Part shown: positions 1 to 64,000 of the stretch, in pieces
Numbering within the stretch: position 1 is the first letter of the stretch
Layout of the letters: every line of letters starts with the position of its first letter
From: Phycisphaeraceae bacterium D3-23
GTDB taxonomy: Bacteria > Planctomycetota > Phycisphaerae > Phycisphaerales > Phycisphaeraceae
DNA length: 64,000 nt
Reading direction: 5' to 3'
Assembly: GCA_039555135.1 (NCBI GenBank)
Contig: CP114179.1
Span: 3,844,001 to 3,908,000, forward strand
Program-made: the position numbers and the translations under genes
The notes under the pieces: model-generated
Told to the model about the DNA's origin: nothing
The model's input: the letters and a program-made list of their open reading frames with translations, nothing else
Database searches by the model: none

Positions 1-591
1 GCCCGCGGCGACGAGCCGGTCGCCGCGGATGACGACGCCCATATCGTGCAGCGCGGACCCGGGCCAGAAGATCGTGTTGAGGATCTGGCGGTTGACTTCG
101 CAGTCGAGGTGCGTGCCGGCCTCGACGATGCCCTTGAGCCCGCTCTGGCGTTCGATGGCGATGAGCCCGCCGATCTTGTTGCGGGCGAGGTAGTCGATGG
201 ACGCGACGATCTCTTCGACCACGCGGGCCTTGCGCAGGCCGGACTGGCGAAAGAGCCCGGCCTCACCGATGCGGACGAGCGCGCGGCGCAGCTCGGGCTG
301 GAAGACGATGACCAGCACGAGCGAGATAAACGCGAGGAAGTTGGAGTAGAGGAAGTTGAGTCGTTCGAGCGTGTTGTCCCCGCCGCCGAAGAGCCGGAGG
401 ACGAGGGTGCCCATGATCATGATGAGGGCGACGCCCCAGACGACGCGTGCGCCGCGTGTGCCTTTGAGGAAGCGGACGATGAGATAGACGACGACCCAGA
501 TGACGGCGAGCTCGAACAGCACCTGCCACGGCTGGGTGGTGAAGTAGCCGTGCAGGCGTTCCAGGATGGGTTGATAGCCGAGGTCCACCAC
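1..591 (-). CDS. cdaA: Diadenylate cyclase CdaA, N-terminal part (cut by window edge)
   Basis: Membrane enzyme that condenses two ATP to cyclic di-AMP. The 197 visible codons hold an N-terminal membrane part with about three hydrophobic helices (around residues 15-30, 42-58 and 75-92). The start of the DisA_N cyclase domain follows, with the family phrases FQPELRRAL, IGGLIAIERQ and GSALHDMGVVIRGD. The usual DGA nucleotide motif after the conserved His reads D-M-G here. The RHR motif would lie beyond the window. A GGAG sits just upstream of two consecutive GTG codons (591 and 588). A GTG further upstream is possible but has no such site. The gene is divergent from the MoxR gene. The family call is firm. 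Confidence 0.9.
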   Translation of the reverse strand, partial: MVDLGYQPILERLHGYFTTQPWQVLFELAVIWVVVYLIVRFLKGTRGARVVWGVALIMIMGTLVLRLFGGGDNTLERLNFLYSNFLAFISLVLVIVFQPELRRALVRIGEAGLFRQSGLRKARVVEEIVASIDYLARNKIGGLIAIERQSGLKGIVEAGTHLDCEVNRQILNTIFWPGSALHDMGVVIRGDRLVAAG

Positions 592-835
592 ACGCTCCGG
601 GTGCCCGTTGAGTCGGAACACCGCGCCGCGCACAGGATGCGCGCGGCGTTGTCTACTAGATTCTATCGACTCGCACGCGGCTGGCCGCCTGTTTTACGCG
701 GGGCCGGCCGGGGCAGGAGGGGGTCTGCCCGATAAGCAAGACGCTCAGGACGCCTGATTTGTTACGGCCGTCGCGCCGAGGCGACACTGCTATACTCGGC
801 CCCTCCCGCAACGCACCCGCCGGGCCCATCCGTCT
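592..835. promoter_or_regulatory. Divergent intergenic region between cdaA and the MoxR gene
   Basis: This 244-base region separates two divergent genes and should hold both promoters. The clearest element is a TATACT at 791-796, a plausible -10 box about 40 bases before the MoxR start, but no good -35 hexamer stands at the right distance. No repeat family member is present. Confidence 0.25.
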
Positions 836-1762
836 ATGCAACGACTCGCACGCCTCCGGGCGAACATCCAGACGTGCTTCCTGGGCAACGAACACGCGAC
901 CGACAAGCTGATCGCGTGCCTGCTGGCGCGTGGGCATGTGCTGATCGAGGACGTGCCGGGCGTGGGCAAGACGACGCTGGCCTCCGCGCTGGCGCGGTCG
1001 CTGGACGTGACGCTCGCGCGGGTGCAGCTCACCCCCGACATGCTGCCCGCGGATGTACTGGGCGTCACGGTCTGGGACCAGCAAAAGAGCGAGTTCATCT
1101 TCAAGCCCGGGCCGATCTTCGCCAACGTCGTCCTCGCCGACGAGATCAACCGCACGACCCCGCGGACGCAGTCGGCGTTGCTGGAGGCCATGGCCGAGGG
1201 CCAGGTCTCGATCGACGGGCTGACGCGCAAGCTGATCGACCCGTTCTTCGTCATCGCCACGCAGAACCCGCACGAGTTCGAGGGCACGTACTTCCTCCCC
1301 GAGTCGCAGCTCGACCGCTTCCTGATGCGCATCAACCTCGGCTACCCCAAGCGCGAAGACGAAGAACGCATCCTCACACACGACCCGACCCGCACCGCGC
1401 TGGCGAACGTCAAGCCCGTCATGTCTTCGGAGGAGCTGGTCGAGTTGCAACAGCACGTCCAGCAGGTCGCCGTGGACCCGACGCTAATCGGCTACATCGT
1501 CACGCTCGCCGCCGCGACGCGCGAGAACGAGCACCTGCAGGTCGGCGTCTCGCCGCGCGGGTCGCTGGCGCTGTCGGCCGTCGCGAAGGCCACCGCCGTG
1601 CTCCAGGGTCGAGACTACGTCGTGCCCGACGACATCACGTCCAACGTCGTCGACGTCTTCGCCCACCGCTGCATCTCCGATACGTATCTGCACGACGCCG
1701 ACGCCCGGACGATCCCCAACGTGATCCAGGACATCCTCGAGTCCGTCCCCAGCCCCGTTTAG
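836..1762 (+). CDS. MoxR-family AAA+ ATPase
   Basis: AAA+ ATPase of the MoxR group, which usually acts as a chaperone that matures or activates partner proteins, often with DUF58 or VWA proteins. The 308-residue length is normal. The Walker A motif PGVGKTT lies at 41-47 and the Walker B VVLADEIN at 98-105. The sensor-1 phrase VIATQNP follows near 143-149, then the lid phrase LPESQLDRF typical of MoxR. No DUF58 or VWA gene is adjacent; the next gene is a small YjfB-like protein, so the partner cannot be read from context. The start has no obvious Shine-Dalgarno sequence. Confidence 0.93.
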   Translation: MQRLARLRANIQTCFLGNEHATDKLIACLLARGHVLIEDVPGVGKTTLASALARSLDVTLARVQLTPDMLPADVLGVTVWDQQKSEFIFKPGPIFANVVLADEINRTTPRTQSALLEAMAEGQVSIDGLTRKLIDPFFVIATQNPHEFEGTYFLPESQLDRFLMRINLGYPKREDEERILTHDPTRTALANVKPVMSSEELVELQQHVQQVAVDPTLIGYIVTLAAATRENEHLQVGVSPRGSLALSAVAKATAVLQGRDYVVPDDITSNVVDVFAHRCISDTYLHDADARTIPNVIQDILESVPSPV

Positions 1763-1798
1763 CGTTCCGGCGCTCTCTGAAGCAGACCCCGCCCCTGG

Positions 1799-1820
1799 CC
1801 TGCCCGCTTCAGCGGACAGG
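1799..1820 (+). terminator. Hairpin downstream of the MoxR gene
   Basis: A stem of CCTG and CCGCT pairs with AGCGG and CAGG around a two-base loop, with one mismatch. It lies 37 bases after the MoxR stop. There is no T run, so it may be a weak or Rho-assisted terminator. Confidence 0.3.
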
Positions 1821-1899
1821 GGCCTTGACGCGCACCAACCCCCATCCGATAACCGCATCGGCGCTACATCACCGCACGCATCGTGCCGATGAATCCTGC

Positions 1900-2103
1900 A
1901 TGTCCGACATCAACTCCATCTCCGCCTTCAAGCAGGCCCAGGTCCAGACCGAGGTGGTCTTCGCCGTCGCGCGCAAAACCCTGGAGCAGGCCCGTAACGA
2001 GGGCGACGCCGCCGTCGCGCTGCTGCAGACCGCGGTCGACCTCCAGCGCAAGGCCGGCCCCCAGCCCCTCGCGCCGGGCCAGTCGATCAACCTCCTCGCC
2101 TGA
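1900..2103 (+). CDS. YjfB-like small protein (putative motility protein family)
   Basis: A 67-residue soluble protein that resembles the YjfB family, known as a putative motility protein in Bacillus and relatives. Family-like features are the phrase KQAQVQTEVVFAVARKTLEQA, a central helix ending in ALLQ, and a C-terminal PGQSINLLA that mirrors the usual G-x-N-I/L-D/L end. The ATG at 1900 gives the family's usual length. Its molecular role is unknown, and no flagellar genes lie nearby, so a motility role cannot be inferred here. Confidence 0.7.
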   Translation: MSDINSISAFKQAQVQTEVVFAVARKTLEQARNEGDAAVALLQTAVDLQRKAGPQPLAPGQSINLLA

Positions 2104-2167
2104 CGCGCCCACAGCCATCCAAGCGTGCCACGGCCGATCCGCGCAGCGGTCGCCCGTGCTGTCAAAC

Positions 2168-2262
2168 GTGGGGCAGACATTCCTGTCTGCCTCTAAGCGC
2201 AGCCGAGACACACGGATCACAATCGGTCTGCGACCGACGGCAGACAGGAATGTCTGCCCCAC
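2168..2262. repeat. Family E palindromic repeat, inverted pair
   Basis: Two inverted copies of a hairpin, GGCAGACATTCCTGTCTGCC at about 2171-2191 and its complement at 2239-2259. The right copy carries a second small hairpin just before it (CGGTC, TGC, GACCG). The same two-hairpin unit recurs at 61091-61130 with paired base changes. The pair lies in the gap before the Tat-exported epimerase. Confidence 0.85.
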
Positions 2263-2327
2263 GAAAACCCGATGCGCCTTCCTGTCGTACCAAGCCATGA
2301 CTCATCCATCCTACTCAGGAGCATGTC

Positions 2328-3473
2328 ATGCCTTGGTTCTCCCCCTCGCGCCGTAGGTTCCTCCAATCCACACTCGCCACTACCGCCGCCCTCGCCGCCG
2401 CATCCGTCGCGCTGGCGCAGGACGGCGGCGCACCCGCGCCCGACGATGAGCCCGAGGCCGAGCCCGCCGACACCCCGCTCCGCCTGCTCATCCTCGGCGG
2501 CACCGGCTTCCTCGGCCCCCACCAGGTCCGCTACGCCCAGCAGCGCGGCCACACCGTCACCCTCTTCAATCGCGGCCGCACCAACCCCCACCTGTTCCCG
2601 GGCGTCGAGAAGCTCGTCGGCGACCGCAACGACGACCTCGCCGCGCTCGAAAATCGAGAGTTCGACGCCGTCATCGACAACTCCGCCAATATCCCACGCT
2701 GGGTCCGGCAGTCCTGCGACATCTTGCAAGGCAACATCGGGTCGTACCAATACGTCTCGTCGATCTCCGCCTACGCCGCGCACGACACCCCCGGCATGGA
2801 CGAAGATTCACCCGTCGGCACACTCGACGACCCCACCCTCGAGCGTGTCACCGGCGCGACCTACGGCCCGCTCAAGGCCTACTGCGAACTAGCCGCACGC
2901 GACGCCTACCCTGACACGCACATCGTCGTCCGCCCCGGGCTCATCGTCGGCCCCGGCGACCCGACCGGCCGATTCACCTACTGGCCCGTCCGCATCGACC
3001 GCGGCGGCGAGACGATCGCGCCCGGGCACCCCGACGACCCGGTCCAGTTCATCGACGCGCGCGACCTCGCACGCTTCCAGGTCAAACTCGCCGAGGACGG
3101 CGCGACCGGCACGTACAACGCGACGGGCCCGAACACCGCGCTCAGCGTCGCCGAGATGCTCTACGGCATCCGCGCCGTCACGACGAGCGATGTCGACTTC
3201 ACCTGGGTCGACGCCGACTTCCTCGCCCAGCACAACGTCAGCCCCTGGGGCAACCTCCCCGTCTGGGTCCCCCCGACCGACGGCATGGCCGGCTTCGGCA
3301 GCATCAGCATCCAGCGCGCGATCGACGCCGGCCTCAGGAGCCGACCCCTCGCCGATGTCGCGAGCGACACCCTGGCCTGGTTCAAACAACTCCCCGAAGA
3401 GCACCAACGCTTACGCGGCACCCTCACCGAGCAACGCGAACAAGAAGTCCTCGCGGCGTGGCACGCGCGATAG
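2328..3473 (+). CDS. Tat-exported NAD-dependent epimerase/dehydratase (SDR)
   Basis: Extended or atypical short-chain dehydrogenase of 381 residues carrying a twin-arginine signal (SRRRFLQ at 7-13, then a hydrophobic stretch to about 30). It should therefore fold in the cytoplasm and act in the periplasm or at the cell surface. The NAD(P)-binding GGTGFLG is at 57-63, a Ser-containing YVSSISAY at 142-149 and the catalytic pair YGPLK at 179-183. The family usually works on nucleotide sugars, but substrate is not readable here. The ATG at 2328 follows AGGAG at good spacing. A Tat-exported SDR with an intact cofactor site suggests cofactor loading before export. Confidence 0.85.
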   Translation: MPWFSPSRRRFLQSTLATTAALAAASVALAQDGGAPAPDDEPEAEPADTPLRLLILGGTGFLGPHQVRYAQQRGHTVTLFNRGRTNPHLFPGVEKLVGDRNDDLAALENREFDAVIDNSANIPRWVRQSCDILQGNIGSYQYVSSISAYAAHDTPGMDEDSPVGTLDDPTLERVTGATYGPLKAYCELAARDAYPDTHIVVRPGLIVGPGDPTGRFTYWPVRIDRGGETIAPGHPDDPVQFIDARDLARFQVKLAEDGATGTYNATGPNTALSVAEMLYGIRAVTTSDVDFTWVDADFLAQHNVSPWGNLPVWVPPTDGMAGFGSISIQRAIDAGLRSRPLADVASDTLAWFKQLPEEHQRLRGTLTEQREQEVLAAWHAR

Positions 3474-3629
3474 GTGGCGACGCTCGGTTGGCCGGGCGGT
3501 CCCGTGCCCAAACCAGTGCATCGCCCGACAAGGGAAACGACAAGGGAAACTTGTAGGCAAAGATTCGCGCGGCCGAGTGTTTGCCAGCGTGTGCGGTGCG
3601 CAGCCCGAAGTGTTTTTCCGGGCCTGGGG

Positions 3630-4505
3630 CTACTCCCGCCCGAGTCCCTTTGACAGATAGACATCGGCCATGTCGTCTTCGCTCTCCAACGAGATCGTCC
3701 CCCCATGACCATCGGCGAACGCAATGTTCATACCGGAGCGCGAGTGGCGTTCGTTGGTCTTGCCGTTGCTGTTATCAACGAAGACGGAGTTGGTGCCCGC
3801 TGTGCCGCCGAAACCGATCGTGTTCCAGGCGTCGAGCAGGACGTTGTCGTCGAGCCGGTTGAAGAAGGTGCTCCATTCGCCCCCATCGATGCGTGGCTCG
3901 CCATCGCCCGTAAACATGACACTGGATGGCTCGTGGACCATGTCGAAGTTGCCCAGGACGCGGTCGGTTGCGCCCTCGAATCCAAGCAAGGCTTCGTTGT
4001 GTCCGTAGCTGCTTGGGCCGGCGAGCACCCCCTCGCCGATCGAAGGCCCGCCGGGGACAACCATGGCGAGTTGCGTAATGACGTCTACTTCGTTGTCTGC
4101 GGGGCAGATGAACGGGGAGACTTTTGACAGCAGACTCATGTCAGCAAGCATCTGGGCCTGACTGGTCAGGCTGATGTCGTAATCCATGTATTGCCCGCCG
4201 AGCGAAGCGGTCCATGGGGCCGGGATCGAGTTGGGCCCAAACGTGACGCTGTTGGCACGGAACTGCCTGTAGCGGTCTGCAGTGAATCCGGTACTGAGCT
4301 GGCCTGCTGCAGGAAGCTGCCCTTTCATGTCGCCCGCATGTGCATGGGCAGCGGTCGCGTGCTGCCTCGTATTGGAGAGGCACTGGGAATTGCGTGCCGC
4401 GGCGCGTGCCGCGCCTAGTGCCGGCAGCAAGATCGCGATCAGGAGTGCGATGATCGAGATGACGACCAAGAGTTCGATCAGGGTAAAGGCAGACTGTTTT
4501 CGCAT
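3630..4505 (-). CDS. Prepilin-type N-terminal methylation domain protein with H-x-DG tail
   Basis: A 291-residue protein that starts with a type IV pilin/type II secretion pseudopilin leader. MRKQSA is followed by [19 protein letters not shown], with the conserved Glu at +5 of the predicted mature chain. After a variable body the C-terminus has R-H-S-R-S-G and AFADGH, the H-x(9-10)-DG signature of a large planctomycete-lentisphaera family. The spacing here is ten residues rather than nine. It is the last gene of a minus-strand cluster (ECF sigma, FecR/LamG, PEP-CTERM, this). Prepilin peptidase processing and surface assembly are expected from the leader; the exact role is not known. Confidence 0.88.
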
Positions 4506-4652
4506 GATCGGCTCCAGAGATGCAAGGGTAGGTACGCTTGAGGTGAGACAGGAGGGTGTCCGAATCGACCGCCCGCTACGTTAGCGCGGACGATCGCTAG
4601 GTGGAAAACCGCCTGCCCACGACTAGCGGACAAGCGGTGAAGGAGGAAGCAT
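4506..4652 (-). promoter_or_regulatory. Candidate structured 5' leader (copy 1) of a prepilin-type gene
   Basis: Read on the minus strand, the gap before the prepilin-type gene holds a CU-rich CTTCCTCCTT (4642-4650). A stem-loop core at 4566-4596 follows: CGAU pairs with GUCG, a CG/CG internal loop, UCCGC pairs with GCGGG, and the nine-base loop is GCUAACGUA. The SD GGAG lies eight bases before the ATG. A second copy with compensatory stem changes precedes the other prepilin-type gene (9002-9163). The structure was read by eye, not computed. Confidence 0.55.
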
Positions 4653-4655
4653 GGG

Positions 4656-5336
4656 TCAGGCGCGTCGGCGGCGGGCGATCATTAGGCCCCCCAGGCCGAG
4701 CAGCGCCAGCGAGCCGGGCTCGGGGACATTGCTGATATCAACCGACAGGGCATCGATCGCCAAGTCGCCGTTGTCGCCGTTGGCAAAGCGCAGCCGGTCG
4801 TATGCCTCGTTGGCTGCGGCGGTGCCGCTGAGGTTCTCGCCGCTGCTCAGCGAGAAGGTCCATGCGCCGGTGTCGTAGACGTAGGTAAAGACTGCGGTGT
4901 TGTCTTCCGTGGTGTTGCCGGTGGTGTTGGGGCCACCGATCGCGCCGCCGTCCACCCCCCACGAGCCTGAGTTAAACGGGTGGCCGACGAAGATACGCTC
5001 GCTGCCGCCGATGAACAGGCTGACCCCGGCGAAGCCGTTGAAAAAGTTGCCGCTTGCCTCCGCGGCGTCGACGGTCAGTGTCAGGACTTCCCCCGCCCCC
5101 AAGGCGTTGGTGAAGTCTGCAAAACCGGTACGCGCGCCGCCTGTCGTGTCCATGATGCCGCCGGTGATTTGCGCGCCGCCGGTTTCCGACCACGGGCCGC
5201 CGACGTCGGCGGCCTTGCCGTCGATCAGGGTGCCATCCGCCTCGCTAAAGTCGTCTGCAAAAACGAGGGCGGCGTTGGCGCTGCCCGCGAAGAGTGCGGC
5301 GGCGGTCAGGGCGGTCAAAACAACTTGGGTCTTCAT
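4656..5336 (-). CDS. Secreted PEP-CTERM anchored protein
   Basis: A 226-residue secreted protein with a signal peptide (MKTQ, then hydrophobic residues to SANA|A near 22). The beta-rich body is Gly/Ala/Asp-rich and looks like a LamG or other carbohydrate-facing sandwich. The C-terminal sorting tail is VPEPGSLALLGLGGLMI followed by an Arg cluster. PEP-CTERM tails are recognised by exosortases; no exosortase gene is in this window. GGAGG stands eight bases before the ATG. It lies 56 bases after the FecR/LamG gene in the same direction, so it is probably co-transcribed with it. Confidence 0.85.
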   Translation of the reverse strand: MKTQVVLTALTAAALFAGSANAALVFADDFSEADGTLIDGKAADVGGPWSETGGAQITGGIMDTTGGARTGFADFTNALGAGEVLTLTVDAAEASGNFFNGFAGVSLFIGGSERIFVGHPFNSGSWGVDGGAIGGPNTTGNTTEDNTAVFTYVYDTGAWTFSLSSGENLSGTAAANEAYDRLRFANGDNGDLAIDALSVDISNVPEPGSLALLGLGGLMIARRRRA

Positions 5337-5392
5337 CTCGAATCCCTCCGTACTGGGAGTTGGAAAAGTCCTGCCGGAACACCCGGCAGAGG

Positions 5393-7219
5393 TTAGTTAG
5401 ACAAAACGGTGCGGGCTTGGGTCCCCAGGCGCAGATCGTCGAAGGACCAGATGCAGTTGTTTTTCGCCGATTCCAGACGCAGCCGATCAAACTCGATGGC
5501 GGTCTGGGTCATGACCGCAAACGGCTCTGCCAGCTGCTCGGGGTCGGGGTCCAGGTAGATCGACACACGGTCATTCCCCGGCTCGAAATCGATCACGACA
5601 AGCCACTGATAGACACGGCCAGGTTCGAGGGGCTCCGGGCTGGAGAACCGACGGGTTTCTTGTAGCGCGGCTTGCCCCGGCGTGTCCCGGTGGACCTCGA
5701 CACCCCAGGTACGGCTGCCGTTGATTTTGCCGAAGAAAACGATCTCCGAGGTATCCCGATCTTCATCGCCCGAGAACAGAGAGAGCCCGCACCAGCCATC
5801 CTCGGGTTGCCCTGTCCGCTCCAGGCGCATGGTCCAGGCGATACAGACTCGTGTGCCGTCACGCCCAACCATGCCGCTGCCCGGGGCAAGGACGCCCGAC
5901 TGGTCGGCCTGGCTGCCCGGACGTGTGTCGAGGCGAAGGAATATGCTTGCATGGTCGGGGGTCGGGAGAAAGCGTATGCGCCCGCCCATCACGGAGCCGC
6001 CGGCGGGGTGGGGGAGGGAATCGGTGTGATGGGAGTACGCGCCTCTCGCAACAACCATCTCCCCGAGCCAGCCGATCTTGAGTTTCGTCAGCGCGGGATC
6101 GAAGGCGTGTGCGGCGAAGAGGGCGGGGTCACGGCGCCACATCAGACGCAAGGCCTCGGCGTGGGCCTGATCCCCAACGCTGCCGGATAGGGCCTCAAAC
6201 GTCTCATGCCGGACGAAGCGGTCCTGGCTGGGTGGCACCGCCGTGACATGCACCCCCGTCGGGCTGATCTGTGCGGCGTGGTTGGCATGCACGGTGCGGG
6301 CGGTTGCTGCGTGGGCCTGATCTTGGGCGGTCGGCGTGATGTCGAGATAGCCCTCGAATGCCTGGACCAACGTGCCCAGGGATGGCGTGGATTCGACTCC
6401 GAAAGACTTGCCGTGCTCGACCACGAGTGCGGTGGGTGTCGAAACCGTAAAGCTCGAGGCATGTGGGGGGACTTGTGCGGTGAGCCGGCCCGTCTCCAGA
6501 TGGAGGCGGTCTGGCCCGACGATGCGTAGGCGTGCGGGGCCTTCGATGACTAAGCTCGTGCCGTTGGCCATCTCGACACGGGCCATGCCGCTGAGCAATT
6601 CGTACGTCTCCTGGCTCATCGAGGTGTGCGGCAACTGCCGGGGGCTATGGGCTGCCCATCGGATGTCGATGCTGTCTCGCAGAACGGCATAGTGTTGAAG
6701 TGTGTTGGCGTCGCCATGGTCAAGCCGTACAGATGGCGTTTGAGTCTTTGCGGGGGGGGCGGGCCAGGCGATCCAGATGACAAGGCCGATCGCGGCGGCG
6801 ATCCCGACCCACGCGATCGCGGGTGGGATGGTGAGTGTGCGATGCGAATGTTTCGCGGCATCGGCCCGGCGACGCGCAACATCGCGTCGAGTTTCGTCCT
6901 CACGACGCGCCAACTCGGCGGTCAGATCAACGGGCGAAACGGCCACGCCGCTGGCGTCCAATTCAGCAAGCGCATCCAGCCAGTCGGAGCCGTCGTTGCC
7001 GCTTTCTTCACTCAGTGATAGTTCGGTCAGCTCCGGCATCAGCACGTCGCCGGTCTGGTCGCTGGACCACTCGGCCATGCCCGCGTGAAGCGCCAACGCC
7101 CGCGCAAAGGTCCGGCGGTGTGATGCGTCGGCGCGGAGCCAGTCGCACAGCGCGGCGAAGCCGGCGTCGTCGAGGACGCCGTCGATGTAGGCGTCGATCA
7201 GATGCTGGGGGTCGTTCAT
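5393..7219 (-). CDS. FecR-type transmembrane protein with C-terminal LamG-like domain
   Basis: A 608-residue protein that looks like a cell-surface sensor or anti-sigma partner. Residues 1-50 are helical and resemble planctomycete anti-sigma N-termini. A single membrane helix lies at about 133-152, a FecR-like region at about 205-310, and a LamG/concanavalin-like region fills roughly 330-605. Its ATG overlaps the stop of the ECF sigma gene by four bases (ATGA), which implies translational coupling and supports a sigma/anti-sigma pair. A GGAGG for this start lies inside the sigma gene. The LamG part suggests that the stimulus is a glycan, but that is inference. Confidence 0.82.
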   Translation of the reverse strand: MNDPQHLIDAYIDGVLDDAGFAALCDWLRADASHRRTFARALALHAGMAEWSSDQTGDVLMPELTELSLSEESGNDGSDWLDALAELDASGVAVSPVDLTAELARREDETRRDVARRRADAAKHSHRTLTIPPAIAWVGIAAAIGLVIWIAWPAPPAKTQTPSVRLDHGDANTLQHYAVLRDSIDIRWAAHSPRQLPHTSMSQETYELLSGMARVEMANGTSLVIEGPARLRIVGPDRLHLETGRLTAQVPPHASSFTVSTPTALVVEHGKSFGVESTPSLGTLVQAFEGYLDITPTAQDQAHAATARTVHANHAAQISPTGVHVTAVPPSQDRFVRHETFEALSGSVGDQAHAEALRLMWRRDPALFAAHAFDPALTKLKIGWLGEMVVARGAYSHHTDSLPHPAGGSVMGGRIRFLPTPDHASIFLRLDTRPGSQADQSGVLAPGSGMVGRDGTRVCIAWTMRLERTGQPEDGWCGLSLFSGDEDRDTSEIVFFGKINGSRTWGVEVHRDTPGQAALQETRRFSSPEPLEPGRVYQWLVVIDFEPGNDRVSIYLDPDPEQLAEPFAVMTQTAIEFDRLRLESAKNNCIWSFDDLRLGTQARTVLSN

Positions 7220-7746
7220 CGATTGCCCTCCATCTGCTTGAGCTGTCGCTCGATGCAGTCGCGAAGCGTTGTGCGCAGGCGGTGCAGAAGAGACGTGATC
7301 GCGGTGGCCGAGGTGCCCACGCGGTCGGCGATTTTGGCGGGCTTGAGGTTCTGCTGGTAGCGCAGGTCGATGATCTCCTGGCCACGCTTGTTGAGCTTGC
7401 CCATGCAGGCGTTCAGGGCCGACATGCGGTCGGACAACTCGTCGGCGACTTCTTCGTGGGCGTCCGCGATCTGGCCGACCAGGGTGTCGTCGAAAGTGTG
7501 GCGGTCACGGCCCTGCTCGCGGTAGTGCTGGGCGACCTGCCGCTTGGCGATCCCGATGAGCCAGCCGGCGAACGGGCGGCCGGGGTCGTACTGCTCGAAG
7601 TGGGTCGCCGCGGCGATCGCGACCTTCTGCAGGACGTCCTCGGCGGCGTACTCGTCGCGGACCATGCTGCGCACGAACGAGTTGGCCACGTGGCGTGACC
7701 GCATCCATTGCTCGGTGAACTGGCTGGGGCTGGGGCTTGGCGGCAT
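7216..7746 (-). CDS. ECF-type RNA polymerase sigma factor (planctomycete/verrucomicrobial group)
   Basis: A 176-residue sigma-70-like factor with only regions 2 and 4. Region 2 includes the phrases RDEYAAEDVLQKVAIAA and FAGWLIGIAKRQVAQHYR. Region 4 includes IIDLRYQQNLKPAKIAD and a helix-turn-helix with TSATAITSLLHRLR. It is the first gene of the cluster with the FecR/LamG protein, a PEP-CTERM protein and a prepilin-type protein, so it probably directs expression of surface proteins. A possible promoter (GTGACA, 16 bases, GATAAC) lies 57 bases upstream of the start. Confidence 0.9.
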   Translation of the reverse strand: MPPSPSPSQFTEQWMRSRHVANSFVRSMVRDEYAAEDVLQKVAIAAATHFEQYDPGRPFAGWLIGIAKRQVAQHYREQGRDRHTFDDTLVGQIADAHEEVADELSDRMSALNACMGKLNKRGQEIIDLRYQQNLKPAKIADRVGTSATAITSLLHRLRTTLRDCIERQLKQMEGNR

Positions 7747-7802
7747 GGAGAGGCGGTCGTTGGGGGTGGGGGACGTTTCGATTGTGACTGCGCGTCCCTA
7801 GG

Positions 7803-7830
7803 GTTATCGCGCGCCGGGCGGTTTTGTCAC
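7803..7830 (-). promoter_or_regulatory. Possible promoter of the ECF sigma cluster
   Basis: On the minus strand GTGACA (7825-7830) and GATAAC (7803-7808) are 16 bases apart, a fair match to a housekeeping -35/-10 pair. Confidence 0.3.
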
Positions 7831-8142
7831 GGTCGGGTTTCAAACTTCTTGCGGACGGCGGAAGTGAATGGCTGTAAATCTTTATCATTGTTAGATTTAT
7901 GGCGAATGCAGGGTTGCTAAAGGTTCACGATAGCCCGATGTGAATCCACGGCCGCGCTAGGCGCGGCCGCTGGTGCCGTGCGGGGCGTGGGGCGGTGTTG
8001 ATCGCGCGCGCGAAAGCGGGGAGGAATCCGAAAAATGTAGAATTTAAAATTGCCTGTTACGTAGGCGTTGTGCGCGGCCTCGCATCGATTCGATCTCAAA
8101 CCGTTGTGCCTCGCGCTTTGAAAAAGAGATAGCGGGGCCATC

Positions 8143-8176
8143 CTAAAGCACCTCGGCTACTTGTCATAGGCCGAGG
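8143..8176 (-). terminator. Terminator-like hairpin after the second prepilin-type gene
   Basis: CCTCGGC pairs with GCCGAGG around a 12-base loop. On the minus strand it is followed by TGCTTTAGG. It lies about 80 bases beyond the stop of the prepilin-type gene. Confidence 0.4.
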
Positions 8177-8257
8177 CGTTGGGGGTGTGGCCGAACTCTT
8201 GTGCGTGCCCTGCTTGGAACTGAGGCGGCACGGGTTTGGTCATTGATTCACAGTGTT

Positions 8258-9001
8258 TTAGTTCGGGCGGGCCTGGAGGTTGCCGGGGTTGGCGCCGTGG
8301 CGGACGCTGTATTCGACCTCGTCGTCGTCGGTGAGGATGTGGTCGCCGGAGGGTACATTGGCCCAGGCGACGGAGCCGTCGACGCGTGCCGAGTTGGTTC
8401 CTTCGGGCTGTAGGCCGCCGTTGCTGCTGCCTTTGGCGTGTGGCACGATGAACCAGTTGGACGTCTCGGTGCTGCCCAGCGTGAGGTCGGTCCACAGCAC
8501 GGTGCCGGGGTCGTCCTCGAGGGTCCGAGGCGGGGGCAGCGTCCCGCCCCAGCGCCAGTCGTCGGGCACATGCGCCAGGTAGTAGTAGCCCCACATATAG
8601 ACGGGATCGGAGCCCTCGGTGAAGGGCCAGGAGTTCTCGGGGTTCCAGTCCATCGACGGGCAGTACATGAAATCTGAGCCGTGCTCGATCGTGTAGTCGT
8701 CGAGGTAGTCCACCCAGAGGTCGCGTGAATCGAACGGGGTCGACCACGGCGCGACGCGGTGTGCCTCGTTGCCGTGGGTGCTCGTCAGGAGCAGGCCCCG
8801 GCGTTCGGGCCAGATGCCCTTGTGGTCTGTGGCTGCGGCGTTCCCGGCGATCCCTAGCTGCTTGAGGTTCGAAGCGCACTTGGTCCGCTGGGCCCCGACT
8901 TTGGCCGCCCCTAACGCCGGAAGGAGGATGGCGATCATGAGCGCGATGATCGAGATGACCACTAGAAGCTCGATCAGGGTAAAGGCGCGTCGGCGCTGCA
9001 T
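8258..9001 (-). CDS. Prepilin-type N-terminal methylation domain protein (second copy)
   Basis: A 247-residue pseudopilin-like protein. The leader MQRRRA is followed by [19 protein letters not shown], almost identical to the protein at 3630-4505. The rest of the sequence is quite different: Trp-rich, with phrases such as [15 protein letters not shown] and ARVDGSVAW near the end. The tail [11 protein letters not shown] keeps the His but not a clear H-x9-DG. It is the last gene of the LacI > PEP-CTERM > SGNH > prepilin-type run. The leader predicts inner-membrane insertion and prepilin peptidase processing. Confidence 0.86.
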
Positions 9002-9163
9002 GGGGATGCTCCAGTCCAGGTACGTCGGGTCAAGCGAAATCGTGAGCCGTCGAGGCGGTTCGAGTCAGGAATCGGCCACCCGCTACGTTGGTGCGGGCAG
9101 CCGCTGGGTGGAGTCAAAACCCTCTTCCCGCAACACGCGGGAAAAGGGCAAAGGAGGAAGCAG
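9002..9163 (-). promoter_or_regulatory. Candidate structured 5' leader (copy 2) of a prepilin-type gene
   Basis: Second copy of the leader. On the minus strand the order is CTTCCTCCTT (9151-9160), a hairpin TTCCCGC/GCGGGAA, then the core stem-loop at 9073-9103. In the core CGGC pairs with GCCG, then a UG/UG internal loop, CCCGC pairs with GCGGG, and the loop is ACCAACGUA. Against copy 1 the outer stem changes from CGAU/GUCG to CGGC/GCCG and the inner from UCCGC to CCCGC, so pairing is kept. GGAG stands eight bases before the ATG in both copies. The 5' end overlaps the tail of the SGNH gene. Confidence 0.55.
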
Positions 9164-10853
9164 GTTCAGGCGGATTTGGGCGAATCGTGAAGGTGGCCGA
9201 GTCGGGATCCAGCAGCCCCAGCGGGTTGGGTTCGGCGGGGGCAGACAAGGCCTCGACGAGGGCCTGGCTGATGAGGTCGGCGAGCAGCTCGTTGCCCCGG
9301 GCATTGGGGTGGACACCGTCGTAGGTCAGGATGCCCGAGTCCTTGAACATCAACGAACCATCGAGTTGCAGTTCGGCGTTGTGGTTCATCGCGTAGGCGA
9401 TGTAGGCCGCACGGAGATCGACGAAGGCCGCGTCATTTGCGTCGGCGACCTCGCGCATGATCTGGGTGTAAGCGTCTAGTTTCGCGTCGTCGCCGTTACT
9501 GCCGTCGGGCTTCTCGAAGTGGACTGTCGGCGCAGCGAAGACCAGTGCGACCCCCGCGGCGTCGGCCTGGTCGGCGAGGTCCTGGAGCCCGGTGCGGAAC
9601 GCCTCACGCGTCGTGCCACGCCACCAAACATCGTTGACACCGATGAATACGATGGCGATGTCGGCGCCGTCCTCGGCGATGACGTCGGCGAAGCCGGCCT
9701 GCGCGGTGTTGCCCGGGAACCCCGCGTCGGGCGAGCCATCACGGACCTGTACCACGCCGCCGCCGTTGATGCCGCGATTAATGACCCGGATGCCGAGGCC
9801 CTGCGTGCCTTCGCCGTCGGCCAGCGCGGTGCGGATCAGCGTCAGGTAGTTGTCCTGCCAGGTGATCGAGTCGCCGAACACGCTGAGGGTCGTGCCGGCG
9901 GTGAGCGGGGTGTCGGCGGCCGTGAGATTCTCTCGGCCCGCGACGTTGTACAACGCCTCACGCGCGGCGCGTGCATCGGGCGAGACATCGAAAGGCGGAT
10001 CAACCGGCTCGACCCGCGCGTCGGGCGTGAGAGAGCCGTCCGCGCCGATTGCGGCGCGGTAGAGACCCGGGTCCCAGCCCTTGGGATCGATGAACCCGAC
10101 GCTCGCGACCTGCGCCTGGGTCAGGCCCGTGTGGTCGGAGCCGAATGCGACGGTGTGGCTGTCGGCACCCGCCCAATTTCGGATGAGCAGCGTGTCGCCC
10201 GCACCCCACGCCTGCTGGCTGCTGTCGGCGAAGTGGACTTGGCTGTTGCCTTCGCCCAGGTCGAGATCGCCCCGGCCGTCGATCGCGAGTGCTCCGAAAG
10301 TGTCGCTGTGGCCGAGCATGTGGAGCGCGAAGGTCGATGCGCCGGTGGTGATGGATGAGTTGTCGTTGACCTGGTGGTCGCTGCGCCAGGCGAGCACGGC
10401 CCGGTGGTCGGGGTCGTCGCTGCCCAGCGTGATCGGACCGGCCAACGCATCGACGCCGTCGGCCTTGCCGAGGTTGATCGAGCCCCGCACGAGGTGGACG
10501 CCGGTCATCGTGTTCGCGGTGTTGCCGCCGAGCCAGATGTCGGCGGATGGCCACCACGCTGCGTCGGATCGGCCGACGACGCGGAGTGTGCCCGGCCCGG
10601 TGAATGTGCCGGTGTAGGTCTGCTTGTTGCCGTCGCCGGTGTTGAGGGTGAACTCGAAGCCGTTGAGGTCGACATCGACGGGGGAGTCGACGCTGTGCCA
10701 GAGGGTTGTGGTGTCGCCGATGAGCCGGGCGGTGTTGCCATCGCCCGTGGCATCGTTGAGGTGGGTGTCTAAGCTGCCGCGCAGGTCAGCGACGTCGGCC
10801 AAGGCGAGGGCCGACAGCGAACACAGGACAAGCGCAGGTGCGAAGATTTTCAT
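9114..10853 (-). CDS. Secreted SGNH/GDSL-type esterase with N-terminal beta domain
   Basis: A 579-residue secreted protein. A signal peptide (MKIFAPALVLCSLSALALAD) is followed by a Gly/Asp-rich repetitive beta region of about 270 residues that resembles autotransporter-type or adhesin repeats. An SGNH hydrolase domain follows: block I FGDSITW, block II around NRGINGGG, block III IVFIGVNDVWW, and block V DGVHPN. SGNH enzymes usually remove acyl groups from glycans or lipids. I start at 10853 because this ATG begins the signal peptide. The C-terminal 20 or so residues read through the conserved leader element of the next gene, so the true stop region is shared. Confidence 0.85.
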   Translation of the reverse strand: MKIFAPALVLCSLSALALADVADLRGSLDTHLNDATGDGNTARLIGDTTTLWHSVDSPVDVDLNGFEFTLNTGDGNKQTYTGTFTGPGTLRVVGRSDAAWWPSADIWLGGNTANTMTGVHLVRGSINLGKADGVDALAGPITLGSDDPDHRAVLAWRSDHQVNDNSSITTGASTFALHMLGHSDTFGALAIDGRGDLDLGEGNSQVHFADSSQQAWGAGDTLLIRNWAGADSHTVAFGSDHTGLTQAQVASVGFIDPKGWDPGLYRAAIGADGSLTPDARVEPVDPPFDVSPDARAAREALYNVAGRENLTAADTPLTAGTTLSVFGDSITWQDNYLTLIRTALADGEGTQGLGIRVINRGINGGGVVQVRDGSPDAGFPGNTAQAGFADVIAEDGADIAIVFIGVNDVWWRGTTREAFRTGLQDLADQADAAGVALVFAAPTVHFEKPDGSNGDDAKLDAYTQIMREVADANDAAFVDLRAAYIAYAMNHNAELQLDGSLMFKDSGILTYDGVHPNARGNELLADLISQALVEALSAPAEPNPLGLLDPDSATFTIRPNPPEPASSFALFPRVAGRGF

Positions 10854-10954
10854 CGTGATCTCAGGGCGGCATGCGGAAGCAGTCATGCCGGTTCGGTCGT
10901 CGATGCAAACTGCCCGGCCGCGTTCAGGCGGCCGGGCAGGAAGGTTGTGGCGGA

Positions 10955-11668
10955 TTAGGCGCGTCGTCGTCGGACGATCAGGAGGCCGCCCAGACCGAGC
11001 AGCGCGAGCGAGCCGGGTTCGGGGATGTCGACGATCTGGATGGCGCTGATGCCGTCGTTTCCGGCGGCGTCGAGCGAGACGGTCAGCGTGTCGCCGGAGA
11101 TGCCGGTGAACACCGCGTAGTTGGACTGGTTCGAGCCGTCGTTGAGGACGTAGCCGGTCGCGGAGAACGCGTCGTTCGAGGCGATGGTCTGCGTGCTGCC
11201 GTTGACGTCGAGCGTGCCGCCGCCGTTAAAGTTCCACTCGTTGTTGCCGTAGTACACGATGACGGTGTAGCCGTCTGCGGCGTGGTCGTTGACGTTTGCG
11301 AAGGTGATGACCGGGTCGGTGTCGGCGAAGTCGGCGAGCAGGGTCTGGTCCGGGGTGGCGCTCTCGAAGTAGGACCAGCTGTTGTTGGTGCTCTGCGACC
11401 ACGAGACGACATCGACATCGGTCGCACCGCCCGCGCTGTTGACCAGGTCATTGAGGGGGACGCTGCCCGGGCCCTGTCCGCTGCTGCTGTGGTTGTTCCA
11501 GTTCGCCTGCTCCCAGCCCGGTGCGCCGGCGGTGTCGCCTGCGCCGAGTGCGATGCCCTGCTGGCCGACCATGTTCCAGCCGATGATGTGGTCGGCCGAC
11601 GCGGTACCGGCGGTGAGGGTCGAGACGAGGCCGAGGGTGGCGAGTGCGAGTGTCTTGTGTCCAAACAT
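10955..11668 (-). CDS. Secreted PEP-CTERM anchored protein
   Basis: A 237-residue exported protein. The signal peptide begins MFGHKTLALATLGL and ends near TASA|D. The body is Asn/Asp/Thr-rich and beta-like, and the sorting tail is IPEPGSLALLGLGGLLI with a terminal Arg cluster. GGAG stands eight bases before the ATG at 11668, which decides the start over an upstream in-frame ATG. It lies between the LacI regulator and the SGNH esterase in the same direction, so all may answer to one sugar signal. Confidence 0.85.
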   Translation of the reverse strand: MFGHKTLALATLGLVSTLTAGTASADHIIGWNMVGQQGIALGAGDTAGAPGWEQANWNNHSSSGQGPGSVPLNDLVNSAGGATDVDVVSWSQSTNNSWSYFESATPDQTLLADFADTDPVITFANVNDHAADGYTVIVYYGNNEWNFNGGGTLDVNGSTQTIASNDAFSATGYVLNDGSNQSNYAVFTGISGDTLTVSLDAAGNDGISAIQIVDIPEPGSLALLGLGGLLIVRRRRA

Positions 11669-11802
11669 GTCAAATCTCCAGAGAAAAAGGGGGAAATCAG
11701 TGGTTGCCGTGAGCACACGCTCGCGGCGGTCCCGGGGGTGGTTGAGTCGTGAGTTCGTTTGGCACGGCGCGTTTCATGCCAGGGGGCCTTCCTTCGGTCG
11801 CG

Positions 11803-12918
11803 CTAGTGCGTTGCACGGGCCACGTCACTCGACGCGGCGGGCTGGGTCTTGGGTGGTGCGGTGGTGGCGTGGTCTCGGAGCGGGCAGGCGAACTGCATCC
11901 GGCAGGGCTCGGCGTCGGGTTCGAGGATGCGGTGGATCAGCTGCTTGACCGCAGCCTTGCCCATCTCGGGCCGGGGCAGGTAGGTCGTCGTCAGCGGTGG
12001 CATGCCCAGCGTCACGGGCTCGGAATCGTCGAAGCCGGTGATCGAGAGATCGCCCGGGACGCTGAGCCCCGCCGCGACGAGGCCGCGGTGGAGCTGATTG
12101 CCCGGCCAGTCCGAGGAGCACACCCACGCGGTCACGCCCCCCTGCGTGGCCGCGTAGGCCTGTTCGATGTGGCCGGCCCATGCTTCGTCGTGGCCCTCTT
12201 CCATCAGCGGGGCCTCGGCGATATCGATCACCGCCGATGGGTCGTAGCCCAGGTCGAAGCGAGACAGCCCGTTGACGTACCCGGCGAATCGTTCGGTCGA
12301 CCAACTCAGCGAGTGACACTTGCCAAAAAAGCCGATACGCCGGTGGCCCAGCCCATGCAGGTGCGCGATCAGGTCGGCGACGGCCCCGTTGTGGTCCAGC
12401 CCGATCTGGTCGATCTGGATATCCGGGATCGTGAATGGCAGCACCACACACGGCGCGATCGCGTTGAGCTTGCGGATCACATCGGGCGACCACTGGCCCA
12501 TAACGAGCAGCCCCGACAAGCTGCCGTTGCGCAGCGCGGGTGACTGGTTGGCGGGGTCGAGGATCGCGTGGTCATCGACTGAGTGGAGGATTTCCTGGGG
12601 CACGAGCGTGACGTTGAGGTCGGACGCCACGCCGGCGATCGCTTCGAAGTATGAGCTCGGGACCGCGAAGCTTCCGGGCTGGTACGACGAGCGCGCCAGG
12701 ACGCCGATGAACCTGTGCTGATGCACCACACCGGCCTGTCGATTCAATTTTTTCGTCCGCTCCGCGAGGTAGCCGAGTTTGGTCGCGGTCTCGACCACTT
12801 TCAACCGTGTTGCTTCGCTGACCCCGTTTTCGTTGCTCAGGGCCTTGGAAACCGTGGCCACGGAGACCTTGAGGCGGTCCGCGATCATCTGCTGATTGAC
12901 TTTGACGGCTGGCGGCAT
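11803..12918 (-). CDS. LacI-family transcriptional regulator
   Basis: A 371-residue LacI/GalR-type regulator. The N-terminal helix-turn-helix reads MIADRLKVSVATVSKALSNE with the hinge LKVVETATKLGY, then a periplasmic-binding-like sugar domain with family phrases HGLGHRRIGFFGK, AWVCSSDWPG and DLSITGFDD. It heads the run PEP-CTERM > SGNH esterase > prepilin-type protein and likely controls it. Its own promoter seems to overlap the start, so the transcript may be leaderless and autoregulated. The inducer cannot be read from the sequence. Confidence 0.92.
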   Translation of the reverse strand: MPPAVKVNQQMIADRLKVSVATVSKALSNENGVSEATRLKVVETATKLGYLAERTKKLNRQAGVVHQHRFIGVLARSSYQPGSFAVPSSYFEAIAGVASDLNVTLVPQEILHSVDDHAILDPANQSPALRNGSLSGLLVMGQWSPDVIRKLNAIAPCVVLPFTIPDIQIDQIGLDHNGAVADLIAHLHGLGHRRIGFFGKCHSLSWSTERFAGYVNGLSRFDLGYDPSAVIDIAEAPLMEEGHDEAWAGHIEQAYAATQGGVTAWVCSSDWPGNQLHRGLVAAGLSVPGDLSITGFDDSEPVTLGMPPLTTTYLPRPEMGKAAVKQLIHRILEPDAEPCRMQFACPLRDHATTAPPKTQPAASSDVARATH

Positions 12919-12924
12919 AAGTCG

Positions 12925-12952
12925 AGTATACCGCTGCGAGAAAAATATTCAA
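12925..12952 (-). promoter_or_regulatory. Likely lacI-type gene promoter, possibly leaderless
   Basis: On the minus strand TTGAAT (12947-12952), 16 bases, TATACT (12925-12930). The -10 ends only six bases before the ATG at 12918, so transcription would begin at or next to the start codon. Two AT-rich near-repeats (AGAAAAATATT near 12939 and AGAAAATATTT near 12972) lie across and upstream of it and could be operators. Confidence 0.4.
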
Positions 12953-13116
12953 CGTGGGAAGCGAAAATTAAGAAAATATTTCGTTGCGGCCGTAGCTGGC
13001 TTTGGGCGGGCATTGCAAAACACGATCGGTGCTCTGGGAGCCACAATCGATGGGCCGTCTTGGAAGTCGGAGGAAGCAGTGGGCGCGCCGGTGGGCAGGG
13101 CTTGGGGTGCCGGCGG

Positions 13117-14322
13117 TCAGTCGGTGGTGAGAGCGGTTTCATGGACCTCGCCGTCGGTCGTCCTGATGACGACACGGTAGGTGGAGCTGCCGGCGAGTTG
13201 GATGGTGACGGTCCGATCGCCCATGCGAGGTCGTGGCCGGGCGACGAGTTCGCCGGCCCAGTAGACGAAGATTTGGGCGATGTCGCCGCCGGTCCCGCCG
13301 CCGTTTTGGGTGTCTGGGATATCGATCTCGACATCGACCGGTTCGCTGTAGAAGCGCGTGACGTTGAGGGCGGGGACGTAGGTGATGTTGAGGTCCCAGA
13401 CGAGCGGGAAGTGGGTCGCGGTCTGGCGGGTGCAGGCCGCGTAGACGCTGTGGTGCCAGTGGTCGGGGTCGGTCATGTTTTGGCAGCGGTCGTTAACCCA
13501 GTCGTCGTCGCGGGCGTCGGAGTTGGTGCCGCCGACGTTGTACCAGCGGTCGGCGAAGACTTCGACCCAGTTGTGGTTGCCCTGGATCTCGGTCCAGAGG
13601 GGGACGCCGACGATGCGGGCGGGGATACCGACGGCGCGGCAGGCGTCGGTCATGAGGATGGAGAGCCCGGTGCACGAGGCGTAGCCCGCTTCGATGGATT
13701 CGTAGGGGGACTGGTCGGGCTTGGGCCGGCGGCGCGCGTGGAAGTAGACCTGGAAGTGGTCGTTGAGATTGTCATTGAGCCAGTTGGTGGCGTCGAGGAC
13801 ATTGTCGAACTTCCAGCATTCTTCGCGGAGCTGGTCGTAGAAGTCTTGTCGCCAGTCGTCGCGGCGCTCATTGAGCGAGGCGAAGGGGAGGATGTATTGG
13901 AAGAACTGCTCTTCGGTGACTTGGCCGTGCCACGGCGCGTTGTGCCAGGCGTCGTAGGCGAGGGCGACGTTTTCGAGGAGGAACTCGGCGGTGACGGATT
14001 GCAGGTCGCGGTCGGGGAGGTTGGCGAGGAGGAAGGCGACGGCGGGGAGGTGCTCGTCGGTGGCGTCTCGCACTGCCGAGAGGAGCTCGGCCTGATTGTC
14101 GCCTGCTTTTTCGAGGGCGCTGCGGAGGGTCCGTTGGTCGCTTCGCGGAAGTCGTTCCAGGATTTCGCGGGCGTTGAGTTGGGTCTCGGCCGCCTCCACG
14201 GCGTCGGCGGCTGCCGCCGCGGCATCGACGTTTTGAGATGCCGCGGCATCGGCTTGGGCGTCGGTGGGGGTTGAGCAGACGAGACCGAAGACGACGAGGG
14301 GCAGCGTGAGGAATCGGTACAT
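13117..14322 (-). CDS. Exported transglutaminase-like cysteine protein
   Basis: A 401-residue protein with a signal peptide (MYRFLTLPLVVFGLVCSTPTDA), an Ala-rich linker and a helical region. A transglutaminase-core domain follows: the nucleophile sits in GYASCTGLSILM, the His in GNHNWVEVF, and an Asp-containing W-N-V-G-G segment follows. Proteins of this type act as proteases, amidases or structural modules in the envelope. The C-terminal 90 residues look like a beta-sandwich. It lies between the LacI cluster and the sulfatase, all on the minus strand, but 198 bases separate it from the LacI gene. Confidence 0.85.
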   Translation of the reverse strand: MYRFLTLPLVVFGLVCSTPTDAQADAAASQNVDAAAAAADAVEAAETQLNAREILERLPRSDQRTLRSALEKAGDNQAELLSAVRDATDEHLPAVAFLLANLPDRDLQSVTAEFLLENVALAYDAWHNAPWHGQVTEEQFFQYILPFASLNERRDDWRQDFYDQLREECWKFDNVLDATNWLNDNLNDHFQVYFHARRRPKPDQSPYESIEAGYASCTGLSILMTDACRAVGIPARIVGVPLWTEIQGNHNWVEVFADRWYNVGGTNSDARDDDWVNDRCQNMTDPDHWHHSVYAACTRQTATHFPLVWDLNITYVPALNVTRFYSEPVDVEIDIPDTQNGGGTGGDIAQIFVYWAGELVARPRPRMGDRTVTIQLAGSSTYRVVIRTTDGEVHETALTTD

Positions 14323-14428
14323 GTTGGGCAGGCCTGTTTAGGAGGGGCGCGGGGTGGCTGGTAACGCGGGCTGAAGCCAGCTCCGCCAGGGGGCGGGTTG
14401 GATTGTAGGTCGGTTTGCGGCGAATGCG

Positions 14429-15910
14429 TCAGCGCGGTTCTTCGACCGGCACGTACTCGTCGTAGTTCTTTGCCGAGGGGCCAAACCAGTAGGGCAAGGT
14501 CTGGAAGTGCTGGAAGGTCGGCATGGAGCGCTCGAAGTCGAAGAGCAGTCGGTAGAGTTCTTCGGTGCGGTCGAGATGTTTGTGGGCCATGTCGGTCGAT
14601 TCGCCGAGGTCGGTGGCGAGGGTGAAGAGCTGGGCCGGGCGGTGGGCGAGGCGGATAAGCTTGTCGTTGCCGTTGACGAGCACGGCGGCCTGGCCTTGCA
14701 GTCGCCAGAACAATGCGCGGTCGGGGGTCGGCTCGCCGGTGATGAGGTGGTCGAGGATATTGATGCCGTCGTAGATGCGGGGTTGTTCGTTGCGGCCGCT
14801 GCCGTCGGTGAGTTCGAGGGCTTCGCCGCCGCACGCGGCGAGGAGGGTGGGCAGGAGGTCAAGGGTCGAGACGACGCCGTTGTAGGTGGTGTCACCGGCG
14901 GGGATACGGTCGGGCCAGGTCGCGATAAACGGGACGCGGACGCCGCCTTCGCGGAGGTTTCCTTTGCTGCCCGAGAGGACGCCGTTCCACGAGGCGTTGG
15001 TGTTGCGTGCGCCGCCGTTGTCGCTGAAGAAGATGATGAGGGTGTTGTCGTATTGGCCGGTGGCTTTGAGGTGTTCGACGACCCGGCCGATGCCGCGGTC
15101 CAGCGCGTGGACCATCGCGCAGTAGGTGCGTCGTTTCTCGTTCTCGATATGCGCGTAGTGTGCGAGGTCGGCGTCGGTCGCCTGCATCGGCGTGTGCGGC
15201 GCGTTGTAGGCGAGGTAGAGGAACCAGGGCGGGTTCGTGCCGCGCTCACCGCGCTGCGCAAACAGCATCGTCCGTTCGATGAACCCGATCGCTTCATCGG
15301 TGAAAAAGTCGGTCACGTAGTTGCTGGAGAACTCGGTGACGGCTTCGCCGTTGCGCTCGATCTGGTTTCGGCCGCGGTTGAGGAAGTAGGTGTGCCCGCC
15401 GCCGCGCATGCCGCAGAAGTAGTCGAAGCCGCGCTCGGTGGGGTAGTGCTCGTCGAACATGCCCAGGTGCCACTTGCCCACCGCGCCGGTGTGGTAGCCG
15501 TTCGCACGGAGGTGGTCGGCCAGTGTCGCCTCGCTGGGGTGCAGGCCGTAGAACACCTGGCGGGTGTGAGTGGTCTCCTCGTCCCAGTGCGCGTTGAGGT
15601 TGGTCTCGAATCCGATACGGCAGGGGTGTCGGCCGGTGATGAGCCCCGACCGGCTTGGCGGCGCGCAGACGCTGGAGGTGACGTAGGCCTGGTCGCAGAG
15701 TCGGCCGTCGGCGGCGAGCGCGTCGAGGTGGGGGGTCTGGATGACGGCGGTGCCGGTACAGCCCAGGTCGCCGTAGCCCATGTCGTCGGCGATGATGAGC
15801 AGGATGTTGGGCGGGGGGGCGGCGGCGCCCTGTTGTGCGGCGGCGCGCGGCGCGAACAGGAGGGTTAGGGCCAAGGCGGCGAGCGTGGCGATGGGTCGGT
15901 GTATCTTCAT
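14429..15910 (-). CDS. Exported sulfatase (arylsulfatase family)
   Basis: Formylglycine-dependent sulfatase of 493 residues with a signal peptide ending near AAAQ. The metal-binding N-terminus is ILLIIADDMGYGDLG. The formylglycine signature CAPPSRSGLITGRHP (C-x-P-S-R) marks the residue to be oxidised. Downstream come GKWHLG, the APHTPM stretch and the metal ligands FFSDNGG. Planctomycetes carry many such enzymes to desulfate marine polysaccharides. No formylglycine-generating enzyme gene is adjacent. The substrate is unknown. Confidence 0.93.
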   Translation of the reverse strand: MKIHRPIATLAALALTLLFAPRAAAQQGAAAPPPNILLIIADDMGYGDLGCTGTAVIQTPHLDALAADGRLCDQAYVTSSVCAPPSRSGLITGRHPCRIGFETNLNAHWDEETTHTRQVFYGLHPSEATLADHLRANGYHTGAVGKWHLGMFDEHYPTERGFDYFCGMRGGGHTYFLNRGRNQIERNGEAVTEFSSNYVTDFFTDEAIGFIERTMLFAQRGERGTNPPWFLYLAYNAPHTPMQATDADLAHYAHIENEKRRTYCAMVHALDRGIGRVVEHLKATGQYDNTLIIFFSDNGGARNTNASWNGVLSGSKGNLREGGVRVPFIATWPDRIPAGDTTYNGVVSTLDLLPTLLAACGGEALELTDGSGRNEQPRIYDGINILDHLITGEPTPDRALFWRLQGQAAVLVNGNDKLIRLAHRPAQLFTLATDLGESTDMAHKHLDRTEELYRLLFDFERSMPTFQHFQTLPYWFGPSAKNYDEYVPVEEPR

Positions 15911-16239
15911 AGCGGAGTAGAATATCAGGGCACCCAGGCCCTCACGGTCGCGGCTCGTCAGGACTTGTCATACACCTTCTTTGGCTGTGCATCGTTTTAA
16001 GAATGCGCGGCAGTCTCGACTTGCCCGGCTGTTAAGCTGCGCAGCTTGGGAGCCGTACGATGTGCTGGTTGATTTGTCGGGCCTGTGGCGGGTGAGATGA
16101 ATACGTAAGTTGTCACGGATAATCTTGACAATAGGGCTGTTTTCGGCCATGATTAGGGGTTATGGAACCGCCGTGTCGCGGGGCCAGGAGATCACCAAGC
16201 CGCTGTGTCGCACGGCGGCGGAGAGAAGAAAAGAACATT
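15911..16239. other. 329-base divergent intergenic region
   Basis: Lies between the sulfatase (minus) and a PEP-CTERM gene (plus). It holds a promoter candidate for the latter (16125-16153) and a purine-rich GGAGAGAAGAAAAG just before its start. I see no gene or repeat family member in the rest. Confidence 0.5.
16125..16153 (+). promoter_or_regulatory. Candidate promoter of the PEP-CTERM gene at 16240
   Basis: TTGACA at 16125-16130, 17 bases, CATGAT at 16148-16153. The -35 is perfect; the -10 is moderate. The leader would be about 80 bases. Confidence 0.4.
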
Positions 16240-16911
16240 ATGAACCAAGTCCTTAAGTTCGCCATGGGTGTCGTTTCAGCCGGGGTCGCCGGGGGTGCCA
16301 TGGCGGGTCCGGTTTCGGGCCAAGCCAACCTCGCCGACTTGATCGACAACGACGGCTCGGTCATCGTCGGCGACAAGCTGTTCTCCAATTTTGACTACGT
16401 CGCGGGCGGCGACATGCCCGACGCCTCGGGCGTGACCGTCGTGGACTTGGTCGACGGCTTTGGCAACTTCGGCATCCAGTTCCAGGGCGCGTTCATGGAC
16501 CTCGCCGGCGGCGGCGCGTCCGACGCGCTGATCACCTTCGACGTTACCGTGCTCGATCCGAACTTCGAGATCTCGAGCGCCCTGCTTGCCGGCGACTTGG
16601 CGATCGTCAATGGCTCGGGCGGCAGCTCGTTTGGCGGGGTCACCGAATCGTTCCTGACCGCGAACGCCAGCGACACGCTCTCCATCTTTACGGGCACAGC
16701 AGGCACGCAGCTCAGCGACTCGGTCTCGTTCCTCCAGCCGGTCTCGACACTCACGGTCCAGAAGGACATCATCCTCTTCGCGCAAGACGGCGATGCCGAC
16801 GCGGTGACGATCTCGACCATCGACCAGTCCTTCGAGCAGATCCCCGAGCCCGGTTCGCTGGCGCTGCTCGGGCTAGGCGCGTTGGCGATGGTCCGCCGAC
16901 GCCGCGGCTAA
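16240..16911 (+). CDS. Secreted PEP-CTERM anchored protein
   Basis: A 223-residue exported protein. The signal peptide runs MNQVLKFAMGVVSAGVAGGAMA, and the body has few charges apart from Asp. The sorting tail is IPEPGSLALLGLGALAM with a terminal Arg cluster. I start at 16240 because it begins the signal peptide. It is followed by another PEP-CTERM gene in the same direction, 176 bases away. Confidence 0.82.
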   Translation: MNQVLKFAMGVVSAGVAGGAMAGPVSGQANLADLIDNDGSVIVGDKLFSNFDYVAGGDMPDASGVTVVDLVDGFGNFGIQFQGAFMDLAGGGASDALITFDVTVLDPNFEISSALLAGDLAIVNGSGGSSFGGVTESFLTANASDTLSIFTGTAGTQLSDSVSFLQPVSTLTVQKDIILFAQDGDADAVTISTIDQSFEQIPEPGSLALLGLGALAMVRRRRG

Positions 16912-17087
16912 GCGGCCTTCGCCGGGGGGCTGGCAAAGGTCTGACACGGCACGCACAATCGATCGATGTAACACTCGGCGGCATACCCGTACAGGTCTGA
17001 CCTGCGGCGGGTTGGCAACGGAGCAGAAACGGACCTGCTCGCTTTTCGGAGGCGTTTCCGACGGGCGTTTTTTCAAGGAGAATTGAA

Positions 17088-17786
17088 TTGAATCTCTACG
17101 TATCACACTCGGCGCGCTGTCTGGCAGCGAGCAGTTTACTCTGGGCCTCGGCCGCGTCGGGCGACATCATCTCGCCCGATGGCACGCTCTACACCATCAC
17201 CGACCAGACCCCGCCGATCAACGCCAACTACGCCGCCGACAACCTGTTCGACCAGGCCCTCGAGATCGGCGACGACCCGGGCAACGGCGACGACGAAGGC
17301 CGAAGCTGGGGGACGCTCTCGTCCGACGGCGCGAACGGCACGATCGGCGATGGCATCGGCCGCAGCGACGTCGTCGCGTTCGAGCTGGACCAGGTCTATC
17401 TCATCGATGCGCTGATCTACGCGCAACGGCAGTTCAACGACGACCCGGACCGCGACAAGAACGCGTCTGTCAGCATCTGGGCTAGCGAGACCACCGCCTT
17501 TACCACCGCCGACCCCGGCACCGCCGCAGACATCGTCGACCTCGTGCTGGATGTCACCGACGACACCTTCCTCTTCTACGCGCTGCCGACCACGATCTCG
17601 GGCCGGTACTTCCGTCTCGAGTTTGAGGACTCGCCGACGAACATGCGGTTCGACGAGTTCGGCAACCCCATCCCCAGCGCCGACTCCACAGGCGGCTCCG
17701 AGCTGCGCTTCAACAACGCCCCGGAGCCCGGCTCGCTCGCGCTGCTCGGGCTTGGCGCGATGGCGATGATTCGCCGTCGCCGCTGA
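17088..17786 (+). CDS. Secreted PEP-CTERM-type protein
   Basis: A 232-residue exported protein. The start is a TTG seven bases after a full AAGGAG; no ATG fits. The signal peptide ends near AASG|D, the body is Asp/Thr-rich and resembles a discoidin-like or galactose-binding sandwich, and the tail is APEPGSLALLGLGAMAM plus Arg residues. A strong intrinsic terminator follows at 17818-17845. Confidence 0.8.
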   Translation: MNLYVSHSARCLAASSLLWASAASGDIISPDGTLYTITDQTPPINANYAADNLFDQALEIGDDPGNGDDEGRSWGTLSSDGANGTIGDGIGRSDVVAFELDQVYLIDALIYAQRQFNDDPDRDKNASVSIWASETTAFTTADPGTAADIVDLVLDVTDDTFLFYALPTTISGRYFRLEFEDSPTNMRFDEFGNPIPSADSTGGSELRFNNAPEPGSLALLGLGAMAMIRRRR

Positions 17787-17817
17787 AGCGGCCCAGGCAC
17801 CCTCCTAAAATGCAACG

Positions 17818-17845
17818 AAGCCCCGGTATAGCCGGGGCTTTTCTT
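17818..17845 (+). terminator. Intrinsic terminator after the PEP-CTERM gene
   Basis: A perfect nine-pair stem AAGCCCCGG/CCGGGGCTT with a TATAG loop, followed by TTCTT. It lies 31 bases after the stop. Confidence 0.85.
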
Positions 17846-17942
17846 GCGCGGTGTTGTGCGGTGCAAAAGGCGGGGTGCTAAACGACCCACACGTACACCC
17901 GCACCCACGGAATACCTTGGCACTGATTCAGTTGCCTCGGCC

Positions 17943-18617
17943 TCAATCACCCGTGACCAGCACCTTGCCTGCGGCGACGCTGCCGAGTGTGGTCGGCGCG
18001 GCTCGGCCGACCTTGACGGTGATCGCGTCGGCGGCGGGGTCGTTGGTGATGACGGTGAGTTGCGTGCCGGGTGTGAGCCCGTTGCGCTCGGCGAATTGCA
18101 GGAACCGGGGCAGCGTGTCGAGCAGCCGCCCGACGGTAACGCTTTGACCCGGGCGGCAGTCGGTCAGCGGGCGCATCTCGATCGTGCGCATCGGCCCGCT
18201 CCCGGGCGCGGGCGGGATCGGCGAGCCGTGCGGGTCGGCGGTGGGGTGGCCCAGGTACGCGTCGAGCTTGTCGAGCACCTTCTCGGAGACGGCGTGCTCC
18301 AGCACCTCGGCCTCCTCGTGGACCTCGGCCCAGTCGAGCCCAAGTACCTGCACCAGGAACGTCTCGACGATGCGGTGGCGGCGCAACACCGCCCGCGCGA
18401 GCTTCCGCCCGCGCGCCGTGAGCCGGACGCCCTTGCGCGGGGTGTAGTCCAGCAGCCCCTCGTCGGCGAAGCGCTTGACCATCGTCGTCGCGGTGCCCGG
18501 CGTGACGTCGAGCGCTTCGGCCAGGTGGCCCATCGCGACGAGCCCACGGCCCGGCTGGCGCTGCTGGAGCTGGTACACGGCCTTGATGTAGTCCTGCGTC
18601 GTCGTCGATGCGTCCAT
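17943..18617 (-). CDS. DtxR/MntR-family metal-dependent repressor with FeoA-like tail
   Basis: A 224-residue metalloregulator, divergent from the metal ABC importer. The order is winged helix (YIKAVYQLQQ, then DVTPGTATTMVKRFADEGLL), dimerisation/metal domain (RRHRIVETFLVQVLGLDWAEVH, then EAEVLEHAVSE, ending DPHGSPIP), and a C-terminal SH3/FeoA-like domain (RPLTDCRPGQSVTVGRL). The His and Glu ligand positions of the family are present. AAGGA stands before the ATG at 18617. It probably represses the importer when metal is plentiful. Mn versus Fe cannot be told with certainty. Confidence 0.88.
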   Translation of the reverse strand: MDASTTTQDYIKAVYQLQQRQPGRGLVAMGHLAEALDVTPGTATTMVKRFADEGLLDYTPRKGVRLTARGRKLARAVLRRHRIVETFLVQVLGLDWAEVHEEAEVLEHAVSEKVLDKLDAYLGHPTADPHGSPIPPAPGSGPMRTIEMRPLTDCRPGQSVTVGRLLDTLPRFLQFAERNGLTPGTQLTVITNDPAADAITVKVGRAAPTTLGSVAAGKVLVTGD

Positions 18618-18626
18618 AACGTGTCC

Positions 18627-18684
18627 TTGACATGGAGATGTAGCTGGATATGATACATCGAGAAATAGACTTTGACCAATCAAA
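18627..18684 (+). promoter_or_regulatory. Metal importer promoter with overlapping palindromic operator candidates
   Basis: TTGACA (18627-18632), 16 bases, TATGAT (18649-18654) form a near-consensus promoter for the importer. An inverted repeat GATGTA, 11 bases, TACATC (18637-18659) overlaps the -10. A second, TTTGA-CCAA-TCAAA (18671-18684), lies in the leader. Both are suitable sites for the divergently encoded DtxR-family regulator. Confidence 0.6.
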
Positions 18685-18702
18685 CTAATGGGAGTGTCGG
18701 TG

Positions 18703-19638
18703 ATGCAAGACGGCGGTATCGGCTCGATGAAAAAGGTGTTTGCGGCGGGGCTGCTCGGCGCCCTCGTTTTGGCAGGCCTCGCCGGCTGCACGCAGGACGA
18801 GTCCGCCGAAGACGGCCGGATCACTATCGTCGCGACGACGACGATGATCGCGGACGCCGCGCGGGTGATCGCGGGTGACGACGCCGAGGTCGTGGGCATC
18901 ATGCGTGACGGCGAGGACCCGCACATCTACCGCGCCAAGCCCGCCGACGCGACCGCGATCGCCGATGCGGATGTCGTCCTCACCAACGGGCTTCATCTCG
19001 AAGCGACGCTGGGGCACATCGTCGAAAACAAAGCCACCGGCGTCGTCGCCCACCTCGCCGAGCAGGACGGCATCACCCCCATCACCGGTCAGGACGGCGA
19101 GGGCGCACCCGACCCGCACTGCTGGATGGATGTGCAGATCTTCAAGCAGTATGTCGAGGGCATCCGCGACGCGCTGGTCGAGGCGGACCCGGACCACGCC
19201 GAGGGCTACCGAGAACGCGCCGACGCCTACTTGGCCGAGCTCGACGCGTTGGATGCCTGGGTGCGCGAGCAGTTCGAGGCGGTGCCCGAGGCCCAGCGGG
19301 TTATCATCACGAGCCACGACGCGTTCAACTATTTTGGCCGGGCGTACGGTGTCGAGGTGCACGGCGTCGTGGGCATCAGCACCGAGCAGCAGGCGAGCCC
19401 GCGCGATATCCAGCGGCTCGAAACACTCGTGCGTGAGCGCGGCGTCAAGGCCGTGTTCCACGAGACGTCGGTGGTGCAGTCGCTCAATGACTTGGTTGAG
19501 CAGGTCGCCGACTCGACCGGCATCCGCGTGGGCGGCTCGCTCTACAGTGACTCGCTGGGCAAGCCCGACACGGACGCGGGCACCTACATCGGGATGATCC
19601 GGCACAACACCACGACGATGGTCGAGGCGCTGCGCTAG
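18703..19638 (+). CDS. Metal ABC transporter substrate-binding lipoprotein (ZnuA/MntA-like)
   Basis: Periplasmic metal-binding lipoprotein of the cluster 9 family. The lipobox is LAGLAGC, and the body carries the metal-site phrases GEDPHIYRAKPAD (His), DPHCWMDV (His), and the SHDAFNYFGRAYG stretch. A Glu or Asp ligand region HETSVVQSLND and the final DSLGKPDTDAGTYIGMIRHN follow. The pattern fits Mn, Fe or Zn. The ATG at 18703 has GGGAG at good spacing. The ATPase gene follows after 19 bases, so the operon is binding protein, ATPase, permease fusion. Confidence 0.9.
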   Translation: MQDGGIGSMKKVFAAGLLGALVLAGLAGCTQDESAEDGRITIVATTTMIADAARVIAGDDAEVVGIMRDGEDPHIYRAKPADATAIADADVVLTNGLHLEATLGHIVENKATGVVAHLAEQDGITPITGQDGEGAPDPHCWMDVQIFKQYVEGIRDALVEADPDHAEGYRERADAYLAELDALDAWVREQFEAVPEAQRVIITSHDAFNYFGRAYGVEVHGVVGISTEQQASPRDIQRLETLVRERGVKAVFHETSVVQSLNDLVEQVADSTGIRVGGSLYSDSLGKPDTDAGTYIGMIRHNTTTMVEALR

Positions 19639-19657
19639 CCCGGGCCAGAGTCCCACC

Positions 19658-20479
19658 ATGCTGAAAGCCGAGACACAACCCGATTTGACGCAGACGCCGG
19701 TCGTCCAGGCCGAAGGGCTCACCGTCGCGTACGACGCCCGGCCGGTGCTGCGGTCGGTCTCGTTCTCGGTCATGCCCGGCGAGATGGTCGGGGTGATCGG
19801 CCCCAACGGCGCGGGCAAGAGCACGCTGCTCAAGTGTATGCTCGGGCTCATCGACGCCGACTACGGCCGGGTCCGTCTGTTCGGCGATTCGGTGCGGTCG
19901 CAGCGCGGGCGGGTGGCGTACGTGCCGCAGACCGAGTCGGTGGACTGGGACTTCCCGGTGACGGTGTTCGATGTCGTGATGATGGGGCGGGCGCTCTCGG
20001 GACCATTGGGCTGGCCACGCAAGGGCGATAAGCAGTCGGCCGCGCGGGCGCTCGAGCAGGTCGGGATGGCGAAGTTCGCGAAGCGACACATCCGCCAGCT
20101 CTCGGGCGGGCAGCAGCGGCGCGTGTTCCTCGCGCGGGCGCTGTGCCAGGAGGCGGAGTTGCTGCTGCTCGACGAGCCATTCGCCGGGGTGGATGCCGCG
20201 TCGGAGCAGGCGATCTTTACGCTGATCGACGACATCCGCGACCTGGGCAAGACCGTCATGGTCGTGAACCACGACCTGTCGATCCTCGAGCGCTTTGACC
20301 GGGTCCTGATGCTGAACCAGCGTGTGATCGCGCTGGGCCCGCCGGGCGAGACCGTGAACGATGACAACCTGCGCGCGACGTATGGCGGCCGGCTGTCGCT
20401 GCTCGACCAGGCGGACGAGACGCTGCGGCGTCGGAGAATGAACCGTGACCCCCACCTTGATCGCACTACTCCAGATTAG
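19658..20479 (+). CDS. Metal ABC transporter ATP-binding protein
   Basis: A 273-residue ABC ATPase. The Walker A is GPNGAGKST, the signature LSGGQQRR, the Walker B ELLLLDEPF and the switch His in VVNHDLS. The phrase PQTESVDWDFPVTVFDVVMMGR after the Q-loop is typical of the Mn/Fe/Zn importer ATPases. Its 3' end overlaps the permease gene by 35 bases, so the two are translationally linked. Confidence 0.93.
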   Translation: MLKAETQPDLTQTPVVQAEGLTVAYDARPVLRSVSFSVMPGEMVGVIGPNGAGKSTLLKCMLGLIDADYGRVRLFGDSVRSQRGRVAYVPQTESVDWDFPVTVFDVVMMGRALSGPLGWPRKGDKQSAARALEQVGMAKFAKRHIRQLSGGQQRRVFLARALCQEAELLLLDEPFAGVDAASEQAIFTLIDDIRDLGKTVMVVNHDLSILERFDRVLMLNQRVIALGPPGETVNDDNLRATYGGRLSLLDQADETLRRRRMNRDPHLDRTTPD

Positions 20480-21740
20480 CCCGGACCAGGCGCTCGAGCC
20501 CTGGACGCTGCGCTGGCTGACGCAGACGCTGTGCACGATGCTCGTGGGGACGACCTGCGGGCTGCTGGGCTGCTTCGTCGTGCTGCGCCGTATGGCGCTC
20601 ATCGGCGATGCGCTGTCGCACGCCGTCCTGCCCGGCGTGGTGCTCGCGTTCCTCTTTACAGGCGACACGCAGCCGATCCCGCTGCTCATCGGCGCAACGC
20701 TATCGGGCATCATCACGACCGTCCTCATCTCCCTCGTCGTCCGCACCAGCCGAACCAAGGAGGACTCGTCGATCGGCATCGTGTTTACCGCGATGTTCGC
20801 GATCGGGATCGTGCTGCTCAGTGGGCTCGAGACCTCGACGCACTTCGACCTGGGCTGCTTCCTCTTCGGCGAGCCATTAGCGATCGGCGCGGGCGAGCTG
20901 TGGATGATGGGCATCATCTGTCCGCTCGTCATCGGCGCGGTGGTGCTGATGTACCACCGGCTCAAGCTCATCAGCTTCGACCCGACCGTCGCCGCCGCGA
21001 TGGGGGTCTCGGTGGTGCTGACGCACTACCTCCTGATGGGGCTCTTGTCGGTGACGGTCGTGGCCGGGCTTAAGACGACGGGCGTGATCCTCGTGGTCGC
21101 GATGGTGATCACACCCGCCAGCGCGGCGTATCAGCTCACTAACCGTTTCAACATAATGCTCATCCTCTCGGCCGTGTTCGGCGCGGTCTCGGCGGGTGTC
21201 GGCATGTCGGTCGCGTTTGTGTTCAACTCGCCCACGGGGCCGGCGATGGTGCTTGTCGCGGGCGGCATCTTCGCGCTGTCCGTCCTCTTCAGCCCGAACC
21301 ACGGCTGGGTGTTCGACCGCCTGCGTCGCTTGCGCCTCGCACGCCACGTCGCTGCCGAAGACGTACTCAAAGCGCTCTACCGCCTGGGCCCGCAGCCCGC
21401 GGACGCCTGGGTCGAGCCCGTCGGCGGCGAGACCGGGCTGTCGCCCCGCAAGCTGCTCAAGACGATCGCGCGACTACGCGACGAGGCGGTCGTCGCGTTC
21501 ATCGAAGGCCGGCTCGCGCTGACCGAGGCCGGCTCACGCCACGCCCGCGAGCTCGTGCGGTCGCACCGTCTGTGGGAAACGTACCTCGTCAACGAGGCGG
21601 GCATCCCCGTCGAGGCCGTACACGACCCGGCCGAGCGGCTGGAGCACGCGCACGAACTCAGCGATGCGCTCTTCGAGGCGCTTGGCCAGCCCGACCAGGA
21701 CCCGCACGGCTCGGAGATCCCGCGCGTGTCTGATGAATAG
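20445..21740 (+). CDS. Metal ABC permease fused to a C-terminal DtxR-type repressor domain
   Basis: A 431-residue fusion. Residues 1-290 are a cluster 9 ABC permease with eight or so membrane helices and the phrases RRMALIGDALSHAVLPG and AMVITPASAAYQL. Residues 300-431 are a DtxR-like repressor: a winged-helix segment (LSPRKLLKTIARLRDEAVV), then a metal/dimerisation segment. His374 and Glu378 sit in SHRLWETYL, His393, Glu400 and His401 in VHDPAERLEHAH, and it ends DPHGSEIP. The same architecture is known in chlamydial YtgCR, where cleavage frees the repressor. The GTG start has GGAG at good spacing and overlaps the ATPase gene. Confidence 0.9.
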   Translation: MTPTLIALLQISPDQALEPWTLRWLTQTLCTMLVGTTCGLLGCFVVLRRMALIGDALSHAVLPGVVLAFLFTGDTQPIPLLIGATLSGIITTVLISLVVRTSRTKEDSSIGIVFTAMFAIGIVLLSGLETSTHFDLGCFLFGEPLAIGAGELWMMGIICPLVIGAVVLMYHRLKLISFDPTVAAAMGVSVVLTHYLLMGLLSVTVVAGLKTTGVILVVAMVITPASAAYQLTNRFNIMLILSAVFGAVSAGVGMSVAFVFNSPTGPAMVLVAGGIFALSVLFSPNHGWVFDRLRRLRLARHVAAEDVLKALYRLGPQPADAWVEPVGGETGLSPRKLLKTIARLRDEAVVAFIEGRLALTEAGSRHARELVRSHRLWETYLVNEAGIPVEAVHDPAERLEHAHELSDALFEALGQPDQDPHGSEIPRVSDE

Positions 21741-21987
21741 TTCACCGCAGAGTGCGCGGAGGACGGGGAGGGAGGCAGGGGGAGTGGCCACAGATTTCAC
21801 AGATGAACACAGATCGAAATTCTGACACGTTCTGCTCTGGGAGTTGGAACCAAGGTAGCGATGCGTTCTCGTACAGCGATGTTGCTTTCTCATTGTTTAG
21901 AATCTGTGCCCATCTGTGAAATCTGTGGCCGCTTCTGCTGCCGGCCCTCGCCTCACTCTGCGTCCTCTGCGCCCTCTGCGGTAAAAC
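21741..21987. repeat. Family F nested inverted repeats
   Basis: An outer pair (TTCACCGCAGAG at 21741 and its complement CTCTGCGGTAAAA near 21974) encloses an inner pair (CCACAGATTTCACAGATG at about 21788 and CATCTGTGAAATCTGTGG at about 21911). The centre is AT-richer and shows no gene. The outer arm begins directly after the permease stop codon. Confidence 0.85.
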
Positions 21988-22028
21988 TCCCTCGAACACC
22001 CCACCCAGCGCCCGCGTAAACTAGTTAC

Positions 22029-22754
22029 ATGAGCGAACTCGTCGCACAGATCATCGGGGTGACCAAGGTCTACCAGAAGAACAAGGCCGCGCCGCCGGTG
22101 CATGCGCTGCGCGGGATCGACATGGACCTGCCCAAGGGGCAGTACTTGTCGATCATGGGGCCGTCGGGCTCGGGCAAGTCGACGCTGATGAACGTGATCG
22201 GCTGCCTGGATCGGCCGACGCAGGGCCAGTACCTACTGGGCGGCGCGGACGTCGCGGTGATGGAAGATACCGAGCTCTCCAAAGCGCGCGGCCGACACCT
22301 CGGGTTTGTGTTCCAGGCGTTCAACCTGATCCCGCAGCTGACCGTGCTGGAGAACGTCGCGGTGCCGCTGTTTTACCAGGGCATCCCCAAGGGCGAGCGC
22401 AGCCGACGCGCGGCCGCGGTGCTGGAACGGGTCGAGCTCGGCGACCGTATGACGCATCGGCCGGGCCAGCTCTCGGGCGGGCAGATGCAGCGCGTCGCGA
22501 TCGCGCGGGCGCTGGTGAACGAGCCGAGCATCCTGCTCGCCGACGAGCCGACGGGCAACCTCGATACGAAGACGGGCGACACGATCCTCGGGCTGTTCGA
22601 TGAGCTGCACGCCCAGGGGCTGACGATCGTGATGGTGACGCACGACCCCGCGATGGCCGACCGTTGCGAGCGCGTGGTCCGGCTGATGGACGGGCTGATC
22701 GACGTGGACGAGCAGGGGGGCAAGGCCAAGCTCTCCGCTACCGCGTCGGCCTAA
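22029..22754 (+). CDS. ABC transporter ATP-binding protein (LolD/MacB type)
   Basis: A 241-residue ATPase of the LolD/MacB/FtsE-like group. The Walker A is GPSGSGKST, the Q-loop phrase FVFQAFNLIPQLTVLENV, the signature LSGGQMQRVAIARAL, the Walker B ILLADEPTGNLD, and the switch TIVMVTHD. This group powers lipoprotein release or efflux by mechanotransmission with an FtsX-like permease, but no such permease is adjacent. The neighbour 15 bases downstream is a DNA methyltransferase. Confidence 0.9.
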   Translation: MSELVAQIIGVTKVYQKNKAAPPVHALRGIDMDLPKGQYLSIMGPSGSGKSTLMNVIGCLDRPTQGQYLLGGADVAVMEDTELSKARGRHLGFVFQAFNLIPQLTVLENVAVPLFYQGIPKGERSRRAAAVLERVELGDRMTHRPGQLSGGQMQRVAIARALVNEPSILLADEPTGNLDTKTGDTILGLFDELHAQGLTIVMVTHDPAMADRCERVVRLMDGLIDVDEQGGKAKLSATASA

Positions 22755-22769
22755 CGTATCATCCCCGCT

Positions 22770-23642
22770 ATGCCGGACGCCGAAACGCAACCCACGCTCA
22801 CCATCCACCACGGCGACAACCTCGCGGTGCTGCCGACGCTGGCCGACGCGTCGTTCGGCCTGATCTACATCGACCCGCCATTCAACACGGGCAAGACGCA
22901 GGGGCGGACGCAGATCAAGACCGTGCGCGACGACGAAGGCGACCGCGTGGGCTTCCAAGGCAAGCGCTACCGCACGGAGGAAGTGGGCCGGCAGTCCTAC
23001 GGCGACACCTTCGACGACTTGGGCGCGTTCCTCGAACCGCGCCTGCACGAGGCGTACCGCCTGCTTGCGCAGGATGGCAGTTTCCTCCTGCACCTCGATT
23101 ACCGGGAGGTCCACTACGCGAAGGTGATGCTCGACGGGATTTTTGGCAGGGCGTCGTTTATCAACGAGATCATCTGGGCCTACGACTACGGCGGGCGTTC
23201 GAAATCGCGCTGGCCCGCCAAACACGACAACATCCTGTGGTACGCGAAGAACCCGAAGCGCTACACGTTCGACTACGACGCGATGGACCGCATCCCGTAC
23301 ATGGCCCCGGGTTTGGTGACACCGGAGAAGGCCGCGCGGGGCAAGACGCCGACCGATGTGTGGTGGCACACGATCGTGAGCCCGAACGGCAAGGAAAAGA
23401 CCGGCTATCCGACGCAGAAGCCGCTGGGGGTCTTGGAGCGGATCATCAAAGTCCACAGCAAGCCCGGCGATACCGTGCTTGACTTCTTCGCAGGCAGCGG
23501 GACAACGGGGGAAGCGGCGCTGAAGAATGGGCGGAGCTGTGTGTTGATCGACGAGAGCGCGGATGCGGTTTCGGTGATGCGTGAACGATTAAAGGCATGG
23601 ACTGGTTGCTTAAGCAACCAGTCCGGGCCAGTGTCATCTTGA
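22770..23642 (+). CDS. Solitary beta-class DNA methyltransferase (N6-adenine or N4-cytosine)
   Basis: A 290-residue methyltransferase. The catalytic motif IV DPPF is at 35-38, before the AdoMet motif I FFAGSGTT at 239-246, which defines the beta class. The region between (about 90-215) is the target-recognition part, including WAYDYGGRSKSRWPAKHDN. DPPF suggests N6-adenine or N4-cytosine. No restriction enzyme is nearby, so it is probably an orphan regulatory or epigenetic enzyme. Its last codons include a perfect 26-base palindrome, so the final 10 or so residues may not be native. Confidence 0.88.
   Translation: MPDAETQPTLTIHHGDNLAVLPTLADASFGLIYIDPPFNTGKTQGRTQIKTVRDDEGDRVGFQGKRYRTEEVGRQSYGDTFDDLGAFLEPRLHEAYRLLAQDGSFLLHLDYREVHYAKVMLDGIFGRASFINEIIWAYDYGGRSKSRWPAKHDNILWYAKNPKRYTFDYDAMDRIPYMAPGLVTPEKAARGKTPTDVWWHTIVSPNGKEKTGYPTQKPLGVLERIIKVHSKPGDTVLDFFAGSGTTGEAALKNGRSCVLIDESADAVSVMRERLKAWTGCLSNQSGPVSS
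23599..23624. repeat. Perfect 26-base palindrome at the 3' end of the methyltransferase gene
   Basis: GGACTGGTTGCTT is followed directly by its exact reverse complement, with no loop base. It lies inside the frame of the methyltransferase, about 18 bases before its stop. Confidence 0.9.
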
Positions 23643-23661
23643 AAACTTTTGAGCCCCTGCT

Positions 23662-23859
23662 TTAGATCTGGTCCGCCTCTTCGTACTCTTTGAACTCGCC
23701 GCGCTCGGTGGCTTCCTTGACGTACTCGCCGAACTCGGCGTGTTTGTAGCTGATGAAGATGAACGCGTGCTGGAGCGTGAGCCACTCGATGTCGGTGGGG
23801 TCTTCGCTCAGGTCTTTGCGCAGGCGGTTGAGTTCGGCGAGGAGGGGTTCGGGTTTCAT
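23662..23859 (-). CDS. Small hypothetical protein, 65 aa
   Basis: An acidic, helical 65-residue protein (starts MKPEPLLAELNRLRKDLSEDP, ends YEEADQI) with an aromatic centre WLTLQHAFIFISYKHAEFG. Its composition looks coding, and it stands alone between the methyltransferase (convergent) and sucC (same direction). I do not recognise a family. It has no signal peptide or membrane helix, so it is probably cytoplasmic. Confidence 0.55.
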   Translation of the reverse strand: MKPEPLLAELNRLRKDLSEDPTDIEWLTLQHAFIFISYKHAEFGEYVKEATERGEFKEYEEADQI

Positions 23860-23870
23860 GGTGTAGTTGC

Positions 23871-23946
23871 TAGGGGTTAGGGCCTAGGGCCTAGGTGTTG
23901 TGTTTATCAGGCGATTCTTCCTAGGCCCTAGGCCCTAGCGCCTAAC
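23871..23946. repeat. Family C palindromic repeat, inverted pair
   Basis: TTAGGGCCTAGGGCCTAGG (23877-23895) and its near-complement CCTAGGCCCTAGGCCCTAG (23920-23938), then CGCCTAAC. The pair fills most of the 93 bases between a small gene and the stop of sucC. Further copies lie at 40117, 53991-54166 and 59111. Confidence 0.85.
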
Positions 23947-23952
23947 AACATC

Positions 23953-25152
<1,200 letters not shown>

Positions 25153-25263
25153 GGGGATTTAGCGGTGTGGGTAGGGGGTCGGTGGGGCGGGGATGATAGC
25201 CCGAATAGGGGGCGTCTGCCAAGCTCGTAACGACGCGGCGATGGCTGAGGGTGCTTGCGTTTG

Positions 25264-27375
25264 TTAGTTCGTCTTGCACAGCCGCGCCGCGAGCAGGTTC
25301 AGCAGGAGCCCGACATCTGTCACGATGCCGACGGACTCGACGCTGCCGCGGTCGGCGAGCTTGGTGACGACGGCCGGGCTGATATCGACGCACACGAGCT
25401 TGACGCCTGCGGGGGTCATGTTGCCCGTGCCGATCGCGTGGAGCATGGACGAGAGCATCAGGATCATCTCGCAACCCTCGATCGCTCTTGCGTACTCGGC
25501 CTGGGCCTTGATGAGGTCCATCTCGGTGTCGGGCAGCGGGCCGTCATCGCGGATCGACCCGGCCAGGACGTAGTCGACGTTGTGCTTGACGCAGGCGTGC
25601 ATGACGCCGCCGGTGATGACGCCCTGCTCGACGGCGGCTTTGATCGACCCGGCGGCGCGGACCTTGTTGATCGCTTTGAGGTGGTGCTTGTGCCCGCCCG
25701 AGACGCCGACGCCGCGGTCGAGGTCGAGCCCGAGCGAGGTGCCGTAGAGGTGGTGCTCGATGTCGTGGGTCGGCAGGGCGTTGCCGGTGAGCAGGGCCTG
25801 GACGTAGCCGGCCTCGATGAGCTGGGTGAGGTACCTGCCCCCGCCGGTGTGGACGACGACGGGCCCGGCGACGACGGCGATCCGCCCGCCGCGCTCGCGG
25901 ATGCGTTTCATCTCCCAGGCGAGGGTATCGACGGTCTGCTCGACGCGGCGCTCGCTGGAGACGCTCGAGCTCATGAACGAGAAGTCGCCCCCGGAAGCGT
26001 CGCCCTCGCCCTTGCGGACCTGGGGCATGTGGACGCGGAGGCCTTGCGAGCCGCAGACGACCTGGTCGCCGACCTTGACGTCGCGCATGATCGTGCACCG
26101 GGCCGAGGGCTTAGCGTTGGCATGGCTAACGACGAGGACGCCGTCCATGCGTTGGTGCGAGGCGCGGACGAACTGCCCGCCGACACGGACATCGGTCGGG
26201 TAGATCGTGCTCGAGTAAAACCCCTCGGGCACAACGCCGTCCTGGGTCACGCTTTCGAGATGCGCATCGTCCCGATGCTCCAGCAGCATCGCGCCCAGCC
26301 CGGTGAGCTCGTTGACGACGGTATCCAGCAACTCGGCATTGGGCGCGGTGAGCTGGAGGATCGTGCGCGAGTGCTGGTCGCTGCGCTCGGCGACGGTGAA
26401 CGAATCGACCCGGCAGCCCAGCCCGGCGTTGGTCGCGACGTCCATCGCGCGGTTGAGCATGCCATCATCGAGCAGGTGGCCACGCAGCTCCATCTTCGTT
26501 GAGCGGATCGGCGACACGAATGGCCCGCGCTGGTCGGCGTCGGGGCCGAGGTCCTGCTGCAAGAGCAGCGTCAGGCACTTGGCCGCGCCACCCGCGAGGA
26601 GGAACTCGCTCACGCTGCTGACGCGGACGTCGTAGCCCCACCCCCGGAGTTTTTCCTGCAGGGCGCCGCTGGCGTAGCTGGTGATGAGCGTCTTGCCCAG
26701 GCGGACGGTGTTGCAGTTGAAGTGCATCGCGTCGTCGTCGCCGATCTCGATACGGTTTTCTTTGGGGATGCGTCGCTCGATCTCTCGGCGGGAGCGCTCG
26801 TCGAACGCCGGCGCGTAGTACACGAGCTTGTTGTCGGGCAAGGGATAGAAGCAGGTGTCCAGGTGATAGAAGCGCGTGTCGACCAGGCGGAGCGAGACGA
26901 CCTCGACGTTGAAGATGTCGGTGAGGTAGGGGTGGGCCTCGATGCTGGACCGGCAGCCGTAGCCCGCCCAGAGCAGCGGTTGGCCGGGGTGGAAGAGCGC
27001 GTCGCCCTCGCCCTCGAACGCGACGTTGGCGGGCAGCTCAACGATCTCGAAGTCGTTGTCGCCGAACCACTGGTTGAACAGCGGCACCTCGCCGTCACGC
27101 TCGGGGACGAAGAAGTTGGACGGCACGAACTTATCACCCAGCAGCAGCCCGGCGTTCGCGGCGAACACCATGTCGGGCAGCCCCTTGTCCGACCGCACCA
27201 GCTCCACGTCGGCAAACTCGGCCAGGGTGTCGTGCAGCCGCTGCCACTGCGCTTGGGCGACGTCGACATCGACCCGGCCGATCTGGCCCTCCATCCAGGG
27301 GTTGATGACGTACTCCACGCCAAAGTGGTCCGGCGGGCACATCAGCACCCGCGGCTTGGTGGTTCCCGTAGTCAT
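25264..27375 (-). CDS. AgrE/ArgZ-type bifunctional arginine dihydrolase / ornithine cyclodeaminase
   Basis: A 703-residue two-domain protein. Residues 1-275 are a guanidine-group-modifying domain, with EGEGD at 121-125, His171 in YHLDTCFY and the nucleophile Cys267 in GGAAKCLTL. This matches the arginine dihydrolase of cyanobacterial ArgZ/AgrE, which turns arginine into ornithine with release of CO2 and ammonia. Residues 285-703 are the LOR/SDH-type domain that carries ornithine cyclodeaminase activity in AgrE, with a nucleotide-binding GGRIAVVAGPVVVHTGGG. The length equals that known for the cyanobacterial enzyme. The second activity is the less certain one here. Confidence 0.85.
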   Translation of the reverse strand: MTTGTTKPRVLMCPPDHFGVEYVINPWMEGQIGRVDVDVAQAQWQRLHDTLAEFADVELVRSDKGLPDMVFAANAGLLLGDKFVPSNFFVPERDGEVPLFNQWFGDNDFEIVELPANVAFEGEGDALFHPGQPLLWAGYGCRSSIEAHPYLTDIFNVEVVSLRLVDTRFYHLDTCFYPLPDNKLVYYAPAFDERSRREIERRIPKENRIEIGDDDAMHFNCNTVRLGKTLITSYASGALQEKLRGWGYDVRVSSVSEFLLAGGAAKCLTLLLQQDLGPDADQRGPFVSPIRSTKMELRGHLLDDGMLNRAMDVATNAGLGCRVDSFTVAERSDQHSRTILQLTAPNAELLDTVVNELTGLGAMLLEHRDDAHLESVTQDGVVPEGFYSSTIYPTDVRVGGQFVRASHQRMDGVLVVSHANAKPSARCTIMRDVKVGDQVVCGSQGLRVHMPQVRKGEGDASGGDFSFMSSSVSSERRVEQTVDTLAWEMKRIRERGGRIAVVAGPVVVHTGGGRYLTQLIEAGYVQALLTGNALPTHDIEHHLYGTSLGLDLDRGVGVSGGHKHHLKAINKVRAAGSIKAAVEQGVITGGVMHACVKHNVDYVLAGSIRDDGPLPDTEMDLIKAQAEYARAIEGCEMILMLSSMLHAIGTGNMTPAGVKLVCVDISPAVVTKLADRGSVESVGIVTDVGLLLNLLAARLCKTN

Positions 27376-27474
27376 GACACGATTCCGATATGTAGGGACA
27401 ACGCGGCCAGCGGGGAAAGCTCCAGACGGTTTCTACCCGCCGCTCGGATTGCGTGAGAGGATGATAACGGATTC

Positions 27475-27579
27475 GTAAGGTGGGTGGAGCGAGTCCGCGA
27501 GCGGTACCCACCGCGCGCTGCCAACATTCTTGAGTTCCGCGGTGGGTTGCGTTCGCGGACTCACTGCACCCACCCTACA
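27475..27579. repeat. Family A (RAYT-type) repeat, inverted pair
   Basis: Left copy 27475-27515 contains GGTGGGTGGAGCGAGTCCGC; right copy 27537-27579 is its inverted form. Stem arms GGTGGGT and ACCCACC are kept in both. Spacer of about 20 bases. The pair lies in the gap upstream of the AgrE-like gene and of the small secreted protein. Confidence 0.88.
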
Positions 27580-27664
27580 CCCCGATAACCCCATTCCCTC
27601 CATTCCCGGCACGATTTCGCCCGCCCGCCTTGCCCTCACGGCGTTACCCGTCGATAATGCCGGT

Positions 27665-28024
27665 GTGAAGACCGACCGCAAACCTTGCTCCCCGCTGCCC
27701 GCCGCGCTACTGACGCTGGCGGTGGTGGTGTGTCTGGGCGGGGCTGCACAGGCCGGGGCCGTGCCCAACGCACTGCCCGTGCAGCAGCGCCGCGCAGTCA
27801 TCGCCGACCGCGACGGCCTGGGCCAGCTCGTCGCCGCCTTCGCTCAGGCCGCCCGCAAGCTCGGCCAGCACCACGAGACCCAGCCCGCCTTGGCGGGCCA
27901 CACGGCGCACCTGGCCCGCGTCGTGGCCGACCGTACCCGTCTCACGCCATCGACCGAGTCCGCCCCGGCCCCCGCGCCGCTACGGGCCGAGCTCACCCAC
28001 CTCCCCCCGCCCGCGCAGGGCTGA
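27665..28024 (+). CDS. Small secreted protein upstream of secA
   Basis: A 119-residue exported protein. The GTG start begins a classic signal peptide: MKTDRK, a hydrophobic LPAALLTLAVVVCLGGA, and an AQA|G cleavage site. The mature part is helical and Ala/Arg/His-rich, and the tail is Pro-rich, ending LPPPAQG at the stop. I recognise no family. Position, size and signal peptide resemble SecM, the secretion monitor encoded before secA in enterobacteria, but the SecM arrest motif is absent. A PPP three residues from the end could slow ribosomes. Coding composition is good. Confidence 0.6.
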   Translation: MKTDRKPCSPLPAALLTLAVVVCLGGAAQAGAVPNALPVQQRRAVIADRDGLGQLVAAFAQAARKLGQHHETQPALAGHTAHLARVVADRTRLTPSTESAPAPAPLRAELTHLPPPAQG

Positions 28025-28052
28025 CCGCGCCGCGCGACAAGACCACTCCCCC

Positions 28053-28129
28053 GTAGGGTGGGTGGAGCGAGTCCGCGAGCGCAACCCACCAGGCGTGCCA
28101 GTGAACAGTTCACAGTGAATAGTGAACAG
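28053..28129. repeat. Family A unit and family D unit in the secA leader region
   Basis: A single family A copy (28053-28090, GTAGGGTGGGTGGAGCGAG to CAACCCACC) is followed after about ten bases by a family D copy (28099-28129, with GTGAACAGTTCACAGTGAA). Both lie between the small secreted protein and secA. Confidence 0.85.
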
Positions 28130-28249
28130 CCCTGGCTCCCAACCCTGTCCATTCTTCACCGCCACTGATCACATCGCCTCGCGCCGGCTGCGCTACGACC
28201 CCTGCGTCGTGTGCCGCCCGGGCGACGTTCCACCCACGAAAGATTCCCC

Positions 28250-31200
28250 ATGGTCGCCAAGAAAGTCAAAAAAGCATTCACCAAGGTCTTCGGGTCCCAC
28301 AACGACCGGATGATCAAGCGCTACCGTCAGCGTGTCGATGAAATCAACGCGCTCGAGCCCCAGACCCGCAAGCTGACCGACGCCGCACTCAGCGCGAAGA
28401 CCGCCGAGTTCCGCGAGCGCATCGAGCAAGGCGAAGCCGCCAAGCCGATGCTCCCCGAGGTCCTCGCTACCGCGCGTGAGGCGATGGACCGCTTTGTCGG
28501 CATCCGCAACATCTTCAACGACGAGTTCAGCTTCGACCCGTCGAAGCTCCCCGCCGACCTGCAGGGCGTCTACGCCGAGATCAAGCAGCAGGCCGACGCG
28601 CTCGAGCCCAAGGAAGTGCTCGGCGGCGAGCCCGCGCCGGGTTATCTCCAGGTCGAGGTCCCCAACGCGCTCTACGAGGCGGTGCGCGAGATCTACCCCG
28701 AGTCCCGCCCGCCGTTCCGCGCCCGGCCGTTCGATGTGCAGCTCATCGGCGGCATGGTGCTGGGCGAAGGACGCATCGCCGAGATGCGGACCGGCGAGGG
28801 CAAGACCATCGTCGCGCCGCTCGCGTGCTACGTCGCCTGCTGCGAAGGGCTCTCCTGCCACGTCGTCACGGTCAACGACTACCTCGTCCAGCGCGACCGC
28901 GACTGGGTCTTCCCGTTCTACTTCGGGCTCGGGCTCACCGTCGGCGCGATCCACCCCCACCACATGCAGCCGCCCCCGCTCAAGAAGAAGGCCTACGAGT
29001 GCGACGTGCTCTACGCCACCAACAGCGAGCTGGGCTTCGACTACCTCCGCGACAACATGAAGATGACTGTCGAGGAGCAGGTCCAGAAGAAGCGCGACTT
29101 TGTCATCGTCGACGAGGTCGACTCCATCCTTATCGATGAGGCCCGTACGCCGCTGATTATCTCGGGCCCCAAGCACGCCGAGCCGCCGCCCTACGACATG
29201 GCCGACGATGTCGCGCGCCACCTGATCGAGATGCAAAAGCCCTGGCAGCAAGTCGAGGACAAGGTCCGCGCGTGTGAGAAGAAGATGAAGGGGCTCGAGG
29301 GCGACATCCGCAACAGCCGCGACAAGGCCGCGGTGCCTGCGATGAAGCAGACGCTCAAGGACGTCGAGCAGGAGATGTTCAAGCTCGAAGACGAGCGCGA
29401 CCAGCACGTCCAGTACTACGAAGTCGAGATGGAGAAGAAGGCCGCCCACCTCACGCACGAGGGCATCGAAACGGCGCAGAACCGCGCGGGCATCGGGTCG
29501 TTCTACGTCGGCGACAACATGGACATCCCGCACCTGCTCGAGAACGCGCTGCGCGGGCACGTCATCTACAAGAAGGATAAAGACTACGTCGTCCACAACG
29601 GCGAGATCGTCATCGTCGACATCAACACCGGCCGCATGATGATCGGCCGGCAGTGGTCCGACGGGCTCCACCAGGCGATCGAGTGCAAAGAACGCGTCGA
29701 GATCAAGAAGGAAACGCAGACCCTCGCGACCGTCACGATCCAGAACTTCTTCAAGCTCTACAAACGACTCGCGGGCATGACGGGTACGGCCATCACCGAG
29801 GCGACCGAGTTCCACGAGATCTACGGCCTCGACGTCGTCGCCATCCCCACCAACAAACCGATCGCCCGTGAAGACCGCGAAGACCTCATCTTCCTCTCCG
29901 AGAAGGACAAGTGGAGCGGCATCCTCGACGAGATCAAGCGCATGCACGACGTGGGCCGACCCGTCTTGGTCGGCACGACGAGCGTCGAGAACAGCGAGCT
30001 GATCTCGCAGATGCTCAAGCGGAAGTACAACATTAAGCACTCGGTCCTCAACGCGAAGGCCGAGCACGCCGAGCGCGAGGGCAACATCGTCGAAGACGCA
30101 GGCCAGCTGGGCGCGGTGATGATCGCGACGAACATGGCGGGCCGTGGCACGGACATCAAGCTGCGCGCGATCGAGCGCGCCGCACTGGTCAAGCACTGGC
30201 AGTCGCGACACATCCTGCCGTCCCAGGCCAAGCCCGAGCACAGCGATGAAGAGCTGATCGAAGCCGCCTACCGCTACATGGCCGAGCGCCAGCTCGGGAT
30301 GAAACGCAAGGAAACGCTCGACGCGAGCGGCGAGGACATGCGCCTGCGCCTGTGCCAGCACTGGCTGATCGAGAGCGGCGAGGTCTCCGAGAAGAAGGCC
30401 GAGGGGATGTCGCTGGACGAATGCGTCGAGGCCGTCGGGGCGCTCAGCGACTACGACCACCTCCGGCTGGGTATCTACCGGCTGCACGACCTCAAGGTCT
30501 GGGAAAACGCCGAGCACATGGGCGGGCTGCACATCATCGGCACCGAGCGGCACGAGTCACGCCGGATCGACAACCAGCTCCGCGGCCGCGCGGGCCGGCA
30601 GGGCGACCAGGGCGCGTCCCGCTTCTTCCTCGCACTCGAAGACCCGCTGATGAAGATGTTTGCCGGCGAACGCACCCTCGCGATCCTCTCCAAGCTCGGC
30701 ATGAAAGAAGGCGACGCGATCGAGCACGGCATGGTCTCCCGCTCCGTCGAACGCGCCCAGCGCAAGGTCGAACAACGCAACTACGAGGTCCGCAAAAACC
30801 TCCTCGAGTACGACGAGATCATGGAGCACCAGCGCGGTTTCTTCTACGGCGACCGGCAGAATGTCCTCGAAGGCAAGGGCATCGAAGCGATGATCTTCGA
30901 CCACATCGGCGACGCCGTGGGCGATGCGGTGGATAAGTACCTCGACAAAAACTACACCCGCGAGCAGTGCGCCGAGTGGGCCCGCCAGCAGCTCGAAGTC
31001 ACGATCGACCCGGCCCGGCTCTACCTCGACGACCACCGCGAGATGGAGAAGACCATCCGCAGTGCAGGGCTCGACGAGGTCGTCTCGATCGTCGATGTCA
31101 CGCTGGGCGAATACATCTCCACCGAACGCGACGCCGCGCACTGGGACATCGCCGGGCTCGTCGGCTGGGCAAAAACAAAGTTCGACGTCGAGATCGACCC

Positions 31201-32317
31201 CGCCCAGGCCAAGGCCATGAGCGTCCCCGACCTGCGGCGGGCGATCATCGACGGGGCGCAGGACAAGGTCGAGGTGCTGGACCTCTCCGGTGTCGTGAAG
31301 TTCATGGACACGCTGTACGGCGAGAAGGAGTTCGCGCACTGGGCGGAGCTGAAGTTCGAGGTCAAAATCGACCCGGAAAAAGTTGCGGCGCTCAAGGAAG
31401 AGAAGAAGTTCGAGGAGATCGTCGACCTGGTGCTGCGCGAGGCGCGCGAGCTCTACAAGGTGCGCGAGGTCGAGTACCCGATCGAGTTCGCGATGGCGAT
31501 CTTCAGCCAAGGCATGCAGCAGGACCAGGCCTGGGCGCTCAACCAGCTCTATACCTGGGGCAACGGCCGATTCGATCTGGGCTGGACCCCCGATCAGTTC
31601 GCGCAGGAGCTCAACGGCAAGAACGTCGCGGACTGGCTGCGCGAGCAGACGAAGGCGTGGACCGAGCCCGGCGGCAAGCTCGAAGCGCAGGCCAAGGAAA
31701 AGGCGGCCGAGTTACGCAGCGACGACGAAGCGCTCGTCGGCTGGATCAAGGAACGCTTTTCGCGCGACGTGTCTGACGAGGAACTCGACACGATTCAGGA
31801 CCGTGAAGAGCTCATACTCAAGAAGGGCAAGGAGATGTTCCGCGCCGAGCTCACCCGGCTTGAGCGCTACGTGCTGCTGCAGATCCTCGACCAGGCGTGG
31901 AAGGACCACCTCTACGCGATGGACATGTTGCGCGGCTCGATCAACTGGGCGGCCTTGGCCGAGAAGGACCCGCGGACCGAGTACAAGCGGGAGGGCTCCA
32001 AGCTCTTTGGCGAGATGCAGGCCACCGTGCGCGACCGCGTGACCGAGCTCGCGTTCAAGGCCCGTCTGACACCGAACGTTCAGCTCAAGAGCAAATTCGG
32101 CGGCCAGATGACCACGCGCCACCCCGCACCCGCCAGCGCGAACACAGCGCCCCCGGCCCCGGCCGGCTCGCCCCAGCCCGGCGGTCAGCCCGAGCCCGTC
32201 GGCGCAGGAGCGCCCGCGCAGCAGACGACTACGAACCGTGGCGGCGACGACAACCGGCCCGTCAGCCGGAAGCAGCGCCGCGCCTCGGCCGCGCGTAAAC
32301 GGCGGGCCGACAGGTAA
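28250..32317 (+). CDS. secA: Preprotein translocase ATPase SecA, enlarged
   Basis: SecA motor that drives preproteins through SecYEG. At 1,355 residues it is some 450 longer than E. coli SecA. The helicase core is intact: MRTGEGKT (Walker A), DEVDSILIDEARTPLIISG (Walker B), AGMTGTA, TNMAGRGTDIKL and the HIIGTERHESRRIDNQLRGR motif. Extra sequence sits in three places: a coiled-coil-like stretch after IISGP, a segment of about 80 residues before GGLHIIGTERHE, and a long segment in the C-terminal helical scaffold. The end is basic (KQRRASAARKRRADR) and lacks the Cys-rich zinc motif. I start at 28250, giving MVAKKVKKAF. Confidence 0.97.
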   Translation: MVAKKVKKAFTKVFGSHNDRMIKRYRQRVDEINALEPQTRKLTDAALSAKTAEFRERIEQGEAAKPMLPEVLATAREAMDRFVGIRNIFNDEFSFDPSKLPADLQGVYAEIKQQADALEPKEVLGGEPAPGYLQVEVPNALYEAVREIYPESRPPFRARPFDVQLIGGMVLGEGRIAEMRTGEGKTIVAPLACYVACCEGLSCHVVTVNDYLVQRDRDWVFPFYFGLGLTVGAIHPHHMQPPPLKKKAYECDVLYATNSELGFDYLRDNMKMTVEEQVQKKRDFVIVDEVDSILIDEARTPLIISGPKHAEPPPYDMADDVARHLIEMQKPWQQVEDKVRACEKKMKGLEGDIRNSRDKAAVPAMKQTLKDVEQEMFKLEDERDQHVQYYEVEMEKKAAHLTHEGIETAQNRAGIGSFYVGDNMDIPHLLENALRGHVIYKKDKDYVVHNGEIVIVDINTGRMMIGRQWSDGLHQAIECKERVEIKKETQTLATVTIQNFFKLYKRLAGMTGTAITEATEFHEIYGLDVVAIPTNKPIAREDREDLIFLSEKDKWSGILDEIKRMHDVGRPVLVGTTSVENSELISQMLKRKYNIKHSVLNAKAEHAEREGNIVEDAGQLGAVMIATNMAGRGTDIKLRAIERAALVKHWQSRHILPSQAKPEHSDEELIEAAYRYMAERQLGMKRKETLDASGEDMRLRLCQHWLIESGEVSEKKAEGMSLDECVEAVGALSDYDHLRLGIYRLHDLKVWENAEHMGGLHIIGTERHESRRIDNQLRGRAGRQGDQGASRFFLALEDPLMKMFAGERTLAILSKLGMKEGDAIEHGMVSRSVERAQRKVEQRNYEVRKNLLEYDEIMEHQRGFFYGDRQNVLEGKGIEAMIFDHIGDAVGDAVDKYLDKNYTREQCAEWARQQLEVTIDPARLYLDDHREMEKTIRSAGLDEVVSIVDVTLGEYISTERDAAHWDIAGLVGWAKTKFDVEIDPAQAKAMSVPDLRRAIIDGAQDKVEVLDLSGVVKFMDTLYGEKEFAHWAELKFEVKIDPEKVAALKEEKKFEEIVDLVLREARELYKVREVEYPIEFAMAIFSQGMQQDQAWALNQLYTWGNGRFDLGWTPDQFAQELNGKNVADWLREQTKAWTEPGGKLEAQAKEKAAELRSDDEALVGWIKERFSRDVSDEELDTIQDREELILKKGKEMFRAELTRLERYVLLQILDQAWKDHLYAMDMLRGSINWAALAEKDPRTEYKREGSKLFGEMQATVRDRVTELAFKARLTPNVQLKSKFGGQMTTRHPAPASANTAPPAPAGSPQPGGQPEPVGAGAPAQQTTTNRGGDDNRPVSRKQRRASAARKRRADR

Positions 32318-32355
32318 ATGCCTAGCGGTGTGTCAGTTCGTCCGCACAGCGTCTG

Positions 32356-32374
32356 GGTTGTAGGCGTTACAACC
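32356..32374 (+). terminator. Hairpin after secA
   Basis: GGTTGTA pairs with TACAACC around a five-base loop, 39 bases after the stop. There is no T run. Confidence 0.3.
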
Positions 32375-32515
32375 TGCCGGGTGCCACATCGCGAGTCCGC
32401 GAGTTTTGTGCCGCGTCGTTGTTACGGCTATCGGGTGGCGGGACCGTCTTCTCTGTCGGTCTGATGCGCAGGTTTTGCACGCCCGGAATAGCACGCGCCC
32501 GCCCGGCGTTCTACC

Positions 32516-34033
32516 ATGAGCGAGCCCCTCGCTTATAGGAACGCGATGCCCAGACGCACACACCCCCCGGCCCTGATTCCGCGCATCCGTTCGCGCCGCG
32601 GGCTCATCGTCGCGGCCGTACTGCTGCAAGTCGTCGTGTTGGCGTTTGCGTGGGTCGTCGCGTTTCGTCATGTGCGCGGGAAGATCACGCTTGCGGTGCA
32701 GGACTACATCGTCGAGGAAAACGCCGAGTTCGCCGAGATTCTCCAGGACCGCTTGTTGATGGAGTCGAGCCATCCCGGCGAGTTTGAGTCGGACAACTGG
32801 GAGCTCTGGCAGGGCGTCATCGAGCAGGCCGGGGCCGACCTGCCCGGCGGGGGTTTCGCGTGCCTGCTGGATGCAGAAGGCAATATCTTGTGCCACCCCG
32901 ACATCCGTACAGACCAGGGGCTGCGCAATGTCAACCTGCACGGCAAGATCGTCGAGGCGGTCAACAACGAAGGCAAGAACACCCGCATCGATACGGTTGC
33001 GGATGGCGAGACCTACAGCGGCCGCGTCGAGTTTGCGGCTGAGGGGACACACTACGTCGCGACGCAGAAGATCGCAGGGACCGACTACCGCCTGCTTGTG
33101 CACCAGCCCGAGGCGGAGTTGTTTGGTGCGTCGAGTGATATCACCGGGCCGATTGTGTACAGCGGGATCGCCGCGGTCGGCGTCGTTGTGCTCATCGGCG
33201 GGTTCGGGCTGTTCTTCATCGTGCGGAGCTACGACTCGACCTACGCCGAGCTGAATGAGCGATTGGTCGGCAACCTGCAAGTCGCCCGCGAGCTGCAGCA
33301 GGCGACCCTGCCCAAGGCGATGCCGATGCTGCGCGGGTTCGACCTCGCCGCGTGGAACCAGCCCGCCGACGAGACCGGCGGGGATACCTACGACGCGGTC
33401 GCGCTCATGCGTGACGGCCACCGCTATAAGCTCGCCGACACGGACGCCCCCGACGCGGTCCTGCTCTCCCTCGCCGACGCGACGGGCCACGGCATCGGCG
33501 CCGCACTCGCCGCGCATGGCTTCCACACCGCGACGCGCATGGCCGCCGCCCACGCCGATTCGCTGGGCCAGCTCGCGTCCTCCGTCAACGCCCGCCTGCA
33601 CGAGGATTTACCCGACGGCCGATTCGCCACCGGCTGGTTCGGGCTCATCGAGGCCGGCCGCGCGACGATCGCCAGCTACTCCGCCGGGCAAGGCCCGATC
33701 CTCCTCGTCCGCGCCGCCGACCAAAGCGTCCAGCAACTCGACACCGACTCCTGGCCCCTGGGCATCCAGCCGGATGTCGCTTCGGCCGACGCCGCGAAGA
33801 TCACCCTCGAACCCGGTGATGTCCTGCTCGTCAGCACCGACGGGCTCTTCGAGGCCATGAGCCCGGCCGGCGAACAGTACGGCATCGACCGCCTGACCCG
33901 GACCCTTGTAAGCGCTATCGATCAGCCCGCCGCCGACATCCTGAAAACGCTGCGCCACGAACTCGACCGCTTCACCCAGGCCGCCCCCGCCGACGACGAC
34001 CGCACGGCGGTGGTTGTGAAGTTTGTGGGGTGA
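32516..34033 (+). CDS. Membrane-bound PP2C/SpoIIE-type serine phosphatase (RsbU-like) with extracytoplasmic sensor
   Basis: A 505-residue sensor phosphatase. A first membrane helix at about 30-50 and a second at about 205-230 enclose a Cache-like extracytoplasmic domain (FACLLDAEGNILCHPDIR). After a helical linker (NLQVARELQQATLPKAMP, typical of RsbU/SpoIIE proteins) comes the PP2C fold: a metal-binding Asp in ETGGDTYD, then LSLADATGHGIGAALAAHG, and DVLLVSTDGLFEAM. Such enzymes dephosphorylate anti-anti-sigma factors in partner-switching cascades. No STAS or kinase gene is adjacent. Confidence 0.88.
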   Translation: MSEPLAYRNAMPRRTHPPALIPRIRSRRGLIVAAVLLQVVVLAFAWVVAFRHVRGKITLAVQDYIVEENAEFAEILQDRLLMESSHPGEFESDNWELWQGVIEQAGADLPGGGFACLLDAEGNILCHPDIRTDQGLRNVNLHGKIVEAVNNEGKNTRIDTVADGETYSGRVEFAAEGTHYVATQKIAGTDYRLLVHQPEAELFGASSDITGPIVYSGIAAVGVVVLIGGFGLFFIVRSYDSTYAELNERLVGNLQVARELQQATLPKAMPMLRGFDLAAWNQPADETGGDTYDAVALMRDGHRYKLADTDAPDAVLLSLADATGHGIGAALAAHGFHTATRMAAAHADSLGQLASSVNARLHEDLPDGRFATGWFGLIEAGRATIASYSAGQGPILLVRAADQSVQQLDTDSWPLGIQPDVASADAAKITLEPGDVLLVSTDGLFEAMSPAGEQYGIDRLTRTLVSAIDQPAADILKTLRHELDRFTQAAPADDDRTAVVVKFVG

Positions 34034-34053
34034 GGCAGGGTAAGTAGCTGATG

Positions 34054-34545
34054 CTATCCCTGAGTAGTTGCTTCCTTCGAGCCATTGATTGGCCACGACA
34101 AGATCGCGCGATTGTTGCGTCGTCTGCGTAGTTGTAAGCCGACGGCGAGGGGGATGAGCCAGCCGGTGAACAGGAAGCAGATGCTGATGGCTTGGATCGT
34201 GCCCCAGGAGAGCTCGTCCACGAGGCCCGCGCTGAATGCGTATGGCCGTTGCATCCACAACGCCATCAGAACGTACACCACCCAGCCAACAAGCGACATG
34301 ATGTGGATGATGGGGCCGCGTTTGGGTTGTCCCTCGGCCCAGACGCCGGTCTTCGTCAGGTCCGCGCCGCACTCCGGGCAGGTGTTGTGCTCTATGCGGT
34401 AGAGGTTGTAGAAACACTTTCGGCAGCGGATGCCTTCCTTGGGTCGGCGGTCGCGTACGGCCATGAAGAGCCAGACCGTAATCCATACGCAGCCGATGAT
34501 GATCGTCCAGCCGATGAGGGGAAAAATGATCAGGTCGAGTGCCAA
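34054..34545 (-). CDS. Small membrane protein with a zinc-ribbon-like Cys4 motif
   Basis: A 163-residue protein with a hydrophobic N-terminus (about residues 5-28) and then a Cys4 ribbon in CRKCFYNLYRIEHNTCPECG (C-x2-C-x12-C-x2-C). Two further membrane helices lie near 85-98 and 112-135. The ribbon probably binds zinc on the cytoplasmic side. I recognise the layout as common in planctomycetes but know no function. It lies downstream of hemW in the same direction and convergent with the phosphatase. Confidence 0.65.
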   Translation of the reverse strand: MALDLIIFPLIGWTIIIGCVWITVWLFMAVRDRRPKEGIRCRKCFYNLYRIEHNTCPECGADLTKTGVWAEGQPKRGPIIHIMSLVGWVVYVLMALWMQRPYAFSAGLVDELSWGTIQAISICFLFTGWLIPLAVGLQLRRRRNNRAILSWPINGSKEATTQG

Positions 34546-34603
34546 TATGAGTCCAATTGTGCTGGGTAGATCTGTATCGTCAATGCTTATGGCTTCGCCG
34601 AGT

Positions 34604-35884
34604 CTACAACACCTGCGCGATCACGCTGTCTGCAACGAACAGCCCTTTGCGGGTGAGCCGGATGCGGCCGTCCGTTTGTTCGAGGAAGCCGAGCGTCGCC
34701 GCTTCGTCGATCGCTTCGCGCTGATGGTCGCGCAGGTCGGGGTGGTTGAGGAGCCAGTCGGCGTCGAGGCCTTCGCTCAGGCGGAGCCCCAGCATGATGC
34801 GCTCGCCCAGCCGTTGTGCCGGGGGGAGGTGTTCGTGGTCGGCGATGGGTGGGGCGGGGGCGTCTTGGATGTAGCGCATCAGGTTGGGGGCGTTGCGCCA
34901 GCGGTGGCCCTGGATGTGGGACGCGGCGCTGGGGCCGAGCCCGAGCCAGTCGTGGTTGTGCCAGTAGGCGAGGTTGTGGGCGCACTTTGTGCGGTGAACA
35001 GTGAATCGTGAACAGTGAGCAGTCTTGTCCTTACTGTTCACTGTGGACTGTTCACTGTTTACTTCGCGGCGCGCCCAATTACTGACCTCATAATGCTCGA
35101 ACCCGGCGGCTTCCACCTTGTTCAGTACGAGCTCGAACATCTCGCGTTCGAGGTCTTCATCGATCTGCTTGACCTGGCCGACGCGGAGCTTGGCGGTGAG
35201 GGGGGTGTTGGGTTCGTAGGTGAGCCCGTAGGTCGAGAGGTGGGTGGGTGTGAGGGCGAGCAGTGCGTCGAGGTCGCGTTCGAGCATCGCGAGGGTTTGG
35301 CCTGGGATGGCGAAGATGAGGTCGAGGGAGAGGTTGGTGATCCCGGCCGCGCGGCAGTGCTCGACGGCGCGGGGGACGGAGTCGGGATCGTGCCAGCGTT
35401 CGAGCTGTTTGAGCGAGGTGGTGTCGAACGACTGGGCACCGATCGAGACGCGGTTGACCCCGCCGAGGGCGAGCTGCTGCATGAGCTCGGCGGTGACGGT
35501 CTCGGGGTTGGCCTCGACGGTGAACTCAAAGGTGCTTGGGGCCCCCACAGGCAGGATGCCTGTGCCACCCGCCGATTGGCCGGCCAGCCAGCCGACTTCG
35601 CGCAGGCAGTCGAGCAGCTTGGCCCAGAGGTCGGGCCGGAGGTACGTCGGCGTGCCGCCCCCGGCGAAGATCGTGACGGGCTGGATGTCGGCCTGTGCCG
35701 CGCGGCGTCGGACCTCGGCGATCAACGCGTCGGTAAACGCGGGCTGGCGGTCGGTATTGGATGGCTGGGTTGTGTTTGGGGTGTCTACGACGCTGTAGAA
35801 ATCGCAGTAGTGGCACTTGTGGAAACAGAAGGGCAGGTGCAGGTAGACGCTGGAAATCGGCGTTTTCAGCGCAAAAGAGGCCAA
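34604..35884 (-). CDS. hemW: HemW-type radical SAM protein with two in-frame repeat insertions
   Basis: Radical SAM protein of the HemW/coproporphyrinogen dehydrogenase-like family, now thought to be a heme chaperone; 426 residues. The iron-sulfur motif CFHKCHYC (Cys20, Cys24, Cys27) and the phrases FAGGGTPTYL, VEANPETVT and VSIGAQSF are intact. Residues about 104-117 (GGTGILPVGAP) are encoded by a family E hairpin, and about 274-299 by a family D repeat. Both interrupt otherwise conserved stretches yet keep the frame. The best start is a TTG at 35884. The protein is probably functional, because both inserts fall in loop positions. Confidence 0.9.
   Translation of the reverse strand: MASFALKTPISSVYLHLPFCFHKCHYCDFYSVVDTPNTTQPSNTDRQPAFTDALIAEVRRRAAQADIQPVTIFAGGGTPTYLRPDLWAKLLDCLREVGWLAGQSAGGTGILPVGAPSTFEFTVEANPETVTAELMQQLALGGVNRVSIGAQSFDTTSLKQLERWHDPDSVPRAVEHCRAAGITNLSLDLIFAIPGQTLAMLERDLDALLALTPTHLSTYGLTYEPNTPLTAKLRVGQVKQIDEDLEREMFELVLNKVEAAGFEHYEVSNWARREVNSEQSTVNSKDKTAHCSRFTVHRTKCAHNLAYWHNHDWLGLGPSAASHIQGHRWRNAPNLMRYIQDAPAPPIADHEHLPPAQRLGERIMLGLRLSEGLDADWLLNHPDLRDHQREAIDEAATLGFLEQTDGRIRLTRKGLFVADSVIAQVL
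34993..35062. repeat. Family D repeat inside hemW
   Basis: Inverted arms GTGAACAGTGAATCGTGAAC (34994-35013) and GTTCACTGTGGACTGTTCAC (35037-35056), the same family as 28099-28129. It is fully within the hemW frame. Confidence 0.85.
35541..35572. repeat. Family E-type hairpin inside hemW
   Basis: CCACAGGCAGGATGCCTGTG forms a hairpin and encodes the peptide GTGILPVG on the minus strand. The same kind of hairpin lies at 44044-44136. Confidence 0.8.
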
Positions 35885-35914
35885 TTCCGCAGGGTTCGGC
35901 AGCGGCGTTGGCCC

Positions 35915-35943
35915 TTGCTGAAAACCCGCTGGGCGGGTATGAT
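35915..35943 (+). promoter_or_regulatory. Promoter of the FHA protein gene
   Basis: TTGCTG (35915-35920), exactly 17 bases, TATGAT (35938-35943), 43 bases before the ATG. It overlaps no coding sequence. Confidence 0.55.
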
Positions 35944-35986
35944 TCGGCTCTCGATTTAGGTCACTTCGTACGATGAGGGATATGGT

Positions 35987-36589
35987 ATGCGGAACGTATC
36001 GCTGGTGATGTTCAAGTCTGACGGCACCCGGCGGGACTTCCCCCTGTCCCGTGATCGGATCATCGTCGGCCGCAAGGCCAACTGCGACCTGCGCATCCCC
36101 CTGACCAGTGTCTCACGCCAGCACTGCCAGATCAGTGTCGAGGGCGAGAAGATCTCGGTCAAAGACCTCGGCTCCAGCAACGGCACCTACCACAACAGCG
36201 TCCGCGTCCAGGAGGCCTCGCTCTCAGCGGGTGATGAACTGGTCGTCGGCCCGGTCGTCTTCACGCTTGTGGTCGATGGCGAGCCGTCGCAGATCCAGCC
36301 CGTGCGGACGATTGTCGCCAATGACGAAGGTGTCCACGAATCGGCCGGTGCCCAGGTGGGTGCGGCCTCCGCTTCGCCCTCGGCCTCTTCGGTAGGCTCG
36401 GCCCTGGACGACCAGGACGCCGACCTCGACATCCCCGAGATGATCGACGAGGAAGATGCGAGCCCGACGGTCGACCTCGACGACCCGATCGCGGCGCTCG
36501 AAGCGCTGGCGACGGAGGATGATTCCGACGACTCGGATGAGTTCGACGATTTAGATTTCTTCGACGATGACGATGACGACACGAACTAA
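35987..36589 (+). CDS. FHA-domain protein with acidic tail
   Basis: A 200-residue cytoplasmic protein. Residues 1-95 are a forkhead-associated domain with the phosphothreonine-binding signature: GRKANCDLRI, SVSRQHCQI and LGSSNGTYHN. Residues 95-200 are low-complexity, Ser-rich and then very acidic, ending FFDDDDDDTN, with no catalytic domain. It should read Thr phosphorylation by Hanks-type kinases; none is encoded nearby. It is a monocistronic unit with its own promoter and strong terminator. Confidence 0.92.
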   Translation: MRNVSLVMFKSDGTRRDFPLSRDRIIVGRKANCDLRIPLTSVSRQHCQISVEGEKISVKDLGSSNGTYHNSVRVQEASLSAGDELVVGPVVFTLVVDGEPSQIQPVRTIVANDEGVHESAGAQVGAASASPSASSVGSALDDQDADLDIPEMIDEEDASPTVDLDDPIAALEALATEDDSDDSDEFDDLDFFDDDDDDTN

Positions 36590-36613
36590 ACCGTGTTGAG
36601 ACCAAGCATGAAG

Positions 36614-36648
36614 CAGGCCCGCCAGTGTTGGCGGGCCTGTTGTTTTTT
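36614..36648 (+). terminator. Intrinsic terminator of the FHA gene
   Basis: An 11-pair perfect stem CAGGCCCGCCA/TGGCGGGCCTG with a GTGT loop, then TTGTTTTTT. Confidence 0.92.
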
Positions 36649-36675
36649 GGGGGGGTCGGTATGAAGCGGCCTGGG

Positions 36676-36858
36676 TCAGGCGGGCTCGGGGTTGACCGGG
36701 GCGGCGGGGGGCTTGGTGGGTTGCTTGGGGGGCGGCGGGACGTGGATGCGCATGCTGCACTGCCGGCAACGCACGGTCTTGCCGCGGGCGTTGATCGGGA
36801 CCGAGAGGATGGCTCGGCACTTGAGGTTGGGGCAGATCATGCGGACATGCTTGGACAT
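36676..36858 (-). CDS. Small zinc-ribbon-like protein, 60 aa
   Basis: A 60-residue protein with two Cys pairs (CPNLKC at 9-14 and CRQC at 31-34) around a short beta region, then a Pro-rich tail. It resembles the MJ0042-type or FmdB-like minimal zinc ribbons seen at the start of many planctomycete proteins. It probably binds zinc. Its role is unknown. It is convergent with the FHA gene. Confidence 0.6.
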   Translation of the reverse strand: MSKHVRMICPNLKCRAILSVPINARGKTVRCRQCSMRIHVPPPPKQPTKPPAAPVNPEPA

Positions 36859-37055
36859 GCGTAGCTCCCGTGGGCGGCTGGGCCCATCGTTAGATTCATC
36901 GTCGGGATTGGGGTCGGGCTTAATCGGGATAGGCCGGTGGTCGGGTTTGGGTTGTGGGTATTGTTTCGACTTATCGGTCGTACGGGTTGGGCTTGAGATA
37001 CCCGATACGATGGTGGGTTCGCTGCGTTTTTGCGGCGCGCTATGGAATCAACGGG

Positions 37056-38868
37056 ATGGCTTGGGAAGCTTGGCTGACAATCGGGATCGTGGCCGTCATG
37101 GCCGGGGCGATGCTGGCGCCGCCTGGCGGGCCCGGATACCGTGCTGCTCGCGGGGCTCGCGGTCGTGATGGGGCTGGGCGAGTTCTTCCCGGTCGGCCCG
37201 GGCACGGTCGGTTTTCCGGGCGTGCGCGAGGCGGTCGCGGGGTTTGGTTCCAAGGCGGTCGTCACGATCGGTGTGCTGTTTGTCGTGGCCGAGGGCATGC
37301 GGCAGACCGGCGCGATGGCGCTGTTGACCCGGCCGGTCTTAGGCAATCCTAACTCTCTGCCCGCCGCACAGGCCCGGCTGATGCTGCCCGTCGCGGGGCT
37401 GAGCGCATTCCTTAACAACACGCCCATCGTCGCGATGCTGATGCCCGTCGTCAGCGACTGGTGCCGACGCACCGGGTTTAGCCCGAGCAAGCTGTTCATC
37501 CCGCTGAGCTACGCCGCGATCATGGGCGGCTCGTGTACGCTCATCGGCACAGCCACCAACGTCTTTGTTTACAGCGAGTACAGCGCCGCCCGCAAAGACA
37601 ACCCCTTACTCATCGGCGATGAACTGGGCATGTTCAGTATCGCCTGGGTCGGCGTGCCGGCCGCGCTTGTCGGTATCGGCTACCTGCTCCTGGTCTCGCG
37701 CTGGCTGCTGCCCGACCGCGCGTCCGTCGCCGACCAGGCCGAGGCCCGCCGGTACACGTTCGAGATGCAGGTCGAAGCCGACAGCGAGATCGCCGGACTG
37801 ACGATTGAACAGGCGGGGCTTCGGCAGCTGCCCGGGGCATACATCATCGCGATCGAGCGGGCCGACCAGCAGCGCATCGCCGTGACGCCCGAGTCCGTGC
37901 TGCACAGTGGGGACATCCTGATCTTCGCCGGTGAGCTGGAATCGATGGGCGATGTCAGCCGGACCAAGGGGCTGTCGAGCACGACCCGTGAGCGCACCGG
38001 CGAACGCGGCGAGCTGCATCGCTTCGAGGCCGTCATCAGCGACCGAAGCCCGCTGGCGCGCAAGAGCGTGCGCGAGGGCCGGTTCCGCACGGAGTACGGC
38101 GCGGCCGTCGTCGCCGTGCACCGCGGGGGCGCACACATCGAGCAGAAGATCGGCGATATCGTTTTGCTGCCGGGCGACACGCTCTTGCTCGAAGCGGACA
38201 AGCAGTTCGCCGAGCGCTTCCGCAACCGGCCAGACTTCTACTACGTACACATGCTGGGGTCGACCGACGAGGTCCGGGCGCGTAAGGCGTGGATCGCGTT
38301 GTTCGTGCTGGCGCTGGTCGTCATCGCCGCGACGACCGGGGCGATGGAACTCGTCACCGCCGCGCTCTTGGGCGGCGGGATTATGGTGCTCACCGGCTGC
38401 TGCTCGCCGCACGAGGCCCGCGCGAGCGTCAACTGGCGCGTGCTGATCATGATGGGGGCCGCGATCGGGTTCGGCAAAGCGCTGGGCACCACCGGCGCGG
38501 CCGAGCACATCGCGCATGAAGTCGTGGCCGTCTTCGCCGGCATGGGGCCCCACGCCATCCTCGCCGCCATCTACCTCGTGGCGATGCTGATGACGACTAT
38601 CATCGGCCCGGTGCCCACAGCGGGGCTGATGTTCCCGATCGTCGCCGCGATCGCGCAGTCGCAGGGCTACGCGCTCACCCCGTTCGCCGTGACGCTGATG
38701 ATGACCGCCGCCGCCAGCTTCGCCTCGCCCAGCGCGTACCAGACCAACCTGATGGTCTACAGCGTCGGCGGCTACCGCCCGATGGACTACATCCGCATCG
38801 GCCTCCCGCTGAACCTCATCGTGATGGCGCTGACGATCGCGATCGTCCCGGCGGTGTGGAAGTTTTAG
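37056..38868 (+). CDS. SLC13/DASS-type permease with TrkA-C domains; apparent frameshift near the N-terminus
   Basis: Divalent-anion:sodium-symporter-like protein, about 600 residues, with membrane helices on both sides of two central TrkA-C/RCK-C domains (near QVEADSEIAGLTI and the FEAVISDRSPLARKSV stretch). Transport signatures include LNNTPIVAMLMPVV and GSCTLIGTATN. The reading frame starts MAWEAWLTIGIVAVMAGAML at 37056. At about 37117-37121 it must shift by one base (one C too many) to reach the main frame RLAGPDTVLLAG. This may be a sequence error or a real inactivating mutation. An internal start around 37141 would lose the first helix. Confidence 0.8.
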
Positions 38869-38907
38869 TTGCGCCTGTGATTGTTGGCACTGCGCTTCGC
38901 TCAATAG

Positions 38908-39056
38908 CCGCGTCGCGACGCGACGCCGGTGCCCTTGGCCGTAGCATTGCTTGGGGTGCCACACAACTGGCCTGTCCGCAGGCCTGCTGTGTGCCGCGAC
39001 AACTAACAACAAGTCTGTCACCCACAGCAGCCCTGCGGGCAGTTGTGTGGCACCCC
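38908..39056. repeat. Family H fragment and family B inverted pair
   Basis: 38908-38935 is a family H unit (CGCGTCGCGACGCGACGCCG), repeated at 60006. 38953-39056 is a family B REPIN: GGGTGCCACACAACT, a hairpin GGCCTG/CAGGCC and CTGTGT on the left, and the inverted arrangement with hairpin GCCC/GGGC on the right. It lies between two convergent genes. Confidence 0.88.
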
Positions 39057-39087
39057 ATATGAATCTCGCTACCGACTGTGCTACGGC

Positions 39088-39558
39088 CTAATCCCCCTGC
39101 ACCCGCCCGCGCGGCGGCTGCACCTCCGGCGACACCTTGCCGTCCATATCCTGCACCAGCGGTTGGCGTCGCGGGTCGATCGGCGTCGTGTCCTTGCGAA
39201 CACCCACCTTGACCTGCACCTTCTTGATCGCCGGGCCCTTGTGCCGTGTGATGAGTTCACGCTTCGCGCCCCCACGCAGGAGCTGGTCGATCTCGTAGTG
39301 CGCCGCAGACGAGTCGGCCTCGATATGCAGCACGCCCCGGCTCAGCCCGATCAAGCGAGTCCGTGCAACCAGGTGCGGCGGCATCAGCTCACGCCATAGC
39401 GCCGACAGGTCGCCAAGCTGCTTGTACGGCTTGGCAACATCCTGCTTGAACTGCTCGTTCATGAACCCCAGTGACAGGTCGCGCCTCGGCAGCGATCGGC
39501 TGGGCCGCAGCGTGTCCAACTGTTTCTGGGCCTGCTCGGGGTTCATCCCAAACATCAT
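39088..39558 (-). CDS. dciA: DciA-like (DUF721) protein
   Basis: A 156-residue protein with the DUF721 core: LSALWRELMPPHLVARTRL, GLSRGVLHIEADSSAA and YEIDQLLRGGAKREL. DciA is the ancestral loader or operator of the replicative helicase DnaB. Its N-terminal 30 residues and basic C-terminal tail (GVRKDTTPIDPRRQ) are variable, as is normal. Divergent from aroK with a 20-base gap, so their promoters must overlap. Confidence 0.82.
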   Translation of the reverse strand: MMFGMNPEQAQKQLDTLRPSRSLPRRDLSLGFMNEQFKQDVAKPYKQLGDLSALWRELMPPHLVARTRLIGLSRGVLHIEADSSAAHYEIDQLLRGGAKRELITRHKGPAIKKVQVKVGVRKDTTPIDPRRQPLVQDMDGKVSPEVQPPRGRVQGD

Positions 39559-39578
39559 ACCGCCGATAGAATCAACGC

Positions 39579-40112
39579 ATGAACATCATCCTCTTCGGCT
39601 ATCGCGGCTGCGGGAAAACGACCGTCGGCAAGCTCCTCGCCAACAAGCTCTGGAAAGACTTCGTCGATACCGACGACCTGGTCCGCCAACGCTTCGACGG
39701 CCAGGACATCGCGACGATCTGGCAGCAGCACGGCGAACACGCCTTCCGCCAGGCCGAGGTCGAAGTCACGGCCCATGTCCTCGCGCTCGACAACCACGTC
39801 GTCGCGCTAGGCGGCGGCACCCTGATGCAGCCCGCCGCACGCGAATCCGTCGCGGATGCAGCCGACATCAAACGCATCTACCTGTCGTGCTCGCCGACGA
39901 CCTTGCTTCAGCGTATCAACGCCGACGCGGGCACCGACGACCAGCGCCCGTCTCTCACCGGCGCAGGCAGCGCGACCGACGCGGGGTTGGCCGAGATCGA
40001 ACGCGTCCTCGCGGAGCGCGACCCCGTCTACCGCGCGGCCGCCGACGCCGTCTTCGACGTCACCTTCTGTACGCCCGAGCAGGTCGCGAGCCATTTAGTG
40101 AAGCTGGTGTAG
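39579..40112 (+). CDS. aroK: Shikimate kinase
   Basis: Phosphorylates shikimate in aromatic amino acid synthesis; 177 residues. The Walker A is GYRGCGKTTVGK, the shikimate-binding DTDDLV Asp and the ALGGGT loop (residues around 71-76) are present, and DQRPSL provides the lid Arg. The gene is monocistronic; a family C half-copy follows the stop. Confidence 0.93.
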   Translation: MNIILFGYRGCGKTTVGKLLANKLWKDFVDTDDLVRQRFDGQDIATIWQQHGEHAFRQAEVEVTAHVLALDNHVVALGGGTLMQPAARESVADAADIKRIYLSCSPTTLLQRINADAGTDDQRPSLTGAGSATDAGLAEIERVLAERDPVYRAAADAVFDVTFCTPEQVASHLVKLV

Positions 40113-40116
40113 TTGT

Positions 40117-40130
40117 TAGGCCCTAGCGAC
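40117..40130. repeat. Family C half-copy after aroK
   Basis: TTAGGCCCTAGCGAC matches one arm of the family C elements. No partner arm is seen. Confidence 0.5.
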
Positions 40131-40140
40131 TGACCATTCG

Positions 40141-41388
40141 CTAAAACCTGTCGATCGCGTACGCCGACACATCAAGGTGCGGCCGATCCTTGGCGACGAT
40201 CTCGCTGACGAGTTTGCCGGTGGCTGCGCCCATCGAGAGGCCGAGCATGTTGTGCCCCGCGGCGACGACAACGTTGCTCATCGCGGGCGCTCGGTCGATG
40301 ATCGGCTTGCCGTCGTACGTCATCGGCCGCCAGCCGAACCACTCCTCCTCGACCGGCTCGCACGTCGGCTCATGCAGGTACACCGCCGCGCCGGTCTTGA
40401 GCGCCGCGATCCGATCGGGGTTGATCGTCGTGTCATACCCGGTGAACTCCATCGTCGAGCCCACGCGGTAGCCGGACCGGAACGGCGTCACCGCGACCTT
40501 GTGTTCCTGGAACACCATCGGGATCGCCGGGCACTTGCCGGGGCGCGGCATCGTGATCGAGTAGCCCTTGCCCGGCTGGATCGGCACGCTCGCGCCGATC
40601 AGCTTGTTCAGCTTCGGGGTCAGCGCGCCCGTCGCGAGGACGACGTGGTCCGCGTCGAGGTCGCCGGCTTTTGTCTGCACCGCGCGGGCGCGACGCTTGT
40701 CTTTGGCGATGCCGGTCACGGCGGTGTTCTCAAGAATCTCGACACCCATACGCTCGAGCACCGTGCGTAGCCCGGACATCAGCTTGTCGGGTCGCAGGTG
40801 CGCATCGATCTCGTAGAACCATGCTCCCGCTGCGACGCCCGGCTTGATCGCCGGCTCGCGTCGCACCAGTTCCTCGCCGCCGATCCGCTCGGCCCCGAGA
40901 CCGAACTGTTGGAGCCACTGATCCGTCTTCGCGTAGCTGTCCATCCCCTGCTCGGTCTGGTAGACGAACAGTGCCCCGCGGTCCTCCCATTCGCAGTCGA
41001 ACTGTTCTTCCGCCAGCAGCGCGCGGTAGTGCGTGATCGACGATTGCAACAGCGCGTGCCGACCGACGGCGGAGGCGAGCATCGGCGCCTCCTTGCATCG
41101 CATCGCAAACTTCGTCAGCCAGAGCCACAGCCCGGGGTCGATCCGCGGCGCGACGCGCATCGGCGCATCCTTCTTCAGCATCATCGGCAGCGCCTTCGCC
41201 ACCGCGCCCGGCATCGCCAACGGCAGCGCATGGCTCGGCGAGATCAGCCCGCAGTTGCCGTGCGAACATGCCTGCCCATACGACGCCTGGTCGACGATCG
41301 TCACAACGTACCCCGCCTTGCGCAGGTAGTACGCGCTGCACGCGCCGATCACACCCCCGCCCACAATGACAACGCTGCCCTGACTCAT
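40141..41388 (-). CDS. FAD-dependent amino-acid oxidase/dehydrogenase (DadA-like)
   Basis: A 415-residue DAO-fold flavoenzyme related to the D-amino acid dehydrogenase small subunit. The N-terminal dinucleotide motif is VVIVGGGVIGACSAYYLRKAG, then the substrate-domain phrases ACSHGNCGLISPSHALPL and GYSITMPRPG. A C-terminal GWRPMTYDGKPIIDR and NVVVAAGHNMLGLSMG complete the FAD site. I start at 41388, where AGGA precedes MSQGSVV, rather than at upstream ATGs whose extra residues look non-native. Hydroxyproline epimerase pathways use close relatives, so the substrate is open. Confidence 0.9.
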   Translation of the reverse strand: MSQGSVVIVGGGVIGACSAYYLRKAGYVVTIVDQASYGQACSHGNCGLISPSHALPLAMPGAVAKALPMMLKKDAPMRVAPRIDPGLWLWLTKFAMRCKEAPMLASAVGRHALLQSSITHYRALLAEEQFDCEWEDRGALFVYQTEQGMDSYAKTDQWLQQFGLGAERIGGEELVRREPAIKPGVAAGAWFYEIDAHLRPDKLMSGLRTVLERMGVEILENTAVTGIAKDKRRARAVQTKAGDLDADHVVLATGALTPKLNKLIGASVPIQPGKGYSITMPRPGKCPAIPMVFQEHKVAVTPFRSGYRVGSTMEFTGYDTTINPDRIAALKTGAAVYLHEPTCEPVEEEWFGWRPMTYDGKPIIDRAPAMSNVVVAAGHNMLGLSMGAATGKLVSEIVAKDRPHLDVSAYAIDRF

Positions 41389-41528
41389 CACGTTTGGTTC
41401 CTGCATATCAACGCGGCACCCGGCCAAGCGGGACGCCCTAAAGGGGCGGCATGATAGGCGCAACCGCCGGCCGTGGCGAGCGGTAGAATGCCCGGCCGCG
41501 CTGATCCGCTCTAACCCCAAGGCCCGCT

Positions 41529-42701
41529 ATGACCCACCCCCAAGCCGACCCCGCCGCCTCCACCGCCGTCGTGATGGCCGGCGTCCCCGCAGTCAACAAG
41601 GCCCTCTACCACGCGACACGCTTCGGCGTCGGCGACCCGGCCGCGCTGCTGTTCCTGCCCGACGGCAACGGCGGGTTCGACCGGCTCTTCATCGTCCGAG
41701 ATATCGAGATGGACCGCGCCAAAAAACACGCCCGGGCCGAGCTCGTCGCCTGCCCCGCCGACTACGCGCCGGAGGGTGGCTTGTCCGGAGACCGCGAGAC
41801 CGCCACCGCCCAGGCCGCAGCCGAGGCGCTCGTCCGTCATGGCATCGACACGGCCATCGCCGACCGCACCCTCCCGCTCATCTTCGCCCAGCACATCGGC
41901 GAACGCGGGGTCGAGGTGTTTTACGACGAGGACCTCGGCGTCGCTGATCGCCGGGCGAAGGACGACGAAGAGATCGCCTGGCTGCGCGAAGCACAGCAAG
42001 TCACCGAGCGCGCGATGGGGCTGGCCTGCCGTATGGTCGGCAACGCAACGGCCGGGAAGGGCGGCGTCTTGCAGCACGACGGCCAACCGCTCACCGCCGA
42101 ACGCGTCCGCCTCGCCATCGACATCTTCCTCCTGGAACAGGGCTACACCAACCCGCGCAGCATCGTCGCCGGCGGCGCGGCGGGCGGCGACTGCCACGAG
42201 CTCGGCGCAGGCGACCTGTACACCGGCCAGTCCGTCATCGTCGACATCTTCCCCCAGAACCGCACAACCAAGTACAACGGCGACTGCACCCGCACCGTCG
42301 TCCACGGCGACATCCCCGACGATCTTCTGGCCATCCACAAAGCCGTCGTCGAGGCCAAGCAAGCCGCCGCCGCCGCGACCCGCGCGGGCACCACCGGCGA
42401 AGCCGTCCACGCCGCGACGACGAAAGTCATCGAAGCCCACGGCTACGCGATGGGCTTCCCCACCGACGACCACCCCTTCACCATGCCCCACGGCACCGGC
42501 CACGGCATCGGCCTCGACGTCCACGAGCCGCCACTCCTCGATAAGGGCGGCCCCGAGCTCGTCGTCGGCGACGCCCTCACCATCGAGCCGGGCCTCTACA
42601 AACCCGGCTACGGCGGCGTGCGCATCGAAGACATGGTGATCGTGACGGAAGACGGCTGCGAGAACCTGAACACGCTGCAGGAAGGGTTGGAGTGGAGATA
42701 A
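41529..42701 (+). CDS. M24-family metallopeptidase (Xaa-Pro peptidase-like)
   Basis: A 390-residue pita-bread-fold peptidase. Two-metal ligands are visible: Asp in VDIFPQNR, Asp in NGDCTRT, His in PHGTGHGIGLDVHE, Glu in TIEPGLY and Glu in VRIEDMV. The N-terminal 150 residues are the variable creatinase-type domain. It cleaves an N-terminal residue before proline in characterised relatives. A family A repeat begins 12 bases after its stop. Confidence 0.92.
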   Translation: MTHPQADPAASTAVVMAGVPAVNKALYHATRFGVGDPAALLFLPDGNGGFDRLFIVRDIEMDRAKKHARAELVACPADYAPEGGLSGDRETATAQAAAEALVRHGIDTAIADRTLPLIFAQHIGERGVEVFYDEDLGVADRRAKDDEEIAWLREAQQVTERAMGLACRMVGNATAGKGGVLQHDGQPLTAERVRLAIDIFLLEQGYTNPRSIVAGGAAGGDCHELGAGDLYTGQSVIVDIFPQNRTTKYNGDCTRTVVHGDIPDDLLAIHKAVVEAKQAAAAATRAGTTGEAVHAATTKVIEAHGYAMGFPTDDHPFTMPHGTGHGIGLDVHEPPLLDKGGPELVVGDALTIEPGLYKPGYGGVRIEDMVIVTEDGCENLNTLQEGLEWR

Positions 42702-42712
42702 GACATCGGCCG

Positions 42713-42753
42713 TAGGGTGGGTGGAGCGAGTCCGCGAGCGCAACCCACCGCGA
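42713..42753. repeat. Family A repeat, left flank of the RAYT gene
   Basis: GTAGGGTGGGTGGAGCGAG, then TCCGCGAGCGCAACCCACCG. It ends 15 bases before the RAYT stop. Confidence 0.92.
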
Positions 42754-42767
42754 CCAAGCAGTCCACC

Positions 42768-43295
42768 TCAATCTAAGTCAAGTGTAGAGTTCTTCATCAG
42801 TGCGTCCCAATCCGGTTGCTGCCAACCCTGATCTATATAACGATGGATCGAGGAGTGAGGCCAATCCGTCGTATGTTTCACATACCCATGTTTCACCGGG
42901 TTGTAGTGGATGTAGTTGACATGTTGTTCAAGGTCCTCTTCATCTCGGATCAGGTGTTCCCAGAACCGACGCTGCCAGATGCCGCGTTCACCTTTTTGTA
43001 TTCGGCTCGGTGTCGTCGTTTCTTCTTTGGGGATCTGCCGGCTGAACCGTGACTTGATCTTCTGGATACGTCTGGAGAAATCAGGGTCTCCGGGTGGCAG
43101 TGTCATGATGCAGTGCAGATGATCGGGTAACACGACGATCGCAGGAAGATCGAACGGATGCTTTTCGCGCGCTGTTGCGATGGCAGTGCGTAGCACATCA
43201 TTGTGATCCACAAGCAGCGTGTGCCTGCGGTCCCAGAGGTTGATCGTAAAGAAGTATGTGCCGCCGGGGCGGTAGAGTCGTTTGTAGTTTGGCAT
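42768..43295 (-). CDS. REP-associated tyrosine transposase (RAYT, IS200-like HUH family)
   Basis: A 175-residue single-strand DNA transposase of the Y1/TnpA_REP type. The HUH motif is LPDHLHCIMTL (His-Leu-His), the catalytic Tyr is in NYIHYNPVKHGYV, and RPGGTYFFTINLWDRR is the usual N-terminus. RAYTs are domesticated IS200/IS605 relatives that move or maintain REP palindromes in trans. The gene is flanked on both sides by inverted copies of the family A repeat (42713-42753 and 43316-43358). The same repeat is scattered in the window. All active-site residues I can check are intact. Confidence 0.93.
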   Translation of the reverse strand: MPNYKRLYRPGGTYFFTINLWDRRHTLLVDHNDVLRTAIATAREKHPFDLPAIVVLPDHLHCIMTLPPGDPDFSRRIQKIKSRFSRQIPKEETTTPSRIQKGERGIWQRRFWEHLIRDEEDLEQHVNYIHYNPVKHGYVKHTTDWPHSSIHRYIDQGWQQPDWDALMKNSTLDLD

Positions 43296-43315
43296 AGCCA
43301 GACCCGTGGGTTCGA

Positions 43316-43358
43316 CGCGGTGGGTTGCGCTCGCGGACTCGCTCCACCCACCCTACGG
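43316..43358. repeat. Family A repeat, right flank of the RAYT gene
   Basis: Inverted copy of the left flank: CGCGGTGGGTTGCGCTCGCG, then GACTCGCTCCACCCACCCTA. It lies 20 bases upstream of the RAYT start. Confidence 0.92.
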
Positions 43359-43372
43359 TTGAGCCGATATCC

Positions 43373-44023
43373 CTACGCCTCGGTCCCAAAGATCCGGTCC
43401 CCCGCATCCCCTAGGCCCGGGAGGATGTAGCCCTTTTCATTGAGTTGGCGGTCGATGGCGGCGGTGTAGATCGGGACATCCGCGTGGTCTTTGCGCAGGC
43501 GGGCGATGCCTTCGGGGGCGGCGACGAGGCAGAGGAAACGCAGGTCGTTGCAGCCGCGCTCCTTGAGCACGCGCACGGCCGCGCTCGCGCTGCCGCCGGT
43601 TGCGAGCATCGGGTCGACCAGCAGCACCGGGCCGTCGGCGATGTTGGCGGGGAGTTTGACGTAGTAGCTGACGGGCGTGAGGGACTTCTCGTCGCGGAAC
43701 ATACCGACGTGGCCGACCTGGGACTCGGGGATAAGCTGGGCCATGCCCGTGGCCGGGCCCATGCCCGCGCGGAGGATGGGGACGATGGTGATGGGCCCGA
43801 CGAGCTGCGTGCCGTCGTAACTTTCGAGCGGTGTGCAGACGGTGTGCGGTTTCCGGGGGGCGTCGCGCAGGGCTTCGTAGGCGAGCAGTTGGCCGATGCG
43901 TTCGGTAAGGTCGCGGAACCGGCCGTGCGGCGTGGCGGTGTTGCGCAGCTCGGTCTGGAGGTGCGCGACCAGCGGGTGGTCGACGAGGTGGACGTGCGGG
44001 TCGTCGGCGGTGGGGTGCGTCAT
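43373..44023 (-). CDS. upp: Uracil phosphoribosyltransferase
   Basis: Salvage enzyme that turns uracil and PRPP into UMP; 216 residues. The PRPP-binding loop is LLVDPMLATGGSASAA, the substrate phrase ILRAGMGPATGM and the C-terminal ILPGLGDAGDRIFGTEA is canonical. I start at 44023 (MTHPTADDPHV); extra in-frame residues upstream come from a repeat. Confidence 0.95.
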   Translation of the reverse strand: MTHPTADDPHVHLVDHPLVAHLQTELRNTATPHGRFRDLTERIGQLLAYEALRDAPRKPHTVCTPLESYDGTQLVGPITIVPILRAGMGPATGMAQLIPESQVGHVGMFRDEKSLTPVSYYVKLPANIADGPVLLVDPMLATGGSASAAVRVLKERGCNDLRFLCLVAAPEGIARLRKDHADVPIYTAAIDRQLNEKGYILPGLGDAGDRIFGTEA

Positions 44024-44043
44024 TGGAAGCCAATGGGTGAGAG

Positions 44044-44136
44044 GTGGGGCGGGCATCCTGCCCGCCGAGGTACGTGATGCCAAGCGTAACTCATTCACCG
44101 CTGCGCCGCGATGGCGGGCAGGATGCCCGCCCCACC
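44044..44136. repeat. Family E-type inverted pair between upp and the GT39-like gene
   Basis: GTGGGGCGGGCATCCTGCCC (44044-44063) and GGGCAGGATGCCCGCCCCAC (44116-44135) form hairpins and also pair with one another. The right copy encodes the last residues of the GT39-like protein (GGAGILPAIAAQR). Confidence 0.88.
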
Positions 44137-46326
44137 GAAATCAGCTCCCGCGTGCCCGGCCTCAAGCTCCGCCGGTGGCAACCGGTACAGCGGCACGGGC
44201 CAGCTCGGGTCCAGCGCGGGCCGCCACGACTCGGCCAGCGCAAGCAGCAGGTCGGGCGGCAGGTGTTCATCGAAGCCGTAGGTCTGCGCGAGCCGGGCGA
44301 CCTCGGACCAGCCGACCCAGACATGGGTGATGCCTTGGGCGCGGAGCGCCGCGTTGATCTCGGCGATATCGCCGTTGGCGGCGCGCGCGATCTGCGCGAG
44401 CGGGTTGCTGTCGAACGCGGAGCCGTACACGATCGGGCGTTCGATGTAGAGCAGCGAGCTGTTGTCGCCGACGATGAGTGTTTTTGTTTCGGGCCCGAGC
44501 AGGTTGATCGGGTGCATGCCGGGCATCGCGAGCTGGTCGGGGTGGTTGGGGTCGCCCAGCGAGTCGATCGCCATCCAGATCGGGCGATGGACCGTGACGC
44601 CGTCGTCTTCCAGCTCCGGGGCCTGTTGCCACAGCGTGGTGAGCGAGACGGTGAGCAGCGTGAGGATCAGGAGCATCGTCGCGATCGGCGGGAGCACGCC
44701 GCGCAGGGTCTGCGTGACTTCACGGACCCGGCCCGCGCCGATGGCGAGCATCACGCTGCCGGGCACAAGGGTGTAGATGAGGAACCGGCTTTGCAGGTGC
44801 GTTGTGAGCCGCCAGAAGACGAGCTGCCAGAGCAGGAAGGCGATGAGTACGAGTGCGGTGCGCCACGTGCGCGGGTGGCCGAGCATGAGCGCGCAGCCGG
44901 TGAGCACGGCGAGCCAGAGCACGGGGAGCCCACGCTCGCTGCTGAAGCGTGCGATGTTGTTGGATTCGGGCGGGACGGGTGTGCCGCCAAGCGCGCCGTA
45001 ACCGATGTTGCGTAGCCATTGTCGGGAGAGCGCATCGAAAGTGCCGGCGTGGTTTGCGTCGAGCATGTGTGCGGTGTGCCAGCGGTCGGAGAGGGTGTTG
45101 TCCCAGTGCCCGCTGCCGAGGAGGGTGGTGGCGAAGGGGAAGATCGGGTTGCCGGTGGCGATGGCGTTGCGTGCGAAGTACGGCGCGAGGGTGATGAGCC
45201 CGGCGATGGCGATGGCGGCGCCGAGTTGGAGGCGGTGCGAGATTACGGTTTGTTTCGCGCCGGCTTTCGTGTGCGTGAGTTTGTCGGGGGACAGGGCGAT
45301 GACCGCGATGGGCAGCGCGATCATGGGGCCGGCGGGGAGTTTGCACAGTGTCGCTGCACCGAGCAGGAGGCCGAGCGCCGCACCGCGTCGCCAGCCGAGC
45401 GGGCCGGGCTGCAGCGCGATGGCTAAGGCCGCTGTGCTGAACCCGAGCGCGGCCATCTCGTTGTAGGCGAGCGATCCCGTGACGACGACCCACGGCGTCA
45501 GCAGCAACGCCCCCCCGGCCACGACCGCGGCGGGGGTCGGCCCAAAGCGGCGGGCGGCTTCGACGACGCCCCACACCGCGAGCAGTGCAAAGCTCGCGTG
45601 GAAGACCTGGCAGGCGTAGACCGCGTCGCGCATCGCCGAGGAGCCACCGCCGAAGATCAGGCCGATCGCGGTGTAGCTGTGCTCGATGAGGCCCGGCAGG
45701 AAGCTGTAGACGTTGTGGTCGAGCGGTGTTGCTCGGCCGACCGCGATCCACTCCTTCGGGATCTGCAGGTGGTAGCTGGTGACGTCGTATGCGAAGGCCT
45801 CGACGCGCCACAGCGTACCCGGCGGGCAGGCGGCCGCGACGAGGAGCAGCGCGACGCCGGGCGCAAGGGTAGGTAGTGTCCACGGCCAGGCCCGGGCGGC
45901 GAGGTCGAGCTGGTTGAGTTGCTGGCGCGATTGATACAGACGCCAGAGCAGGATGCCGACGCCCAGCGCGATGGGGAGCAGGGCGGTGATATGGTTGACG
46001 CCGACGATCCAGAACAGCACGAACAACGCCAGGAGCAACGCGGCCATGCCGAGCGCGGCCTGCGCGAGTGCGCTACACCCGGTGGGATTGGGCAGCAGCC
46101 ATCGGCGGATCGGATCGCCCAGCCCGAACGCGGCGGCCCACAACAGCCCGGCCACGCCGAGCGCGGGGACGAGGTTGAGCGGCATGCCCAAGGCCCATTG
46201 TGCGCCGGGCACAAGCGCGCCGAAGATCGCGAACACCATGACGAATACAAACGCGGCGGCGCATGCAAAGAACACCAGCGCGGGCTGGGGGATGCGTCGG
46301 CTCGGCTCTGTTGCAGGATCGGGCAC
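44095..46326 (-). CDS. GT39/PMT-like membrane glycosyltransferase
   Basis: A 743-residue integral membrane protein with about 12 or more hydrophobic helices. An extracytoplasmic Asp and the phrase FAYDVTSYHLQIPKEWI follow the early helices, in the place of the GT-C catalytic Asp motif. The C-terminal 150 residues are a soluble domain (HRPIWMAIDSLG to the end). The layout fits GT-C enzymes that move sugars from polyprenyl phosphate. The GTG at 46326 is the start. The last 14 residues are encoded by a repeat hairpin. The acceptor is unknown. Confidence 0.72.
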   Translation of the reverse strand: MPDPATEPSRRIPQPALVFFACAAAFVFVMVFAIFGALVPGAQWALGMPLNLVPALGVAGLLWAAAFGLGDPIRRWLLPNPTGCSALAQAALGMAALLLALFVLFWIVGVNHITALLPIALGVGILLWRLYQSRQQLNQLDLAARAWPWTLPTLAPGVALLLVAAACPPGTLWRVEAFAYDVTSYHLQIPKEWIAVGRATPLDHNVYSFLPGLIEHSYTAIGLIFGGGSSAMRDAVYACQVFHASFALLAVWGVVEAARRFGPTPAAVVAGGALLLTPWVVVTGSLAYNEMAALGFSTAALAIALQPGPLGWRRGAALGLLLGAATLCKLPAGPMIALPIAVIALSPDKLTHTKAGAKQTVISHRLQLGAAIAIAGLITLAPYFARNAIATGNPIFPFATTLLGSGHWDNTLSDRWHTAHMLDANHAGTFDALSRQWLRNIGYGALGGTPVPPESNNIARFSSERGLPVLWLAVLTGCALMLGHPRTWRTALVLIAFLLWQLVFWRLTTHLQSRFLIYTLVPGSVMLAIGAGRVREVTQTLRGVLPPIATMLLILTLLTVSLTTLWQQAPELEDDGVTVHRPIWMAIDSLGDPNHPDQLAMPGMHPINLLGPETKTLIVGDNSSLLYIERPIVYGSAFDSNPLAQIARAANGDIAEINAALRAQGITHVWVGWSEVARLAQTYGFDEHLPPDLLLALAESWRPALDPSWPVPLYRLPPAELEAGHAGADFGGAGILPAIAAQR

Positions 46327-46356
46327 GGCGACAGTGTACCGGGCAGTGCGACTCGC

Positions 46357-47676
46357 CTACGCCTTGACGTTGGCTTCCATCTTCAGCACCTGGTCGTCCG
46401 CGTGGTAGGACGATCGCACGAGCGGGCCCGACTCGCAGTGGCGGATGCCGACCTGCTCGGCCCGCTGCTTGTACGCCACAAACTGCGCGGGCGTCACCCA
46501 GTGGCTGATCGGCAGGTGGTTGCGCGTCGGCTGGAGGTACTGCCCGATCGTGAGGATGTCGAGCGTCTCATGCACCCCCGGAAAGGTGCGGCGGGGGTAG
46601 GCGAGCGAAGCGATGCGTGTGGCTGCTTCCGCGGGTTTGGCGGGGCCGTCATGATCCCACAACGGGTTGGTGTGTTCGACGAGGTAGCCGCCGCGTCGGA
46701 GCTTGTCGCCCAGTTCGGGCTTCTCGCCGCCGTGGCCCAGGTGTAGCGACTGGCCGGACGCGAGATCGATCGCCTGCGCGGCCGCTCGCTCGGCGAGCCC
46801 GCGATTCGGGTCGGGCGCGACCCAGTGTTCATCAACATTCGTTGCTGCGTCGTCAGTGGACACGCCGGGCACCTGCACGCCGGCGACGAGGTCGTGGAAC
46901 ATCTGCTCGACCTCTTCTTCGCGCTCGCCGATGCCGACCATGATGCCGGTCTTGACGGTGAGCCCCTGTTCTTTGCCGCGCCGCAAGAGCTCGACGGACT
47001 GCTCGAACTTCGCCTGCGGGCGGACGACCTTGTACAGCCGCGGGACGGTCTCGACGTTGTGGTTGAGGATGTCGGGGCGTTCGTCGAGGACGAGCTGGAG
47101 CGCGTCCCAGTCGCCGTTGAAGTCGGGGATGAGGACCTCGACCTGTGTCCCGGGCGACTGCCTGCGGATCTCGCGGATGGTCTCGGCCCAGACCTCCGCG
47201 CCGCCGTCGGGCAGCTCGTCGCGGTCAACACTGGTGATGACCAGGTGCTTGAGGTGCATGATCGCCGCCGCCTCGCCGACCCGCCGGGGCTCGTCCAGGT
47301 CATACTCGGGGGGCCGGCCTGTGGCGATGTGGCAGAAGCCGCAGGAGCGGGTGCAGGTGTCGCCGAGGATCATCATCGTCGCGGTGCCGCGTTCCCAGCA
47401 CTCGCCGAGGTTCGGGCAGCGCGCCTCGGAGCAGACGGTGTGCAGCTTGTACTTGTCGACGAGGTCGCGCGTCTCTTTGTAGCCCGGGCCGCCCGGGAGT
47501 TTCGCGCGCAGCCAGTCCGGCTTCTTCTTGCGGATGAACTCGATCCCCCCCCCGGAAAGTGCGCCGCCCCCGGAGCTCGCCTCGCCGGGCACGGGTCGGC
47601 AGCCGCCGGCACCGGCGAGCGGAGCGCCGGCCGCGATGTTGTCGAGCACCATGTTGGAGAGACTGATCTTCTTCAC
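46357..47676 (-). CDS. lipA: Lipoyl synthase with a large insertion
   Basis: Radical SAM enzyme that inserts two sulfurs into octanoyl groups to make lipoate. Both iron-sulfur signatures are present: the auxiliary cluster [13 protein letters not shown] and the radical [11 protein letters not shown], plus the C-terminal RSSYHADDQ. At 439 residues it is well above the usual 290-330. Residues about 268-372 (46561-46875) are extra, between the DLVAGV helix and [11 protein letters not shown], which are adjacent in ordinary LipA. The N-terminus also has a Gly-rich extension. The start is GTG at 47676. It is probably functional because all core motifs are intact. Confidence 0.93.
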
Positions 47677-47716
47677 GGGGGCATTGTAGCCGGGCGAGGG
47701 CGGGGTACGAATAGGT

Positions 47717-47753
47717 GAAACAAAAGAAGCCCACGTTCAATGAACGTGGGCTT
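47717..47753 (-). terminator. Intrinsic terminator of the 106-aa gene
   Basis: A 13-pair palindrome AAGCCCACGTTCA/TGAACGTGGGCTT, followed on the minus strand by CTTTTGTTT. A near-identical hairpin is at 56255-56283. Confidence 0.85.
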
Positions 47754-47780
47754 GCGGATCGTTCTTGTTTTGGCGCTTAA

Positions 47781-48101
47781 TCAGGCGGCCGAGACTTCGA
47801 TGAACTTATCGACGCTGTTCAGGTCGCGGACGACGTCGGGGGTCGCGCGGAACGTGCCCGCTTCGCCGACGGTGCCGGTGACGGGGCGCTGCTTGACCAG
47901 CCGGCTCTCCCAGACGCGCCAGCGGCCGCCCCGGGTGGACATGGTCTCGTTGGCCTTGCGGACCTTCTTGAGACGCTTGTTCTCGGCGATCACGGCCGCG
48001 TCTTTGCTCAGCAGGCGGACGAGCGTCTTGCGTGCGGCCTCGCTCTTGGGGGCTTTGACGACCTTGACGGTCACGGTGCTGCCGGGGGTAATGTCGCTCA
48101 T
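47781..48101 (-). CDS. Small basic conserved-looking protein, 106 aa
   Basis: A 106-residue cytoplasmic protein with a beta start (GSTVTVKVVKAP), a basic helical middle (RLLSKDAAVIAENKRLKKVRK), an RGGRWRVWESRL segment and a final VRDLNSVDKFIEVSAA. It has its own strong terminator and coding-like composition. I do not recognise a family. The middle resembles nucleic-acid-binding basic helices, but this is only a hint. Confidence 0.65.
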   Translation of the reverse strand: MSDITPGSTVTVKVVKAPKSEAARKTLVRLLSKDAAVIAENKRLKKVRKANETMSTRGGRWRVWESRLVKQRPVTGTVGEAGTFRATPDVVRDLNSVDKFIEVSAA

Positions 48102-48184
48102 GGCGGGCTTCTTTGGGCGTTGAGGGGGCGTTGGGGGCTTGAGTTCAGTCGAGCCACGTATTATGGCCGACCCGGCCGTCAGGG

Positions 48185-48916
48185 TCAAGACGCGGCCACT
48201 TCGGCGGCGAGGGCCGGCGGGGTGCCGATCCCCACAACGAAGACCTCGCCGAGGTGGTGCCGGGCCTTTTCGGCGGTAAACCCGTGTTTGGGGGCGACAA
48301 ACGTCACCGTCGCGTCGGCCCGGACGGAGGGCGTGGCCGGCTCGCCCGTGTCGCAATCCAGCCCCGAGGGCACATCGACGGCGAGGACCATCGGCGCGGG
48401 GGCCGGCTGGCCGCCGGCGGCGTTGATGGCTTCGATGACGGCCGCGGCGTGGGGCCGGAGTGCTTGCGATGCGTCGAAGCCGGTGCCCAGCAGGGCGTCG
48501 ATGATGACATGCGCCGCAGTGAGCTTAGGCGCGTGCTCGGCGAGCGATGTGGCATCATCGACGCGCAGGACCGGGATGCCCATGCGCTGGCAGATGGTGT
48601 GGTTCGTCGCGGCGTCGCCTTCGAGTGAGGCAGGGTCGGCCGCGCTGAAGGCGACGACGCGTCGGCCGGCGTTATGGAGGTGACGCGCGATGACGTAGCC
48701 GTCGCCGCCGTTGTTCCCGCCGCCACAGACGATGGCGACCGCGTCGCCCCCGCGCGCTTCGAGCATCCCGGCCGCGACGTCGGTGGCGTTGATGCCGGCG
48801 TTCTCCATCAGGACGACCGACGGGATGCCGAGGTCTTCAACCGCGCGGCGGTCGATCTCACGCGCCTGGGCACGGGTCAGCAGCAGCGGGGCCGGGGAGT
48901 GTTGAGCGTCATGCAT
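48185..48916 (-). CDS. nnrE: NAD(P)H-hydrate epimerase
   Basis: Repairs damaged NAD(P)HX by epimerising the S and R forms. A 243-residue YjeF_N domain: MENAGINATDVA, the nucleotide-binding GGGNNGGDGYVIARHL, an IIDALLGTGF Asp and VDVPSGLDCDTG. The usual fused dehydratase (NnrD) half is absent, so the dehydratase may lie elsewhere. I start at 48916 (MHDAQ). Confidence 0.9.
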   Translation of the reverse strand: MHDAQHSPAPLLLTRAQAREIDRRAVEDLGIPSVVLMENAGINATDVAAGMLEARGGDAVAIVCGGGNNGGDGYVIARHLHNAGRRVVAFSAADPASLEGDAATNHTICQRMGIPVLRVDDATSLAEHAPKLTAAHVIIDALLGTGFDASQALRPHAAAVIEAINAAGGQPAPAPMVLAVDVPSGLDCDTGEPATPSVRADATVTFVAPKHGFTAEKARHHLGEVFVVGIGTPPALAAEVAAS

Positions 48917-48925
48917 AAGCGAATC

Positions 48926-49131
48926 GTAGGGTGGGTGGCGCGAGTCCGCGAGCGATACCCACCAGGGAAATCCGAGTTTGGGTGCCACACAACTGCCCGG
49001 TCCGCCGGGCTGCTGTGTGCGAATGGAACAAAACACCTTGGGTCCCGCACACAGCAGCCCTCAGAGCAGGGCAGTTGTGTGGCACCGGAAGTGGTGGGTA
49101 GCGCTCGCGGACTCGCGCCACCCACCCTACG
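48926..49131. repeat. Family B inverted pair nested inside a family A inverted pair
   Basis: Outer arms: family A copies at 48926-48963 and 49092-49131, inverted. Inner arms: family B copies at 48980-49020 and 49048-49086, inverted, with hairpins GCCCGG/CCGGGC and GCCCT/AGGGC. It fills the whole gap between ispF and nnrE. Confidence 0.9.
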
Positions 49132-49132
49132 C

Positions 49133-49633
49133 CTACGGCAAGGCAGTCAGCAGCACGACTACATGGCACGCGATCGCGCGGTTCTCGCCCAGCGCATCGA
49201 CGCCTTCGTGGGTCTTGGCCTTGAGGTTGACCTGCGAGACTTCGCATCCCAGCAACCCGGCGAGTTTCGCCTTCATCGCGTCTTTGTGCGGCCCGAGCTT
49301 CGGGCGCTCGAGGATGACGGTGATATCCAAATTGCCGATCGCGTAGCCCGCCTCCCGCATACGCTTCGCCGCCTCACGCACAAACACGGCCGAGTCCGCG
49401 TCTTTCCACGCCGCGTCGTTATCCGGGAAGAGCTGGCCGATGTCCTCCTGGCCCAGCGCCCCGAGCAGCGCATCGGTCACGGCGTGGTAGACGGCATCGC
49501 CGTCAGAGTGTGCATCGCAGCCCCGGTCGTGATCGAGCGCTAAGCCGCAGACGATGAGGGCGTGGCCGGGCTCCAGTCGATGCAGGTCAAAGCCGTGGCC
49601 GATGCGGATTGTGCCTTCCAGTTTTGCCATCAC
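49133..49633 (-). CDS. ispF: 2-C-methyl-D-erythritol 2,4-cyclodiphosphate synthase
   Basis: MEP-pathway enzyme for isoprenoids; 166 residues. The metal ligands and signature are HGFDLHRLEPG and AHSDGDAVYHAVTDALLGA, followed by FPDND and the tail phrase KAKTHEGVDALG. It overlaps the NtrC-type regulator stop by four bases, so both share a transcript. The start is 49633 or the next Met at 49630. Confidence 0.95.
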   Translation of the reverse strand: MMAKLEGTIRIGHGFDLHRLEPGHALIVCGLALDHDRGCDAHSDGDAVYHAVTDALLGALGQEDIGQLFPDNDAAWKDADSAVFVREAAKRMREAGYAIGNLDITVILERPKLGPHKDAMKAKLAGLLGCEVSQVNLKAKTHEGVDALGENRAIACHVVVLLTALP

Positions 49634-51036
49634 TTCAGCCCATACTCATTCAGTTTCCGGTACAGCGTCCGCTCGCCGATGCCCAGCATCTTCGCGGCCT
49701 GTTCGCGGTTGCCGCTGGTGATGCGGAGGGCCTCGCGGATCGCGTTTTTCTCGAGCTGGTCGAGCGACATCCCGCCGCCGGTGAAGCCCCCGGAACCCGC
49801 GCCCGCATCGCCCGCTGTGTCAGCGGCAATGTCCGGGGGCAGGTGTCGCGGCTCGATCTTGTCGCCGTCGCACACGATCACGGTGTTCTGCACCGCGTTG
49901 ATGAGCTGCCGCACGTTGCCCGGCCAGTCGTGCTGCATCAGCATCGCCATCGCATCCTCCGCGACGCCGGGCACGGGGCGGTCCATCTCCTGCGCAAACT
50001 TCGTCACGAAGTGCTGCACGAGCTGCGGGATATCCTCGCGGCGCTCGCGCAGCGCGGGCAGGTGGATCGATGCGCCCTTGATCCGGAAGTACAGGTCCTC
50101 GCGGAAGGTGCCCGCCTCGACGAGTTCCTCGACGGTGTGGTTGGTGGCGCTGACCAGGCGCACGCTGACGTGGCGGGTCTCGTTCGCGCCCAGCCGGACG
50201 ACCTCGCCCGACTCGAGGACACGCAGCAGCTTGGCCTGCATGAGCATGGGCATGTCGCCGACCTCGTCGAGGAAGAGCGTCCCGCCATCCGCGTACTCGA
50301 ACCGGCCTTGCCGATCTTTGTCGGCCCCGGTGAACGCCCCGCGGACGTGGCCGAACAGCTCGTCCTCCAGGATCGACTCGCTCAGCCCCGCACAGTTCAG
50401 CGGGACAAACGGCTTCTTGGCGCGCTTCGAGTTGTTGTGCAGCGCCTGGGCGAACAGCTCTTTGCCCGTGCCCGACTCGCCGGTGATGAGGACGGGGATC
50501 TCGCTGGGGGCGACCTGCTTGAGCCGGGTGATGACTGCGCGCATCGCCGGCGAGCTGCCGATGATGCCCTCGAAGCCGTACTGCTCGTCGAGGCGTTCGC
50601 GGAGGTTGTCGTTCTGGGCGCGTAAGAAGACCTGCTGCAGCGCGCGGGTGCAGAGGGTGCGGAAGACGTCGAGGTCGAGGGGCTTCTCGATAAACTCGTA
50701 GGCCCCGTTGCGGATGGCCTGCTTGGCGGTCGGGATATCGCCGTGGGCCGTGACCATGACGGTCTCCGCGGCGCTCTGGCTCGCGCGGGCGGCGGCGAGG
50801 ACATCCATCCCGTCGGTCTCATGGTCCATCTTGAGGTCGGTGACGACGAGGTCGAACTGGCCGTGCCTGAGCTCGTCCTGCGCGGCGGGCAGGTCGTGGA
50901 CCAGCGTGCAGACGTGGCCCAGCCGACGCAACGCCTCGGCCATCACCTCGGCGTGGTCGGGCTCATCATCGACCACCAGCACCTGCGCGGACGGGACATC
51001 GGATTGTGTTTTCGTGTTGGCCATCGGGCGGGTCAT
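49630..51036 (-). CDS. NtrC-type sigma-54-dependent response regulator
   Basis: A 468-residue activator. The receiver domain has the acidic DDEPDH pair and the phosphoacceptor Asp in VVTDLKMD. The AAA+ domain has Walker A GESGTGKE, the sigma-54 loop GAFTGAD and Walker B GGTLFLDEVG. The C-terminal Fis-type helix-turn-helix is NREQAAKMLGIGERTLYRKL. No sensor kinase is adjacent. GGGA precedes the ATG at 51036; a later ATG at 51024 is an alternative. The gene starts 56 bases from the divergent mqnA. Confidence 0.92.
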   Translation of the reverse strand: MTRPMANTKTQSDVPSAQVLVVDDEPDHAEVMAEALRRLGHVCTLVHDLPAAQDELRHGQFDLVVTDLKMDHETDGMDVLAAARASQSAAETVMVTAHGDIPTAKQAIRNGAYEFIEKPLDLDVFRTLCTRALQQVFLRAQNDNLRERLDEQYGFEGIIGSSPAMRAVITRLKQVAPSEIPVLITGESGTGKELFAQALHNNSKRAKKPFVPLNCAGLSESILEDELFGHVRGAFTGADKDRQGRFEYADGGTLFLDEVGDMPMLMQAKLLRVLESGEVVRLGANETRHVSVRLVSATNHTVEELVEAGTFREDLYFRIKGASIHLPALRERREDIPQLVQHFVTKFAQEMDRPVPGVAEDAMAMLMQHDWPGNVRQLINAVQNTVIVCDGDKIEPRHLPPDIAADTAGDAGAGSGGFTGGGMSLDQLEKNAIREALRITSGNREQAAKMLGIGERTLYRKLNEYGLK

Positions 51037-51092
51037 CGTCCCTAACGCGGCGCGCGGGGTCAAGCCGCCGGGGCCGACTATAATTCCGTGCC

Positions 51093-51974
51093 ATGACCCA
51101 GCCGCGCGATCCATCGACCGCTTCTTCGCCGATCCGTGACGCTTCGACCCGCACCCACCGGGTCGGCTGCGTGAGCTATCTCAACGCGACGCCCCTGATC
51201 AGCGGGCTGGACCGCGAGCCCGGCGTCGCCGTCCGCGTCGATGTGCCCTCGGCCCTGCTCGACGACCTGCTCGCCGGCGAGGTCGATCTCGCCCTGTGCC
51301 CCGTCATCGACTTCTTCCGCGCCGACAAGCCGCTCAAGCTCGTCCCCGTCGGCGGGATCGGCTGTGACGGGCCGACGCTGACCGTCCGGCTTTACAGCAA
51401 AGTCCCCATCGACCAGATCACGACGCTGCACGCCGACACCGACAGCCACACGAGCGTCGCGCTGGTGCAGGTGCTGCTGCGTGAGCTGTTCGGTGTCGCG
51501 CCGACCATGATCGACTACTGTGCGCGTGAGTCGGTGGCCGAGGGCAAGATCGCCGAGCAGCCCGAGTCGGTGCTGCTGATCGGCGACAAGGTCGTGACCG
51601 GCTCGCCGCTTGCCGTCGCGTACCCGCACCAGTTGGACCTGGGCGAGGCGTGGCACCGGCTGACCGGGCTGCCGTTTGTCTTTGCGATCTGGATGGCGTG
51701 TGACGCGTCCGAACTGGGCACGCTGCCGGCTGTGCTGACGCAACGGCTGGAGAAGAACCTGCCGCAAGTCGTCTTGCTCGCGGAACAGTCGGCCAAGCGA
51801 CATGGCTGGCCGGTCGATCTGGCGGAGCACTACATGCGCGATGTGCTGCGCTACCGCATCGGGCCGCGCGAGCTCGAAGCGATCGCGCGGTTTGGGGAGC
51901 TTGCGTACAAGCACGGGCTGATCGATTCACTTCGGCCGCTCGCGCTCGCCACACCGACCCAGCGCGACGCATGA
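51093..51974 (+). CDS. mqnA: Chorismate dehydratase, futalosine menaquinone pathway
   Basis: MqnA converts chorismate to 3-enolpyruvylbenzoate, the first step of the futalosine route to menaquinone; 293 residues. The conserved start is RVGCVSYLNATPLISGL, followed by VPSALLDDLLAGEVDLALCPVIDF, the DSHTSVALVQVLL site and the C-terminal YRIGPRELEAIARF. It points to menaquinone use via this pathway. The helix-turn-helix gene follows after 10 bases. Confidence 0.94.
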   Translation: MTQPRDPSTASSPIRDASTRTHRVGCVSYLNATPLISGLDREPGVAVRVDVPSALLDDLLAGEVDLALCPVIDFFRADKPLKLVPVGGIGCDGPTLTVRLYSKVPIDQITTLHADTDSHTSVALVQVLLRELFGVAPTMIDYCARESVAEGKIAEQPESVLLIGDKVVTGSPLAVAYPHQLDLGEAWHRLTGLPFVFAIWMACDASELGTLPAVLTQRLEKNLPQVVLLAEQSAKRHGWPVDLAEHYMRDVLRYRIGPRELEAIARFGELAYKHGLIDSLRPLALATPTQRDA

Positions 51975-51984
51975 GGGGCCGCCC

Positions 51985-53472
51985 GTGAGTCGGCGATCCA
52001 ATCAACGCTACATCTGCCACGAGATCGAAGGCCTCGCCGCGCAGCTGCTCTACGCGCCCGCCGACCGGCGCGTCGAAGATATCAGACGGGCCGAGGTGCT
52101 CCACGACGAGCTCGACCCAAACCAGAACTACCCCTTCGAGTTTCTCGCGTACCGCATCACCGCGCACCGGCTGTCTGAGCCCGACGACACGACGCTCGTG
52201 GGCCAGGCGGTTTTGCCCGACCTCCGGCTGCTGATCGATTCGCTGAGCCGGTCGATCCAGCTCCCGCCTTCGCAAGAAGAGGTGGAAACGACCACGGCCG
52301 AGCTGGCGAAGCGGCAGGGCGTCAGCGAAAAGACGATCGCGCGGTGGCGCCGCGCGGGGCTGCGCTGGCGGTGGGTGACGCCGACACCCGGTGGGCACAA
52401 GCGGGTCGTGTTCCCCGCGGCGGCGGTCGAGCACTTCATGCAGACGCAGCCAGGCCGGGCGCGCGACGCCAAGGCGTTCAAGCGGATGACCCGGGATGAG
52501 CGGCGCAGCGCGATCGAGCAGGCGCGGGCGATGCGCTTGGCCGACCCGGCGGTGTCGCTGAACCAGGCCGCGTCGCGGATCGCGGAGCACACGGGGCGTG
52601 GGTTGGAGACGATCCGGGAGCTCTTGCAGAAGCACGACCGCGAACGGCCCGAGGCCGCGCTGTTCGCCGACCACGACGCGCCGCTGACCGGCGCGCAGCG
52701 CGGGGCGATCGAGCGGGCGTACCGCGCGGGCGAGCCGGTGGATGACATCGCCGAGCGTTTTGGCCGGACGCGGTCGACGGTGTACCGGGCGGTGCATCAC
52801 CGCCGGGCGCAACGGGCGCTGGGTGTTTCGATCGCGTACATCCCCGAGCCGACGTTCGAGCGCGATGATGCGGACGAAGTGCTGCTGCGGCCGATCGCGC
52901 CGCCCGGCGCACGGGCGCGTCGGCTCGATGCACAGGCCTTGTCGTCGATCCCCGAACAGCTGCGGGACGCATTCGATCGACCGCTGCCGCCGGACCGGCT
53001 GATGGTCGCGCTGCTGCTGCGTTACAACTACCTCAAGCACCTGTGCAAGAAGTCACAATCCGAGCTGCGGACCTCGGGGGTACGTGCCAATGTGCTCGAC
53101 CGGTTCGAGTCGCTGGATGAACGGGCACAGCGGGCGCGGTCCGGCTGCTGCCACGCGGCGCTGCCGCTGCTCCTGTCGGTCTGCCGCCGGCAGCGCGCCG
53201 CGGGGAGCGAGCGTGATCGTCTGTCGCTGCCGACACTCCTGCTCAGCGCGTTCAGGGTCCTGGCCGAGCTGGTGGAATCGCATGACGCGGCGCGGTCGGC
53301 CCGGTTCGAGTCGGTCCTGACCAACCGCCTGCTACGCGCCTTCGCGCACCCTGAAGACAGCGAACCACGTGACCCGGACGAGGCCTGGCGGCGGCTGCAC
53401 AAGCAGATTGATGTGTTGGGCCCCGCCGAAATGGGCGAGGCGGACGGCGGGGACAGTACGGGCGATGCGTAG
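51985..53472 (+). CDS. Multi-helix-turn-helix DNA-binding protein, sigma-like (family not firmly identified)
   Basis: A 495-residue protein, GTG start, ten bases after mqnA. I see at least three DNA-binding helix-turn-helix segments: AELAKRQGVSEKTIARWRRAG at about 109-129, a second in LNQAASRIAEHTGRGLETIRELLQ near 190-213, and a third in GEPVDDIAERFGRTRSTVYRAV near 250-271. The third looks like sigma region 4 or recombinase HTHs. After about residue 340, LLRYNYLKHLCKK resembles the helix before region 2 in planctomycete sigma-70 factors, but no region 2 follows. It may be a derived sigma-like regulator. The role is unknown. Confidence 0.6.
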   Translation: MSRRSNQRYICHEIEGLAAQLLYAPADRRVEDIRRAEVLHDELDPNQNYPFEFLAYRITAHRLSEPDDTTLVGQAVLPDLRLLIDSLSRSIQLPPSQEEVETTTAELAKRQGVSEKTIARWRRAGLRWRWVTPTPGGHKRVVFPAAAVEHFMQTQPGRARDAKAFKRMTRDERRSAIEQARAMRLADPAVSLNQAASRIAEHTGRGLETIRELLQKHDRERPEAALFADHDAPLTGAQRGAIERAYRAGEPVDDIAERFGRTRSTVYRAVHHRRAQRALGVSIAYIPEPTFERDDADEVLLRPIAPPGARARRLDAQALSSIPEQLRDAFDRPLPPDRLMVALLLRYNYLKHLCKKSQSELRTSGVRANVLDRFESLDERAQRARSGCCHAALPLLLSVCRRQRAAGSERDRLSLPTLLLSAFRVLAELVESHDAARSARFESVLTNRLLRAFAHPEDSEPRDPDEAWRRLHKQIDVLGPAEMGEADGGDSTGDA

Positions 53473-53500
53473 CCTGGAGAGGCCTGTGCGCACGACGGAA

Positions 53501-53603
53501 GGGTGCCACACAACTGGCCTGCTCGGAGGTCTGCGGCGTGGAGCACGTGCGGCACTCGAAAGACACACAGCAGCCCTGAGGACAGGGCAGTTGTGTGGCA
53601 CCC
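53501..53603. repeat. Family B inverted pair
   Basis: Left arm GGGTGCCACACAACT with a degenerate hairpin GGCCT/AGGTC; right arm with hairpin GCCCTG/CAGGGC and AGTTGTGTGGCACCC. It lies between two convergent genes. Confidence 0.88.
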
Positions 53604-53617
53604 GGTAAAGGCGTCAC

Positions 53618-53980
53618 TCACGCGCCGCGGTACTCGGCCGAGCTCGTACAGGTCTCGTGGACCCGTACACAGGACAGCAGCGGCAGCGTGGGCAGGAGCC
53701 GGTCCCAGATCCATTTGCACAGCAGCTCGGCAGTAGGATTTTCGAGGCCCGCGATATCGTTGAGTACGCGGTGGTCCAGCGCTTCCTCGACCGGTGCCGT
53801 CGCGCGCTTCACGTCCGCGAAGTCGATGAGGTAGCCCTTGGTGGGATCGACCTCACCGGCGACAACGACATCGATCTTGAATGAGTGCCCGTGCATCCGC
53901 CGGCACTTGTGGCCCTCGGGGAAGCAGGGCAGGAAGTGCGCGGACTCGAAGGTGAAGGATTTGGTGAGAGAGACGTGCAT
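53618..53980 (-). CDS. queD: 6-carboxy-5,6,7,8-tetrahydropterin synthase
   Basis: QueD makes the pterin precursor of queuosine/7-deazapurines; 120 residues. The zinc and catalytic motif reads FESAHFLPCFPEGHKCRRMHGHSF, with the Cys of GHKC in the catalytic place and three zinc-binding His. DFADVK and LDHRVLN follow. Runs in the same direction as queE, separated by a family C element. Confidence 0.93.
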   Translation of the reverse strand: MHVSLTKSFTFESAHFLPCFPEGHKCRRMHGHSFKIDVVVAGEVDPTKGYLIDFADVKRATAPVEEALDHRVLNDIAGLENPTAELLCKWIWDRLLPTLPLLSCVRVHETCTSSAEYRGA

Positions 53981-53990
53981 GGGGTGGTGG

Positions 53991-54166
53991 TTAGGCGTTA
54001 GGGCCTAGGGCCTAGGTTGGATGGGTAACCTGAAAGGTGTGTTGAGTGTTGGCGTGTAGTCAGACCGTCATGTTACCCGCGCGTGGGTTGTGAGTGCTGC
54101 GACAAGTGGGCGGAGCCGAACCATGTCTAACTCACCGGCCTAGGCCTTAGGCCCTAGCGCCTAACC
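53991..54166. repeat. Family C inverted pair between queE and queD
   Basis: Arms at 53991-54016 (TTAGGGCCTAGGGCCTAGG) and 54137-54166 (GGCCTAGGCCTTAGGCCCTA). The 120 bases between them show no gene. Confidence 0.85.
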
Positions 54167-54172
54167 TCTACA

Positions 54173-54880
54173 TCACACCCCCCGCGCCATCGGGTCCCAG
54201 ATGTGCTTGTGCAGTTGCGTCTGGAAACGCACCGGCAGCCGATCCTCCAGCAGCCACTCGGCCAGGTCGCGTACCGAGAGCCCCGGCACGCCCGCGATCT
54301 CCAGGCCCGGCGTCACTTCGTTCACCGCGCTCACCAGCACCGCGCCGACCCGCTCGTGCAGCTTATGTTCTTCGAGCACGCCCTTCATCCAGTCGTAGTC
54401 CGCCCGACTTGTGAGCACAAACTTCACCTCGTCGCGCTCGTTGAGGTGGTCGAGATTCGACCACATGTTCTTCTCGACTTCACCGGAGCCGGGGGTCTTG
54501 AGGTCCATGATGCGGATCACGCGCGGGTCGCAGGGGCTGATGTCGCAGGCCCCGCTGGTCTCGACTAGCACCGTCTTGCCCATGTCGCAGAGCTTGGCCA
54601 TCAGCGGGTGGACGCTGCGCTGTAGGAGCGGCTCGCCGCCGGTGACTTCGACGAGGCCGCAGCCGTCGACCCCGCCGCACAGCGCGAAGGCCTGCTCGAT
54701 GACAGTGTCGACCGTGCGCTTGTCGCCCTCGTGGAAGGCGTATTCCGTGTCGCAGTACGCGCAGCGCAGGTGGCACCCGCGCAGCCGGATGAACAGGCAG
54801 GGCAGCCCGGCGTAGGTCGACTCGCCCTGCAGCGAGTAGAACAACTCATTGATGTAGACCGTGTCGCCGCGTTCAGCCAT
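54173..54880 (-). CDS. queE: 7-carboxy-7-deazaguanine synthase
   Basis: Radical SAM enzyme that makes the 7-deazaguanine skeleton; 235 residues. The phrases YSLQGESTYAGLPCLF, RGCHLRCAYCDTEYAF (CxxxCxxC-type cluster motif) and VTGGEPLLQ are intact. It overlaps folK by eight bases and is followed by queD, giving a folK-queE-queD unit that all draw on pterin chemistry. I start at 54880. Confidence 0.93.
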   Translation of the reverse strand: MAERGDTVYINELFYSLQGESTYAGLPCLFIRLRGCHLRCAYCDTEYAFHEGDKRTVDTVIEQAFALCGGVDGCGLVEVTGGEPLLQRSVHPLMAKLCDMGKTVLVETSGACDISPCDPRVIRIMDLKTPGSGEVEKNMWSNLDHLNERDEVKFVLTSRADYDWMKGVLEEHKLHERVGAVLVSAVNEVTPGLEIAGVPGLSVRDLAEWLLEDRLPVRFQTQLHKHIWDPMARGV

Positions 54881-55376
54881 TGGCCACCCCGGCTTGTTCT
54901 GCGTCCGCAACTTCGTTCGACGCCAGCAGTTCCGTGACGGATTTTTTCAGCAATGGGTGTCGCGCATCTGGCGCGATCTGTGCCAAGGGTTGCAGCACGA
55001 AGCCGCGCTCGTGCAGGCCCGGGTGGGGGACCGTCAAGGCCTCGCTGTTGATGACAGCGTCGTCGTAGAGCAGCAGGTCGATGTCGATCAGCCGGGGGCC
55101 CCAGTGCGTGCGTTCGGCTTGCGGCGCTCGGCCCATGTCCAACTCGATCTTTTGCAGCGCGGCGTGTAGTGCTTCCGGGGCGAGCGTGGTGGCGACGGTC
55201 ACCGCCGTGTTGAGGTACGGACCCTGGTCTTGCGGCCCCATCGGCGGGGTCTCGATCGTCTCTGCGACCGCCAGCAGGTAGACGCGGTCGATCGACGCGA
55301 TACGTTCCACCGCCCGGTCGAGGTTCCGGGGGCGGTCGCCGAGGTTGCTGCCCAGGCCGAGGGATGCGGTTGCCAT
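54873..55376 (-). CDS. folK: 6-hydroxymethyl-7,8-dihydropterin pyrophosphokinase
   Basis: Folate pathway kinase, 167 residues. It begins MATASLGLGSNLGDRP, with ETPPMGPQDQGPYLNTAV and the signature WGPRLIDIDLLLYDD. HPGLHERGFVLQPLAQIAPD follows. The last 20 residues are variable. It is the first gene of the folK-queE-queD run and divergent from cysH. Confidence 0.95.
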   Translation of the reverse strand: MATASLGLGSNLGDRPRNLDRAVERIASIDRVYLLAVAETIETPPMGPQDQGPYLNTAVTVATTLAPEALHAALQKIELDMGRAPQAERTHWGPRLIDIDLLLYDDAVINSEALTVPHPGLHERGFVLQPLAQIAPDARHPLLKKSVTELLASNEVADAEQAGVANG

Positions 55377-55481
55377 CGTGCTATTGTCGCGGGCTGGGCG
55401 CTTAGGGCAACCCAGCGCGTTGCGGCGGTCATTGAGTCGCCTATGATGGGGCGTTTGGTCCTGTTTCCAACCAGCCCTGCG

Positions 55482-56222
55482 ATGACTGCCAGCGCGACCC
55501 TGAATCTCGATGATGCTAACGCGCAGCTCGGTGCGTTCGACGCCGCGGCGCGCGTCGCCTGGGCGAAGGAGCACTTCCGCGGCGGGCTCGCGATGACGTC
55601 GAGCTTCGGCGCGCAGTCGGCCGTGATGCTGCATCTGGTGACTCAGGTGGTGCCCGACATCCCCATCGTCTGGATCGACACGGGCTACCTCTTCCCCGAG
55701 ACCTACCGCTTCGCCGAGCAGCTCCGCCAACGGCTAGGCCTGAACCTGAAGGTCTACACCGGCGACCTGACCCCCGCGCGGTACGAGGCGCTCCACGGCC
55801 GAGCGTGGGAGGACGCCGAGCAGGGGCAGCGCGACTACCTGCGGGCGTTCAAGGTTGCGCCGATGAAGCGCGCGATCGAAGACCTCGGCATCACCTGCTG
55901 GCTCGCCGGGCTACGTGCCGAGCAGACCGACCACCGCGCGACGCTGCGCCCGGTCGAGAAGCAGGACGGCGTCTACAAGGTCCACCCGATCCTGAGCTGG
56001 ACCGGCCAGCAGGTCGGGGCGTATCTGAAACAGCACAAGCTCCCCTACCACCCGCTGGTCGAGCAGGGCTACGCCTCGATCGGCGACACCCACTCGACCC
56101 GCAAGGTCACCGACGAAATGACCGACCGCGACGGCCGGTTTACGGGGCTGCGTCAGGAGTGTGGCCTGCATCTGCCCGAGACCCCGGAAGAAAACCAGAG
56201 CCGCGGGTCGTCGGGGCTGTAG
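55482..56222 (+). CDS. cysH: Phosphoadenylyl-sulfate reductase
   Basis: Thioredoxin-dependent PAPS reductase of sulfate assimilation; 246 residues. The PP-loop-like SSFGAQSAVMLHL, DTGYLFPETY and GLRAEQTDHR are present, and the catalytic Cys is in the C-terminal RQECGLHLP. The paired Cys ligands that hold a 4Fe-4S cluster in APS reductases are missing, so this is the PAPS type. Longer in-frame starts exist upstream (55443), but 55482 fits the family. Confidence 0.92.
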   Translation: MTASATLNLDDANAQLGAFDAAARVAWAKEHFRGGLAMTSSFGAQSAVMLHLVTQVVPDIPIVWIDTGYLFPETYRFAEQLRQRLGLNLKVYTGDLTPARYEALHGRAWEDAEQGQRDYLRAFKVAPMKRAIEDLGITCWLAGLRAEQTDHRATLRPVEKQDGVYKVHPILSWTGQQVGAYLKQHKLPYHPLVEQGYASIGDTHSTRKVTDEMTDRDGRFTGLRQECGLHLPETPEENQSRGSSGL

Positions 56223-56254
56223 CGTTTTGGTTTGTTGCGGGTTGAGACGATGAA

Positions 56255-56283
56255 GAAGCCCACGTTCATTGAACGTGGGCTTC
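56255..56283. terminator. Bidirectional terminator hairpin between cysH and the L,D-transpeptidase
   Basis: A 14-pair stem GAAGCCCACGTTCA/TGAACGTGGGCTTC with a one-base centre. It serves two convergent genes and nearly copies the hairpin at 47727-47753. Confidence 0.75.
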
Positions 56284-56310
56284 GTGGTTGTTGCGTTGTT
56301 GATCGCTTCC

Positions 56311-57441
56311 CTAGGGAAGAATCTCGACATAGCTGTCACCGCTGCTCAGCATGTAGTAGACCTCTTCGACGTGCTGGGCCCGCATGCGGACGCAGCCCAT
56401 GGATTGTTGTTGGCCGATGGACTCGGGGTCGTTGGTGCCGTGGATGCCGTAGCCGGCGTGTTCGCGGGTGTTGTCGTCCATGCCTTCGAGGGCCATCCAG
56501 TACTCGCCGATGGGGATGTTGGGGTCGTCGCGTTCGAAGTATTCGCCGGTGCGGGGGTTTCGCCAGTCGGGGTTGACGACCTTGCTGCGGGGCTTGATGC
56601 GCCAGAGCCCGACGGGGGTGGAGTCGAACTCGCCCAGCCCGACGGGGTAGGAGCAGAGGTAGATCTTGAGCCCATCGGGGTCTTCGACGTAGAGGTCGAT
56701 GCGGTACTCGTGCTTGACGATGCGGGCGTGGATCGGGCCGCGGATGCACTTGAGGGTGGCGCCGGCCGGGACGCTCGCGGCGTTGGTGATGCCGTTGATG
56801 CGCATGATGAACTGGTAAGGCGTCCCGTAGGCCGGGCCGATGCGGCTGAGGTACTCGCCGGGCTGGACGTTGTGCCTGACGGCGATCGAGTCGTGCTCGA
56901 CAAAGATGTCGGAGAAGACAAGGGTCTCGTTGAGGTGGGTCAGCCGATCACGGATGGCTTGCGCCTCGTGGTAAGGCAGCGGGGCGGCGTCGCGGAAGAG
57001 AATCTCGCTGAGGATGGCCCGGCCCTCGACGGCCTTGCCGTCTTCGATGAGCTGCATGCCCTGCTCGTACTGGTTGCGCTGCGCGCGGGTGAGCTCGACA
57101 TCGTCCTCGCCCAGGTCGGGGATGTCGGTGGTGCGCGAGCCGGTGTGGGGGTTGCGGGGCGTGGTGCCCGGGGTCTGGCGTTGTTGGCGGCCGCTGGTTG
57201 CGGGGGCGCGTGTCTCATCACGATCGCCCGAGTTGCCCGCGGCGATGGCGGAGTCGGTGTTGCCCCCCCCCGGAGCGTTGCCGGTGGTCGGGGTGCTGCC
57301 GCCATAGAAGTACATGTACCCGCCGATGACGGCGAGGGCGAGGAGGAGCACGACGATCCAGGGCCCCTTGCGGGACTTTCGTCCGGACACCATGTGCTGA
57401 CGTGAATACCCGGGCCGACCGGCTTGTGATTGCAGTGCCAT
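56311..57441 (-). CDS. L,D-transpeptidase (YkuD) with LysM domain, membrane-anchored
   Basis: A 376-residue envelope enzyme that cross-links or trims peptidoglycan. Order: N-terminal membrane helix (GPWIVVLLLALAVIGGYMYF), a Pro/Gly/Thr-rich linker, a helical part, a LysM-like segment (HNVQPGEYLSRIGPAYG), then the YkuD catalytic domain. The active site reads YGIHGTNDP with SMGCVRM. The usual SHGC His is Met here, a change I associate with planctomycete members. AAGGAG decides the start at 57441. It implies a peptidoglycan wall. Confidence 0.9.
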   Translation of the reverse strand: MALQSQAGRPGYSRQHMVSGRKSRKGPWIVVLLLALAVIGGYMYFYGGSTPTTGNAPGGGNTDSAIAAGNSGDRDETRAPATSGRQQRQTPGTTPRNPHTGSRTTDIPDLGEDDVELTRAQRNQYEQGMQLIEDGKAVEGRAILSEILFRDAAPLPYHEAQAIRDRLTHLNETLVFSDIFVEHDSIAVRHNVQPGEYLSRIGPAYGTPYQFIMRINGITNAASVPAGATLKCIRGPIHARIVKHEYRIDLYVEDPDGLKIYLCSYPVGLGEFDSTPVGLWRIKPRSKVVNPDWRNPRTGEYFERDDPNIPIGEYWMALEGMDDNTREHAGYGIHGTNDPESIGQQQSMGCVRMRAQHVEEVYYMLSSGDSYVEILP

Positions 57442-57604
57442 CCTTGGTCTCCTTGTCGCGCGGGCCTCGCTGCCCACGGTCCCGTCCGGGAAGGTGTTGG
57501 TCTCTTAGCTTCGTCGGCCACGCCGGGGTGGCACCGACAGCATTATCGCAGGGCCGGGGCGGTTTGGCCAGTAGCCGGGCAAAACGGCGGGTGGGGTGTA
57601 TAGG

Positions 57605-57700
57605 TGGTGAGGGGTGAGGGGTGAGTGGTGAGGCCTGAGTCGTGAGCATTGAGCGGAGCGGATGCACCACAGGTCTCACCCCTCAAGCCCCAGGTCTCAG
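57605..57700. repeat. Family G-like G-rich palindromic repeat
   Basis: Repeated GTGAGGGGTGAG units face CTCACCCCTC and CAGGTCTCAGGCC arms. It ends at the rarA stop. Confidence 0.6.
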
Positions 57701-59106
57701 GCCTTCCCTTCCCCCTCCCCGCGCAGCGTGTCGAGGTAGGCGAGGTACTCGCGGATGCGTTTTTCGTAGCCGCGGTCGGTGGGTTGATAGTAGGTCTTGT
57801 CGACGCCGAGGTAGTCCTGGTCGACGAAGCCGGCGTCGGAGTTGTGGGCGTACTGGTAGTCGTTGCCGTGGCCCAGGTTCTTCGCCCCGGCGTAGGCGCC
57901 GCTGCGGAGGTGCTTGGGGACGGGGACGGTGCGCTGTTGCTTGACGTCTTCCATCGCGGTGTTGATGGCCATGTAGCTCGCGTTGCTTTTGGGGGCACAG
58001 GCGAGGTAGGTCGTGGCCTGGGCGAGGGAGATGCGGGCCTCGGGCATGCCCACGCGGTGGACGATCTCGTAGCAGGCGGCGGCGACCTGGATCCCACGGG
58101 GGTCGGCGTTGCCGATGTCTTCGCTGGCGAGGATCGCGATCCGGCGGGCGATGAACATCGGGTCCTCGCCCGCATGCAGCATCCGCGCGAGCCAGTAGAT
58201 CGCGGCGTCCGGGTCCGAGCCGCGCACGGACTTGATGAACGCGCTGATCGCGTCGTGATGCGCATCGCCATCCCGGTCGTAGGCGACGGCTTTCTGCTGG
58301 ATGGACTGCTCGGCGACTTCGAGGGTGATGGTGAGGGGGAGAGGGGCCAAGGGGTCAAGGGGCCCAGGGGCCGAGTGTTGCGTTCCCTTGCCTTCGCTTG
58401 GCCCCTCGGCCCCTGGCCCCTTGGCCCCTTCCGACAAGACGGCGATCTCGAGGGCGGCGAGGGCCCGCCGGGCGTCGCCATCCGACATCGTGGCCCAGTG
58501 GGCCAGCGCGTCGTCGTCGATCTGCACATCGAGGTCGCCGTAGCCGTGGTCTTTGTCGGCGATCGCGCGGCGGACCAGCCCGGCGATGTCGTCTTCGTTC
58601 AGCGGCTCGAACTGGAAGATCTGGCTCCGGCTGACGAGCGCGTTGTTCACGGCGAAGTACGGGTTCTCGGTCGTCGCGCCGATGAGGGTGATGATGCCGC
58701 GCTCGACGTCGCCGAGCAGGACGTCCTGCTGCGCGCGGTTGAAGCGGTGGATCTCGTCGAGGAAGAAGATCGTGCGTCGGCCGTCGTACTCGAGCCGTTT
58801 GCGGGCCTGGTCGAGCACGTGTCGAACATCCTTGACGCCCACGGCCGCTGCGTTGCCCCGGTCGAAGTGGCGCTGGGTGTAACCGGCGATGAGTTCGGCA
58901 AGCGTGGTCTTGCCGGTGCCGGGGGGCCCGTAGAAGAGGACCGATGTGAGTTGGTCGGCCTCGAGCATCCGGCGAAGGAGTTTGCCTTCGCCCAGGAAGT
59001 GGCGCTGCCCGGCAAAGTCGTCGAGCGAGCGCGGCCGCATGCGCGACGCCAGCGGCTCGGCGGCCTTGCGCTTGGTGTCGCGTTCGTCTTGCCAGAGGTC
59101 GGGCAT
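57697..59106 (-). CDS. rarA: Replication-associated recombination protein A (RarA/MgsA) with in-frame repeat insertion
   Basis: AAA+ ATPase that acts at stalled forks, 469 residues. Walker A GPPGTGKTTLA, Walker B IFFLDEIHRFN and the IGATTENPYF sensor are intact, as is the C-terminal RSGAYAGAKNLGHG tetramerisation region. Residues about 226-258 (EGAKGPGAEGPSEGKG and on) are foreign. They are encoded by a G-rich palindrome at 58333-58431 inserted before the TLEVAEQSIQ helix, with the frame kept. Confidence 0.93.
   Translation of the reverse strand: MPDLWQDERDTKRKAAEPLASRMRPRSLDDFAGQRHFLGEGKLLRRMLEADQLTSVLFYGPPGTGKTTLAELIAGYTQRHFDRGNAAAVGVKDVRHVLDQARKRLEYDGRRTIFFLDEIHRFNRAQQDVLLGDVERGIITLIGATTENPYFAVNNALVSRSQIFQFEPLNEDDIAGLVRRAIADKDHGYGDLDVQIDDDALAHWATMSDGDARRALAALEIAVLSEGAKGPGAEGPSEGKGTQHSAPGPLDPLAPLPLTITLEVAEQSIQQKAVAYDRDGDAHHDAISAFIKSVRGSDPDAAIYWLARMLHAGEDPMFIARRIAILASEDIGNADPRGIQVAAACYEIVHRVGMPEARISLAQATTYLACAPKSNASYMAINTAMEDVKQQRTVPVPKHLRSGAYAGAKNLGHGNDYQYAHNSDAGFVDQDYLGVDKTYYQPTDRGYEKRIREYLAYLDTLRGEGEGKA
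58333..58431. repeat. Family G palindrome inside rarA
   Basis: Arms built from AAGGGG and GGGCCCAGGGGCC units (58348-58371) face GGCCCCTGGCCCCTTGGCCC (58409-58428). It is fully in frame. Confidence 0.8.
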
Positions 59107-59110
59107 AGAA

Positions 59111-59142
59111 TAGGGTCTAGGGGTTAGGGCCTAGGGTCTAGG
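59111..59142. repeat. Family C single copy upstream of rarA
   Basis: TAGGGTCTAGGGGTTAGGGC, then CTAGGGTCTAGG. No inverted partner is seen nearby. Confidence 0.7.
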
Positions 59143-59315
59143 CCGCGCGGATCATGGCGAAGGTGGATTGACTGACGGGTTTCAGTCGTTGGATTGTAGG
59201 GGAGTCGGGGAGGGCCGCTGCAAAGAGCCGACCGTGTTCAAGGGTGTTTGAATCTCGGCATGCCATCGTCCTTGCCGATGCGGTCTGGCCTGGCTGGGTG
59301 GGGTAGACTGGTGCG

Positions 59316-59966
59316 ATGGCGGATTCAGAGTCACAAGGCATCTCGGTCATGCTGGACGTCACGGGTTGGCGCGTGCTGATCGTCGGTGGTGGGGCGGTCG
59401 CGGCGCGGCGGGCGGAGGCGTTGCTCAAGGCGGGGGCCGAGGTGGCGGTGGTCGCGCCGTCGTTCGAGGAGCGGCTGGATGGGCTGGCTGTTAGGCGTAT
59501 CGAGGCGCGCTACGACCCGGCGCAGCACGCTTTGACTCACTACCGACTGGTTGTGATTGCGACGGACGACCCGGCAACCAATGCCCTTGTCGCGGCCGAG
59601 TGGGCGGAGCTCTCCAACCCGCCGCTGTGCAACCGCGCGGATGCGGGGGATGCGGGCGACCTCACGTTCATGGCCACGCACCGGGACGGCCCACTCACCC
59701 TCGCGGTCTCCACCGGCGGGGCGTCGGCCTCGGCGGCGGCGGCGATCCGCGACGACCTCGCCGCGAAGCTCGACCCGTGCTGGCCCGGGGTATTGATTGA
59801 GGCCCGCGCCGCCCGGCAGGAAATCCAGCAGCAAATCCAGGACCCCGCGAAACGCTCGGGCTTGCTGGGCCGTCTCACCGACGACGCCGCGCTGGCCGTG
59901 TATCGTGCTGGTGGGGCCGAGGCGCTGCGAAACCACTACCGGGATATCATGCGGGGCTCGCGGTAG
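59316..59966 (+). CDS. Precorrin-2 dehydrogenase / sirohydrochlorin ferrochelatase-type (SirC/Met8-like)
   Basis: Siroheme branch enzyme of the CysG N-terminal type; 216 residues. The NAD-binding core is WRVLIVGGGAVAARRAEALLKAG, followed by NRADAGDAGDLTFMATH and PLTLAVSTGGASASAAAAIRDDL, typical of this family. Ferrochelation is not guaranteed. It begins a run with the HemX-like gene and hemA, as in many Gram-positive hem operons. Confidence 0.9.
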   Translation: MADSESQGISVMLDVTGWRVLIVGGGAVAARRAEALLKAGAEVAVVAPSFEERLDGLAVRRIEARYDPAQHALTHYRLVVIATDDPATNALVAAEWAELSNPPLCNRADAGDAGDLTFMATHRDGPLTLAVSTGGASASAAAAIRDDLAAKLDPCWPGVLIEARAARQEIQQQIQDPAKRSGLLGRLTDDAALAVYRAGGAEALRNHYRDIMRGSR

Positions 59967-60005
59967 CCGAGCCGCGTGATGCGAACGCGGCCCCGCGTCG
60001 TTCGC

Positions 60006-60139
60006 CGCGTCGCGACACGACGCCGGTCCGAGCCCCGGCATTGCGTCGCAATGCGGCGATTCAATCGAGTCGATCCGCAACCCCGAAACCCGAAACCCGA
60101 CACCCGGTCCCCAAGACCCATTCCCCAAGACCCATTCCC
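60006..60139. repeat. Repeat-rich gap between the precorrin-2 dehydrogenase and HemX-like genes
   Basis: A family H unit (CGCGTCGCGACACGACGCCG, near 60007) is followed by a near-perfect palindrome GCATTGCGTCGCAATGC at about 60038. A C-rich stretch holds a tandem 14-base unit (CCCCAAGACCCATT twice). No gene is seen. Confidence 0.65.
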
Positions 60140-60146
60140 CGCCCCC

Positions 60147-61175
60147 ATGACCGACGCCGCCACGAGCATCCCGCTGATCCTCATGACCGCGCTGAGTGCC
60201 GTCGCGTCGTTCGCTGCGCTCAAGCGTCTACGCAGCGGCGCAGAGGCCGAGCAGGAGGCGGGCCCACCGCCTTCGCAGCACCTGCTTGTTGGTGCGGTCG
60301 CGCTGGGCTCGATCACCGTCCTGCTCGTGCGCTGGTTCGGCTTGCGAAACTCGTGGAGCCCGGTCGAGTCGCACGTCGATGGGCTGCTGCTGATGTGCGC
60401 GCTCTTCGCCGGGGCGGTGATGTTCATCCAGCACAAGCCGAAGCTGCGCGGGCTCGCGGCGTTCGCGCTCCCGCTGCTCACGCTGCTGTTGCTCTGGGCG
60501 ATCTGCGCGTCGCTGTGGACCTATCGGCCGTTCAAACTCGCGTCGATCGCCTCGGCCTGGCTGGTGTTCCACACGGTCAGCACGTACCTCGGCCTGCTGT
60601 CCTGCGCGATCGGCGCGATCGGCGGGGCGATGTACCTCTACGTCCAACGCCGGCTGAAATCCAAGCAGGCCGTACCCGGCCGACTCGCGAGTCTTGAGAC
60701 CCTCGAAACGCTCATCATCCGCGCCGCGACGCTCGGCTTCGTCCTCCTGACGCTCTCGCTGCTCTCGGGGGTCATCCTCATCACACGCAGCGAATCACCG
60801 GACGCGACACCGCTGGGCGTGGAGTGGTGGCTGTCGCCCAAGGTCATCCTCGCGACGCTGGCGTGGGGCGTCTATGCACTATTGATGAACGTCCGCCACG
60901 CGACGGCGTTCCGCGGCCGACGCGCCGCCTGGCTCGCCATCGCGGGGCTGGTGCTGGTGCTCGCGATCTACGGCGTGGTCGAGGCGATCGAAAAACGCGC
61001 GGAGCGCGCGCCAGACACGACCCAGGCCACCCGCGGGGCAGACCTTCCGGCCTACCGTCCGGCGCCGCCGAAAACCGCTGGCGGATTGGGTCGGCCTACG
61101 GCCGATGGCAGGCAGGAATGCCTGCGCCGCGGGTGGATTATCTGGCACCCATATGACCGAAGGGGGCGTGGCTGA
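60147..61175 (+). CDS. HemX/CcsA-like cytochrome c assembly family membrane protein
   Basis: A 342-residue protein with about eight hydrophobic helices and the CcsA-like phrases SPVESHVDGLLLMCALF, FHTVSTYLGLLSCAIGAIGG and VWYRWWLSPKV-type WWLSPKVILATLAWGVYAL. In hem operons this family is called HemX and restrains HemA level. Its stop overlaps the hemA start (TGATG), so they are coupled. Residues after about 300 come from a family E repeat, so the native C-terminus is shorter or replaced. Confidence 0.82.
   Translation: MTDAATSIPLILMTALSAVASFAALKRLRSGAEAEQEAGPPPSQHLLVGAVALGSITVLLVRWFGLRNSWSPVESHVDGLLLMCALFAGAVMFIQHKPKLRGLAAFALPLLTLLLLWAICASLWTYRPFKLASIASAWLVFHTVSTYLGLLSCAIGAIGGAMYLYVQRRLKSKQAVPGRLASLETLETLIIRAATLGFVLLTLSLLSGVILITRSESPDATPLGVEWWLSPKVILATLAWGVYALLMNVRHATAFRGRRAAWLAIAGLVLVLAIYGVVEAIEKRAERAPDTTQATRGADLPAYRPAPPKTAGGLGRPTADGRQECLRRGWIIWHPYDRRGRG
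61091..61130. repeat. Family E two-hairpin unit inside the HemX-like gene
   Basis: CGGCC-TAC-GGCCG, then GGCAGGCAGGAATGCCTGC. It matches the unit at 2223-2262 with paired changes in both stems. Confidence 0.82.
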
Positions 61176-62563
61176 TGCGCATCCTGATGGTCGGGCTCAA
61201 CCACAAGACCGCCGACGTCGCCGCGCGCGAAGCGCTGGCGATGGACACCACGCAGGCGGGCGCATTGCTGCGTCGGCTGCGTGAAGAGTTCGACGGGGCC
61301 GAGGCCGTACTGATCTCAACCTGCAATCGGACCGAACTGTACGTCGCGCGCCCGGTGCATGCCGCGCCCGATGCCGACGGTTTGCGGCGCCTGCTCGCCG
61401 AGCAGGGCGGAGTTGACCCCGACACGCTCGCCGCGACGACCCTGCACCGTGAGCAGGAGCAAGCGGCGCTGCACCTGTTCCACGTCTGCGCCGGGCTGGA
61501 TTCGATGGTGCTCGGCGAGCCGCAGGTGCAGGGGCAGGTCCGCCGGGCGTACGAGCTCGCACAGGACGCCGGGTGCGTGGGTCCGGTCCTGCACCGCCTG
61601 TTCCAGGGCGCGATCGCCGCGGGCAAACAGGCCCGCAATGAGACCGGCATCGACGCCGGCCGGACCTCGGTGAGCTCGGTCGCGGTCGCGTTTGCGAGCA
61701 ACATCTTCGACCACTTCAACGATAAGACGGTCGCCGTGATCGGCGCGGGGGAGATGATCAAGGGCGCAGCGCACGCGCTGTTGCGTGAGCGGCCGGGCAA
61801 GCTGTGGATCGTCAATCGCTCGCCGCAGTGCGCAGCCGAACTCGCACAGGACCTCGCCGAACGCGTCGCCGGCGGCACCCACATCGCGCCTCGGCCTTGG
61901 GCCGACCTCGACGGGCTATTGGTCGAGGCGGACATCGTCGTGAGCTGCACCGGAGCGAACGAGCCCGTCGTCCTGGCCGATGGGTTTAGGCCGCTGCTCA
62001 AGCGCCGGCGCAACCGGCCGTTGTTTATGATCGACATGGCCGTGCCGCGCGACATCGACCCCGCGATCGGCGCGATGAACAACGTCTACCTCTACAACCT
62101 CGACGACCTGCAGCAGGCGGTCGGCGTCACCACCGATGACCGCCACGCCCAGCGCGATCATTGCGAACGCATCCTCCACGACGCCTGCGCACGCTGCATG
62201 GGCGAGATCCGCCACCGCGACTTGGGGGCACTGGTCAAGCAGCTCCGCACTCGACTGGAGCGGATCGCCGACGACGAACAGCAACGCACCCAGCGCAAGC
62301 TTGCGGCCCAAGGCGTCGAGAACGAACGCCACGACGCCGTCATCAAAGAGCACAACCACCGGCTGATCAGCAAGATCCTCCACCTCCCCCTGTCGCAGCT
62401 CGACCGCACCGACCCCGACGCGCCGCTGGGCTTCTACGCCGCGGCGCTTCGCCGTTTGTTTGATCTGGAGGACGAGCCGACGCTGCCGGATGCCCCGAGC
62501 AATGAGCGTCCTGCGTCGACGCCCGAAGACGGCTCTACCCCGGCGCGTGAGGAAAGCACATGA
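61175..62563 (+). CDS. hemA: Glutamyl-tRNA reductase
   Basis: First enzyme of the C5 route to heme; 462 residues. The start GLNHKTADVAAREALA, the catalytic Cys in ISTCNRTELYV, DSMVLGEPQVQGQVRRAY and the NADPH-binding VAVIGAGEMIK are intact. The C-terminal dimerisation region is followed by a Pro/Thr-rich tail of about 35 residues. The ATG overlaps the previous stop, and the stop overlaps the GH18 gene by four bases. Confidence 0.96.
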   Translation: MRILMVGLNHKTADVAAREALAMDTTQAGALLRRLREEFDGAEAVLISTCNRTELYVARPVHAAPDADGLRRLLAEQGGVDPDTLAATTLHREQEQAALHLFHVCAGLDSMVLGEPQVQGQVRRAYELAQDAGCVGPVLHRLFQGAIAAGKQARNETGIDAGRTSVSSVAVAFASNIFDHFNDKTVAVIGAGEMIKGAAHALLRERPGKLWIVNRSPQCAAELAQDLAERVAGGTHIAPRPWADLDGLLVEADIVVSCTGANEPVVLADGFRPLLKRRRNRPLFMIDMAVPRDIDPAIGAMNNVYLYNLDDLQQAVGVTTDDRHAQRDHCERILHDACARCMGEIRHRDLGALVKQLRTRLERIADDEQQRTQRKLAAQGVENERHDAVIKEHNHRLISKILHLPLSQLDRTDPDAPLGFYAAALRRLFDLEDEPTLPDAPSNERPASTPEDGSTPAREEST

Positions 62564-63492
62564 AGGCTTGGCTCGCCCTGTTTCTGACGATGCTTCTTTC
62601 CGATGCGCCCGACATCGAGGCGCAAGCCTCTCCGGCCGCGCCGCCGGTCGTCGCGGGTTACGCGCCCCATGGCCGGGGCGATTGGTCGGTTGACGAGACG
62701 CTCCCGTTGACCGACATCCTCTACTTTTCCGTCGAGCCGACACCCGATGGCGGCGTGGATACACGCTACCTGTCCGATCAGGTCGGCGAAGAGATCGCCC
62801 GGCTGCACACGGCCTATGCCGAGGGCGGCGGCGTCCGTATCTTGCTCTGTGTCGGGGGCTGGGGGCGGTCGGAGCACTTCGCGGCCGTGACCGCCGACGA
62901 TACACTTCGAGCGCGTTTGGTTGCGGAGCTTGCCGCGCTGTGCGAGACGTATGGTTTCGACGGTATCGATTTCGACTGGGAGCACCCGCAAAACGCAGAA
63001 CAACTCGCCGACTATACCCGGCTGCTCGTCGAGTCGGCCGCGGCGCTCCACCCCGACGGCCGGATGGTGACAGTCGCGCAGGCCGGCTGGCAGGACCTCG
63101 GGCTGGACGCCTACGACGCGCTCGGCCGTGTCCACCTGATGTCATACGACCACGACTTCCCGCAGGCGACGTTTGAGGAATCAACCGCCGAGGTTGAGCG
63201 GCTGATCGCGTGGGGCTGCCCGCCCGAGAAGATCGCGCTGGGGCTCCCGTTCTACGGCCGAAACGAAGCGCGCGACGCTATGCCCTACCGCGCCCTGGTG
63301 GCGCGGTACGCGCCCGAGTCCGATGACGATCTGGTCGCCGGTTTTGCGTGCAACAGCCCGGCCACCGTCAGCGCTAAGACGCGCTACGCGCTGGAGCGGG
63401 GGCTCGCGGGTGTCATGGTCTGGCAGGTGTATCAGGACGCCGAGGGCGAGCGTTCTCTGCTCGGCGCGATTGCCGAGGCACTCGCTGAGTAG
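62560..63492 (+). CDS. Secreted GH18-family glycoside hydrolase (chitinase-like)
   Basis: A 310-residue exported enzyme. A signal peptide is followed by a TIM barrel with the GH18 catalytic motif FDGIDFDWE (residues about 143-151). SYDHDFPQ and LGLPFYGR follow, with a final barrel Trp in GVMVWQVYQD. GH18 proteins cut chitin-like or peptidoglycan-like beta-1,4 GlcNAc polymers. The ATGA overlap with hemA is notable, since its function is unrelated to heme. Confidence 0.9.
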   Translation: MKAWLALFLTMLLSDAPDIEAQASPAAPPVVAGYAPHGRGDWSVDETLPLTDILYFSVEPTPDGGVDTRYLSDQVGEEIARLHTAYAEGGGVRILLCVGGWGRSEHFAAVTADDTLRARLVAELAALCETYGFDGIDFDWEHPQNAEQLADYTRLLVESAAALHPDGRMVTVAQAGWQDLGLDAYDALGRVHLMSYDHDFPQATFEESTAEVERLIAWGCPPEKIALGLPFYGRNEARDAMPYRALVARYAPESDDDLVAGFACNSPATVSAKTRYALERGLAGVMVWQVYQDAEGERSLLGAIAEALAE

Positions 63493-63501
63493 GGGGCAAT
63501 C

Positions 63502-63603
63502 GGGTTTCCCAGTTCAACACCGGCGGATTCTTCTTGCAATCCGCCGGACGATTCACCATGATGGTGTTCCCGCCTGATCCTCCGGAACGCCAAAGGGAAA
63601 CCC
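63502..63603. repeat. Palindrome-rich leader before the secretin-N-like gene
   Basis: An outer pair GGGTTTCCC (63502) and GGGAAACCC (63595) encloses a ten-pair hairpin CCGGCGGATT/AATCCGCCGG (63520-63547) and a CACCATGATGGTG palindrome (63554-63566). Confidence 0.65.
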
Positions 63604-63607
63604 AAAG

Positions 63608-64000
63608 ATGTTGCACAAGCTTTACCCGTGCCTGATGACGCTGTCCGTTTCGGCCGCGCTGTTCGCCTGCACCACAACCGCGCCGCCCGCCGCCGCGGGG
63701 CCGACGGATGACGAACTGGGTGACCTGGCCGAGCCGCTTCAGACGCGCGTGACGACGGAGTTTCTGGATACGCCGATGGATCGTGTCGTCGAGTATTTTC
63801 AGCGCGAGACGGGCGTGACGTTTGTGCTCGACCCGCGAGAGGATGTGTTCCTCGAAGATATCCCGGTTTCTTTGAAGCTAAACGACCAGAGTGTTTACGA
63901 TGCCTTGGAGCTTGTTGCGCTCGCGACCGATGTGGACTGGGTGATTCGCGGGCAGGTGGTGATGGTCTCCACCGATACGGAGATCATCCGCCAGCGCGTG
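63608..64000 (+). CDS. Lipoprotein with secretin/TonB N-terminal-like (STN) domain, cut by window edge
   Basis: 131 codons are open to the end of the window. A lipobox-like signal (LSVSAALFAC) and a low-complexity Ala/Pro linker are followed by an STN-like segment. FLDTPMDRVVEYFQRETGV begins a beta-alpha pair, and VSLKLNDQSVYDALELV and WVIRGQVVMVS follow. This fold starts secretins, type II secretion GspD and some planctomycete proteins. With the pseudopilin-type genes in this genome, a secretin-linked role is plausible but unproven. Confidence 0.75.
   Translation, partial: MLHKLYPCLMTLSVSAALFACTTTAPPAAAGPTDDELGDLAEPLQTRVTTEFLDTPMDRVVEYFQRETGVTFVLDPREDVFLEDIPVSLKLNDQSVYDALELVALATDVDWVIRGQVVMVSTDTEIIRQRV

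Follow-up and report, generated by a model that had tools for sequence, protein, structure and literature searches.

A REPtron in Phycisphaeraceae bacterium D3-23: a group-2 RAYT gene, its GTAG-REPs and the possible mobility of the segment they bound

Does a RAYT gene that lies between inverted copies of a dispersed repeat stay in place while its repeats multiply, or can the whole segment, gene included, reach new sites? This question is raised by a locus within a 64,000-nucleotide stretch (the window), which corresponds to positions 3844001-3908000 of a single-contig genome of 4.62 Mb (G000). The features of the locus are collected in the table below.

The RAYT gene and its repeat family

The ORF has no internal stop and encodes the motifs DHLH (H59, H61) and YIHYNP (Y128), so that the intact His-Leu-His and catalytic Tyr motifs described in a sequence-only reading of this DNA are indeed there. 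In an alignment of 16 sequences, H59, H61, Y128, N132 and P133 are invariant. The Tyr motif continues as YIHYNPVKHG and thus contains the RAYT signature NP(L/V)(R/K)xG defined in PMC2817692. The protein scores 205.8 bits against the NCBIfam model for REP-associated tyrosine transposases (NF047646, cut-off 80) and does not reach the cut-off of the IS200 transposase model NF033573 (29.3 bits, cut-off 55). Among solved structures, it matches Escherichia coli TnpAREP (4er8) at 2.3e-42, the next best match being at 0.025. Its motifs are those of group 2, subclass 2.2 in Table 1 of PMC6006769, except for WQ instead of WE; WQ is also present in E. coli TnpAREP according to the comparison with 4er8, and this protein is placed among the same tree rows as the window RAYT. 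The gene has a GC content of 52% versus 66% for the window. A search of G000 itself did not detect a close second copy.

Table. Features of the REP/RAYT locus and family A units in the window (window coordinates)
Feature	Position	Strand	Remarks
RAYT / TnpAREP gene, 175 aa	42768..43295	(-)	group 2, subclass 2.2-like; H59, H61, Y128
Left bracket REP	42712..42749	(+)	GTAG tag; stem of 7 bp (GGTGGGT/ACCCACC); G.A mismatches in the crown
Right bracket REP	43319..43356	(-)	inverted, same sequence as left bracket REP
REP, left REPIN arm	27475..27512	(+)	1 mismatch to pattern
REP, right arm of REPIN starting 27475	27541..27578	(-)	28-bp spacer
Single REP	28053..28090	(+)	identical to bracket REPs
REP, left arm of pair	48926..48963	(+)	129-bp spacer
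REP, right arm of pair starting 48926	49093..49130	(-)	

The two repeats that bracket the gene, recognized from the outset as inverted units of one family (family A), are identical over 38/38 bases, carry GTAG outward at both ends and lie 18 and 23 bases from the ORF. All seven units reported for the window exist, although their earlier ends were off by 0-4 bases. The unit measures 38 bases and not about 40, and the view that it is unusually long had to be given up, E. coli REPs being 29-37 nt in the accessible part of PMC8266576. Of the 7 window units, 6 carry the internal element GCGAGTCCGCGAG without a mismatch. The dispersal suspected from the window extends to the complete genome, where family A occupies 83 places at up to 3 mismatches (0 for the reversed-pattern control). 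An 84th unit comes from the listed matches of a separate pattern search, which gives at least 84 units, two versions of which are present as 13 and 11 identical copies. Across the 84 units, the first four positions read G (81 units), T (80), A (82) and G (81), as in GTAG-REPs. The proposed stem also holds, with the commonest pair at each of the 7 basal positions kept in 74-84 of 84. The inverted REPs on either side of the gene thus belong to a family with many genomic copies; together with the passed NF047646 model and the 4er8 match, this bears out its identification as a RAYT. The REPtron in the window is real and intact, and of a known kind, although its host has been little studied.

Part of the family A units are arranged as REPINs. 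Within 700 bp of each other, we counted 22 head-to-head pairs, 1 tail-to-tail pair and 0 head-to-tail (tandem) pairs, versus means of 0.29, 0.27 and 0.58, respectively, expected at random. The head-to-head spacers measure 28-31 bp in 14 pairs, 85-144 bp in 6, 569 bp at the RAYT gene and 641 bp in one, and 40 of the 84 units stand outside such pairs.

Other repeats accompany family A. A second REP family, GTGGGGCAGACATTCCTGTCTGCC, is found at 84 places at up to 3 mismatches (44+40, control 0), including 2168-2191 and 2239-2262 in the window. Two of its units bracket another RAYT gene (L001, G000:1311570-1314725), which passes the cut-off of 80 with 88.6 bits; G000 therefore has a second REPtron. 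Close to the first one, an inverted pair GTGGGGCGGGCATCCTGCCCGCC at 44041-44138 probably represents a REPIN from a related GTGG family. The 8 Rfam matches obtained for 42000-44200, among them microRNA matches at 44041-44138, all fall below gathering scores. Pairs of GTGG-REPs are nested in the spacers of family A pairs at G000:1732312-1732502 (L014) and 4485738-4485925 (L338). The family A spacer at G000:1592515 contains a long GGGTGCCACACA palindrome, and the spacer at 48964-49092 has GGTGCCACACAACTGCC at both ends, like the element in the former. The hairpin cap GAGTCCGCGA is common to family A and two repeat families with other stems: ACGCCGACGCT..., which flanks a third, weak Y1 gene (L003, G000:2955402-2958662; 24.4 bits against a cut-off of 80), and ACGCCGAGGSCT..., found at 24 places in the genome (control 0). 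A dispersed repeat at 4404-4487 and 8916-8983, distinct from the REPs, is 87% identical to a stretch of the same-genus genome G002.

Sites and copies of REP-RAYT-REP segments

The sequence-only reading had suggested comparing RAYT flanks across relatives, and this comparison placed the genes of G000 and G002 at different chromosomal sites. The two RAYTs are sisters on the tree (100/98) and 67% identical, and their sites are non-orthologous. In both genomes pepP and upp are adjacent (82% and 89% identical, respectively), an arrangement that was not found within the stretch examined of other same-genus genomes. The gap between them contains REP, RAYT and REP in G000. At the orthologous place in G002 (C7), it contains a REP, an unrelated ORF of 173 codons with 50% GC between flanks of 70% GC, and a slightly degenerate inverted REP, without RAYT. 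The G002 RAYT lies at C3:47.6 kb, and its flanks are orthologous to G000:697547-700584, with 89% identity over 408 bp on one stretch and 85% over 343 bp on another. This region of G000 carries a REP in the matching position and another gene, lipoprotein-like by eye. Because the RAYTs (67%) are less similar than pepP (82%), two separate acquisitions fit these data as well as one move.

Near-identical copies were found within other genomes. RAYT loci had been sampled from 123 genomes, 36 of which contributed at least 2 loci, with not every copy included. Among the 18 same-genome pairs that aligned over at least 450 bp, 10 are 88.8-97.1% identical over 636-943 bp; they come from 8 of the 36 genomes (G364, G607, G593, G379, G719, G059, G656 and G144). 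In G593, G719 and G364, both copies lie on one contig of 3.2 to 5.4 Mb, which speaks against assembly error. An internal stop codon interrupts one of the two copies in G593, and likewise one of the two close copies in G719. We also noted two RAYT cassettes in tandem in G379:C1 (L230, L231), with a third elsewhere on the contig, and six RAYT matches in G059.

We measured cassette borders in 15 pairs, 10 within and 5 between genomes, a set that includes neither G379 nor the G144 pair. An outward tag was detected at 21 of the 30 ends and none at the other 9. At 18 of the 21 tagged ends, the homology runs out 0-15 bp beyond the outward REP tag. At the remaining 3, the nearest outward tag is 50-118 bp beyond the homology, which begins within about 12 bp of an oppositely facing unit. 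Several ends read AG-n-GTAG or CTAC-n-CT; CT is the dinucleotide cut by E. coli TnpAREP in the available text of PMC8266576. Ten of the 15 pairs show no further similarity in the available flanks, and the other 5 show 1-3 more matches.

The G364 pair allows a relative dating. Its copies are 97.1% identical, while one of them is only 90.8% identical to its counterpart in the genus-mate G338, so the duplication looks younger than the G364/G338 split. At the site of the other copy, G338 has a lone REP, degenerate by eye, without RAYT. Only the right flank of this site is collinear with G338 (4.4 kb, 92%); the cassette has a 63-bp repeat on either side, and about 3.6 kb leftward are unmatched in the G338 stretch. 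Taken from alignments of this kind, our results suggest that in several genomes REP-RAYT-REP units relocate and increase in number, contrary to the published view.

We therefore consider it likely that this REPtron, a group-2 RAYT with its cognate GTAG-REPs, can do more than copy REPs: since the gene sits between two outward-facing REPs, the whole segment can behave as an element and reach new sites. The steps would follow E. coli TnpAREP biochemistry. Once single-stranded, the REP strand would form a hairpin that contains an irregular zone. The RAYT would recognize the GTAG tag and this zone, cut beside the hairpin through Tyr128 and join the end elsewhere. Such cutting and joining would copy head-to-head REP pairs, that is REPINs. 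With the RAYT between two outward REPs, the 645-bp REP-RAYT-REP segment could appear at new sites in the same manner. By this analogy the window RAYT would be active or recently active, as proposed before, and capable of cleavage and transposition.

Alternatively, homologous recombination at scattered REPs could swap REP-bounded stretches, with the RAYT not acting on its own gene. In all three cases compared, namely both G000/G002 sites and the G338 site, one genome has a REP where the relative has the RAYT cassette, and the same bracket encloses different genes in G000 and G002, which speaks for such swapping. Against it, most cassette sites share nothing else in their available flanks, and homologies of 38 bp are short for ordinary recombination. 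We regard this explanation as possible, though somewhat doubtful.

A domesticated and immobile RAYT, inherited vertically or rarely transferred while only REPINs are copied, is the published view (PMC8049555, PMC6006769 and PMC2817692, as far as their available text goes); PMC8049555 calls RAYTs "single-copy genes" that "do not copy themselves". It agrees with the lack of a close second copy in G000 and with a divergence that is greater between the G000 and G002 RAYTs than between their pepP genes. However, the gene is not confined to a single site, as it lies elsewhere in G002, the one relative compared by site, and near-identical copies are present in 8 other genomes. This explanation, already weakened, seems to us unlikely.

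The bracket in G002 raises the further idea that a REP pair is a general cassette border and that the RAYT, or REP recombination, also moves unrelated single genes placed between outward REPs, in the manner of a gene-capture system assembled from domesticated single-strand transposase parts. Besides the 173-codon ORF, two outward REP brackets without RAYT enclose one ORF each: 191 codons with 50% GC at G002:C16:188870-189536 (L322), and 209 codons with 62% GC at G000:2091704-2092420 (L340). The idea rests on these three ORFs. Two of the bracketed ORFs have no Pfam match; a SMI1/KNR4 look of the 191-aa product is a guess, and we make no claim of it. No head-to-head bracket of 300-1500 bp around a non-RAYT gene was seen among the listed matches of 7 further family and order genomes, searched with the exact pattern and judged by eye. 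The idea thus draws on one genus and is quite improbable.

Lastly, that the bracket arose by chance, REPs being often intergenic and so liable to stand on both sides of a small gene of any kind, is hardly credible and is refuted for the RAYT bracket, though not for the non-RAYT ones: the bracket REPs do lie between genes and many units are unpaired, but the two flanking units are identical and inverted, head-to-head pairs with spacers of 500-700 bp number 2 (one being the RAYT bracket) versus 0.07 expected, a count reached in 13 of 5000 random placements, and 172 of 254 group-2-like RAYT proteins have at least 2 matched GTRG hairpins within 260 bp, the other 82 having none by the criterion used.

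The hairpin crown and RAYT residue 82

Above the basal stem, crown positions 14.29, 17.26 and 18.25 are A.G, G.A and A.G, each in 76 of 84 units, which gives the majority of crowns a tandem G.A step at 17-18/25-26. In the units ending GAT, 46 have G13.A30, which makes a second tandem G.A possible at 13-14/29-30; the GCA version, to which the RAYT bracket REPs belong, has G-C at 13.30. The stem GGTGGGT/ACCCACC recurs in family and order relatives, with a crown that varies by lineage.

According to the available text of PMC8266576, E. coli TnpAREP requires the irregular zone to be unpaired, and Lys82 contacts this zone. We classified the hairpin nearest the gene in 97 first-sampled loci (two of them entered twice). 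GA/GA at a fixed place was found in 34 and the AA/GC form of E. coli in 6; GA/GC was found in 3, including that of the window. A further 28 loci had another form and 14 a short plain loop, while 12 had no hairpin. Of about 150 positions, residue 82 was the one that best separated RAYTs with GA/GA-REPs (35) from those with AA/GC (6). When more loci and an altered classing rule were used, it was again first among the loci added later, tied with position 140. A small residue at 82 occurs in 30/30 GA-type versus 6/27 AA-type RAYTs, a count that leaves out, of the 254, bulge (31), plain (31), mixed (28), none (14), other (11) and unmatched REP (82). The window RAYT, with Ser82, is outside the 30 GA-type proteins as its bracket REPs end in GCA and are classed GA/GC, not GA/GA. 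The later loci alone give 13/13 versus 3/22, but they do not count as independent: the division into small and bulky residues was made after inspecting data that already included them, and the tree offers few contrasts. Four changes of hairpin type suffice on this tree, with at most 4 independent pairs, 1 of them on well-supported branches. No other position appears to distinguish GA-type and AA-type RAYTs better than residue 82 does, a lead from alignments that is confounded by phylogeny.

We also considered whether the stability of the tandem G.A could discriminate between strands. The predicted folding energy of the tagged strand is lower than that of its complement in 82 of 84 units, by a mean of about 1.1 kcal/mol. 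Perfect-palindrome REPs also differ by about 0.4 kcal/mol, probably from the dangling tag. The folding energies thus show no strong bias between strands, and we rejected this candidate.

Relatives and known systems

Family A-like stems tend to go with the RAYT. At least 2 stem-pattern matches are present in 10 of 12 genomes with a full-length RAYT at least 54% identical, and in 13 of 89 other genomes (Fisher p 3e-6 versus the 12); matches were counted on both strands, so one palindromic unit may score twice, and the 89 include G004, which carries a cut RAYT piece at a contig end. The expectation that units would not be as common without this RAYT is thus partly upheld, in that a much smaller share of those genomes have them, yet they persist in some genomes where no close RAYT was found. 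For instance, G034 (7.4 Mb, single contig) has 18 matches and a RAYT relative only 27% identical.

A RAYT relative at E <= 1e-25 is present in 49 of 392 Planctomycetota genomes. Among 84,980 species we found at least 80 loci with RAYT relatives, those listed being nearly all proteobacterial at 50-62% identity. In a midpoint-rooted tree of 96 rows, 12 of the 17 planctomycete proteins, including the window RAYT, form one group (96/90) adjoining proteobacterial rows; the remaining 5, 38-46% identical, are outside. As rows were picked by closeness to the query, this tree shows kinship and not the direction of transfer. Viral contigs yielded just 3 relatives out of 40 pattern matches.

The closest described system is the E. 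coli REPtron (TnpAREP 4er8, y/z REPs). Both have an HUH protein with a catalytic Tyr, alignable over 164 residues, and inverted REPs beside the gene with a GTAG tag and an imperfect hairpin that becomes irregular after 7-8 bp. They differ in the irregular zone, which is AA/GC in E. coli and G.A-rich in the window, where the hairpin also has a second G.A zone and a loop of TCCG; in residue 82, Lys in E. coli and Ser in the window RAYT; and in that the window system belongs to Planctomycetota and its gene differs in site between two genomes of one genus.

A planctomycete version has been described before. In the part of Di Nocera et al. 2013 (PMC3733652) available, 24 GTAG families are described with GTAG tag, stem and RAYTs flanked by repeats, head-to-head dimers being the commonest arrangement in most; Planctomycetes are named and R. 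baltica is listed among the hosts. Family A resembles them in these described features. GTAG-REPs with RAYTs being known, Planctomycetes included, what is new is the window itself as a member. Family A also shares inverted REP pairs as the repeated unit with the REPINs of Bertels and Rainey 2011 (PMC3116915, available text), but has another stem and, in some spacers, other nested repeats. IS200/IS605 elements likewise place an HUH Y1 transposase between terminal hairpins and form near-identical copies at several sites, as seen here in relatives. In contrast, the Tyr motif of the window RAYT is Y...NP (YIHYNP), not Y...Q (classes: PMC6006769), and its system has GTAG tags and a genome-wide REP population.

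The idea of RAYT duplication is not new either, since PMC3686654, in its available text, describes some pseudomonads with a second RAYT at a novel site, for which it considers either duplication or transfer. In the literature searched, the coverage of which is incomplete, we found no report of REP-bounded identical RAYT cassettes. RAYTs are cited as domesticated transposases, and if the cassette mobility is true, "domesticated" needs qualifying. The REP/RAYT system would then be one where mobility is directly testable, with REPs as borders, and the correspondence between residue 82 and the irregular zone may offer a simple handle on its specificity.
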